In this document: one piece after another, positions 1 to 48,741 of the stretch
Layout: each line of letters begins with the position of its first letter
How positions within the stretch are numbered: position 1 is the stretch's first letter
NCBI GenBank assembly: GCA_902573585.1
Contig: CACGKH010000006.1
Location: 1 to 48,741 of the forward strand
Length of the DNA: 48,741 nt
Direction: 5' to 3'
From: an uncultured Pelagibacteraceae bacterium
Lineage (GTDB): Bacteria; Pseudomonadota; Alphaproteobacteria; Pelagibacterales; Pelagibacteraceae
Made by a program: the position numbers and the translations under genes
Notes under the pieces: model-generated
Told to the model about the DNA's origin: nothing
What the model saw: the letters and a program-made list of their open reading frames with translations, nothing else
Databases searched by the model: none

Positions 1-1
1 C

Positions 2-970
2 GATTTATCACTAAAATTTGTTTACTCAGATAATAATTCTTTAAGTGTAATATTTCATGACAATGACTTGTTGATGGGTGTAGTGGGAGAATTTAATAAA
101 AATTTAAAAGAACTAGAAAAAATAACTAAGTCAAATTTATATTCTAGAGGCAACTCTATTTTGATAAAATCGAATCCAACAAAAAATGAAATTGTAAAAA
201 ATGCAATTCAATTTTTAGCAAATCAATTTGTCAACAATGGAAGTATTGAGAATAAGGATATAATCTCATCTGTAGACAAATTCATGATAAATGAAAAAGT
301 TAAAAATAATAATATTACAGATATTATTAAAACACCAAAAAAATCTATTATTCCAAGATCTGAAAAGCAAAAAGAATATGTAAGAGCTTTAAGACAAAGT
401 GAAATTATTATTTCTGCAGGTCCTGCTGGAACAGGTAAAACTTTTTTAGCCGTTGCAGTTGGTCTTACAATGTTACTAGAAAAAAAAATTGAAAGAATAA
501 TTTTATCAAGACCAGCAGTAGAAGCTGGTGAACGTCTTGGTTTTTTACCTGGGGATATGAAAGAGAAAGTAGATCCATATCTTAGACCCTTATACGATTC
601 CCTTTATGATTTATTTGATTTTGAAAAGATACAGCGAATGATTGAAATTGGTGATATTGAGATCGCTCCCTTGGCTTTTATGAGAGGAAGAACATTAAAA
701 AATTCATTTGCTATTTTAGATGAAGCTCAAAATGCAACTGATACACAAATTAAAATGTTTTTAACGAGAATTGGAGAAAATTCAAAAAATGTAGTAAATG
801 GAGATCCAAGCCAAATAGATTTGCCTAATAAAAGTATGTCAGGTTTGGTTAGATCCAAAGAGCTTTTGGGACATTTAAATGAAATTTCAGTAGTTGATTT
901 TGATCACTCAGATGTTGTTCGACATCCATTAGTGTCTAAAATAGTAAAAGCTTATTTAAAAAATGATTAA
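2..970 (+). CDS. phoH: PhoH family ATPase (5' end at or before window edge)
   Basis: Protein has GPAGTGKTFLAVAVG Walker A and SFAILDEAQNAT Walker B typical of PhoH/YbeZ. Frame stays open upstream of the listed Met at 68 (DLSLKFVYSDNNSLSVIFHDNDLL...) to the window start. Confidence 0.93.
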   Translation, partial: DLSLKFVYSDNNSLSVIFHDNDLLMGVVGEFNKNLKELEKITKSNLYSRGNSILIKSNPTKNEIVKNAIQFLANQFVNNGSIENKDIISSVDKFMINEKVKNNNITDIIKTPKKSIIPRSEKQKEYVRALRQSEIIISAGPAGTGKTFLAVAVGLTMLLEKKIERIILSRPAVEAGERLGFLPGDMKEKVDPYLRPLYDSLYDLFDFEKIQRMIEIGDIEIAPLAFMRGRTLKNSFAILDEAQNATDTQIKMFLTRIGENSKNVVNGDPSQIDLPNKSMSGLVRSKELLGHLNEISVVDFDHSDVVRHPLVSKIVKAYLKND

Positions 971-1425
971 CGTTAGCGTCTTCTCAAATGAGAAGGCCTG
1001 GTCTAAAAAACTTAAAAAAAAAAGAATTATTTTTTAACAAAATTTGTAAATCTTTTCCAAAAAAATATAAATTTTTAAATAAAAAAGTAAGTCTCACATT
1101 GTTGTTATCAAACAATAAAAATATAAAAAAATTAAATAAGTATTTTAGAAATAAAAATAAATCTACAGATATATTATCATTTCCATTTAGTAAAAAAACC
1201 AATGTCTTAAAACAAACGTATATTGGCGATATTATAATTAGCTATAATTATATTAATAGACCTAAATCTCAAAGCCTTAAATTTTTTAAAGAAAAACTAA
1301 TTAAAATTTTTATTCATGGCTTTCTTCATTTAATAGGTTTTGATCATATTAAGGACAAAGATTATAAAAAAATGTTAAAAGAAGAGGAAAAAATATATCA
1401 ATCTGTAATTTCAAAATTAGATTAA
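963..1425 (+). CDS. ybeY: Endoribonuclease YbeY (rRNA maturation); apparent frameshift at A10 tract 1014-1023, so the track lists only 988..1425
   Basis: HGFLHLIGFDH zinc motif and STDILSFPF. An ATG at 963 (overlapping phoH stop) gives MINVSVFSNEKAWSKKLKK..., which joins the 988 frame if one A is removed. Confidence 0.85.
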
Positions 1426-1426
1426 A

Positions 1427-2971
1427 TTGAGAAAAAAATTTTACATTGAATTAATATTTTTGACTATTTTAGGAATGGTAACTTCTTTAAGTTTACCACC
1501 GTTTAATTATCTTATTATTAATTTTTTTTCGTTTAGTTTATTTTTTATATTTTTAATAAAAAAATTTGACCACCATAAGAATAAAAAATTTTATTTTATT
1601 TATGGGTGGTTTTTTGGCTTTGGATATTTTGTTACTAACTTATATTGGATATCGATTTCGTTGACATTTGATCAAAATTTTAGAGCACTGATACCAATAA
1701 CTTTAATTATAATACCATCATTTCTAGCTATATTTTACGGATTAGTTTCTTATTTATTCATACTTTTAAAGCCAAAAAAAATTATCAGTTCGTTTTTACT
1801 TTTCTCTTTAATTTTTGGATCTTTAGAATTTGTAAGAGGTTCACTCTTAACTGGTTTCCCTTGGAATTTAATTGCTTTTAGTTTTTCTAATCAATTAGAA
1901 ATATTGAGCATAACATCTGTAATTGGAACTTATGGGTTTAATTTATTTTGTATATCTTTATTTACAAGTCCTGCAATATTTATATTAAGAGACAGTAAAC
2001 GAGATATAGGAGTTTGTGTTTTCTTTCTTATTTCTATGATTATTCTCTATGTTCATGGATCTAATTATGAAAAAAAATTTAAAAACATAAAAAAAAATAG
2101 TTTTGATTTTAAAGTAAGAATCATTGGCTCTAATATTAAACTTGATAGGTTTTATAGCGATATAGACCCTACTTTAATTATCCAAGATCTAATTAAAATA
2201 AGCGACCCTATTTTTGATGAAAATATCATTTTCATATGGCCTGAAGGAATTCTCCCAGGTATTTCAAGAGACGAGTTGATTGAATATGATTGGTTATTTA
2301 ATGAGAAATTTACTGAAAATCATTTATTGATTATTGGTATAAATAATCAGTCTGAAAATGGTGGTTCTAAAGAATACTATAATTCACTTTCAATTTACGA
2401 TAACAAATTAAATATAATAAATACCTATGATAAAATTAATTTAGTTCCTTTTGGTGAATTTTTACCTTTTGAGAATATCTTAAGAAGTATTGGTTTAAAA
2501 TCATTGACAAATAATCATCAATCATTTTCTAGTGGAAACAAAAGAAACATTATTGAAATAAATCGAAAAAAATTCTCATTAAAGATATTGCCTCTAATTT
2601 GTTATGAGATTATTTATTCTGGAAAATTATTCCATAACTCTGATTTTGATTTAATCGTAAATATCTCAGAAGATGGATGGTTCGGTCAATCAATAGGTCC
2701 TAGACAACATTTTGTTCATAGTATCTTTAGAGCAATTGAAAGTGGAAAGTACGTGGTTCGATCTTCAAATAATGGACTTGCAGCTATAGTAAATCCTTTA
2801 GGCTATGTTGAAAAAAGTGTCAAGTTAGGTCAATCTGGATATGTAGATCTTGAAAGTATTAAGAAAATACAACCAACGCTATTTTCCAAATATGGAAATA
2901 AAATTTTTGGTTTATTAATTTTATTGTATATTTTTTTAATATTTTCATTTAATAGAATTAAAAATGAGTAA
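1427..2971 (+). CDS. lnt: Apolipoprotein N-acyltransferase (TTG start)
   Basis: Multi-TM N-terminus and nitrilase-type domain ([43 protein letters not shown]). Confidence 0.92.
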
Positions 2972-4133
2972 TCTAAAAAATTATCTTTTTACAAGCGAGT
3001 CAGTATCCGAAGGTCATCCTGATAAAGTGTCAGATAGAATTTCAGATATGGTTGTTGATAGTTATCTTTCAGGAGATCCTTTTTCTAGAGTTGCATGTGA
3101 AACACTTACCACAACAAATAAAGTTGTTTTGGCTGGTGAAGTTAGAGGTCCTAAAATTGTTGAAAAGGATTTAATCGAAAAAGTAAGAAATTGTATTAAA
3201 GACATAGGTTATGATCAAGAAGGTTTTACTTGGAAAGAAGCAACAAAAATTGAAAGCCACCTACATTCTCAATCTGCTGATATAGCAATGGGTGTAGATT
3301 CTTCAGGAAACAAAGATGAAGGAGCGGGTGATCAAGGTATTATGTTTGGTTATGCGTGTAATGAAACTGAAGTATTAATGCCAGCACCTATTCATTATTC
3401 TCATAAGATTTTAAGATTAATGGCTGAAGATAGGAAGTCAGGTAAATTAAAAAATATTGAACCAGACTCAAAAAGCCAAGTTACTTTTGAATACGTAGAT
3501 GGAAAACCAACAAAAGTTAAATCTGTAGTAATATCATCGCAACATTCTGCTGATGTCAATCAAGCTCAAGTAAGAGATTTGTTAAGACCATATATGCTAA
3601 AATCTATACCAGAAAATTTTCTTCAAGGTTTTAATGAAGAAGAGTTCTATGTGAACCCAACTGGAAATTTTGTAATTGGTGGTCCAGATGGTGATTGCGG
3701 ATTAACAGGAAGAAAAATAATAGTTGATACTTATGGTGGAGCAGCACCTCACGGTGGTGGTGCATTTTCAGGAAAAGATCCAACAAAAGTTGATAGATCT
3801 GCTGCTTACGCAGCAAGATATATTGCAAAAAATGTTGTAGCTTCAAAAATTGCCAATAAATGTTTAATTCAATTAGCTTATGCTATAGGTGTTTCTAAAC
3901 CATTATCAATTTATGTTGATCTTTTTGATAATGACTTAGATAAAAATAAATTTGTTGTAGAAAAAATAAGTGAAAATTTTGATTTAAGCCCTAGAGGAAT
4001 AAGAGAGATGCTAAATTTAAACAAACCTATATATGAAAAAACAGCTGCATATGGTCATTTTGGAAGAACTCCTGAAGAAGATGGCTCATTTTCTTGGGAA
4101 AAAACTGACAAAACTGATGTTTTTCTTAAATAG
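2964..4133 (+). CDS. metK: S-adenosylmethionine synthetase
   Basis: [59 protein letters not shown]. Confidence 0.98.
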
Positions 4134-4139
4134 TTTCTG

Positions 4140-4167
4140 TTGAATTAAATAAAAACTTTACTATATT
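4140..4167 (+). promoter_or_regulatory. Putative sigma70-like promoter for nusA (TTGAAT-16-TATATT)
   Basis: TTGAAT at 4140-4145 and TATATT at 4162-4167 with 16-nt spacing, upstream of the 4190 hairpin. Confidence 0.4.
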
Positions 4168-4189
4168 CCAGTTACATTATTGAATTTAC

Positions 4190-4216
4190 AAAATGGGCTT
4201 AAGCCCATTTTTTTTT
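4190..4216 (+). terminator. Terminator-like hairpin in the metK-nusA gap / nusA leader
   Basis: Perfect palindrome AAATGGGCTTAAGCCCATTT followed by a T run. Confidence 0.75.
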
Positions 4217-4235
4217 GGAAAAAACAAATAAAAAA

Positions 4236-5790
4236 ATGTTAAACAAAAGAGCTGACAAACTAGAATTGTTGAGAATAGCTGAGGCTGTTGCTTTAGAAAA
4301 ATCAATAGATAAAGAGCTAATAATAAGCTCTATGGAGAATGGTATTGCCAAAGCAGCAAAATCTAAATTTGGTCAAGATAACGAAATTAAAGTTCTTATA
4401 AATAGAGATAATGGAGATATAGAAATTTTCAGAAAACTGATAGTTTCTGAAAAACCTGAAAATGCAAATATAGAAATCAAATTAGAGGACGCAATTAAAT
4501 TAAACGAGACTAATAAAGAAAAAAAGATTGGTGATGAAGTTTTGCAGCCATTACCATCATTTGATTTTGGAAGAATAGCAGCTCAAACGGCAAAACAAGT
4601 AATAAACTTTAATGTTAGGGAAGCAGAGCGCGAAAGACAATATAATGATTTTATCGATAAAAAAGATACTATTTTAAGTGGAATTGTTAAAAGATTAGAG
4701 TTTGGAAATGTAATTGTAGATCTTGGAAGAACTGAAGCAATTATTCAAAAAAAATGAGTTAATCCCTAGAGAAAATATAAAAGCAGGGGATAGGGTTAAA
4801 GCATATTGCAATGATGTAAGAAGAGAGCCTAGAGGACAACAAATTTTTTTATCAAGAGCACATCCAAAATTTATGGAAAAACTTTTTGTACAAGAAGTTC
4901 CTGAAATTTATGATGGACTAATTGAAATTAAATCTTCATCTAGAGATCCAGGTAGTAGAGCTAAAATATGTGTTAAAGCAGTTGATACATCTCTTGATCC
5001 AGTAGGAGCTTGTGTTGGTATGAGAGGATCTAGAGTTCAGGCAGTCGTTAACGAATTACAAGGAGAAAAAATTGATATAGTTAATTGGTCAGAAGATCCA
5101 GCAATTCTTGTCTCCAATGCTTTATCACCTGCAGAAGTACAAAGAGTTAACGTTGATGCGGATAGAAAAAAACTTGATGTGATATTGACTGAGGAAAATC
5201 TTAGTAAGGCAATTGGTAGAAGAGGTCAAAATGTTAGATTAGCTACTAAACTTCTAAATTATGAAATTAATATTATGACAGATCAGGAAGACTCAGAGAG
5301 AAGACAAATAGAATTTAAAGAGAAAACTGATAATTTCGTTAAAAATTTAGAATTAGATGAAACCTTGGGTCAACTTTTAGTGGCAGAAGGTTTTTCTACA
5401 ATTGATGATATAAAAGATTCTTCTCCAGATAATCTTTCAAAAATAGAGGGAATAGAGGAAGAAACTGCTCAAGCTCTTATAGAAAGAGCAAAAGAATTTC
5501 ATCAAAAAGATCAGGAAGATATTTCTCAAAGAATAAAAGATTTGGGTCTTACAGATAACTTAATAAATTTAAAAGGTTTAACTCCAGGAATGTTGGTTAC
5601 ATTAGGTGAACAGAAAATTCTTAACTTAGAAGATTTTGCAGACTTAGCATCAGATGAACTCACTGGCGGTTTTGATGTTATTAAAGGTGAGAAAGTAAAA
5701 ATTCAAGGATATTTAGAAAATTTTGCTTTATCAAAAACTGAAGCAGACGAACTTATTATGTCTGCCAGAAACATTGTTTATAAAGATTGA
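4236..5790 (+). CDS. nusA: Transcription termination/antitermination factor NusA, split in this sequence by a frameshift at A8 (4747-4754) into ORFs 4215..4757 and 4723..5790
   Basis: First half is NusA N-terminal domain. Second half has S1/KH regions (GACVGMRGSRVQAVVNELQGEKIDIV, LSKAIGRRGQNVRLA) and C-terminal repeats. Joining via A7 gives VIVDLGRTEAIIQKNELIPRENIKAGDRVKAY. Confidence 0.93.
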
Positions 5791-5800
5791 GAGATGAGAA

Positions 5801-8008
5801 ATGGAAAACAAAAAAACAAAATTAACTATTTCTGGAAGCTTAAAAAAAACATTTAAAAATTTTGAATCTTCAAAGACCAAGGGAAAAAAAACTGTAGTAA
5901 TAGAAAAAAATGTAACTAAAAGTTCTAGTAAAGGCAGCTTTAATAAACCTTATGCCTCTAAGTCGTCCACAGTAAAAAATATTGGTAATAAACCTAATTT
6001 TACAAATAAAATACCTCCACTCACATCAGATTTTGAAAGACGTAAGCTAGCTGAGCAGAGAGCAACGAAAAGATTAAAGGGAGATCAAGAAGTTAATGAT
6101 AAAAAAGTAAAGCAAGGATCAAAAAAAAGAAAACTTAAACTTACAGTATCTAGAGCTTTAAGTGATCAAATTGAAACAAGAGAGAGAAGTTTAGCATCAG
6201 TAAAAAGAGCAAGACAAAAAGAATTAAAAAATGCAAATAAAGATGAAAATAATGGAGATATAAAGAACGTAAAGAGGGATATAAATATACCTGAAGCTAT
6301 AACTGTTAGAGAGTTAGCAAATAGAATGGCTGAACAATCAAGCAATGTTATAAAATTTTTGTTTGGTATGGGTGTTACAGTTACAATTAACCAAACACTA
6401 GCAGCTGATACAGCTGAATATTTAGTAAAAGAGTTTGGTCACAATCCTATACGCGAGGAAAAAGCTGAAGAAATTATTCAAAAAATTAAAGCTTCAAGAA
6501 CGGAAAATTTAAAGAATAGAGCTCCAATAGTTACAGTCATGGGCCATGTTGATCATGGTAAAACATCTGTTTTAGATGTTCTAAGAAGCGCCAATGTAGT
6601 GTCAGGGGAGTTTGGTGGAATTACTCAACATATAGGAGCGTATCAAATAGAAAGTCAGTCAAACAAATTAACTTTTATAGATACACCTGGACATGCTGCT
6701 TTTACTGAAATGAGAGCAAGGGGATCAAAACTTACAGACTTAGTAGTTTTAGTTGTTGCAGCTGATGATGGTGTAAAACCTCAAACAATAGAGTCTATTA
6801 AACATGCTAAGGCTGCAAAAGTACCTATTGTTGTTGCTATTAATAAATGTGATCTACCAGATGCTGATCCTCAAAAAATTAAGAATCAATTACTAGAACA
6901 TGAGTTAATAGCTGAAGATTTATCTGGGGACACTTTAATGGTTGAGATTTCAGCTAAAACTAAACTTAATTTAGAAAAGCTAATTGAAGCAATCATTCTT
7001 CAAGCAGAAATATTAGACTTAAAAACCGACTTTGAGTCAAAAGCAACAGGTATTGTTCTAGAATCAAAAATTGATATTGGAAGAGGACCAGTAGCAACAA
7101 TAATTGTAACCACAGGTACTCTTAAAAAAGGTGATTTTTTTGTTAGTGGATTAAAATGGGGAAAAGTTAGAGCTATAATTAATGATAAAGGGAAAAACAT
7201 TGATGAGGCTTTACCGTCTACACCAGTTGAAATTTTAGGAATAAACGGGGCAGCTAAAGCTGGAGATGATTTTATTGTTCTCAATTCTGAAAAAGAAGCG
7301 AAAAATTTAAGTGAAAGCAGGGCCGAAGAAAATAAAGATGGTAAAAATCCTTTAACATTTGCTACTCAGGAATCTGCTTTTTCAGATAGCTCATCTGAAG
7401 AATTAAATTTAATAATTAAATCTGATGTTCATGGATCATCAGAGGCAATTAAAAGTGCTATAAGCCAGATTAAACATGAGGAGGTTAAACCAAAAATAAT
7501 TTTATCTGATATTGGGATGGTAACAGAAACAGATGTTACTTTAGCTAAAGCATCCAAAGCTGTTTTGATTGCTTTCAACGTTAAGCCAAGTAAAGAAGCT
7601 AAAAAACTTGCTGAGAATGAAAATATTCAAATATCATCTTATAATATTATTTACGAAGTTTTAGACTACATAAAACAAAAAATGTCTGGACTGTTAACTC
7701 CAGATATTAAAGAGACGATTACAGGTACAGCACAAATACTAGAAATATTTAAAGTTTCAGGTGCCGGTAAAGTTGCTGGCTCTAAAGTAACCGAAGGAGA
7801 AATTACAAGTATTTCAGAAGTTAGAATAATTAGGGATGGTGCAATAATATATACTGGCAAAGTTGGATCTTTATTTAGAGAAAAAAATCAAGTAAAACAA
7901 GTTAGTAATGGCCAAGAATGTGGAATAACAGTTAAGGATTATATGGATTTTCAAAAAAATGACACAATAGAAGCATTTAGTGTTACTTCTACAGAGAGGT
8001 CAATTTAA
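5801..8008 (+). CDS. infB: Translation initiation factor IF-2
   Basis: APIVTVMGHVDHGKTSVLD, DTPGHAAFTEMRARG, INKCDLPDAD. Confidence 0.98.
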   Translation: MENKKTKLTISGSLKKTFKNFESSKTKGKKTVVIEKNVTKSSSKGSFNKPYASKSSTVKNIGNKPNFTNKIPPLTSDFERRKLAEQRATKRLKGDQEVNDKKVKQGSKKRKLKLTVSRALSDQIETRERSLASVKRARQKELKNANKDENNGDIKNVKRDINIPEAITVRELANRMAEQSSNVIKFLFGMGVTVTINQTLAADTAEYLVKEFGHNPIREEKAEEIIQKIKASRTENLKNRAPIVTVMGHVDHGKTSVLDVLRSANVVSGEFGGITQHIGAYQIESQSNKLTFIDTPGHAAFTEMRARGSKLTDLVVLVVAADDGVKPQTIESIKHAKAAKVPIVVAINKCDLPDADPQKIKNQLLEHELIAEDLSGDTLMVEISAKTKLNLEKLIEAIILQAEILDLKTDFESKATGIVLESKIDIGRGPVATIIVTTGTLKKGDFFVSGLKWGKVRAIINDKGKNIDEALPSTPVEILGINGAAKAGDDFIVLNSEKEAKNLSESRAEENKDGKNPLTFATQESAFSDSSSEELNLIIKSDVHGSSEAIKSAISQIKHEEVKPKIILSDIGMVTETDVTLAKASKAVLIAFNVKPSKEAKKLAENENIQISSYNIIYEVLDYIKQKMSGLLTPDIKETITGTAQILEIFKVSGAGKVAGSKVTEGEITSISEVRIIRDGAIIYTGKVGSLFREKNQVKQVSNGQECGITVKDYMDFQKNDTIEAFSVTSTERSI

Positions 8009-8376
8009 TGGCTGATAGAATAGGAAAACCAATATCCCAAAGACAATTGAGAGTTGGAGAAATGATTAAGCAGTCTTTAAGCATGATTTTTATCAGAAAT
8101 GAGGCTAAGGTGCCAAATTTAGAAACTAATAGGATAACTGTTACAGAGGTTAGAATGAGTCAAGATTTAAAAATTGCAAAAGCATATGTTCTTCCTTTAG
8201 GAGGGAAAAATGCAGAGGAAATAATTCAGACATTAAAAGAGTACTCATTCTTGATAAGAAAAATTTTATCTCAAAAAGTAGCAATGAAATTTTTACCAAA
8301 ATTACTTTTTAGAAAAGACGAGTCATTTGAATATGCAGAAAAAATAGAAAATTTAATTAAACAAACTAATAAATAG
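8008..8376 (+). CDS. rbfA: Ribosome-binding factor A
   Basis: Size, position after infB, SQRQLRVGEMIKQSLSMIF and RMSQDLKIAKAYVLPLGG. Confidence 0.93.
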   Translation: MADRIGKPISQRQLRVGEMIKQSLSMIFIRNEAKVPNLETNRITVTEVRMSQDLKIAKAYVLPLGGKNAEEIIQTLKEYSFLIRKILSQKVAMKFLPKLLFRKDESFEYAEKIENLIKQTNK

Positions 8377-8389
8377 GAAAAATAAAAAA

Positions 8390-8638
8390 ATGAATAAAAA
8401 GATACAAGAGCTAGCAATACATGATAAAGATACTGGATCATCAGAGATTCAAATTGCTTTGCTAACTGATAAAATTGAAACTCTCTCTAAACATATTAAA
8501 CAATTCAAAAAAGATAAACACTCATCAGTTGGATTGTTGAGAGCGGTAAATAGAAGAAAGAAATTGTTAGAATACCTAAAGAAAAATAAAATGGATTCTT
8601 ACAAAAATGTACTGTCGAAATTGAATTTAAGAAAATAA
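8390..8638 (+). CDS. rpsO: 30S ribosomal protein S15
   Basis: DTGSSEIQIALLTDKIETLSKHIKQFKKDKHSSVGLLRAVNRRKKLLEYLKK. Confidence 0.97.
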   Translation: MNKKIQELAIHDKDTGSSEIQIALLTDKIETLSKHIKQFKKDKHSSVGLLRAVNRRKKLLEYLKKNKMDSYKNVLSKLNLRK

Positions 8639-8655
8639 AAATCAAAATAGATAGA

Positions 8656-8718
8656 ATGGAACGAAAAGAACGAAACGAAATGGAAATGAAATGTTTAAAG
8701 TATATAAGAAGGAAATAG
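8656..8718 (+). other. Possible 20-aa upstream ORF overlapping the pnp start ([20 protein letters not shown])
   Basis: ATG 8656 to TAG 8718 in a different frame, spanning pnp ATG 8691, in a purine-rich leader. Confidence 0.25.
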
Positions 8719-10763
8719 AAGTAGCAGGAAAAAAGATCAGTTTAGAAACAGGTAAAGTAGCAAGACAGGCAGACGGAGCAATCATCGCTTCATGTGGTGA
8801 AACAGTTATTTTAGCAACCGTAGTAGGAGCAAAGAAAGTAAATCCAGATATGGATTATTTTCCATTGTCAGTAAACTATCAAGAAAAATACTATGCAGGT
8901 GGAAAAATCCCTGGTGGTTATTTTAAAAGAGAAGCAAGACCAACTGAAAGTGAAACATTAATATCAAGATTAATTGATAGACCAATCAGACCTTTGTTTC
9001 CTGATGAATTTAAAAATGAAGTACAGTTATTACCAACTGTAATTTCATACGATAAAGAAAACCAACCAGATATTCTAGCAATCACCGCTTCTTCAGCAGC
9101 ACTTGCTATCTCAGGAATGCCATTTAAAGGCCCTGTAGGAGCTTCTAGAGTTGGTTTTGTTGATGGAAAATATATTCTTAACCCATCAAAAATTGAATTA
9201 GAAAATTCAAGTTTAGATTTAGTAGTAGCAGGTACCAAAGATGCTGTATTGATGGTTGAGTCTGAGGCAAATGGTTTAACAGAAGAAGAAATGTTAAATG
9301 CAGTTAAATTTGGTCATGAAGGATTTGTTCCAATAATTAAAATGATTGAGGAACTTGCTAAAGAATGTAGAAAACCAGAGTGGACTGTTGAAAAGAAAGA
9401 TTTATCTGAAATAAAGAAAAAACTTGAAGCAACTTTTACAGATGATTTAAAAAAAGCTTTTGCTACTAGGGATAAACAAGATAGATCAAATCAAATCTCA
9501 GAGATTACTGATAAGGCTAAAAAACTTTATGAGGAAGATGAAAATTATACTGATTTAGATGTAAACAGTCAGTTAAAAAATCTTGAAAAATCTATTGTAA
9601 GAACTGATATTCTTAAAAATAAAAATAGGATTGATGGCAGAGGATTATCTGATGTAAGACCAATTTCATGCGAAGTTGGTGTCTTACCAAGAACACATGG
9701 CTCTGCATTATTTACCAGGGGTGAAACACAAGCAATCGTGACTGCAACATTAGGAACTTCTGATGATGAACAAAGGATAGAAAGTCTAGATGGTCTTCAA
9801 AGAGAAAGATTTATGCTTCATTATAACTTTCCACCATTTTCAGTTGGAGAAACAGGAAGAATAGGTACTGGAAGACGTGAAATAGGACATGGAAAATTAG
9901 CTTGGAGAGCTATCCATTCTTCACTGCCTTTAAAAGAGTCGTTTCCTTACACTTTTAGAGTAGTATCTGAGATTACTGAGTCTAATGGCTCATCATCAAT
10001 GGCAACTGTTTGCGGAACGTCTCTAGCATTAATGGATGCTGGTGTCCCAATCAAAGAACCTGTTGCAGGTATTGCAATGGGATTAATTAAAGAAGGTGAT
10101 GATTTTAGTGTTTTGTCTGACATATTAGGTGATGAAGATCATTTAGGAGATATGGATTTTAAAGTAGCTGGAACTAAAGATGGAATTACTTCACTTCAGA
10201 TGGATATCAAAATTACAGGTATTACATTTGAAATTATGGAGCAAGCATTGAATCAGGCTAAGGATGGCAGAGTTCATATCTTAGGTGAGATGAATAAAGC
10301 ACTATCAGCTTCAAGAGCTGATGTTGGAAAACATACTCCCAAGATGGAAAAAATTACTGTAGATAAAAAAGATATTGCTGCCGTTATTGGAAAGGGTGGT
10401 GCAACTATTAGAGAGATTGTCGAAAAATCAAACGCAAAAGTAGATGTAAATGATGAAGGTGTAGTAACAGTTGCTGCTCCAGATGAGGAGTCTCGAAACA
10501 TTGCTATGCAAATGATTAAAGACATCACTGCAAAGGCCGAGTTGAATAAAATTTATTCAGGTAAAGTTATGAAGATTATGGAATTTGGTGCATTTGTAAA
10601 TTTTTTAGGAAAACAAGATGGATTAGTTCATATCTCAGAATTAGCAGACAAAAGAGTGGCTAAGGTTACTGATGTTGTCAAAGAAGGTGATGAAGTAAAA
10701 GTTAAAGTGATAGGTTTCGATAGAGGTAAAGTCAAACTTTCTATGAAGCAAGCTGCTAAATAA
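8691..10763 (+). CDS. pnp: Polyribonucleotide nucleotidyltransferase
   Basis: Duplicated RNase PH domains, KH domain ([15 protein letters not shown]) and S1 domain ([28 protein letters not shown]). Confidence 0.98.
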
Positions 10764-10766
10764 AAA

Positions 10767-10886
10767 TTAAAACCCACCTCGCCAATTGTTTTTATCATCA
10801 AATTGGTCTTTTTCTTTTTTAGAGGTGGGTCTAAATAAATAATAAATTACAAATACTAAACAAACTAAAAATATAAAAATTTCCAT
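10767..10886 (-). CDS. 39-aa predicted single-TM microprotein MEIFIFLVCLVFVIYYLFRPTSKKEKDQFDDKNNWRGGF (not in supplied track)
   Basis: ORF read from reverse complement: hydrophobic N-terminus, charged tail; fills the pnp-fabI gap. Confidence 0.55.
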   Translation of the reverse strand: MEIFIFLVCLVFVIYYLFRPTSKKEKDQFDDKNNWRGGF

Positions 10887-10900
10887 AATTTTGATAATTA

Positions 10901-11686
10901 TTAACTAATATTTTTAGGATCGGGCATCCCAACCTTGTTATACCCAGCATCTACGTAATGAATTTCACCTGTAACACCGTTTGCTAGGTCACTTAATAGA
11001 TATAATGCTGAATTTCCAACATCATGAATATCTACATTTCTTTTAAGAAAAGAATGGTCTTCATTCCATTTATATAAAAATTTTGCATCTCCGATTGCAG
11101 AAGCTGCTAATGTTTTAATAGGTCCTGCGCTGATCGCATTTACTCTCATGCCTTTGGTACCTAAATCTCTTGCCAAGTATTTAACACTTGCCTCAAGAGC
11201 TGATTTACAAACACCCATCACATTATAATTTGGAATAGCTTTAGTAGACTCGTAAGTTAAAGTTAGCAAGCTTCCACCCTCTTTCATTACTTTAGAAGCT
11301 TCTTTTGCAACTTCAGTGAATGAAAAACATGAAATTAACATACTTCTTAAAAAATTTTCTCTTGTTGTATTTAAATATTCACCTGATAATTCAGATTTAT
11401 CTGAAAATGCTACCGCATGAACTACAAAATCAATTTTTCCCCATTGAGATTTAATATCTTCAAATAATTTTACTACCTCATCTTTATTTTCAACATCACA
11501 ACTAAATGTAACATTAGAATTTAATTTTTCTGCTAGGGGAATTACTCTTTTTTTTAAAGCATCTCCTAGATAAGTAAATGCAAGTTCAGCTCCAGCCTCA
11601 GCAAGTTTTTGTGAAATACCCCAAGCGATAGATCTTTCATTGGCGACACCCATGATTAATCCTTTTTTACCTTTCATCAAACTCAT
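10901..11686 (-). CDS. fabI: Enoyl-[acyl-carrier-protein] reductase
   Basis: GKKGLIMGVANERSIAWGI, SAGPIKTLAASAI; SDR fold. Confidence 0.96.
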   Translation of the reverse strand: MSLMKGKKGLIMGVANERSIAWGISQKLAEAGAELAFTYLGDALKKRVIPLAEKLNSNVTFSCDVENKDEVVKLFEDIKSQWGKIDFVVHAVAFSDKSELSGEYLNTTRENFLRSMLISCFSFTEVAKEASKVMKEGGSLLTLTYESTKAIPNYNVMGVCKSALEASVKYLARDLGTKGMRVNAISAGPIKTLAASAIGDAKFLYKWNEDHSFLKRNVDIHDVGNSALYLLSDLANGVTGEIHYVDAGYNKVGMPDPKNIS

Positions 11687-11689
11687 AAT

Positions 11690-12901
11690 TTATACCTTTT
11701 CGAAAACTAAAGCAGCATTAGTTCCACCAAAACCAAAGCTATTCGACATAATTGTGTTTAAGGATATTCCTGTTTCTGTTTTAGAAACTATTGGGAATTT
11801 TTTAGCCTCTTCATCCATTTCATTTATATTTGCCGATCCAGCAATAAAATTATTTTTCATCATAATTAAACAATAAATAGCCTCATGTACTGATGCCGCT
11901 CCCAATGGGTGCCCAGATAAAGATTTTGTTGAACTAATTTTTGGAATATTATCTCCAAAGGTTTCTTTGACCGCTTTCAATTCTGTAATATCTCCAACTG
12001 GCGTAGATGTGCCATGTGTATTTATGTAATCAATTTTATTTTTAGATGTCGCCATCGCCATTTTCATACATCTAACAGCTCCTTCTCCTGATGGTGCTAC
12101 CATATCATACCCATCAGAGGTTGCTCCATAGCCAGTTAATTCTGCATATATTTTTGCACCTCTTGCTTTTGCATGCTCATATTCTTCAAGCACTAAAACT
12201 CCACCACCCCCAGCTATCACAAATCCATCTCTAGTTTTATCATACGCTCTTGATGCTGTTTCTGGGGTGCCATTATATTTTGATGATAAGGCAGTCATTG
12301 CATCGAACATTGCAGTCATTGCCCAATGTATTTCTTCACTGCCACCTGCAAAAACAACATCTTGTTTACCCATTTGGATTAATTCCATTGAATTGCCTAT
12401 GCAGTGACCACTAGTTGCACAAGCCGAGCTCATAGTATAGTTAGTTCCTTTAATTTTAAACGGAACAGCAAGTGTTGCAGAAGCTGTACTAGCCATTGTT
12501 CTTGGAACCACAAACGGTCCCATTAATTTTGGAGTTTTCGCTCTCGTCTTATCTGCTGCCAAAATTACATTCTCAATTGAAGGTCCCCCTGAACCCATGA
12601 CAATACCTGTTTTTATGTTACTTACTTCTGTTTCTTCCAGACCAGAATCTTTTATAGCTTCTTTCATAGCTATATAATTATATGCTGAACCTGATCCCAT
12701 AAATCGAATTGTTTTTCTATCTATGTGCTCTTCAAGTTTTATATTTGGTTTTCCATGAACATGGCTTTTAAGATTATGTTCTTTATATTCTTCAGAGAAA
12801 GAAATCCCTGATTTTGAATTTAATAGTGATTGATAAACTTCATCTTGGTTATTGCCTAAACAAGACACAACACCTAACCCTGTAATTACAACTCTTCTCA
12901 T
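11690..12901 (-). CDS. fabB: 3-oxoacyl-[ACP] synthase I (FabB type)
   Basis: [54 protein letters not shown]. Confidence 0.95.
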
Positions 12902-13401
12902 TATTTAAATAATCCTACTTTTAAACTGTCAGCAGAATAAATTTTTTTATCATCTGCCAAAACCACTCCATTAGCAAGTCCCACAGTTGTTCCTCCAGGC
13001 GACATAATTTTTTTCATATCAATTTCATATCTTACTAATTTGACATTTTGCAAAACTTCTCCAGTAAATTTTACATTCCCTACTCCTAGCGCCCTACCTT
13101 TTCCCGGGTTTCCAATCCATCCTAAATAAAAACCCACCAATTGCCACATAGCATCAAGACCAAGACATCCAGGCATTACAGGATCTTCCTTAAAATGACA
13201 GTCAAAAAACCAAAGTTCTTTTTTTATGTCTAATTCAGCTTTTAGAGATCCTTTTTTAAAACTTCCATTGTTGTCATTAATCTCTGTAATTCTATCAAAC
13301 ATCAGCATTGGTGGAAGAGGTAATTTTGCATTACCGGGTCCAAAAAGACCCCCATTTCCACAATTTATAAGCTCATCGTATGAGTAGGAGTTTTTTTTCA
13401 T
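12901..13401 (-). CDS. fabA: 3-hydroxydecanoyl-ACP dehydratase
   Basis: [45 protein letters not shown]. Confidence 0.96.
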
Positions 13402-13454
13402 ATAATTTGAACACCTTTATTACTTGATTTTATGAAATTATAATATACATATAG

Positions 13455-13469
13455 TTTAGAACTATTATA
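13455..13469 (+). promoter_or_regulatory. Putative Irr/Fur-type operator TTTAGAACTATTATA upstream of irr
   Basis: Matches the two motif copies upstream of rubrerythrin; part of imperfect palindrome TTTAGAACTATTATAAA. Confidence 0.55.
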
Positions 13470-13476
13470 AATAACA

Positions 13477-13905
13477 ATGTTAAAAAACAACGAATTTATT
13501 GATAAATTAAGATCTTTAGGGTTAAGACCAACAAAACAAAGACTTAAAATTTGTGAAGTATTATTCAACAGAGAGAAAACTTTTCACTTCACTATAAATG
13601 ATCTTGCTAAAATAATCTCTGAAAAGCTTAAAGAAAAAATATCATTAGCCACAGTTTACAACACTGTTCACGCTTTTAAGGATAAAGGTTATTTGAAAGA
13701 AATTTCAATTAACAGTGATAAAAGTTATTTCGACACAAACATTACCAATCATCACCATTTCTTTGATGAAGACACAAATCAATTAATTGACTGTGATAAT
13801 GATGATATTGAAAAAATTAATATAAAAAAAAATATCACTGGAAAAAAAATTAATTCTATCGAAGTTTTGATAAAAGTTGCGAGTGATAATCAAAATCAAA
13901 ATTAA
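13477..13905 (+). CDS. irr: Fur-family transcriptional regulator, Irr-like
   Basis: LRPTKQRLKICEVLF, SLATVYNTVHAFKDKGYLKEI, NHHHFF; short Fur-family protein. Confidence 0.85.
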   Translation: MLKNNEFIDKLRSLGLRPTKQRLKICEVLFNREKTFHFTINDLAKIISEKLKEKISLATVYNTVHAFKDKGYLKEISINSDKSYFDTNITNHHHFFDEDTNQLIDCDNDDIEKINIKKNITGKKINSIEVLIKVASDNQNQN

Positions 13906-13936
13906 TTGTGTAATTTCAATAACTTAAAAACTACAT

Positions 13937-13951
13937 TATAATTATTCTAAA
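13937..13951 (-). promoter_or_regulatory. Putative Irr operator (reverse copy, TTTAGAATAATTATA)
   Basis: Inverted copy of the irr-upstream motif, just upstream of the TTGACA -35 at 13955. Confidence 0.5.
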
Positions 13952-13954
13952 CTA

Positions 13955-13982
13955 TTGACAAGTAATTTAGAATGATTATATT
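13955..13982 (+). promoter_or_regulatory. Rubrerythrin promoter (TTGACA-16-TATATT) overlapped by operator TTTAGAATGATTATA (13966-13980)
   Basis: Consensus -35 and good -10; operator lies between and over them. Confidence 0.6.
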
Positions 13983-14008
13983 TTATTCTAATAATTAAGG
14001 AGATAAAA

Positions 14009-14425
14009 ATGTCATTAAAAGGAACAAAAACAAAAGAAAATCTAGAGGCGGCATTTGCCGGCGAAAGTCAAGCAAACAGAAGATATCTTTACTTTGCTCA
14101 AAAAGCAGACATTGAAGGTTACAATGATGTTGCATCAGTATTTAGATCAACTGCAGAAGGTGAAACAGGTCATGCTCATGGGCATCTTGAATATTTAGAA
14201 GAGGTTGGTGATCCTGCAACTGGTTTACCGATTGGCGAAACCAAAGCAAATTTAGCATCTGCTGTGCAAGGAGAAACACATGAATACACAGACATGTATC
14301 CTGGCATGGCTAAAACAGCTAGAGAAGAAGGTTTTGATGAAATTGCTGATTGGTTTGAAACTTTAGCAAAAGCTGAAAAATCACATGCTGGTAAATTTCA
14401 AAAAACTCTAGAGTCTATTAGTTAA
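14009..14425 (+). CDS. Rubrerythrin family protein (no C-terminal rubredoxin domain)
   Basis: [47 protein letters not shown]; ferritin-like di-iron ligands; no CxxCG rubredoxin motif in 138 aa. Confidence 0.93.
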
Positions 14426-14434
14426 ACAATATTA

Positions 14435-14461
14435 TTTAGTGGGTGATTTCCACCCACTAAA
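14435..14461 (+). terminator. Intercistronic hairpin after rubrerythrin (weak T-tract)
   Basis: Perfect 11-bp stem TTTAGTGGGTG / CACCCACTAAA, 5-nt loop, no strong T run. Confidence 0.5.
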
Positions 14462-14485
14462 AATTCAAAAATTTAGATACCGGAT

Positions 14486-15817
14486 ATGAATAAAGAAGGT
14501 AGTACAGAAGCTCCTATTCGTCACCCAATAGATTTTGAGCATCCTGATTTTATAAATCATGAAAAATTAGATGCTGAGATGAGAAGAGTATTTGATATTT
14601 GTCATGGATGTCGAAGGTGTTTTAATCTTTGTGACTCTTTCCCAAAACTTTTTGACATGATTGATGAGTCAAAAAATGAGGATATAGATAGTTTAACTAG
14701 TGATCAATTTATTCCTGTAGTTGATGCATGTACATTGTGTGATATGTGCTTTATGACAAAATGTCCGTATGTACCACCACATGATTTTGATCTAGATTTT
14801 CCTCATTTAATGTTGAGATACAGAACGGCACAAAAAAAATTAGGTCAACTACCATCAATACCTCGGCAATTAGCTGAAATTGATAGAAATTCAAAATTTG
14901 GAGTAATGTTTTCAAAAATTATTAATTGGGCATCTAGTATTAAAAACAAAATTTTTAGAAAGATTTTAGAAATAATTGCAGGTATAGACTCAAGGGTTCA
15001 ATTACCAAAATATAATTCTGAAACGTTTTCAAATTTTTTTAAAAAAAATAATGATAAAATAAATTATGAGATAAAAAAGAATGATAGAAGAGTTGTCATT
15101 TACACGACATGTTTCGTTAATTTTAATAAGAAAAATACAGGAGTTGCGGCTCTTAAAGTTTTAAAAAAAAATGGTGTTGAGGTTCAAGAGGCTTATCCAG
15201 GTTGTTGTGGTATGCCATTTTTGGAACAAGCAGATCTTCCTAAAGTTGTCGAACAAGCAAAAAAAGTTTCTAGAGATTTATTAGAATGGGTTGATAAAGG
15301 TTATAAGGTAATAACCCTTACTGCTAGTTGTGGACTTATGCTAAAATTTGAATGGCCATTATTATTACCTAAGGATGAAAGTATAAAAAGATTATCAGCG
15401 AATGTTATGGATATTGACGAATATGTGGTCGATATATCTAAAAATGAGGGTTTGGCTGAAGGTCTCAGTGAAATTGATGGTGGAATTACGGTACACCATG
15501 CATGTCATGCAAGAGCTCAAAATATGGGGATCAAATCTAGAGATATGTTAAAGTTAATACCTAATGCTAAAATAGATGTAGTAGAAAGATGTGCTGGTCA
15601 TGGAGGAACTTTTGGTGTTATGAAAGAAACTTATAATTTAGCCAAAAAAGTTGGAAGACCAACTGCTAGACAAATAAAAAATAAAAACAATAAATATATG
15701 GCTTCAGATTGCCCGTTAGCTGGAAAACATTTGAAACAGCTAGAAGTTGATACAAATATTTCAAATGATGAGGCAGTACATCCCATCGAACTAATTGCTA
15801 AAAGTTATAGATTGTGA
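14486..15817 (+). CDS. (Fe-S)-binding oxidoreductase with two 4Fe-4S clusters and CCG domains (GlpC/heterodisulfide-reductase-like)
   Basis: CHGCRRCFNLC, CTLCDMCFMTKCPYVPP, YPGCCGMPF, HACHARAQNMG, CAGHGGTFG. Confidence 0.88.
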   Translation: MNKEGSTEAPIRHPIDFEHPDFINHEKLDAEMRRVFDICHGCRRCFNLCDSFPKLFDMIDESKNEDIDSLTSDQFIPVVDACTLCDMCFMTKCPYVPPHDFDLDFPHLMLRYRTAQKKLGQLPSIPRQLAEIDRNSKFGVMFSKIINWASSIKNKIFRKILEIIAGIDSRVQLPKYNSETFSNFFKKNNDKINYEIKKNDRRVVIYTTCFVNFNKKNTGVAALKVLKKNGVEVQEAYPGCCGMPFLEQADLPKVVEQAKKVSRDLLEWVDKGYKVITLTASCGLMLKFEWPLLLPKDESIKRLSANVMDIDEYVVDISKNEGLAEGLSEIDGGITVHHACHARAQNMGIKSRDMLKLIPNAKIDVVERCAGHGGTFGVMKETYNLAKKVGRPTARQIKNKNNKYMASDCPLAGKHLKQLEVDTNISNDEAVHPIELIAKSYRL

Positions 15818-16413
15818 CAATGCCAAAAGAAAAAAGAGAAATTCAAAAAAGTGATATAATACCTATAGATATTTATATAAAAAAAAGAAAAGAGTTAAGA
15901 AAAAGTATTGTTGAATTTAAAAAGAATAGACGAGTTTCATTGGGACCTTATGCAACATTTTACTTTGAAAGTTACGAAACAATGCTAGCTCAAGTGCAAG
16001 AGATGCTCTACATAGAAAAAGGTGGAGATGAACAATTAAAAGATGAACTCTTAGCTTACAACCCCTTAGTACCTAATGGAAAAGAATTGATAGCCACTTT
16101 AATGTTTGAAATAGATAGCCCAATTTCTAGAGCCGCATTTTTAGGTAAAGTTGGTGGAATTGAAAAAAAAATTTTTATGAAAATTGAGGGTGAGTTGATA
16201 AAAGCAGTTCCAGAGGAGGATGTTGACAGAACATCATCTGAGGGCAAAGCATCTTCAGTTCAATTTATTCATTTTGAATTCAATAATGAGCAAATTGAAA
16301 AATTTAAATCTAATTCATCAAAAATTGAAATTGGTATTGATCACGTTGAGTATTCTCATAGTACAAAGCTAACTGACATTGTAGTAAAATCTTTATCTGC
16401 CGATTTTAATTAA
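15814..16413 (+). CDS. DUF3501 family protein
   Basis: VSLGPYATFYFESYETMLAQVQEMLYIEKGG..ELLAYNPLVPNGKELIATLMFEID and position after rubrerythrin/CCG gene. Confidence 0.78.
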   Translation: MTMPKEKREIQKSDIIPIDIYIKKRKELRKSIVEFKKNRRVSLGPYATFYFESYETMLAQVQEMLYIEKGGDEQLKDELLAYNPLVPNGKELIATLMFEIDSPISRAAFLGKVGGIEKKIFMKIEGELIKAVPEEDVDRTSSEGKASSVQFIHFEFNNEQIEKFKSNSSKIEIGIDHVEYSHSTKLTDIVVKSLSADFN

Positions 16414-16864
16414 TAGATCCCCATATATTTTCTGTCTTTACCCAACCTTTAAATTTACTAGTTTTTATTTTACACCATTTTTTTTCACATTTTAATAAAA
16501 GTAAAACTCTACCTTTTTTAATTTTCGCTATTGGTCTTGAAAAACTTGATGGTTTACTAAATAAAATCTTATCGTCTAGAGGAATAATTGAATTTATAGA
16601 TTTTAATTGAGACCTATGTATCCAACCACTATTATTTTTTAAATCTATTACTCTTCTCCAATTTTCTTTATTATCTATTTGTTTAATCGGTAAATTTATT
16701 TTTTTATAAATAAATTTAATAGGTGAATCAAAACTTGGACCGTATCTCACATTTACTTTATCTTTTTTTAAGGACAAAAAAGTTTCTTTTGCATGAGTCA
16801 TTAATGGAAAAGATAAAGTTAATAAAATTAGAATTATTAATTTAATATATTTTAGCACAAACAT
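16406..16864 (-). CDS. Secreted bacterial SH3-domain protein
   Basis: Signal-peptide-like N-terminus; KDKVNVRYGPSFDSPIKFIYKKINLPIK..NWRRVIDLKNNSGWIH and second SH3b-like repeat. Confidence 0.75.
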   Translation of the reverse strand: MFVLKYIKLIILILLTLSFPLMTHAKETFLSLKKDKVNVRYGPSFDSPIKFIYKKINLPIKQIDNKENWRRVIDLKNNSGWIHRSQLKSINSIIPLDDKILFSKPSSFSRPIAKIKKGRVLLLLKCEKKWCKIKTSKFKGWVKTENIWGSIN

Positions 16865-17604
16865 TTTTTTTGTTTATTTAATTTTACTTTTCTAAAATTT
16901 AAATTAAGTAAATCTAAAATCAAAACAAATCCATCTAAGTTTTTTCCAATATTCAAAATTTTTTTTAGAACTTCATTGGCTTGAATAGTCCCAATTATGC
17001 CTGCAACCGTTCCTAATATTCCCTCAAATTCGCAGTTTAAAACATCATCAGAAATTACATCTTCCTGAAAGAAACATCTTAAACAAGGAATTTTTTTATT
17101 TTTGAAATCAAATGTAAATATATGACCATCAAATTTACTAATTGCTCCAGTTACTAAAAATTTTTTTGATTTTAAACAAAAATCATTAATTAAAAATTTT
17201 GTTTCAAAATTATCAGATCCATCAATTATGTAATCATAGTTTTTAATTATAGTTCTAAAATTATTTTTATTTAACCTAATTTTATAACAACTAATTTTAG
17301 TTTGATGATTAATTTTTTTTAATTTTTTTAATGCAGCTTTTACTTTTGGTTTTTTTAAATCTTTACTATCATAAAGACTCTGTCGATGTATGTTTGATAA
17401 TTCCACATAATCTGAATCAATAATACCTAATAAACCAACCCCAGCTCTAGTTAAAAATTCTGCAACTGGACATCCTAGACCGCCCATGCCAATTATTAAA
17501 ACTTTTGACTGAATTATTTTTTTTTGACCAAGAACACCAATATTTTTTAAAATAATTTGACGAGAAAATCTTTCAATTTGATTTTTATCCAATATTTTTT
17601 TCAT
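16852..17604 (-). CDS. ThiF/MoeB/HesA family adenylyltransferase
   Basis: RFSRQIILKNIGVLGQKKIIQSKVLIIGMGGLGCPVAEFLTRAGVG, IDGSDNFETKFLINDFC. Confidence 0.9.
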   Translation of the reverse strand: MKKILDKNQIERFSRQIILKNIGVLGQKKIIQSKVLIIGMGGLGCPVAEFLTRAGVGLLGIIDSDYVELSNIHRQSLYDSKDLKKPKVKAALKKLKKINHQTKISCYKIRLNKNNFRTIIKNYDYIIDGSDNFETKFLINDFCLKSKKFLVTGAISKFDGHIFTFDFKNKKIPCLRCFFQEDVISDDVLNCEFEGILGTVAGIIGTIQANEVLKKILNIGKNLDGFVLILDLLNLNFRKVKLNKQKKCLC

Positions 17605-18038
17605 TTACCTGTTGACCCAAAACCGCCTGTGCCTCTTATTGTTTCAGGTAAATCTAAAGCTTCTTCTAATTCCATCTTAACAACTGGCACCAATACCATT
17701 TGTGCAATTCTATCTCCATTTTTTATAATAAAGTCGTCATTTCCATGATTATAAATAATTACCTTAATTTCTCCTCTGTAATCACTATCAATTGTACCAG
17801 GTGTATTCAAAACACTAATATTATTCTTAGCAGCTAAACCTGATCTAGGTCTTATTTGAATTTCATAATCCTCTGAAAAAGCAACACTTAACCCAGTAGA
17901 AACTAAATTTGAAGATTTTGGTTTTACTTTTATAGAGTTTTCAATAAATGCAGTAATATCCATTCCAGAAGCGCCATCTGTCTTATATTCAGGTAATTTT
18001 ACAGCTGGATCTAATTTTTTTATTAAAATTTTAACCAT
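17601..18038 (-). CDS. dut: dUTP diphosphatase
   Basis: GASGMDITA, IRPRSGLAAKN, GTIDSDYRGEIKV, RIAQMVLVPV, RGTGGFGSTGK. Confidence 0.97.
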   Translation of the reverse strand: MVKILIKKLDPAVKLPEYKTDGASGMDITAFIENSIKVKPKSSNLVSTGLSVAFSEDYEIQIRPRSGLAAKNNISVLNTPGTIDSDYRGEIKVIIYNHGNDDFIIKNGDRIAQMVLVPVVKMELEEALDLPETIRGTGGFGSTGK

Positions 18039-19243
18039 TAATTAATTTGAGCAACTATTCTATCAACAATCTCTTCTGAAATTTCAGACTTTTTTTTTAA
18101 TGAAAGAGTTTCTTTTTTATTTTGAGAGTTTTTATAAAAAATAGTTACTTCATTATAATCTGAGTTAAATCCACTATCTTTCTTAGAGACATCATTGGCT
18201 ATTATCCAATCACAATTTTTTTTTGACAGTTTAGATGTTGCATTTTCATCCAAATTTTCTGTTTCAGCGGCAAAACCAATAACAAGCCTTGGCCTCATAG
18301 AGTTATGATTTGAAACAAAGTTTAGTATATCAATATTTTTTTCTAAATTTATTGTAAAATTTTCTTGTTTCTTTATTTTATTTTGACTTTTTTGGTCTAT
18401 CTTAAAATCAGCTACTGCAGCTGAAAAAATAGCTATGTCAGTTGGCAAATTTTTTTGTGTTTCTTTAAACATTTCTTCAGCAGTTTCTACTTTGATAAGA
18501 TTAATACTTTCATCAATATGTAAATTAGTAGGACCAGATATCAATGTTGTATCAAAGCCTCTTTTCAATAAAGATTTTGCTATTTCATAACCTTGCTTAC
18601 CACTTGATTTGTTAGTTATAAATCTTACTGGATCAATATACTCGTTAGTTGGGCCTGCAGTTACTAATGCTTTGATTCTTTTATTTTTGACTTGATTAGA
18701 TAAATAATTACTAATTTCATCAAAGATTTCTGAAGGATCTGACATTTTTCCTTCACCAAATTCTCCACAGGCCATATTTCCTATTGTTGGACCAATCAAT
18801 TTATATCCATAAGTACTTAATTTTTGAATATTATCTTTTGTTGATTTGTGCTCCCACATTCTTACATTCATCGCTGGGACTAAAAAAACTTGTTTATTAG
18901 AAGCTAGAACCACTGTTGAGGCTAAATCCTCAGATGAACCTTGGCTTAGTTTAGAAATTGTATTAGCAGTTGCTGGCGCAATTATAATTACGTCAGCCCA
19001 TCTAGATAAAGCGATATGGTCCATTTCCATTTCATTTTCTACATTAAAAAGATCATCATAAACTTTACCTTGAGATAATGAGGTAACAGACAAAGGTGTT
19101 ACGAATTCTTTAGCACTTTTAGTTAAAATTGTTTTTATTTCGGCATTATTTTTTTTAAATAATCTGATCGTTTCAAGACTTTTGTATGCAGCAACTCCAC
19201 CGCAAATAATAAATAGAATTTTTTTGTTAATTAAATCTTTCAT
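18038..19243 (-). CDS. coaBC: Bifunctional phosphopantothenoylcysteine decarboxylase / phosphopantothenate-cysteine ligase
   Basis: GGVAAYKSLETIRLF, PAMNVRMWEH, TAGPTNEYIDPVRFITNKSSGKQGYEIA, FAAETENL. Confidence 0.96.
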   Translation of the reverse strand: MKDLINKKILFIICGGVAAYKSLETIRLFKKNNAEIKTILTKSAKEFVTPLSVTSLSQGKVYDDLFNVENEMEMDHIALSRWADVIIIAPATANTISKLSQGSSEDLASTVVLASNKQVFLVPAMNVRMWEHKSTKDNIQKLSTYGYKLIGPTIGNMACGEFGEGKMSDPSEIFDEISNYLSNQVKNKRIKALVTAGPTNEYIDPVRFITNKSSGKQGYEIAKSLLKRGFDTTLISGPTNLHIDESINLIKVETAEEMFKETQKNLPTDIAIFSAAVADFKIDQKSQNKIKKQENFTINLEKNIDILNFVSNHNSMRPRLVIGFAAETENLDENATSKLSKKNCDWIIANDVSKKDSGFNSDYNEVTIFYKNSQNKKETLSLKKKSEISEEIVDRIVAQIN

Positions 19244-19251
19244 TCGCTGAA

Positions 19252-20832
19252 TTAAAATACTAATAGACCAAAAATTACAAGGACTAATAAACCAATAATA
19301 GATTGATTTCTAAAAGCAATCATTTCTGATCTTTTAGTATTTAAAGCTGTATAGGAATTTGAATTTTGTGGTATTTGCCCACTAGCCAAATAGGTAAGTG
19401 CTTGATTGGCTTTATCCATTATCTCAGGAAACTCTGGCAATCTTTTGATAACCTCGGATGTATTTTGAAGAGTTTCATTTAAAGTAGTCATAGGGTTTTT
19501 AGTCTCTTTTAACCAATTTTCAAGAACAGGCTTTGAAGTTATCCAAATGTTTGTATTAGGATTTAATTTTCGAGCTACACCTTCAACAACAACCATTGTT
19601 TTTTGCAACATAAGAAGCTGAGGTTGTGTTTGCATGTTAAATTTTTCCGTTACATCAAATAGTTGTTTTAATAATTTTCCACCAGAAATATCTTTTACTG
19701 CTTGTCCAAATATTGGCTCACCTATTGACCTTAACGCTTGAGCCAAATCATCAATTGGGACTTCTTTAGGAACCAAACCTGCGACTAAATGAACTTCAGC
19801 AACTTTACGATAATCTCTTTGTATAAATCCAAATAATATCTCTGCTAAAAATCTTTTGCTCATTTTATCTAATCTTCCCATTATTCCAAAATCGATAGGA
19901 ACAATATGGCCGCTATTATCTATAAATATGTTTCCTTGATGCATATCTGCATGGAAAAAACCATCTCTTACAGCATGTCTTAAAAAATTTTGAATAATAT
20001 CTTCAGCAATTTTTTCGGTATTAATATTTCTTTTTTTTAGCTCTTCTGTCTCTCTTATAGAAACACCTTCAACCCAATCGAGCGTCATCACGTTTTCACT
20101 TGTAAAATTCCAATAAATTTGAGGAACTCTAAATCCAACATCGTTTTTTGTGTTTTCCGCATATTCGTTTGCAGCGGCTGCTTCAAATCTAAGATCCATT
20201 TCAAGGTTTGTAATCTCTTTTAACAAAAAAACTACATCAACTAATTTTAGTCTTTCAGTTTTCTTAACAAAAGACTCAACAAAGAAAGCAAAAAGCATCA
20301 TAGCATCAATCTCTTCATTAAATATTTTTTTTATATTAGGTCTTAAAATTTTGATGGCTACATCTTTTAATGTTCCGTCATCATTAATTTGAGCTTTGTG
20401 TACTTGAGCTATAGAGGCCGCTGCCACAGGTTCGCTTAAATTAATTATAGAATTATATGTATCATTACCTAAATCTTTTTTGATTATTTCTTTTGCTTGA
20501 TTAAGAGAAAATGGCGGTAACTTATCCTGTAGATTTTCTAATTTTTTTGAAAGTTCTTCTCCAATAATATCTGGTCTAGTAGCTAAAAACTGACCAAGTT
20601 TTATAAAAGTCGTACCCATTGACTCCAACGAATTTGATAATCGTTCACCTTCATCTTTATTAATATCTATCGGTTTTCTTGAGGAAAAGGAAAATGATAA
20701 AATTTTAAATAAGATTTTTACTGTTAAGGGGGGTTCTTGAAATTTTGAAGTTATATTTAATATGTCTGATTTCGCAACCTTTCTACCAAGTTTAAATAAA
20801 TTAATTATTTTTTTTAACATTAAATTTTCCAT
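19252..20832 (-). CDS. ubiB: Ubiquinone biosynthesis atypical kinase UbiB
   Basis: GTTFIKLGQFLATRPDIIGEELSKKLENLQDKLPP, FFHADMHQGNIFID, PIDFGIMGRL. Confidence 0.96.
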   Translation of the reverse strand: MENLMLKKIINLFKLGRKVAKSDILNITSKFQEPPLTVKILFKILSFSFSSRKPIDINKDEGERLSNSLESMGTTFIKLGQFLATRPDIIGEELSKKLENLQDKLPPFSLNQAKEIIKKDLGNDTYNSIINLSEPVAAASIAQVHKAQINDDGTLKDVAIKILRPNIKKIFNEEIDAMMLFAFFVESFVKKTERLKLVDVVFLLKEITNLEMDLRFEAAAANEYAENTKNDVGFRVPQIYWNFTSENVMTLDWVEGVSIRETEELKKRNINTEKIAEDIIQNFLRHAVRDGFFHADMHQGNIFIDNSGHIVPIDFGIMGRLDKMSKRFLAEILFGFIQRDYRKVAEVHLVAGLVPKEVPIDDLAQALRSIGEPIFGQAVKDISGGKLLKQLFDVTEKFNMQTQPQLLMLQKTMVVVEGVARKLNPNTNIWITSKPVLENWLKETKNPMTTLNETLQNTSEVIKRLPEFPEIMDKANQALTYLASGQIPQNSNSYTALNTKRSEMIAFRNQSIIGLLVLVIFGLLVF

Positions 20833-21524
20833 CCACTATGTATAGAAACTATACCACCTGACAAATTTCTATATGTACATTTTTCAAAACCATTTTTTTT
20901 CATTAAATCAATTAATTCATCTTGATTTATAAAATTTTCAATACTTTTGGTGAGGTACTCATAAGGCTTGCTATCACCAACAACTAATTTTCCTATCTGG
21001 GGTATTAGTTTAGAGTAATTTCTATATATGAAATCTAAGCTTAAATTTTGTATTTTGGAAAACTCGAGACATAAATATCGACCACCTGGTTTTAATACTC
21101 GATATGCTTCAGATAAAGCTTTATCTAAATTTTTAGTATTTCTTAAACCAAAACTAATTGTGTAAAAATTAAAAAAATTTTTAGGTAATGGAAGATTTTC
21201 TGCTGGAGCAATAATCCAGTTCAAGTTTTTAAATTGATTTAGCTTTTCTTTACCTTTTTTGATCATCTGTTTATTTGGATCAACACATGTAATCTCAGAA
21301 TTTTTGTCTACATAATTTAAAAAAAGTTTAGCAATATCCCCTGTACCGCATGCAACATCGATTAATTTTTTTTGTTTTGATGAATTCATCATATTTAAAA
21401 GATCTTTTTTCCATAATCGATGGACACCCAATGACATGAAATCATTCATAAGGTCATATTGATCATAAACTTGATCAAAAACATTTTGTACTAGCCCCTT
21501 TTTATTTTGAAGATATTGTTGCAT
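20820..21524 (-). CDS. ubiE: Demethylmenaquinone/2-polyprenyl-6-methoxy-benzoquinol methyltransferase
   Basis: VFDQVYDQYDLMNDFMSLGVHRLWK, DVACGTGDIAKLF, SFGLRNTKNLDKALSEAYRVLKPGG. Confidence 0.97.
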   Translation of the reverse strand: MQQYLQNKKGLVQNVFDQVYDQYDLMNDFMSLGVHRLWKKDLLNMMNSSKQKKLIDVACGTGDIAKLFLNYVDKNSEITCVDPNKQMIKKGKEKLNQFKNLNWIIAPAENLPLPKNFFNFYTISFGLRNTKNLDKALSEAYRVLKPGGRYLCLEFSKIQNLSLDFIYRNYSKLIPQIGKLVVGDSKPYEYLTKSIENFINQDELIDLMKKNGFEKCTYRNLSGGIVSIHSGWKI

Positions 21525-21555
21525 AATAATAAATATATATTGAATATAGTATTAA

Positions 21556-22419
21556 ATGCCAGAATTACCAGAAGTAGAAGTTGTAAGACGGTCGCTAGAC
21601 AAAAAAATTAAACAAAAAAAGGTAGAAAAAGTAATAATAAGAAATAAGAATTTGAGGTTTAAAATTCCTTTAAATTTTTCAAATTTTTTAAAAAATAAAA
21701 AAATAATCAAAGTGGATAGATTTTCTAAATATTTGATTTTATATTTAAGTAACAAAAGTTATTGTTTACTTCATTTAGGAATGTCTGGCACTGTTCATAT
21801 CGTTTATAAAAATAAAAAAAATTCATTAACAAATACAAGTTTTTATAGCTCTCCTATTTTGCCTAAAAAACATAATCATGTTGAAATTATTTTTAGTGAT
21901 TTAAAAATTGTTTATAATGACCCAAGAAGGTTCGGTTTTTTTCAAATAATTGAAAATCTTAATTTATTAAAAAAAAGATTTGCACATTTGGGTCCTGAAC
22001 CATTTCATTCAAAATTTAATTTAAAGTATATTTGCTCCATCTTTAAAGGAAAAAAAAAAAATATTAAAAACTTTTTATTAGATCAAAAATTTATTTCTGG
22101 AATAGGAAACATATATGCAAGTGAAATCTTATTTTTAAGTGGAATTAATCCAACCAAAAAAGCGAGCTTACTTAAAAAAAATGATTGTAAAAAAATTATA
22201 ACTAATTCAAAAAAAGTTCTTTTAAATGCAATAAAAAAAGGTGGCTCAAGTATAAGAGACTTTAAAAATTTATCAGGTCAAAATGGTAATTTTCAAAAAA
22301 ACTTTAAAGTATATGAGAGAGACGGATTAATTTGTAAAAGATTGGAATGTCGAGGAGTTATTCAAAAAAAAATTATTTCTAATAGATCATCTTTCTTTTG
22401 TAATTCTTGTCAAAAATAA
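21556..22419 (+). CDS. mutM: Formamidopyrimidine-DNA glycosylase
   Basis: MPELPEVEVVRRSL, DPRRFGFF, ISGIGNIYASEILF, C-terminal zinc finger. Confidence 0.97.
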   Translation: MPELPEVEVVRRSLDKKIKQKKVEKVIIRNKNLRFKIPLNFSNFLKNKKIIKVDRFSKYLILYLSNKSYCLLHLGMSGTVHIVYKNKKNSLTNTSFYSSPILPKKHNHVEIIFSDLKIVYNDPRRFGFFQIIENLNLLKKRFAHLGPEPFHSKFNLKYICSIFKGKKKNIKNFLLDQKFISGIGNIYASEILFLSGINPTKKASLLKKNDCKKIITNSKKVLLNAIKKGGSSIRDFKNLSGQNGNFQKNFKVYERDGLICKRLECRGVIQKKIISNRSSFFCNSCQK

Positions 22420-22469
22420 TTAATTATTTGATTGACCAATATAAATTCTCAAGTTATACCCCTGCGCAT

Positions 22470-22730
22470 ATGGCTAATACTAAATCTGCAATCAAAAGAA
22501 TTAGAAGAATTTCTAAACAAACTGCTGTGAATAAAGCAAGGAAAAGTAGATATAAAAATGCTCTAAAAAAAATGAACCTTTTAATTGAAAGTAAAAAGAA
22601 GTCTGAAGCTTTAAAATTCTTACCTAAGTTGAATTCAGAGCTTATGAAAATTGCAAAAACTGGAATAGTTAAAAAACAAAACGCTTCAAGAAACGTATCA
22701 AGAGTTTCAAAAAAAATAGCTTCTCTGTAA
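22470..22730 (+). CDS. rpsT: 30S ribosomal protein S20 (listed ORF starts too early at 22407)
   Basis: MANTKSAIKRIRRISKQTAVNKARKSRYKNALKKM starts at ATG 22470. Confidence 0.96.
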   Translation: MANTKSAIKRIRRISKQTAVNKARKSRYKNALKKMNLLIESKKKSEALKFLPKLNSELMKIAKTGIVKKQNASRNVSRVSKKIASL

Positions 22731-23003
22731 TTGAATATACCTCAAGTTGATTCAACTGAAAGCATACACTTTATGTATGATTTAAAATTTTGTGTTTACA
22801 ATATTTAGATTTAGTAAATTAGTTTAACAAATTTCTTCAATCTGAAATTTTATTTACACACATCATATAAAAAAATTTTTGTCAAAGAGTTTTTTTTCAA
22901 TTAAGAATTTTTACACAATCATAGATTTTATTTTTTTTTATCATTTATAAATTATTTGTTGCAATAATCTCATTATGGTTCTAACTGAAGTCTCCCCAAT
23001 AAA

Positions 23004-24419
23004 ATGAATAATTCTTTTAAAAATCAAAGTATAAACAACTCTAAGTCAGAAAAATTAGACTGGAGTTTAATACAAGCTGAAATGAAAAATAAACTGGGTT
23101 TAGAAATTTATGAAAGTTGGCTTAAAAAAATAAATTTTGTTGAGGAATTTAGTAATTATATTTTATTGTCTGTGCCAACTAGGTTCATTCGTGATTGGAT
23201 AACATCTAGATATTTAGATCAAATTTTACAGTCAATTAAAAATTATAAAAAAGAGATAATTAGAATTGAATTTAAAATAATTGAGACAAAAAAAAATGAA
23301 AATTCAGAAAATAATTTTCAACCATTTGAAAAGAATAATGAAAATGTTTCTTTTATTAAAGACTCATTCCTTCAATATAATCGAATTGATCCAAATAAAA
23401 GATTTGAAAACTTTATAACTGGCTCGAGTAATAAACTTGCTTATGAAGCTTCATTAAAAGTTTCTGAAAATGTTTCTCATTATAATCCTCTTTATATTTA
23501 TGGCGGGGTTGGAATGGGAAAAACACATTTGTTAAATTCTATTGGTTTTGAATTAAAAAAAAGTAATAAGGTTATGTTTATTTCAGCAGAACGTTTTATG
23601 TATCAATTTGTAAAATCTATAAAAGCAAATGAAATGGTAAAATTTAAAGAATATTTTAGAAATACAGATATTTTATTAATAGATGACATACAGTTTATGA
23701 ATGGCAAAGAAGCAATGCAAGAAGAGTTTTTTCACACATTTAATGCTTTGCTTGATAAAGGATCACAAATAATTGTTTCAGCAGATAGAGCTCCAAATAA
23801 ATTATCTAGAATTCAGGAAAGAATTAAATCAAGATTTTCTGGTGGTTTAGTGGTCGATATTCAAAAACCAGATCATGAACTCAGAAAAAAAATAGTTGAA
23901 AATAAGATAGAAGAACTAAATAATTTGTATCCTGACCAGATCAAAATTTCTAATGATATTAAAGATTTTATTAGTAACGAGATAACTGCAAGCGTTAGAG
24001 AGTTAGTTGGTGCCATTAATAGAACAATATCATTTTCAAGAATTTATAATAAAATGCCTAATTTATCGGAGACAAAAATAGTTTTAAAAGATTTGTTAAA
24101 TTTGGCAGAAAATAAAGTAACAATTGATTTAATACAAACCCTTGTGTGCAAATTTTTTAAAATTAGTAAAAATGAAATGTTATCATCTAGAAGATCTAGA
24201 TATTTGGTGAGACCGAGACAAACAGCTATTTACTTGACTAAAATTTTAACTTCAAAATCTTTACCTGAAATTGGAAGAGAATTTTCTAATAGAGATCACA
24301 CCACTATTATTCATTCAGTAAAAACCATAGAAAAACTTAAAGAAAAAGATCCTGAAATGGTTGATAATATAAATAAATTAAAAAACCAGATACTATATAA
24401 TAAAGAAAATGAAATTTAG
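23004..24419 (+). CDS. dnaA: Chromosomal replication initiator DnaA
   Basis: NPLYIYGGVGMGKTHLLNSIG, DILLIDDIQFMNGKEAMQEEFFHTFN, GREFSNRDHTTIIHSV. Confidence 0.98.
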   Translation: MNNSFKNQSINNSKSEKLDWSLIQAEMKNKLGLEIYESWLKKINFVEEFSNYILLSVPTRFIRDWITSRYLDQILQSIKNYKKEIIRIEFKIIETKKNENSENNFQPFEKNNENVSFIKDSFLQYNRIDPNKRFENFITGSSNKLAYEASLKVSENVSHYNPLYIYGGVGMGKTHLLNSIGFELKKSNKVMFISAERFMYQFVKSIKANEMVKFKEYFRNTDILLIDDIQFMNGKEAMQEEFFHTFNALLDKGSQIIVSADRAPNKLSRIQERIKSRFSGGLVVDIQKPDHELRKKIVENKIEELNNLYPDQIKISNDIKDFISNEITASVRELVGAINRTISFSRIYNKMPNLSETKIVLKDLLNLAENKVTIDLIQTLVCKFFKISKNEMLSSRRSRYLVRPRQTAIYLTKILTSKSLPEIGREFSNRDHTTIIHSVKTIEKLKEKDPEMVDNINKLKNQILYNKENEI

Positions 24420-25521
24420 TGTTAATCAGCAAGACTTACAGCAAGCCTTAAATTATTGTCAGGGAGTAATAGAAAAAAGGAGCACGTTACCGATATTATC
24501 AAATATTTTATTAGATGCACAAAAATCTAAACTGACGATTACTGCAACTGATTTAGATTTAATATTTATTCATCAAATTGAAAATGTTGAAATTATTGAA
24601 GAGGGAAAAACTACCAGCTCTTCTTCAATAATGTATGATATAATAAGAAAATTCTCATCTGGAAAAAAAATTAATTTGACTTTGATAGATACCAATAAGT
24701 TGCATTTAGAATCTGAAAAATCTAACTTTAATTTAAACTGTATAAGTCATTCAGAGTTTCCTTTGACAGATGAAAATTTTAATCAGAATGAATTTTCAAT
24801 TAAATCAAAGCAACTTTTAAAAATATTAAATAAATGTAAATTTTCTATTTCGAATGATGAAACGAGACATTACTTAAGTGGAATATACTTTCATCAAACC
24901 GAAGTTGAAGATAAAAATTATCTAACAGCTGTAGCTACAGATAGCCATAGAATGTCTATTTCAAAAATAAGGTTGGATAAAAAAATTGACTTTGAACCAA
25001 TAATATTACCTCGAAAAACTATTTTTCAGCTGTGCTCTTTGTTAGATAATTATGATGGAGATGTAAAAATATCTAATATTAAATCAAAAATAAAATTTGA
25101 ACTAAACAATAGTATTTTAATATCAAAATTGATAGATGGTAAATTCCCAAATTACATTCAAGTAATACCAAAAAATAATCAAAAAAAACTTGAAATAGAT
25201 CTTAAATTATTTTTAAATTCTGTAGATAGAGTAGCGTCTGTATCACTTGATAAAAAAGATGGTGTAAAATTTAATATAACAAAAAGTGCTTTAGATTTAT
25301 CAGTCAACAATACTAACAGTGGAGATGGAAAAGAAACTCTTTCGGTGAACTTTGATAGTGACTTAGAAATTAGTTTTAACTCTAGATACTTGATTGACGT
25401 TGCTTCTCAGCTAGATGGAGAAAAAATTGAATTATTTTTCAATGATTCAGGCTCTCCTGCTTTAATCAAAGATCCTAGTGATTTTGACAGTATTTACGTT
25501 GTCATGCCAATGAAAGGTTAA
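24409..25521 (+). CDS. dnaN: DNA polymerase III subunit beta
   Basis: MKFSVNQQDLQQALNYCQGVIEKRSTLPILSNILL, TDSHRMS, C-terminal YVVMPMK. Confidence 0.97.
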   Translation: MKFSVNQQDLQQALNYCQGVIEKRSTLPILSNILLDAQKSKLTITATDLDLIFIHQIENVEIIEEGKTTSSSSIMYDIIRKFSSGKKINLTLIDTNKLHLESEKSNFNLNCISHSEFPLTDENFNQNEFSIKSKQLLKILNKCKFSISNDETRHYLSGIYFHQTEVEDKNYLTAVATDSHRMSISKIRLDKKIDFEPIILPRKTIFQLCSLLDNYDGDVKISNIKSKIKFELNNSILISKLIDGKFPNYIQVIPKNNQKKLEIDLKLFLNSVDRVASVSLDKKDGVKFNITKSALDLSVNNTNSGDGKETLSVNFDSDLEISFNSRYLIDVASQLDGEKIELFFNDSGSPALIKDPSDFDSIYVVMPMKG

Positions 25522-26219
25522 TTTATTAGATCGAGCTCAGAGTAAATAACATTTTCTAAAGTTTTATTAAACTCATCCTTGGAAAGACCTGGGTCTATTG
25601 GTTTAAGTATTGAAATCGTAATTTCTTTATTTGGGGTTTTATTTCCTTCTTTTGGCCATACATAACCAGAATTTATTGCTATGGGTTGACAACTGATTTG
25701 AAGATTATCGTAGATTTTAGAAGCCCCTTTTTTAAATGAAGGTCTTTCCGTTGGTAAAACTCTTGTAGCTTGAGGAAAAATTATTAGAGGTCGATTTGAA
25801 TAATTAATTGCTTTTGAAATATCTTCATAAAAAGAGATATTATCTTTAGATATTTTATTTCTTTTTATAGAAATGGAACCAATTTTTTTTAAATACCAGC
25901 CAAAAATCGGAATTAAAAGTAATTCTTTCTTAAGAATAAACAAAGGAGAATTAAAAATAGTTTGGAGATAAAACGTCTCAAACATTGATTGATGTGATGC
26001 TGCTATAAAAAATTTTTTATCATAAATGATATTTTCTTTCCCCTTCAGTTTAATTTTGGTAGATAGAAAAAAATTTAAACAAAAACCAGTCCAATAGCCC
26101 ATCAATTTACCACCATATAAAACAAATTTTTGTGGTAAAAAAAATGAAGGTAAAAAAATTAATGAAATAATAAATATCCCTGCAAAAAACAAAATTGAAA
26201 ATATTAGGCTTCTTATCAT
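25518..26219 (-). CDS. plsC: 1-acyl-sn-glycerol-3-phosphate acyltransferase
   Basis: AASHQSMFETF (HX4D-like acyltransferase motif), GSISIKRN, IIFPQATR. Confidence 0.88.
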   Translation of the reverse strand: MIRSLIFSILFFAGIFIISLIFLPSFFLPQKFVLYGGKLMGYWTGFCLNFFLSTKIKLKGKENIIYDKKFFIAASHQSMFETFYLQTIFNSPLFILKKELLLIPIFGWYLKKIGSISIKRNKISKDNISFYEDISKAINYSNRPLIIFPQATRVLPTERPSFKKGASKIYDNLQISCQPIAINSGYVWPKEGNKTPNKEITISILKPIDPGLSKDEFNKTLENVIYSELDLIN

Positions 26220-26231
26220 TGTTGTTAAAAG

Positions 26232-27446
26232 CTACATTAAATCTTTGTGCTTTTGTCTTTTTTTAATTACTTTAATTTTTGATCCTTTTATTAACAATTC
26301 AATAGCTTTAGGTCTTAAATTGTAGTTTGAGCTTAAAGACATTCCATATGCACCTACATCACATATAGCAACAAGATCCTTTTCTTTTAATTTTTGAAAT
26401 TTATTAATAGTAGTAAATTTGTCAGTACTCTCACAAATAGGACCAACAAACTCATACGTTTTTTTAGCTTTTATTGTTGATTTAACTGATGGTAGTATTT
26501 TGTGGGCTGCACCATATAAAGCAGGCCTCATTAAGTCGTTCATAGCAGCATCAAGTATAATAAAATTTTTTTTGGCACTTTCTTTAATATAAATTACTTT
26601 AGAGATTAAAGTACCTATATCACCGACAATAGATCTGCCTGGTTCAAATATAATCTTTGTTTTTACGACTTTCAAAAATTTTTTTATAGCGAAATTATAC
26701 TTTTTATAATTAAGTTTTTTATTTTTGTTATCATAAGCAATACCCATACCACCGCCAAGATCAACAAATTCAAATTTATAATTTGTTTTGCTTATAATAT
26801 TTTGAATTGTCTTAAGCATTTGAACATAGGGTTTGAAGTCTAAAATTTGACTTCCAATATGCACGCTAAGACATCTGAGATTAATATTTTTTGAATTTCT
26901 ACAATAATTCACAAGTTCTAAAAAGGTTTTATTATTAACACCAAATTTATTTTCTTTTTTTCCAGTTGAAATTTGGCTCAAAGTTTTTGCATCTGTATTA
27001 GGGTTAAATCTTATACCGACATTTATTTTTTTTTTTTTTAATTTAGCTATTCTTTCAATTTCCTTTATCTCACTTTTAGACTCAGCATTTATTAACAGAA
27101 TTTTTTTATCTATAGCGTATTCTATTTCACTCGACGTTTTACCAACACCAGAAAAAACAATTTTTTTTGGGTTGATACCAGCCTTAATTGCGATCATAAG
27201 CTCACCCATTGACACTACATCAGCACCTAAACCAAATTTTTTAATCTCTCTAATTATATTGATATTAGTGTTAGATTTTATTGCAAAACAAATTAGTGGA
27301 GAGAACGTCTTAAAATTTTTCTTAAAATTAATGACATTATTCTTCAATTGATTGTATGAGTAGCAATATGTTGGCGTATTAAAATTTTTTGCAATTTTTT
27401 CTAAGTTAACTTTTTCAATTGTAAGTTTTTTATTGATATATTTCAT
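26232..27446 (-). CDS. lysA: Diaminopimelate decarboxylase
   Basis: FAIKSNTNINIIREIKKFGLGADVVSMGE, HIGSQI, EPGRSIVG, GPICESTD, CDVGAYGMSLSSNYN. Confidence 0.96.
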   Translation of the reverse strand: MKYINKKLTIEKVNLEKIAKNFNTPTYCYSYNQLKNNVINFKKNFKTFSPLICFAIKSNTNINIIREIKKFGLGADVVSMGELMIAIKAGINPKKIVFSGVGKTSSEIEYAIDKKILLINAESKSEIKEIERIAKLKKKKINVGIRFNPNTDAKTLSQISTGKKENKFGVNNKTFLELVNYCRNSKNINLRCLSVHIGSQILDFKPYVQMLKTIQNIISKTNYKFEFVDLGGGMGIAYDNKNKKLNYKKYNFAIKKFLKVVKTKIIFEPGRSIVGDIGTLISKVIYIKESAKKNFIILDAAMNDLMRPALYGAAHKILPSVKSTIKAKKTYEFVGPICESTDKFTTINKFQKLKEKDLVAICDVGAYGMSLSSNYNLRPKAIELLIKGSKIKVIKKRQKHKDLM

Positions 27447-27577
27447 TAAACCTTATTTTTAAGGATTTTTTGTATCTCTTCTTTATTTTTAGATTCTTTA
27501 TAATTTGGATCACCTTTTTTCCCACAAGAAAAAATCATAATGCACAATACAAAACCTAAAATAATTTTTTTTATCAT
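27446..27577 (-). CDS. lptM: Small lipoprotein, LptM/YifL-like, 43 aa (missing from supplied track)
   Basis: Reverse complement gives MIKKIILGFVLCIMIFSCGKKGDPNYKESKNKEEIQKILKNKV: signal, lipobox FSC-G, CGKKGDP; directly upstream of lysA (TAATG overlap). Confidence 0.8.
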   Translation of the reverse strand: MIKKIILGFVLCIMIFSCGKKGDPNYKESKNKEEIQKILKNKV

Positions 27578-28965
27578 TTTTGCTTTCTGTATTTTACTAT
27601 CATCTTTTTAATATTATCAAAAGATGTTCCACCGTACGATTTTTTAGAATTAACAGAATTTTTTAGATCAAACACCTTTAAAACATTATTTGACAATTTT
27701 GGTTCAATTTTTTTAAGTTCTTCTAAAGTTAATTTATCAAGGTTTTTCTTTTCTCTCTCTGCATAATTTACAATTGCTGCTGTTTTTTCATAGGCTCTTC
27801 TAAATGATATGGAGTGATTTTTCACTAGGTAATCAGCTAGATCAGTTGCTGTAATAAAACCAGAATTAGCAAGATCAAACATTTTTTTTTTATTAGGAGT
27901 AATATTTTTGAGTACTTCATTAAGTATTTTGATGCAATCTAAAATTATATCATTAGATTTAAAGATTAACTCTTTGTCTTCTTGTAAATCTTTAAAATAT
28001 GAGAGAGGTAAACCTTTTAAAATTGTAAGCATGGCAAATAAATTTCCATAAGTAGTTCCAGTTTTTCCTCTTAGAAATTCTAATAGATCGGGATTTTTTT
28101 TTTGAGGCATTATTGATGACCCAGTAACAATTTTATCAGATAAATTTATTAAGTTAAAACTATCAGAATTCCAAATTATAAGTTCTTCAGCTATTCTAGA
28201 AATATGCATAGAACATATAGATGAGTTATATAAAAAGTCTAAAACAAAATCTCTATCGGAAACTGTATCAATCGAATTGTTAGTGGATCTCTTAAAGCCA
28301 AGTTTTTTAGCTGTGTAATTTCTATCAATGTTAAAAGAAGTTCCGGTTAGAGCTGCGACACCTAAAGGGTTTTCATCAAGAATATCTAAACTATTAGTAA
28401 ATCTTTTTTTATCTCTATTAAACATTTCAACATAAGCCATTAAGTAATGAGCAAAAGAAACTGCTTGAGCATTTTTGAGATGAGTAAATCCTGGCATAAT
28501 TGTATATATATTTTTTTCTGCTAAATTAAGTATACTTTTTATTACTTTGTCGATTGAAGTATTAATTTTTTTTGTAGCAGATCTAATCCAAATTTTAAAA
28601 TCTGTGACTACCTGATCATTTCTAGATCTTGCAGTATGAACATAACCTGCTTCATCACCAATAATATCAAAAAGTCTTTTTTCGATATTCATATGAATAT
28701 CTTCATAATTTTTTTTGAATTCAAACTTATTATTAGATATCTCTTTTTCAATTTTATTAAGACCGTAAATAATTTTATTTTTTATCTTAAAAGAAATTAT
28801 TTTTTGTTTAAATAACATTTCTACATGTGCTATTGATCCAGCTATATCTTCTTTATAAAGTCTTTTATCGACATCAATAGAATTACCAATTTTCTGAAAA
28901 AGGCTAGATGTGTTGTATTTAATTCTAGTATTCCATATTGCCTTATTGTTTTTATTTTTTGCCAT
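27574..28965 (-). CDS. argH: Argininosuccinate lyase
   Basis: HTARSRNDQVVTDFKIW, GSSIMPQKKNPD, GFTHLKNAQAVSFAHYLMAY. Confidence 0.97.
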   Translation of the reverse strand: MAKNKNNKAIWNTRIKYNTSSLFQKIGNSIDVDKRLYKEDIAGSIAHVEMLFKQKIISFKIKNKIIYGLNKIEKEISNNKFEFKKNYEDIHMNIEKRLFDIIGDEAGYVHTARSRNDQVVTDFKIWIRSATKKINTSIDKVIKSILNLAEKNIYTIMPGFTHLKNAQAVSFAHYLMAYVEMFNRDKKRFTNSLDILDENPLGVAALTGTSFNIDRNYTAKKLGFKRSTNNSIDTVSDRDFVLDFLYNSSICSMHISRIAEELIIWNSDSFNLINLSDKIVTGSSIMPQKKNPDLLEFLRGKTGTTYGNLFAMLTILKGLPLSYFKDLQEDKELIFKSNDIILDCIKILNEVLKNITPNKKKMFDLANSGFITATDLADYLVKNHSISFRRAYEKTAAIVNYAEREKKNLDKLTLEELKKIEPKLSNNVLKVFDLKNSVNSKKSYGGTSFDNIKKMIVKYRKQK

Positions 28966-28989
28966 GGTAATTAATTATACCTATTTAAT

Positions 28990-29499
28990 ATGAGATTTTT
29001 AATAATATTTATTTTTTTAATATCTAATTCTTTTGCTGATGAAGTAATAGATATAAAAAATCTTGTTATTAATAAAAAATTAAAAAAATATGATAGTTTG
29101 TTGTTTAAAGACGCTAAAAACAACCAGATTAGCTTAAGTGATTTCAGAGGAAAATTGATTTTAATGAATTTTTGGGCTACTTGGTGCTCTCCTTGTAAAG
29201 AGGAAATGCCCTCTTTAGATTTGTTATTGATTGAAAAGAATTTGAACAACTTAAGAATATTTCCGGTAAATGTTGGTCAAGATAATATTGAAAAAGCTTC
29301 TAAATTTTTTGATGATCTAGAAATTAAAAATCTTGAATTATATTTCGACTCAGAAATAACTCTTGCGAAAAAGTTTGGGTTAAGAGGAATTCCAACAACA
29401 ATTTTATTTAATAAAAAAGGTGAAGAATTTGCTAGGATTATTGGATCAATTGATTTTGGAGATAAAAAATTTATAGATTGGTTGAGTGATTATAATTAG
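28990..29499 (+). CDS. TlpA-like thiol-disulfide oxidoreductase
   Basis: Signal peptide; LILMNFWATWCSPCKEEMPSLD; GLRGIPTTILFNKKGEE. Confidence 0.92.
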   Translation: MRFLIIFIFLISNSFADEVIDIKNLVINKKLKKYDSLLFKDAKNNQISLSDFRGKLILMNFWATWCSPCKEEMPSLDLLLIEKNLNNLRIFPVNVGQDNIEKASKFFDDLEIKNLELYFDSEITLAKKFGLRGIPTTILFNKKGEEFARIIGSIDFGDKKFIDWLSDYN

Positions 29500-29699
29500 T
29501 CCTTAAAAAAATATGCAAAAACAATTAAAACAATTATTGCTATAAATTGTAATAATACTCTTAATTGCATTAATTTATTGGAATATTTTTTACTTGTTTC
29601 TCCACCCTTAAATAAAGTTCCAATACCTAAAATAAGAACTATACCTACACCAATTAATAAAATTATTGATAATACTTTGATAAATATTCCAGAAATCAT
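29496..29699 (-). CDS. Twin-transmembrane / HIG1-like small membrane protein, 67 aa (listed ORF starts too early)
   Basis: MISGIFIKVLSIILLIGVGIVLILGIGTLFKGGETSKKYSNKLMQLRVLLQFIAIIVLIVFAYFFKD: two TMs with KKYSNKLMQLRVLLQ linker. Confidence 0.75.
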   Translation of the reverse strand: MISGIFIKVLSIILLIGVGIVLILGIGTLFKGGETSKKYSNKLMQLRVLLQFIAIIVLIVFAYFFKD

Positions 29700-29748
29700 T
29701 GATGTATTGTAGGGTATTTTAAAAATAAAAAAACATAAATCACAAAGT

Positions 29749-30408
29749 ATGACATTTTGCCTAGACGCAACCATTATTAAACCTGAAAATAACCTAGAAA
29801 TTAAAAATGCAGTTATTTTACTTCATGGTTACGGAGGAGATGGAAACGATATTAGTATGTTGTCTTTAAATTGGAAAAGACATCTAACAAATACAATTTT
29901 TATTTGTCCAAATGGTCATGAAGTATGTCCAATAAACCCGTCAGGTTTTCAGTGGTTTGATTTAACGAAAGATGATGCAAAGTATGTATTAGAACAGTCA
30001 CTAATAGCTGAAACTAAATTAAAAAAATTTATTGATGAAGTCAAGAATGAATACAATTTAAGTAATAATAAAATTTGTTTGTCTGGTTTTAGCCAAGGTT
30101 GTATGATGTCAATAAATTTAGGTCTTACATCTGAAGAAGAATTTAATTGTATCGTGGGTTTTTCGGGTAAAATTATTAATCAAGAAGATTTAAATTTAAG
30201 AAAAAAAATTTCAACAAATACTTTATTAATTCATGGTGACTCTGATCAAGTTGTCTCACCTAATTTTTTATTAGAAGCAAAAGATTTTTTTATTAGGAAT
30301 AATGTAGAAATTGAGACACATTTAATAAAAAACTGCGACCATCATATTCCTGTTGAAGCATCAAGTATAGCATTAAGTTACATTTCAAAAAAATTTAATA
30401 ATTTCTAA
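29749..30408 (+). CDS. Phospholipase/carboxylesterase family alpha/beta hydrolase
   Basis: ILLHGYGGDGNDI, LSGFSQGCMMSI, LLIHGDSDQVVSP, DHHIP. Confidence 0.9.
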   Translation: MTFCLDATIIKPENNLEIKNAVILLHGYGGDGNDISMLSLNWKRHLTNTIFICPNGHEVCPINPSGFQWFDLTKDDAKYVLEQSLIAETKLKKFIDEVKNEYNLSNNKICLSGFSQGCMMSINLGLTSEEEFNCIVGFSGKIINQEDLNLRKKISTNTLLIHGDSDQVVSPNFLLEAKDFFIRNNVEIETHLIKNCDHHIPVEASSIALSYISKKFNNF

Positions 30409-30446
30409 ATATTGAAATAGTTTTTTTTTTAAGTTAAAATTAATTT

Positions 30447-31016
30447 ATGAATAGCTTTATTGAACAAGATGTATCTTTAGAAAAATGTCCAGCATTAGTT
30501 TTAAATGCGGATTATAGACCTTTAAGCTATTATCCTCTGTCATTGTGGTCATGGCAAGACACAGTTAAGTCAGTTTTTTTAGATAGAGTAATTATAGTAA
30601 GTAATTATGACAGAGTTGTCAGAAGCCCTTCATTTAACATGCAATTACCTAGCGTCATTGCCTTGAAAGATTATATTATTCCACAAAGTAAACCAAGTTT
30701 TACAAGATTTAATGTTTTTCTAAGAGATAAATTTTCTTGTCAATATTGTGGAAGCAATGAAGAATTAACATTTGATCACTTGTTACCAAGATCAAAAGGT
30801 GGAGAAACACATTGGGATAATGTTGTAACAGCATGTTCAGCATGTAATGTTAAAAAAGGTGGGAAGTTGTTAAAATCTTCAGGTATGAAACTTTATCAAT
30901 ATCCTTTCCAACCATCGACTGAAGACTTACACCGAAATGGAAAAAACTTTCCTCCAAACTATTTACATAAAAGCTGGATGGACTATCTGTATTGGGATGT
31001 TGAATTAGAGGCTTAA
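30447..31016 (+). CDS. Stand-alone HNH endonuclease family protein
   Basis: FSCQYCGSNEELTFDHLLPRSKGGETHWDNVVTACSACNVKKG. Confidence 0.93.
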   Translation: MNSFIEQDVSLEKCPALVLNADYRPLSYYPLSLWSWQDTVKSVFLDRVIIVSNYDRVVRSPSFNMQLPSVIALKDYIIPQSKPSFTRFNVFLRDKFSCQYCGSNEELTFDHLLPRSKGGETHWDNVVTACSACNVKKGGKLLKSSGMKLYQYPFQPSTEDLHRNGKNFPPNYLHKSWMDYLYWDVELEA

Positions 31017-31019
31017 AAT

Positions 31020-31559
31020 TTAAATTTTTTCTGAAATATTTATTGCTAATTTTGAACCAGTTTTAATAATTTTATCCATTATTGAATAAAAGCCTTTTTT
31101 TGTTGCACCTTTTTCATAAGCTATATCTTTATGATGTAACTCATCCTCTCTAAATTTAATAATCTTTTTTTTTAAAATATTTTCTTCAGGACCTAATTGA
31201 TTAATTTGATTTTGATAATGTTCATCAATCACCTCTTCAACAGAGGCTGTACATAACATTGCTGCTTTTTTTCCTAGAAGTGTTGACCCAAAACCAAGAC
31301 CAAGACCTAATAAATCCCATAAAGGTAAAAATTTGGTTGGCTCAATTTTTCTTTTTTTAATTTCTGTCTCAAAAAATTCACAATGTTCTTTTTCATGAAC
31401 TTTCATTTCTTCTATTGTTTTTTTTAAATTTTCATCTTTAACTAAAGTGTTAAGCGCTAACAATTGACCTTCATAGATTTTAACCGCTCCTCTCTCACCA
31501 GCATGATCTACTCTAATAAATTCTTCAATTTTATTTTTTGAATTTTTCATAATTTGCAA
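31020..31559 (-). CDS. coq7: Demethoxyubiquinone hydroxylase
   Basis: IRVDHAGERGAVKIYEGQL, EHYQNQINQL, FREDELHHKDIA. Confidence 0.95.
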   Translation of the reverse strand: MQIMKNSKNKIEEFIRVDHAGERGAVKIYEGQLLALNTLVKDENLKKTIEEMKVHEKEHCEFFETEIKKRKIEPTKFLPLWDLLGLGLGFGSTLLGKKAAMLCTASVEEVIDEHYQNQINQLGPEENILKKKIIKFREDELHHKDIAYEKGATKKGFYSIMDKIIKTGSKLAINISEKI

Positions 31560-32019
31560 AAGTTTTTATTGATATAACAACTAAAAATAAACTTATTAAT
31601 ATATTAATAGTTGTAAGTGATAATCCAAAAATTTTAAATGTCACATCTTTACAACTAATGGTTATTTCACTTAATTGTCTTAATAATTCTTCTTTTGAGA
31701 TTAATTCAGACGTATTTTTTAACCCACAAACAGCAGATTCTTCAAAAAAACCTTGTTCAATTCCAAAATGATATGTCGAAATCATAAAAGAAAAAACAAA
31801 TACTAATATTAATAATAAAATAAAAAATTTTTCATTTTTTTTAAAAACATGGTTTATGACAATTAAAATAATACTAAATCCATAAGGAATTCTTTCTATT
31901 ATACAAAGATTGCATGGCTGATGTCCAAGAGCAAATTCTATATAATATGCTGAGATTATTGAAACTGAACTAATGATTAAAATTAGTTTGAAATAGGTAT
32001 TAATCTTAAAATTAAACAT
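31531..32019 (-). CDS. Disulfide bond formation protein DsbB-like
   Basis: CNLCIIERIPY, multi-TM, periplasmic Cys pair region. Confidence 0.85.
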   Translation of the reverse strand: MFNFKINTYFKLILIISSVSIISAYYIEFALGHQPCNLCIIERIPYGFSIILIVINHVFKKNEKFFILLLILVFVFSFMISTYHFGIEQGFFEESAVCGLKNTSELISKEELLRQLSEITISCKDVTFKIFGLSLTTINILISLFLVVISIKTFANYEKFKK

Positions 32020-32020
32020 T

Positions 32021-32617
32021 CTATTTTAGAATTAGATAAATTATTACTCCAATTATAACAACCAATATTCCAATAATTGTAAACCACTTTGAACCATGTT
32101 TATTCATTAATTGAGTAAATAAATCTCCAAATTTATAGGATAGGTAAGAAACAATAAAAAAGCGTAATCCTCTGGATATTAAACTTACTATTATAAAAAT
32201 TGTAATGTTAAATCCTATTAAACCACTTGCAATAGTAAAAACTTTATAAGGTAATGGAGTAAATCCAGCTAAAAAGAGCACACTAAGCCAGGCATAAAAA
32301 CCATTACTATTTATTAAATCATTCTTTAGATTAATAACCTTATTTTCGTAGCCATAAAAAGTCATAATTTGCAAACTAAGATCAAAAAAAAATGTTCCAA
32401 TAAAATATCCTAACATTCCACCTAAAACAGAAAAAAAAGTCGCAATTATGAAAATTTTAAAAAAATCTTTTTTTTTTGAAATAACCATTGGGATTATCAT
32501 TACATCTGGTGGTATTGGAAAAAATGAACTTTCAAGAAAAGAAACTATAGCTAAGTAGCGTTTAGAACTTTTGTGGGCAGCTAAATTTAAACATTTTTTA
32601 TAAAGGGTATTAAACAT
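32021..32617 (-). CDS. YqaA/DedA (SNARE-associated) family membrane protein
   Basis: FLESSFFPIPPDVMIIPMVI, GFTPLPYKVFTIASGLIGFN, RGLRFFIVSYLSYKFG. Confidence 0.87.
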   Translation of the reverse strand: MFNTLYKKCLNLAAHKSSKRYLAIVSFLESSFFPIPPDVMIIPMVISKKKDFFKIFIIATFFSVLGGMLGYFIGTFFFDLSLQIMTFYGYENKVINLKNDLINSNGFYAWLSVLFLAGFTPLPYKVFTIASGLIGFNITIFIIVSLISRGLRFFIVSYLSYKFGDLFTQLMNKHGSKWFTIIGILVVIIGVIIYLILK

Positions 32618-32676
32618 TTTTTGGTTTTAATATAATTATAGTTCTTATACTATTTAATAAATTATTAAACAATTAA

Positions 32677-32761
32677 GGGCGAATGGCGGAACTGGTAGAC
32701 GCGCACGACTCAAAATCGTGTTTTGAAAGAAGTGAGAGTTCGATTCTCTCTTCGCCCACCA
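32677..32761 (+). tRNA. tRNA-Leu (anticodon CAA), CCA encoded
   Basis: Acceptor GGGCGAA/TTCGCCC, anticodon arm CACGA-CTCAAAA-TCGTG, variable arm, T-arm GAGAGTTCGATTCTCTC, ACCA. Confidence 0.95.
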
Positions 32762-32765
32762 AATT

Positions 32766-34466
32766 ATGAAATTAAAAGAAGTAAATAGTTTAGTAGAGCT
32801 TTTTTTTGAAAAATATAATGAAAAAAAAGAATTAAAAAATCAGCTATTTTTAAAGTGGTTAAAAACTGATGAAAATGATTTTTTAACATGGGAACAAGTT
32901 TTAAATAATATTTGTTTATTTTCTGAATATTTAAGTAAAAGTTTATCTAAAGGAGATAGATGTGTTTTATTATCTGAAAATCGACCAGAGTGGCTTATAG
33001 CAGACGTAGCAATTATGAATGCAGGTGGAGTAACAGTTCCATTATTCACCACATATTCTGAGAAAGATTATGAGTACATAATAAATGATTGTAAACCAAG
33101 GATATGTATAATTTCTAATGATATTCAGTTTAAAAAAATAGAAAAGTTTATTTCCAGTGAAACAAAAGTAATTTCAATTGAAAATTTTAGTCAAAAAATT
33201 GAAAGTATCGAAACCATTTTAAAAAAAAATCCTAAAAAAGAAACAATCAATATTTCTAAGAATTACAATAGCAAAATATTAAGAAAAGATCTTGCTTGTA
33301 TTATTTATACATCAGGGACTACAGGTAACCCCAAAGGAGTAATGCTTAGTCATGGAGGCATCTTATCAAATTGTGAGGGAGCACAAGAAATTTTGGATAC
33401 ACTAGTTAAAAATGAAAAACCAGTTTTTTTAACTTGGCTTCCACTATCTCATTCATATGAACATACCGTTCAATACGTACAAATATCACTTGGAGCAAAA
33501 ATTTACTATGCTGAAAGTTTGGAAAAATTGTTACCTAATATGGCTGTTGCACAACCAACCATTATGACAGCTGTCCCAAGATTTTATCAAAATTTATTTA
33601 GCAAAATTTCTCTAAATTTCTCAAAACAAAAAGGTTTAAAAAAGAAACTCATCGAAAGTACCATTTATCTTGGGACCAAAAACTTGGATGGAAAGGAACT
33701 AAATTTTAAGGAAAAAATAGTCGATTTTTTGTGTGAAAGATTAGTAAGAAAAAAAATTAAAAATCAGTTTGGGGGTAAACTAAAAGCATTTGTCTCAGGA
33801 GGAGGTGCTTTAGATCAAAAAATAGGTGAATTTTTGAATTCTATAGGACTGCCAACTTTACAAGGTTATGGATTGACTGAAACCTCCCCCGTAGTGAGTT
33901 GTAATATTCCAGGGAAAATAAAAATCGAAACTGTTGGTCCACCCTTTAAAACTAATCAAGTAAAAATTGCTGAGGATGGTGAAATTTTGGTTAAGGGTGA
34001 AAATATTATGCTTGGATATTGGAACATGAAGAAAGAAACAGATGATATAATTAAAGATGGTTGGTTACACACAGGAGACATAGGGGAATTTACTAGTGAT
34101 GGAAATCTAAAAATAACTGATCGAAAAAAAGAAATAATAGTTAATTTAGGAGGTGATAACATTTCACCATCTAAAATTGAAAATTTATTATGTCTAAATG
34201 AAAAAATTAAGCAAAGTTTTGTTTACGGAGATAAAAAAACTTACTTAGTTGCATTAATTGTTAGTGAAATTGAAGAAAATAAAAAAGAAATAGAATTTTA
34301 TTTAGAAAATTTAAATAAAAACTTATCATTAGTAGAAAAAGTCAAAAAATTTAAATTAATCAAAGAAGAATTTACAATTGAAAATGGAATGTTAACACCA
34401 ACATTAAAACTAAAAAGAAAAAAAATTTTAGAAAAATATAAAGAAGATTTAGAAAAACTTTATTAA
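32766..34466 (+). CDS. AMP-dependent synthetase / long-chain acyl-CoA ligase
   Basis: IIYTSGTTGNPKGVMLSHGG, GYGLTETSPVVS, GWLHTGDIGEF, ITDRKKEIIVNLGGDNISP. Confidence 0.93.
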   Translation: MKLKEVNSLVELFFEKYNEKKELKNQLFLKWLKTDENDFLTWEQVLNNICLFSEYLSKSLSKGDRCVLLSENRPEWLIADVAIMNAGGVTVPLFTTYSEKDYEYIINDCKPRICIISNDIQFKKIEKFISSETKVISIENFSQKIESIETILKKNPKKETINISKNYNSKILRKDLACIIYTSGTTGNPKGVMLSHGGILSNCEGAQEILDTLVKNEKPVFLTWLPLSHSYEHTVQYVQISLGAKIYYAESLEKLLPNMAVAQPTIMTAVPRFYQNLFSKISLNFSKQKGLKKKLIESTIYLGTKNLDGKELNFKEKIVDFLCERLVRKKIKNQFGGKLKAFVSGGGALDQKIGEFLNSIGLPTLQGYGLTETSPVVSCNIPGKIKIETVGPPFKTNQVKIAEDGEILVKGENIMLGYWNMKKETDDIIKDGWLHTGDIGEFTSDGNLKITDRKKEIIVNLGGDNISPSKIENLLCLNEKIKQSFVYGDKKTYLVALIVSEIEENKKEIEFYLENLNKNLSLVEKVKKFKLIKEEFTIENGMLTPTLKLKRKKILEKYKEDLEKLY

Positions 34467-34582
34467 TTTAGTAAAATATTTGGTTATAAAGCGCATAAAC
34501 ATTAACTTTTTTACACACTTTATTTATAAAAATTTTTTTTTAGTTTTATTTTTTTTTTTAAATTTTAACTTTAATTAAAGAA

Positions 34583-34639
34583 TTGACATAACGCGTATAA
34601 AAAAATAAAAATAATGTAATAGCGAATCATTTTGATTCG
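34583..34639 (+). promoter_or_regulatory. Promoter -35 (TTGACA) and leader hairpin (CGAATCA-TTT-TGATTCG) of the K/R-rich microprotein gene
   Basis: TTGACA 34583-34588; perfect 7-bp inverted repeat 34623-34629/34633-34639; -10 is weak/ambiguous. Confidence 0.5.
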
Positions 34640-34662
34640 TTTAACTAAAAAGGGAGCTAAAG

Positions 34663-34740
34663 ATGCCTAAGAGAAGAAAAAAAGCAAAGAAGGCTAAGAA
34701 AAAAGCTAAGAAAAAAGCTAAGAAAAGAAGAAGAAGATAG
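34663..34740 (+). CDS. 25-aa ultra-basic microprotein MPKRRKKAKKAKKKAKKKAKKRRRR (missing from supplied track)
   Basis: AGGGAG Shine-Dalgarno-like site, ATG 34663, TAG 34738-34740, own hairpin terminator; 19 of 25 residues are K/R. Confidence 0.75.
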   Translation: MPKRRKKAKKAKKKAKKKAKKRRRR

Positions 34741-34760
34741 TTACTTAGTATTCTTTATTA

Positions 34761-34804
34761 AAAACGCTTCTCATAACGATTTACGTGTGAGAGGCGTTTT
34801 TTTT
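34761..34804. terminator. Intrinsic terminator, probably bidirectional, between microprotein gene and carD
   Basis: AAAACGCTTCTCA / TGAGAGGCGTTTT stem (one G-T), T run on the right, A run on the left. Confidence 0.85.
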
Positions 34805-35651
34805 AATCTTCTAAAGGTTCACTTTCAGTTTCAGAAAGTGGTTCATCTACAGGAATTTCGCTAGCAGTTGTTTTTTCAGGCGCAGGAACTTTTACCTGTC
34901 CATCTAAATTTCTTTTTAGAGCTTTATTAAGTTTTTTTTGCGTGTCTTCTAAAGATAAGTTTAAAATTATTTGAAATTCCATCAAGATTCTGTCGTATGC
35001 TTTTTCAAAAAGTTGTCGTTCACTATAAGATTGATCAACCATCAAATCATCTCCTTTATTTAAATCTCTTACTACTTCTGCTAATTCATAAATTTTTCCA
35101 GATGAAATTTTGGCTTCATATTCTTGTGCACGTCTACTCCACATAGATCGTTTAATCTTTGGTTTACTTTTAAGAATTGAAATACATTTATTTACCTGAT
35201 TGATTGTTGCAAGAGGTCTTAGGTGTAACTGCTTGTTAACTGGAACCATTCCGTTTGCTTTATCTTTTTCAAATTTGATGATGTAAGTTTCGACATCTAT
35301 TCCACCTATATTTATTTTTTTAAATTCTGTTATTTGGCCAACTCCGTGTTTAGGATAAACCACGAAGTCTTTGATCTTATACTCTCTTTTCTCAGTTTCC
35401 TGTTTTTTTACCTTTTTGATTTCAGGCTTTACTTCATTGCTTTTTGAAATTCTTAAATTATCTGATTTATTCTCTACTTTTTCCTCAGGTTTTTTTGTAG
35501 TAATTTTTTTAATCTTTGATTTTTTTAACTTATTATTCTTTAATAAAGATTTTTTTACCTTAGCTCTTTTAGCTCTAGTTTTTTTTACTTTTTTTTTATT
35601 TTTGTTTTTAAAGGTTTTCTTTAAAATATTTTTCAAACTTATCTTGCTCAT
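34803..35651 (-). CDS. carD: CarD/CdnL family transcriptional regulator with long Lys-rich N-terminal extension (ORF open to 35693)
   Basis: [51 protein letters not shown]-terminal ~90 aa extremely Lys-rich; start uncertain, overlaps fdxA 3' end. Confidence 0.88.
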
Positions 35652-35934
35652 CTTTAAATTTTTCATGATCCGCAGGTGGATCTTTTTTTTCACTAATGTT
35701 TGGCCAGATTTCAGAATACTCTTTATTGATTTCTAACCACTTTTCGTAACCAGGTTCAGTGTCAGCTACTATGGCATCGACCGGACATTCAGGCTCACAA
35801 ACGCCACAATCTATACACTCATCCGGTTTAATTACAAGCATATTTTTACCTTCATAGAAGCAATCTACTGGACACACATCAACGCAATCCATCAGCTTAC
35901 ATTTAATACATTTTTCATTAACTATGTAGGTCAT
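35608..35934 (-). CDS. fdxA: Ferredoxin, 7Fe-8S type (FdxA)
   Basis: [45 protein letters not shown]. Confidence 0.95.
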
Positions 35935-36338
35935 TATAGGAATTCTTTTTTAATTTTAACTTTAATATCTCCCATGAGCTTGTTGTCAATATACAATAAT
36001 CCACCAAGTCTCCTCATTAAATTTGTTTCATAGATATCAGCTTCTTTATTTGAATAGATAATTCGCCATAAAGTTTCTATAATTTTAATTTTATTCTTAT
36101 CGTCCATATTTTTTACTTTTTTAGTAAAGTCTAAAATTTGATTAGAATTATTCTCGATTTCTTTTCCAAGTTTAATTATTTCATCTATATTGGATGCTTT
36201 GGCACCAAATTCGATCAAAGCTTGTTTGATTATTTTTTCTTCAGAAAAAGAATAGTTTTGGTCAATTTTGGCAGCATATATCAATAAAGCAGCAACTTTT
36301 GTTAAATCATTTTCTTCATCATTTTTTTTAAAAAACAT
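35934..36338 (-). CDS. TerB-like (tellurite resistance TerB / DjlA N-terminal fold) protein
   Basis: All-helical; [27 protein letters not shown]...[28 protein letters not shown]. Confidence 0.75.
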
Positions 36339-36343
36339 ATTTA

Positions 36344-38824
36344 TTAGTTTAGATTGAGATTCTTTAAAATACCAAAAGGGCTTTCTTTTGTAACTTTTTT
36401 ATTAAAATGTTTATTTTTATTTTTTATTGGTGAATATTGAAGATAAATCTCATCATTTTTATCTATAATTTTATAATTCATGCATTTTAAAAGTTTTTTA
36501 AAGTTATCTTTGCTACAACCTAATAAATTTAACATTTCGGGAACAACTTTTATTTCTTTTTTATTTTCAGGATTAGAGTTGATAATTTGTACAAATAATC
36601 TTTCTAAAATATCAATTCTGACAAAAATGTTATTAAATTTTTCAAACCCACATAACAGCATAAAATTCTTATTCTTTAAATCTTTACCATCTAAAAAATT
36701 TAACCCAAACTTTGGTGGTTTTAAATTGAAATATTTTTGATGATAATTTTTCCAAAGTAAAGTTCTTAAAGAAACAGCTTCTGGTTTAATCAATCTATGT
36801 AAAAAAACGTGATATCTTCCAAACTTTACTCCGAGGTCTCGTAAAATTTTTCTGTCATTTTGATCAAGTTTTTTCAAATATTCTGCTACCTGTTCTCTTT
36901 TAATAACTCCATTATTTTCATAAAGTTGATATGCAAGTGCCTTAATAGATGAATTTTTTTCTTTTAAATTTTTTAAATCTAAAAGACTTTTTAAAATATT
37001 TTCAATTTTTTTACTTATCCAAGTCTCTAAAAAATTGGTTAATTTTTGTGTTTGGCTTTGTTCCAAAATATCATCAACAATTAATTCAAAGTTAGGATTT
37101 AAATAATCTTTTCCAGATACTATTTTTGCAATTGCATAATTGCTCCAATAAATTTTAAAATCGTCTTTGAGCTCAATTAAACCTGTGTCAATTATTATTT
37201 GTATTCTTTTTTCAAGTTCAGGTCCTACAGTTTGTCTTGCCGCTTTTTTTAAAGATTTTATATCAGTTTTGAGAGCTCCTTTTTTAAGATCCAATTCTAA
37301 TTTAAGACCATTTATTTTTCCTATGAATTGATCATCAATCATAACTTCATTATTTTCCAAAATTTTCGTATCAAATTCCATATCTTGTTTTAAACCTCTG
37401 GCAAGAACACTTGCTCTTTTATCGATAAAAGTTTTTGTAAGTTCTTCATGTAATCGGTCAGAAAGTTTATCTTCTAATAATTTTGTTTTTTCTATCCAAT
37501 AATTTTGATTTTCGATCCAATTATTTTTATTTGAAACATAAGACCATGTTCTTACGTTTGCAATTCTATTTGATAAAGAATCCACATTTCCTTCCAATTT
37601 GTCAAGCTTCATTAATTGAAGACGCATATAATCATCTGTAATCCTGCCTTTATCACCAACTAAATATTTGAATACACTTTCTATAACTTGATAGTGATTC
37701 CCATAAGTTTTTTTTACAAAATCAGGTATTTGACAACATTCCCAAAGTAGACCTAAATTTTTTCTGTCAAATTTAATATTTTCAAAGCTTTTATCTCGTA
37801 AAAAAAATTTAAGAGCTTTTTCATCCTCACATTCATGTATTTTCCTAAGCCAACTTTTTTGAGGCTTTTCATCTAATGATTTTATTAAACTAAAACTGTT
37901 GTCAAAATTTAAATCAGAATTTCTCCAAAAAAGAGATTGAATTTCCTCAAATTTGTGATTTTCTAATAATTCAATTTCTTCTGCATTTATTTCTTTACAT
38001 TGTCCTGTAACTCCAAAGGCACCGTCATTTAAGTATCTACCTGCCCTTCCTGCAATTTGTCCAATTTCAGATAAATTTAATCTTCTTAACTTTTTCCCAT
38101 CAAACTTTTTTAGATTTGAAAAATAAACTTGATCTAGATCCATATTTATACCCATTCCAACAGCATCAGTTGCAACTAAAAAATCAACATCTCCTGATTG
38201 GTATAATTCAACTTGAGCATTTCTTGTTTTTGGACTTAATGATCCCATTACTATGGCTGCTCCACCTTTTTGTCTTCTAATCAATTCTGCTATTGCATAA
38301 ACTTCTTCTGCTGAAAATGCAATTATAGCAGTCTTTCTTTGTATTCTTGAAATTTTTTTATGACCTGCGTAAGAAAGTTTAGAAAGTCTATCTCGATTAA
38401 TAAATTCAATGTCACCATCTAGTTTTGAAATTATATCTTTAATTGTGAAAGAGCCCATAAACATTGTTAATTTTTCACCTCTTATATTTAATAATCTGTC
38501 AGTAAAAATGTGACCACGTTCATGATCTGCACACATTTGAATTTCATCAACTCCAACAAAATCTAAATGTTTATCTATTGGCATAGACTCAACAGTACAT
38601 AAGAAATATTTTGCATTAGGTGGTATAATTTTTTCTTCACCAGTAATCAAAGCTACTTTATCTAAGCTAGTTTTTTTTATTACTTTGTCATACACCTCTC
38701 TCGCCAATAATCTTAAAGGAAAACCAATCATGCCACTTTCAAAAGAAAGCATTGTTTCTATGGCCAAGTGAGTTTTGCCGGTATTCGTTGGACCCAGAAC
38801 TGCAGTTATTTTATTTCTAGTCAT
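36344..38824 (-). CDS. SUV3-like (mitochondrial-type) DEAD/DEAH helicase
   Basis: TAVLGPTNTGKTHLAIE, VDEIQMCADHERGHIFTDRLL, DFLVATDAVGMGINMDL, EIGQIAGRAGRY. Confidence 0.93.
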   Translation of the reverse strand: MTRNKITAVLGPTNTGKTHLAIETMLSFESGMIGFPLRLLAREVYDKVIKKTSLDKVALITGEEKIIPPNAKYFLCTVESMPIDKHLDFVGVDEIQMCADHERGHIFTDRLLNIRGEKLTMFMGSFTIKDIISKLDGDIEFINRDRLSKLSYAGHKKISRIQRKTAIIAFSAEEVYAIAELIRRQKGGAAIVMGSLSPKTRNAQVELYQSGDVDFLVATDAVGMGINMDLDQVYFSNLKKFDGKKLRRLNLSEIGQIAGRAGRYLNDGAFGVTGQCKEINAEEIELLENHKFEEIQSLFWRNSDLNFDNSFSLIKSLDEKPQKSWLRKIHECEDEKALKFFLRDKSFENIKFDRKNLGLLWECCQIPDFVKKTYGNHYQVIESVFKYLVGDKGRITDDYMRLQLMKLDKLEGNVDSLSNRIANVRTWSYVSNKNNWIENQNYWIEKTKLLEDKLSDRLHEELTKTFIDKRASVLARGLKQDMEFDTKILENNEVMIDDQFIGKINGLKLELDLKKGALKTDIKSLKKAARQTVGPELEKRIQIIIDTGLIELKDDFKIYWSNYAIAKIVSGKDYLNPNFELIVDDILEQSQTQKLTNFLETWISKKIENILKSLLDLKNLKEKNSSIKALAYQLYENNGVIKREQVAEYLKKLDQNDRKILRDLGVKFGRYHVFLHRLIKPEAVSLRTLLWKNYHQKYFNLKPPKFGLNFLDGKDLKNKNFMLLCGFEKFNNIFVRIDILERLFVQIINSNPENKKEIKVVPEMLNLLGCSKDNFKKLLKCMNYKIIDKNDEIYLQYSPIKNKNKHFNKKVTKESPFGILKNLNLN

Positions 38825-38996
38825 TTCTATCTTTGGTGTATCTCAATTTATACCTACCAGATGTTGTTAGTGCTAAAGAACAAAAATAGACTAAAACATG
38901 ACCGAATCGGAGGATAAAAAGTTCTCATTTTACTTATTACTCAAACTTAGTTTAACATAGTTAATATTATTTCTATAACATAAATTAGATTAAATA

Positions 38997-40223
38997 ATGT
39001 TAAAAGATATTGTAAAAAATTTAGAACCTTCATCAACATTAAAGATAAATGAAATTTCAAGGCAACTTGAAGAAAAAGGTGAGAAAATTTATAAGTTTGG
39101 TTTTGGTCAATCTCCATTTCAAGTACCATTAGATGTAGTAAATGAACTAAAAAATAATGCCCATCAAAACAAATATTTACCAATGCAAGGACTTTTTGAA
39201 TTAAGGAGGTCAGTTGCCAAGTATACATCAATCAAAAAAAACCATAACTACACACCTAACAATGTAATTATAGGACCTGGTTCTAAAGAATTGATGTTTT
39301 TACTACATATAATTTTTGATGGGGAAATTATTTTACCAACACCAAGTTGGGTTTCTTATGCGCCACAAGCAGCTTTAGGTAGAAACAAAACTCACTTAAT
39401 TAAAACAAAAAGAGAGAATAATTGGTTTCCGACAGGATTTGAAATTGAAGAAATTATATTAAAAGATAAAAAAAAAAATTATTTATTATTTTTGAATTCT
39501 CCAAATAATCCTTCAGGTCAAATTTGTGAAAATTTAGAAGAATTAAGTGAAGTAGCTAAAAGATATAATTTAATAATACTATCCGATGAAATTTACTCAG
39601 AACTTAGTTTTAAAGATAATTTCAAATCTATTTCAAATTTTTGTCCTGAAAAAACAATTATAAGTACTGGACTAAGTAAATGGTGCGGTGCAGGAGGTTG
39701 GAGACTAGGGTATTTTATTATACCTGAAAATTTAAAAATCATTAAGGATACTTTAAATGTTCTTGCTAGTGAAACTTTCTCAGCCGTTAGTGCACCCATA
39801 CAGTTTGCCGCAATTCAAGCATATGAAAAAGATCATAGTAACTACATTAAATCATCAAGAGAGATACTAAAGGCTGTTGGGAATTATGTTTATAATAATC
39901 TTAATTCAAATAATGTTTTAATTAATAAACCTCAAGGTGGTTTTTATTTAATGCCAGAATTTAATAAAGCAAAATTTAAATCTTCATCTGACATGTGTAG
40001 AAATATTCTTGAAACAACAGGAGTAGCTTTATTACCTGGATCTGATTTTGGTTTTGATGAAAAAAAAATGTTAGCAAGATTAAGTTTTACAGACTTTGAT
40101 GGAAAAAATTTTATGAATAACCATAAAAAAGATAGTTTAATCAATAATGAACTAATTAAGAATCTAGCTCCAAAAGTTGTAGAAGGCGTAGAAAAATTAA
40201 AAAAATGGTCTGAGTCATTATAA
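38997..40223 (+). CDS. Class I/II pyridoxal-phosphate aminotransferase
   Basis: NSPNNPSGQICENLEEL, DEIYSELSF, STGLSKWCGAGGWRLGY. Confidence 0.92.
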   Translation: MLKDIVKNLEPSSTLKINEISRQLEEKGEKIYKFGFGQSPFQVPLDVVNELKNNAHQNKYLPMQGLFELRRSVAKYTSIKKNHNYTPNNVIIGPGSKELMFLLHIIFDGEIILPTPSWVSYAPQAALGRNKTHLIKTKRENNWFPTGFEIEEIILKDKKKNYLLFLNSPNNPSGQICENLEELSEVAKRYNLIILSDEIYSELSFKDNFKSISNFCPEKTIISTGLSKWCGAGGWRLGYFIIPENLKIIKDTLNVLASETFSAVSAPIQFAAIQAYEKDHSNYIKSSREILKAVGNYVYNNLNSNNVLINKPQGGFYLMPEFNKAKFKSSSDMCRNILETTGVALLPGSDFGFDEKKMLARLSFTDFDGKNFMNNHKKDSLINNELIKNLAPKVVEGVEKLKKWSESL

Positions 40224-40296
40224 AATACTTACTATACAAAGGCCTCAATTTACTGTTACACTTTAAATATAAATAAAGTTACGCAGAGGAGGAAAA

Positions 40297-41301
40297 ATGA
40301 GAAAAATAATAACTTCTTTATCTAGTGCTTTGTTAATTTTTGTAGCGACTTTATCTTTTACTGGAGTTGCAAAATCAGCAGAGTTCTTTACGATAGGAAC
40401 AGGCGGACCTACTGGAGTATATTTCCAAACAGGAAACGCTATATGTAAAATGTTGCATAAATCGGCAATAAGTGCTGAACATGGAAGAAAAAAAGGAACT
40501 GCTAAAGCTTATAGATGTACCGCTCCATCAACTGGAGGATCAAATTATAATATTGGTCAAATTAAAGCTGGTGAGTTTCAATTTGGTGTTGCTCAGTCAG
40601 ACTGGCAATATCATGCAGTTAATGGATCAAGCAAATGGGAAGGTAAAAAATTTGGAGATCTAAGAGCTGTGTTTTCTGTGCACAACGAACCTTTTCAAAT
40701 TTGGGCTAGAAAAAAAGCAAAAATAAAAGATTTTGCTGGTTTAGAAGGAAAAGTTGTAAACATCGGTAATCCTGGTTCTGGACAAAGAGGAACTATGGAA
40801 GAATTAATGAAAGCTATGGGAGTTGATAATAGTTTCTTCAAATCAACTACAGAACTTACTTCATCAGAGCAAGTAAAAGCTTTGTGTGATGGTAAAATTG
40901 ATGCTTTCGGTTATTCTGTAGGATTTCCTAATGGAGCTATGGAACAAGCAGCAACTTGTGCAGCTAAAGCTTCACCAATAAACTTAACTGGTTCAGAGGT
41001 TCAAGGATTAATTAGTGGTGCTGATTATTATGCAAAAGCAGTTATTCCTAAAGGAACTTACACAAATCAAAAGAAAGATGCTACTACTTTTGGTGTTAAG
41101 GCTACTGTAGTTACAAGTGCTTCAGTTTCTGATGAACTAGTATACTTAGTAACGAAAGCCGTGATGGAAAATTTTGATGATTTCAAAAAACAACATCCTG
41201 CTTTTGGGTTTTTGGAAAAGAAAAATATGATAAAAGATGGTTTATCTGCCCCACTACACCCAGGTGCAATAAAATACTATAAGGAAGCTGGATTGATGTA
41301 A
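40297..41301 (+). CDS. TAXI-family TRAP transporter solute-binding protein
   Basis: Signal peptide; FFTIGTGGPTGVYFQTGNAIC, GEFQFGVAQSDWQYHA, VNIGNPGSGQRGTMEELM; SD AGGAGG. Confidence 0.94.
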   Translation: MRKIITSLSSALLIFVATLSFTGVAKSAEFFTIGTGGPTGVYFQTGNAICKMLHKSAISAEHGRKKGTAKAYRCTAPSTGGSNYNIGQIKAGEFQFGVAQSDWQYHAVNGSSKWEGKKFGDLRAVFSVHNEPFQIWARKKAKIKDFAGLEGKVVNIGNPGSGQRGTMEELMKAMGVDNSFFKSTTELTSSEQVKALCDGKIDAFGYSVGFPNGAMEQAATCAAKASPINLTGSEVQGLISGADYYAKAVIPKGTYTNQKKDATTFGVKATVVTSASVSDELVYLVTKAVMENFDDFKKQHPAFGFLEKKNMIKDGLSAPLHPGAIKYYKEAGLM

Positions 41302-41321
41302 TCTAGATTTTAAATATAATT

Positions 41322-41355
41322 AAAAGGCCTGGTATTTTTACCGGGCCTTTTTTTT
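41322..41355 (+). terminator. Terminator hairpin between TRAP SBP and permease
   Basis: AAAAGGCCTGGTA-TTTT-TACCGGGCCTTTT (one G-T) then T run. Confidence 0.85.
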
Positions 41356-41372
41356 ATGATAAGATAAAATTA

Positions 41373-43709
41373 ATGAGTAAGTCTTTTAGTGAAAAAATTA
41401 AAAGTAGAATAAATGAAGATTTATCTCCTACGAGAAATCTGACTGGAATACATTTGAAGATAGTTGCAGCTATTGCAATCATTTGGTCTTTATTTCAACT
41501 TTGGTATGCTTCTCCATTTCCTTTTATGTTTAATTTTGGAATGTTTAAGGGGTTGCCTGCAAGGGCTATCCATCTAGGATTTGCTTTATGCTTAGCTTTT
41601 TTAATCTACCCAATTTCAAAGGGAAAAAAAATTTCTTTTTTTGATATAATAATTAGTTTTTTAGGTGCAATTGTTTGTCTTTATATTTATTTTTTTTACG
41701 ACCAACTAGTTGATAGAGGTGGAGTATTACTAAGCATAAGTATTAGTGAAAATTTGAGTTTACCGGTGGAGTTAATAATAGGTAGTTTCGGAATTTTAAT
41801 TCTTTTAGAGGCAACAAGAAGGGCAATTGGTTTACCTTTGGTAATTATCGCAATTTGTTTTTTATTATTCTCATATTTTGGGAGATATGCTCCTGAGATT
41901 ATTTCTCATGGAGGATTATCATTAAATAGGTTAGTGGGCTTTCAATGGTTGGATCAAGAGGCAATTTTTGGGATACCAATAGGTGTTTCAGTTGATTTTA
42001 TTTTTTTATTTGTATTATTTGGAGCACTTTTAGAAACAGCTGGAGGAGGCAAATATTTTTTAGATTTAGCCTTTGCAATGGTTGGCAAAATGAGAGGTGG
42101 TCCAGCCAAAGCGGCAATTCTTGGATCTGGTATGACAGGATTGATTTCGGGCTCTTCAATTGCCAATACAGTTACAACAGGTACTTTTACAATTCCAATA
42201 ATGAAAAAAACTGGTTTTTCTGGAGAGAAAGCAGGGGCAATCGAGGTTTCCTCATCTGTAAATGGTCAGATAATGCCACCTGTTATGGGTGCAGCAGCAT
42301 TTGTAATGGCTAGTTTTATTGGTGTTACTTATTTTGAGGTTGTTAAACACGCTTTTTTACCTGCTATAATTTCATATATAGCTTTATTCTATATCTCGCA
42401 TTTAGAAGCTCTTAAATTAAATCTAAAAGGGATGGAAGATTCAGATGTGCCAAATTTGAAAAGAACTTTTTTGTCTGGTTTACATTTTTTAATTCCAATA
42501 TTCGTATTAATATACATGCTAGTTTATCTAAGGTTTACAGCGTCATATTCAATTTTTTATGCAACAATTTCTTTAATATTTGTAAATTTAATTAATAAGA
42601 TAATCAAAGTTAGTGATTATAAAAATGCATTAAAAGACTGGTTCAACCAAACAATTATAGGTTTTGAAAAAGGTGCATTAAACATGGTTGGAGTTGGAAT
42701 TGCGATTGCTACAGCTGGTATAATTGTGGGTGCTGTTGGATCAACAGGGTTAAGCACAAACTTAATAATTGTAATCGAGTCAATTGCTAAAGATAATGTA
42801 GTAATTTTATTATTTTTAACAATTATATTATGTTTGTTACTAGGGATGGGTTTACCAACAACAGCAAATTATGTAGTTGTTGCATCTTTAATGGCGACTG
42901 TTTTGGTTGATGTAGGTAATGCTTCAGGATTTATATTTCCACTAATAGCAGTTCATTTATTTGTTTTTTACTTTGGTTTAATGGCTGATGTAACTCCTCC
43001 TGTTGGACTCGCATCTTACGCAGCAGCAGCTATTTCTGGTGGTGATCCGCTTAAAACTGGTGTCCAGGCATTCTGGTATAGTTTGAGAACAGGAATTTTA
43101 CCAATAGTTTTTCTTTTTAACCATGAGCTTCTTTTGATAGGAATAGAAAATATTTGGCATGGACTGACAGTAATTATTACATCTTTAGTAGGTATTTTAG
43201 TATTTACCTCTGCTACTCAAGGGTGGTTTATAAATAAATTAAGATGGTACGAAATAATTATTTTTTTATTTATTTCTATTTCCTTGTTATCACCAGAGTT
43301 TGTATTAAATAAATTTTATCCTAAATATAATTATATTGATATCAGCAAGATAAATAAAACAAAATTAGACCCAAAAAAAGAAGTTCAATTTAAAGTAACA
43401 AGAATTTCTGAGTATGGTGAAAGATATAAATTATTTGTCATTAACAAAGATACTTTTAAAGAAGAATATAATATTGAAGAGTATGGAATGAGCGTTATTA
43501 GGGAAAATGAAAAGTATATCGTTGATACACTCAAATGGAATGGGAATGCTAAAAAAAGTGGATTTGAAATGGGAGATTATATAAATGAGCTTAAAATAGA
43601 AAACGCTGATAGACCTTCTAAAACAATTATTTATCCATTAGCAATACTTTTATTATTCATTTTTGGTTTTTTTAATTCAAGAAGAACAAGTTTAACCGCC
43701 AGGCCCTAA
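41373..43709 (+). CDS. TRAP transporter fused 4TM/12TM permease with DUF3394/PDZ-like C-terminal region
   Basis: GSGMTGLISGSSIANTVTTGTFTIPIMKKTGFSGEKAGAIEVSSSVNGQIMPPVMGAAAFVMA; LLGMGLPTTANYVVVASL; soluble C-terminal insert before last TM. Confidence 0.92.
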   Translation: MSKSFSEKIKSRINEDLSPTRNLTGIHLKIVAAIAIIWSLFQLWYASPFPFMFNFGMFKGLPARAIHLGFALCLAFLIYPISKGKKISFFDIIISFLGAIVCLYIYFFYDQLVDRGGVLLSISISENLSLPVELIIGSFGILILLEATRRAIGLPLVIIAICFLLFSYFGRYAPEIISHGGLSLNRLVGFQWLDQEAIFGIPIGVSVDFIFLFVLFGALLETAGGGKYFLDLAFAMVGKMRGGPAKAAILGSGMTGLISGSSIANTVTTGTFTIPIMKKTGFSGEKAGAIEVSSSVNGQIMPPVMGAAAFVMASFIGVTYFEVVKHAFLPAIISYIALFYISHLEALKLNLKGMEDSDVPNLKRTFLSGLHFLIPIFVLIYMLVYLRFTASYSIFYATISLIFVNLINKIIKVSDYKNALKDWFNQTIIGFEKGALNMVGVGIAIATAGIIVGAVGSTGLSTNLIIVIESIAKDNVVILLFLTIILCLLLGMGLPTTANYVVVASLMATVLVDVGNASGFIFPLIAVHLFVFYFGLMADVTPPVGLASYAAAAISGGDPLKTGVQAFWYSLRTGILPIVFLFNHELLLIGIENIWHGLTVIITSLVGILVFTSATQGWFINKLRWYEIIIFLFISISLLSPEFVLNKFYPKYNYIDISKINKTKLDPKKEVQFKVTRISEYGERYKLFVINKDTFKEEYNIEEYGMSVIRENEKYIVDTLKWNGNAKKSGFEMGDYINELKIENADRPSKTIIYPLAILLLFIFGFFNSRRTSLTARP

Positions 43710-44135
43710 ATCTGAAGGTTTAACTTTTAAAATTTTCCAAACACCAGAGGCTGATGTTATAATTTTATCATTACATTTTAATTCACAAAATAAAAATACT
43801 AATGTTTTTGTTTTTTTAAGAATTTTTACGTGACCAATTATTTTATCACCTACTTTTGATGTTCCAATAAATTTTAGGTCTAATGAAATAGTTACACAAG
43901 GTGCATTATCAGCTGAACGGTGCGCTGCTGTTCCTGCTCCAGCATCTATTAAAGCTGACAAGTATCCACCATGTGTAATACCAGCAGCATTTAAATGATT
44001 TTCATTAATAGTGGATTTAAATTCGTATTCAGTATTTGAAATATTTCTAAACTCAACACCTCCGTTGTGTTTCATAAAACCTGGCTTCAAACTAATTTGT
44101 TCAAATTTTTCAGACATATTTTTTTTATAGTACAA
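43692..44135 (-). CDS. PaaI-type hotdog-fold thioesterase
   Basis: NAAGITHGGYLSALIDAGAGTAAHRS, VTISLDLKFIGTSKVGDKI. Confidence 0.88.
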   Translation of the reverse strand: MYYKKNMSEKFEQISLKPGFMKHNGGVEFRNISNTEYEFKSTINENHLNAAGITHGGYLSALIDAGAGTAAHRSADNAPCVTISLDLKFIGTSKVGDKIIGHVKILKKTKTLVFLFCELKCNDKIITSASGVWKILKVKPSDLGPGG

Positions 44136-44223
44136 ATGTTAAGATTAATAAAATTATAAAAATAATTATAAAAAAATATATTACGGACATCTGAAGAGAA
44201 GCTTTAATTAACCAATTGAACAT
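44125..44223 (-). CDS. Possible 32-aa hydrophobic microprotein MFNWLIKASLQMSVIYFFIIIFIILLILTFVL
   Basis: ORF in gap between tRNA-Arg and thioesterase gene; one TM; could be chance in AT-rich DNA. Confidence 0.35.
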   Translation of the reverse strand: MFNWLIKASLQMSVIYFFIIIFIILLILTFVL

Positions 44224-44238
44224 AATAATACCTTTTAT

Positions 44239-44315
44239 TGGTGCGCCTGCTAGGAGTCGAACCCAGAACCTCCTGGTCCGTAGCCAAGCGCTCTATCCAG
44301 TTGAGCTACAGGCGC
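44239..44315 (-). tRNA. tRNA-Arg (anticodon ACG), CCA encoded
   Basis: Reverse complement GCGCCTGTAGCTCAACTGGATAGAGCGCTTGGCTACGGACCAGGAGGTTCTGGGTTCGACTCCTAGCAGGCGCACCA folds as cloverleaf. Confidence 0.95.
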
Positions 44316-44386
44316 ATTTTAATTTTATTTAATTATAGTATATTAATTTTTAGTGTATTTTAATCATAAGACAAATTTAAAATTTT

Positions 44387-45562
44387 ATGAGTAATAAATC
44401 AAAAGAAGTAGTCATTGTTAATGCAGTCAGAACACCGATAGGTGCTTACAAAGGTTCATTAAAAAATATAAAATCTCATCATCTAGGCTCAATAGTCATA
44501 AAAGAAGTTTTAAAAAGATCTAATTTTGACAAAGATGAAATTGATGAAGTTATTATGGGTCAGGTGTTGACCGCGGGTGCTGGTCAAAATCCAGCAAGAC
44601 AAGCCGCCATAAATGCTGGTATACCATTTTCAAAACCAGCACATATAATCAATCAAGTCTGTGGATCTGGACTTAGAGCAGTCATATCAGGTTACCAATC
44701 AATTAAATTAGGTGATGCAACAAATATAATTTCTGGAGGTCAGGAAAATATGTCCATAGCTCCACATTCAATTTTCTATCGAGATGAAAAAAAATTTTCA
44801 GAGGATAAATTACTAGATACAATGATTAATGATGGATTAATAGATGCTTTTAATAATTATCATATGGGTGTTACAGCTGAAAACGTTGCAAAAAAATTTG
44901 ATATATCAAGACAAGATCAAGATGAATTTGCATTAAATTCTCAAAAAAAAACAGAAGCAGCTATTCTAAAAAATAAATTTGATGATGAGTTAATTAAGAT
45001 AAACCAAGATGGAAGTATTTTAGAAAAAGATGAGCATCCAAGAATGGGTTTAGAATTAACTGATTTAGAAAAATTAAAAACAGTTTTTAAAGAAAATGGT
45101 ACAGTTACACCAGGAAACTCTTCAGGAATAAATGATGGAGCTGCAGCATTGTTGTTAACTACTTTAGAAGAGGCTGAAAAAAAATCTATTAAACCATTAG
45201 CAAAAATAGTGTCTTGGGCTTCAGTAGGAATAGATCCTGCTTTAATGGGATTGGGTCCTATAGAAGCTGTTTGTGAAGCAATTAAAAAGGCAAAATGGAA
45301 CTTAGATGAAATTGATTTATTTGAAATAAATGAAGCTTTTGCTGCTCAAAGTATTGCGGTAATTCGCGAACTAAGGATTGATCAAAAAAAAGTAAATGTA
45401 AATGGTGGAGCCATTGCTCTTGGTCATCCTATCGGAGCCTCAGGAGCTAGAATATTGGTTACCTTAGTACATGAGTTGATAAGACAAAATAAAAATAAAG
45501 GATGTGCAACACTTTGTATAGGTGGAGGAATGGGTATAGCTTTATGTATCGAGAAAATTTAG
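44387..45562 (+). CDS. Acetyl-CoA acetyltransferase (thiolase)
   Basis: NAVRTPIGAYKGSLK, NQVCGSGLRAVISGYQSI, NVNGGAIALGHPIGASGARIL, GCATLCIGGGMGIAL. Confidence 0.96.
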   Translation: MSNKSKEVVIVNAVRTPIGAYKGSLKNIKSHHLGSIVIKEVLKRSNFDKDEIDEVIMGQVLTAGAGQNPARQAAINAGIPFSKPAHIINQVCGSGLRAVISGYQSIKLGDATNIISGGQENMSIAPHSIFYRDEKKFSEDKLLDTMINDGLIDAFNNYHMGVTAENVAKKFDISRQDQDEFALNSQKKTEAAILKNKFDDELIKINQDGSILEKDEHPRMGLELTDLEKLKTVFKENGTVTPGNSSGINDGAAALLLTTLEEAEKKSIKPLAKIVSWASVGIDPALMGLGPIEAVCEAIKKAKWNLDEIDLFEINEAFAAQSIAVIRELRIDQKKVNVNGGAIALGHPIGASGARILVTLVHELIRQNKNKGCATLCIGGGMGIALCIEKI

Positions 45563-45675
45563 GAATTAATTTTTCCGTATTTTTCTTCTAATAAAATTTT
45601 TTGTATCCAAGTTCTAGCATCTATATAGGTACTAACTTTTGGTTGAATTAGTGCTTTTAATAACTTTTTAATCAT
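45559..45675 (-). CDS. Possible 38-aa protein MIKKLLKALIQPKVSTYIDARTWIQKILLEEKYGKINS (missing from track)
   Basis: ORF with mixed composition, convergent with thiolase (4-nt overlap). Confidence 0.45.
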   Translation of the reverse strand: MIKKLLKALIQPKVSTYIDARTWIQKILLEEKYGKINS

Positions 45676-45773
45676 TTTTGAAGCATGCACCTAAAGAGTG
45701 TCTAAAAATTGGACAGAATGTGTTAGAATTTGCAATTAAGTGAATTTTTATGGTGTATAAGACTAAAAAATAA

Positions 45774-48741
45774 ATGACAGAAAAATTATTAGTTCCTGAC
45801 ATTGGTGATTTTGAAAATGTAGAAGTAATTGAACTTCTGGTTAAAGAAGGTCAAGAAATTCAAAAGAATGATCCTGTTATAACAATAGAAAGTGATAAAT
45901 CTAGTGTTGAGATACCATCAACTTTTTCTGGCAAAATAGAATCTCTAAAAGTGAAAGTTGGGGACAAAGTTTCAAAGGGAGATTTAATACTTAATATATC
46001 TAATTCTAATCAATCACTATCTACCTCGCAAATCATTCCAAAAGATACTGAGAATTTGATAAAAGAAGCTGAAAATTCATTAGAAAAAAATCAAAATCAA
46101 AATCAAAAACCAAAAATTGAAAAAAAGGAAAAACCTATAATTCAAGTTATTAAAGAAAATGATTTGGATCCATTAGAGACTAATGAATGGCTCGAGTCTT
46201 TGTCAGCAGTGATTGAAAAAGATGGTAATCAAAGGGCTCATTATTTAATAAAAGAATTAATTAACAAGGCTTATATGGAGGGAGCTAATATTCCTTATAC
46301 TCAAAGCACTCCTTATATAAATACAATACCAGTCAATGAGGAAAAAAAGTCAAATGGAGATCAAAACATAGAGAGAAAAATTAGGTCCTTAATTAGATGG
46401 AATGCAGCAGCGATGGTTGTAAGAGCTAATAAAAAGTTTCCTGAATTAGGAGGACACATAGGAACGTTTGCATCTGCAGCAACGCTATACGATGTGGGAA
46501 TGAATCATTTTTGGAGAGCTAAGAATAATAAGTTTGGAGGAGATTTGGTTTATTTCCAAGGACATAGTGCACCAGGGATGTATGCCAGAGCATTTCTTGA
46601 AGGTAGACTAAACGAAAAACAATTAGATAGTTTTAGACAAGAAGTTAATCCAGGTGGTTTATCCTCTTATCCTCATCCTTGGTTGATGCCAAATTTTTGG
46701 CAGTTCCCTACTGTTTCAATGGGATTGGGTCCAATGTTAGCAATTTATCAAGCAAGATATATGAAATATTTAATTAACAGAGGTTTAATTAAGGATGAAG
46801 GTAGAAAAGTTTGGGCTTTTTTAGGAGATGGTGAAATGGATGAGCCTGAGTCTTTAGGTGCAATAGGATTGGCTGCTAGAGAGAATTTAGATAATTTAAT
46901 TTTTGTAGTGAATTGTAATCTACAAAGATTAGACGGACCTGTTCGTGGTAACGGGAAAATTATACAAGAGTTAGAAGGAATTTTTAGGGGTGCTGGATGG
47001 AATGTAATTAAAGTAATTTGGGGTTCTTATTGGGACCCCTTGTTAGCCAATGATAAAACAGGTCATCTAGTTAAAACTATGAATGAAACAGTAGATGGTG
47101 AATATCAAGCTATGAAGGCAAGAAATGGAGCTTATGTTAGGGAAAAATTTTTTGGAAAATATCAAGAAACAATAGATCTAGTATCAAATCTTTCAGACAA
47201 AGATATTTGGAGATTGAATAGAGGTGGGCATGACCCCCATAAAGTTTTTGCGGCTTATGACAAAGCTATAAAAAATATCGGTAGCCCAACAGTTGTAATT
47301 GCAAAAACCATTAAAGGTTATGGAATGGGCAAAAGTGGTGAAAGTGTTAATACCACACATCAAACTAAAAAATTGGATATAGATGATCTTATGTATTATA
47401 GAGATAGGTTTGATGTTCCTTTAACTGACAAACAAGTGAAGAACATTGAGTATTACAAACCTGATCAAAATTCTCCAGAAATAAAATACATTAAAGAAAA
47501 AAGACTTAAGCTAGGAGGCTTTATTCCAGAGAGAACGACCTATGCGAAACCTATAAAAGCACCTCCCAAAAATATTTTTGATAATATGAAAGTCTCAACT
47601 GGCTCTAAAGAAATGTCTACAACAATGGCATTAGTTAGAATGTTAACAAACTTATTAAGAGATAAAAATGTTGCACCAAGATTAGTCCCTATAATTCCAG
47701 ATGAAGCTAGAACATTTGGTATGGAAGGTTTTTTTCAAAAAATTGGTATTTACGCACATGAGGGTCAAAAATACGAACCAGAAGATTCTGCTCAATTAAG
47801 TTCATACAGAGAAGATAGAAGTGGACAAGTTCTAGAAGAGGGAATTAATGAAGCTGGAGCAATGTCTTCATGGATTGCTGCAGGAACCTCATACACAAAT
47901 CATGATATTGAAATGATACCAATTTATCTTTTCTATTCTATGTTTGGATTTCAAAGAATTGGTGATTTTGCCTGGGCAGGCGCAGATAGTCAATCTAGAG
48001 GATTTTTAATAGGCGCAACAGCTGGAAGAACAACACTTGCAGGTGAAGGATTGCAACATCAGGATGGCCACAGTCATCTTTTAGCATCCACAATACCAAA
48101 TTGTATCTCCTATGATCCAACTTTTCATTATGAACTTGCGGTAATTTTTAGAGAAGGATTGAGACGAATGCATGAAAAAAAAGAAAATATTTTTTATTAT
48201 ATTACAACCATGAATGAAAATTACCCTCATCCTTCAATTCCAAAAGATAAATCATCTGAAGAGGGAATTTTAAAAGGTATGTATAAAATTAGAGAATTTA
48301 ACAAATATAAAAAAACAAAAATTCAATTTTTAGGCTCAGGAACAATTTTAAGAGAAATGATAGCAGGAGCAGAAATTCTACAAAAAGAGTATCAAATTGA
48401 TAGTGAAGTTTGGAGTGTAACTAGCTTTAACGAGCTAAGAAGGGATGGTTTAGAGATTGAAAGATTTAATCTTTTAAATCCAGATAAAGAACCTAAAAAA
48501 TCCTATGTTGAAAAATGTTTAGGTAAAACAGAAGGACCAATATTGGCTGCTTCTGATTATATGAGAATGAATTCAGATCAAATAAGACCATACGTTAATA
48601 AAAGCTTTTATTCTCTAGGAACAGATGGTTTTGGTAGAAGTGATACAAGAAAAAATTTAAGAAAATTTTTTGAAGTCGATAAAGAGCATATTGTTACATA
48701 CGGTTTGAGTGTTCTTGCTAAAGAACAGCTCGTAGCTTCTA
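45774..48741 (+). CDS. aceE: Pyruvate dehydrogenase E1 component (homodimeric AceE type) with N-terminal lipoyl domain; 3' end beyond window; absent from track
   Basis: Frame translated by eye without stops. Lipoyl domain MTEKLLVPDIGDFENVEVIELLVKEGQ..ITIESDKSSVEIPS; E1 GGHIGTFASAATLYDVGMNHFWRA, WAFLGDGEMDEPESLGAIGLAARENLDNLIFVVNCNLQRLDGPVRGNGKIIQELE. Confidence 0.95.
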   Translation, partial: MTEKLLVPDIGDFENVEVIELLVKEGQEIQKNDPVITIESDKSSVEIPSTFSGKIESLKVKVGDKVSKGDLILNISNSNQSLSTSQIIPKDTENLIKEAENSLEKNQNQNQKPKIEKKEKPIIQVIKENDLDPLETNEWLESLSAVIEKDGNQRAHYLIKELINKAYMEGANIPYTQSTPYINTIPVNEEKKSNGDQNIERKIRSLIRWNAAAMVVRANKKFPELGGHIGTFASAATLYDVGMNHFWRAKNNKFGGDLVYFQGHSAPGMYARAFLEGRLNEKQLDSFRQEVNPGGLSSYPHPWLMPNFWQFPTVSMGLGPMLAIYQARYMKYLINRGLIKDEGRKVWAFLGDGEMDEPESLGAIGLAARENLDNLIFVVNCNLQRLDGPVRGNGKIIQELEGIFRGAGWNVIKVIWGSYWDPLLANDKTGHLVKTMNETVDGEYQAMKARNGAYVREKFFGKYQETIDLVSNLSDKDIWRLNRGGHDPHKVFAAYDKAIKNIGSPTVVIAKTIKGYGMGKSGESVNTTHQTKKLDIDDLMYYRDRFDVPLTDKQVKNIEYYKPDQNSPEIKYIKEKRLKLGGFIPERTTYAKPIKAPPKNIFDNMKVSTGSKEMSTTMALVRMLTNLLRDKNVAPRLVPIIPDEARTFGMEGFFQKIGIYAHEGQKYEPEDSAQLSSYREDRSGQVLEEGINEAGAMSSWIAAGTSYTNHDIEMIPIYLFYSMFGFQRIGDFAWAGADSQSRGFLIGATAGRTTLAGEGLQHQDGHSHLLASTIPNCISYDPTFHYELAVIFREGLRRMHEKKENIFYYITTMNENYPHPSIPKDKSSEEGILKGMYKIREFNKYKKTKIQFLGSGTILREMIAGAEILQKEYQIDSEVWSVTSFNELRRDGLEIERFNLLNPDKEPKKSYVEKCLGKTEGPILAASDYMRMNSDQIRPYVNKSFYSLGTDGFGRSDTRKNLRKFFEVDKEHIVTYGLSVLAKEQLVAS

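Follow-up and report, generated by a model that had tools for sequence, protein, structure and literature searches.

Histone H1-like proteins and protein tails of bacteria, such as the C-termini of Pseudomonas AlgP and PhaF and Chlamydia Hc2, are low-complexity sequences rich in Lys and Ala and, in some cases, in Pro. The KPAA-repeat tails of AlgP were reported to bind DNA, to resemble the H1 tail, and to vary in repeat number (PMC9239181), and repeat-number variation is also reported for Hc2 (PMC2848022). In the mycobacterial HU protein MDP1/HupB, an H1-like tail is fused to the HU fold, and this disordered basic C-terminal region is reported to organize the genome (PMC5974015). Here, we show that a free-standing gene encoding a Lys/Arg/Ala-rich microprotein occurs throughout the sampled Pelagibacterales. 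Judged by its composition and its longer orthologs, this peptide is probably a minimal histone H1-tail-like polycation, which would bind DNA and condense nucleic acids.

The window, i.e., the whole stretch of 48,741 nucleotides analyzed here, originates from an uncultured Pelagibacteraceae bacterium. The microprotein gene lies convergent with carD/cdnL, and the locus comprises the following features:

34583..34588, + strand: -35 hexamer TTGACA; TTGAC(A) is kept across two families in almost every orthologous locus
34606..34611, + strand: probable -10 element TAAAAA, read from the sequence, with a 17-nt spacer
34623..34639, + strand: promoter-proximal inverted repeat or 5' leader hairpin CGAATCA-TTT-TGATTCG, perfect over 7 bp
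34624-34628 and 34634-34638: GANTC sites, one per arm of the leader inverted repeat
34651..34656, + strand: ribosome-binding site AGGGAG; conserved GGGAGCTAAAG ahead of the ATG
34663..34740, + strand: microprotein gene, 25 aa, Lys/Arg/Ala, MPKRRKKAKKAKKKAKKKAKKRRRR; conserved, predicted coding gene
34764..34804, no strand assigned: bidirectional intrinsic terminator common to the microgene and convergent carD; 12-bp stem ACGCTTCTCATA/TGTGAGAGGCGT followed by T8
34803..35693, - strand: carD/cdnL, convergent neighbor and positional anchor; matches to Pfam CarD_TRCF_RID and CarD_C

The 25-aa peptide contains 13 K, 6 R, and 4 A, with a single Pro, at residue 2. Its gene is the only ATG-initiated ORF of at least 20 aa with at least 70% K+R in the whole window, and no such ORF was generated in 40 windows simulated to match its dinucleotide content. 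An earlier note on this DNA had described the ORF, its product, and its composition exactly as we found them, and the TTGACA hexamer, the AGGGAG motif, and the strong terminator that it listed were confirmed as well, at 34583, 34651, and 34764-34804, respectively. A promoter scan instead paired TTGACA with AAAAAT (18-nt spacer; 10 of 12 matches), and the run TAAAAATA in the -10 region is kept in much of genus g1. Of 116 loci, 91 contain the ribosome-binding motif AGGGAGCTAAAG. The terminator hairpin at 34764-34797, followed by T8, has a folding energy of -22.9 kcal/mol (z -6.7) and is kept in orthologous loci with changes in the stem; a strict terminator scan did not include it among its calls. 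An Rfam search gave no match at the microgene locus, and the survey of structured RNAs in Pelagibacter by Meyer et al. 2009 names no carD-flanking intergenic region in its Table 1 (GC-rich regions) and leaves CarD unmentioned (PMC2704228). In the neighboring CarD/CdnL, the RID domain is itself preceded by an N-terminal extension of approximately 90 aa that is very rich in Lys and resembles an H1 tail (35400-35693, - strand), and Lys-rich extensions of different sequence are also found in CarD of other Pelagibacteraceae genera.

Since protein searches of whole genomes fail with low-complexity queries, we gathered Pelagibacteraceae loci by synteny, using carD as the anchor. Whole-genome searches with the microprotein alignment A1 or with an 85-aa form from the sister family missed even known copies owing to composition correction, and their negative results were set aside. 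A scan of viral_contigs with A1 gave 204 pattern matches, none of them a confirmed relative, which is a weak result for a low-complexity query. A K/R-rich ORF convergent with carD was detected in 137 of 140 parsed loci (116 distinct, from many genera). As for the exceptions, the L086 sequence stops short of the site, and L031 and L130 were both cut from the same genome (G006), in which an extra A in a run of eight breaks the C-terminus; this shift of frame ahead of the Arg tail may stem from faulty assembly or from a genuine frameshift or slippage event. ATG and stop were present in 116/116 analyzed loci, with all length changes in frame. The encoded proteins range from 19 to 58 aa, most of them measuring 22 to 30 aa and those of nearly all genera 19 to 38 aa. 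Their plan is constant: M-[A/P]-K-R-R-K... is followed by a KKKA core, in which Ala is mostly spaced every 3 to 4 residues, and by an Arg-rich end, with a mean of 3.2 Arg among the last four residues. Thus, the start codon, the stop codon, and the basic composition, on whose conservation in relatives the earlier note had staked its claim beforehand, are kept family-wide, which supports its view of a stand-alone, deliberately expressed microprotein gene. No K-rich ORF was found after carD in 40 further alphaproteobacterial carD flanks (GC 0.28 to 0.69; one flank of just 243 nt) or in 20 loci of Maricaulis, Sphingomonas, Hyphomonas, and others, and the gene is therefore a Pelagibacterales feature at this place.

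The pattern of substitution and codon usage indicates that the 25-aa ORF did not arise by chance but is a gene that is translated, and that its protein sequence is under strong purifying selection. The identical 25 aa are encoded by 30 distinct loci, which differ at six bases, all synonymous third positions. Single-base codon variants pooled over the length classes comprised 79 synonymous changes, with 20.4 expected under random change, and 45 nonsynonymous ones, including 33 K<->R and 7 P<->A exchanges; these pooled counts are not independent, as the loci are related. Counts on carD trees, which allow for kinship, gave by parsimony 17 synonymous and 2 nonsynonymous changes in the 25-aa group, the latter both Pro2 to Ala (P < 1e-6 for 17 of 19 even with all mutations being transitions, approximately one third of which are synonymous). 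The 27-aa group showed 19 synonymous and 24 nonsynonymous changes, 19 of the 24 being K<->R, and the 30-aa group 8 and 16, respectively, a ratio in part due to repeat shifts blurring the ungapped comparison.

Runs of at least nine A occur in 3 of 116 microgenes, versus approximately 66% of synonymous-codon shuffles. AAG accounts for 30% of their Lys codons, compared to 11.5% in genes of the window and 15.7% in a ribosomal-protein cluster, and GCT has a share of approximately 77%, compared to 45% in this cluster. High expression as the source of the codon bias is not supported by the values of the ribosomal-protein cluster. The Lys-rich carD N-terminus showed no A-run avoidance, and the avoidance is therefore not general to Lys-rich genes. 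Protection from slippage of polymerase or ribosome on poly-A is most easily understood for a frame that is translated. Synonymous-only variation, in-frame length changes, and A-run avoidance are coding signatures that also argue against the element being mainly a small RNA or regulatory leader with an incidental ORF. The conserved 5' inverted repeat and terminator and the lack of a same-strand gene downstream ahead of the terminator would fit such an RNA; however, the ORF is retained across genera in which the leader stem differs or lies elsewhere, and we consider this explanation, largely refuted as it is, extremely improbable. A non-coding RNA alone is ruled out by the coding statistics, and a leader peptide or attenuator by the missing downstream gene.

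At the same position, genus g12 (L118, L123) encodes proteins of 50 to 58 aa with PAKK/KPAAKK/KAPAKK repeats, e.g., ...KKKPAAKKRKPAAKKKAPAKKRKPAKKKTAKKRKR. The sister family within the order (f2; L162-L176) has, in the same convergent place, a gene for a protein of 40 to 99 aa (MEELKVIFAKARKKAKKKAAPKKK...KRKPAKKK...RKKR), rich in KKAAPKKK/KRKPAKKK and AAPKKK repeats. Upstream of this gene lie TTGACA, a GAATC that begins 39 to 41 nt further along, an inverted repeat, and a ribosome-binding site rich in G. Although the proteins are not alignable with statistics, the same position and the same leader make orthology likely, and the SAR11 microprotein is best read as a putative pared-down ortholog of the H1-tail-like polycation of the sister family. 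The gene beyond the microgene, identified by sequence reading, encodes an acyl-CoA synthetase in Pelagibacteraceae (f1) and a tRNA-binding-domain-like protein, often together with rpoH, in f2. The presence of an rpoH-like gene after carD in Maricaulis and Kordiimonadaceae as well suggests that the placement of rpoH near carD is ancestral and that the acyl-CoA synthetase gene arrived later.

Like H1-like proteins, the repeat-bearing orthologs of g12 and the sister family contain KPAA/AAPKKK-like repeats and have no hydrophobic core, and the range of lengths in the two families (19 to 58 aa in Pelagibacteraceae and 40 to 99 aa in the sister family) recalls the natural repeat-number variation of Hc2 and AlgP. 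Unlike AlgP, PhaF, and Hc2, the SAR11 form consists of the tail alone, without an N-terminal domain, is Arg-rich at both ends, and usually lacks Pro past residue 2; moreover, its gene is order-wide, has a fixed place beside carD, and gives no detectable sequence match. It also differs from MDP1/HupB, where the tail is part of an HU-fold protein, in being free-standing. The peptide carries a charge of approximately +19 in 25 residues, with Arg at both ends of a (KKKA)n core. It may be disordered, or helical upon binding, and would coat and neutralize chromosomal DNA, possibly also RNA or polyphosphate, and help nucleoid condensation in these very small, AT-rich cells. Action through charge is proposed to explain why the protein stays basic although its length and its number of repeats drift. 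Two aspects speak against an H1-like reading of the 20- to 25-aa forms: a polybasic peptide could equally bind ribosomes, polyphosphate, or membranes, and no H1-like protein known to us is nearly as short as these forms. Furthermore, a role driven by charge alone would not require the 25-mer to be invariant in 30 loci, and this invariance mildly favors a specific partner.

Small basic ribosomal proteins such as eL41 (25 aa) of eukaryotes and archaea and bTHX of bacteria resemble the SAR11 peptide in size and Lys/Arg content. The invariant 25-mer and the Ala spacing of 3 to 4, which suits a helix, would likewise befit a lineage-specific ribosomal or ribosome-associated microprotein of this kind, which would occupy a groove of the rRNA as a short basic helix. 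However, eL41 and bTHX are fixed in length and sequence, whereas the SAR11 and sister-family protein varies approximately five-fold in length with repeat expansion, unlike an occupant of a fixed rRNA site. Its gene lies away from ribosomal-protein operons, the peptide has no Pfam match, and COX24/AURKAIP1 (PF08213) is absent in 21 relatives. We thus regard a ribosomal role as unlikely. Among the roles offered by the earlier note, the ribosome-associated peptide accordingly ranks lower, and the repeat-bearing orthologs favor the H1-tail mimic or nucleic-acid-condensing polycation as the putative function. Selection on charge only, as seen in the K<->R exchanges, fits any polyanion, and the H1-like AlgP localizes to and spaces polyphosphate granules (PMC9239181). 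A polycation without a direct role in the nucleoid, serving instead another polyanion such as polyphosphate granules, RNA condensates, or the surface of a membrane, is nevertheless quite unlikely in our estimate, considering that AlgP has a separate 124-aa N-terminal domain, which is missing from the SAR11 peptide.

Neither the short nor the long forms matched any Pfam or NCBIfam profile, including the H1-like/Hc1/Hc2 profiles, composition-biased queries scoring poorly in such searches, and the protein is therefore not filed as a member of the H1-like sequence families. The two forms compared with PDB gave no match. We found no description of the microprotein in the literature, most subscription papers lying outside the search, so its novelty is provisional. 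SAR11 ranks with the most abundant groups of bacteria in the sea, and our literature search retrieved no paper on how its genome is fitted into cells this small. A polycation gene that spans the order, is under strong selection, and is easily missed for its size might provide a direct and testable handle on this process. The gene would also illustrate how far an H1-like tail can shrink and yet stay under selection, with an identical 25-mer in 30 loci and repeats coming and going elsewhere. If confirmed, the peptide would join the smallest nucleoid proteins known.

The leader inverted repeat may act at the DNA level or at the RNA level. The perfect 7-bp repeat claimed in the earlier note is real and occurs once per genome where found, but it does not behave as a simple covarying RNA element: its fold is moderate (-8.5 kcal/mol, z -2.2), and the pairing differs between genera. 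The covariance check that had been proposed gave weak support because the stem is nearly invariant, its classical form varying only from G-C to G-U at pair 2 (8/69); the pair just outside is A-U, G-U, or G-C and is paired in 64/69. The 5' arm CGAATCA is kept across the family, and in 106 of the 109 loci that could be measured, GAATC starts 41 to 42 nt past the first T of TTGACA. In L114, L115, L117, L118, L123, L124, and L131, the stem relocates (e.g., TCACTTAA...TTAAGTGA) while CGAATCA stays put, and in L088-L090 the 3' GANTC is lost and a shorter or wobble stem retained.

GANTC was present in 113/113 leaders, 96 of which contain two, against approximately 0.10 expected per 75 nt; overall, the motif is scarce, with 66 sites in the 48.7 kb of the window. 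GcrA (PF07750) is encoded in 18 of 21 relatives' genomes, including that of the window (G000). As a lead only, the promoter-proximal GANTC pair suggests replication-linked timing via CcrM/GcrA, and caution is advised by a comparative study in which few probable GcrA targets proved to be conserved in Ca. P. ubique (PMC7987155). It is conceivable, albeit rather unlikely, that the whole picture holds, namely, an order-wide, previously undescribed, free-standing H1-tail-like chromatin peptide, brought to approximately 20 to 30 residues by genome streamlining and, through its GANTC-paired promoter, made in step with replication via GcrA/CcrM, like eukaryotic histones. In L115, L117, L118, L123, L124, L131, and L162-L176, a CTCC/CCTC segment, absent in the window's own genus, precedes the ribosome-binding site; it could pair with GGAG/GGGG and thus form a possible translation switch.
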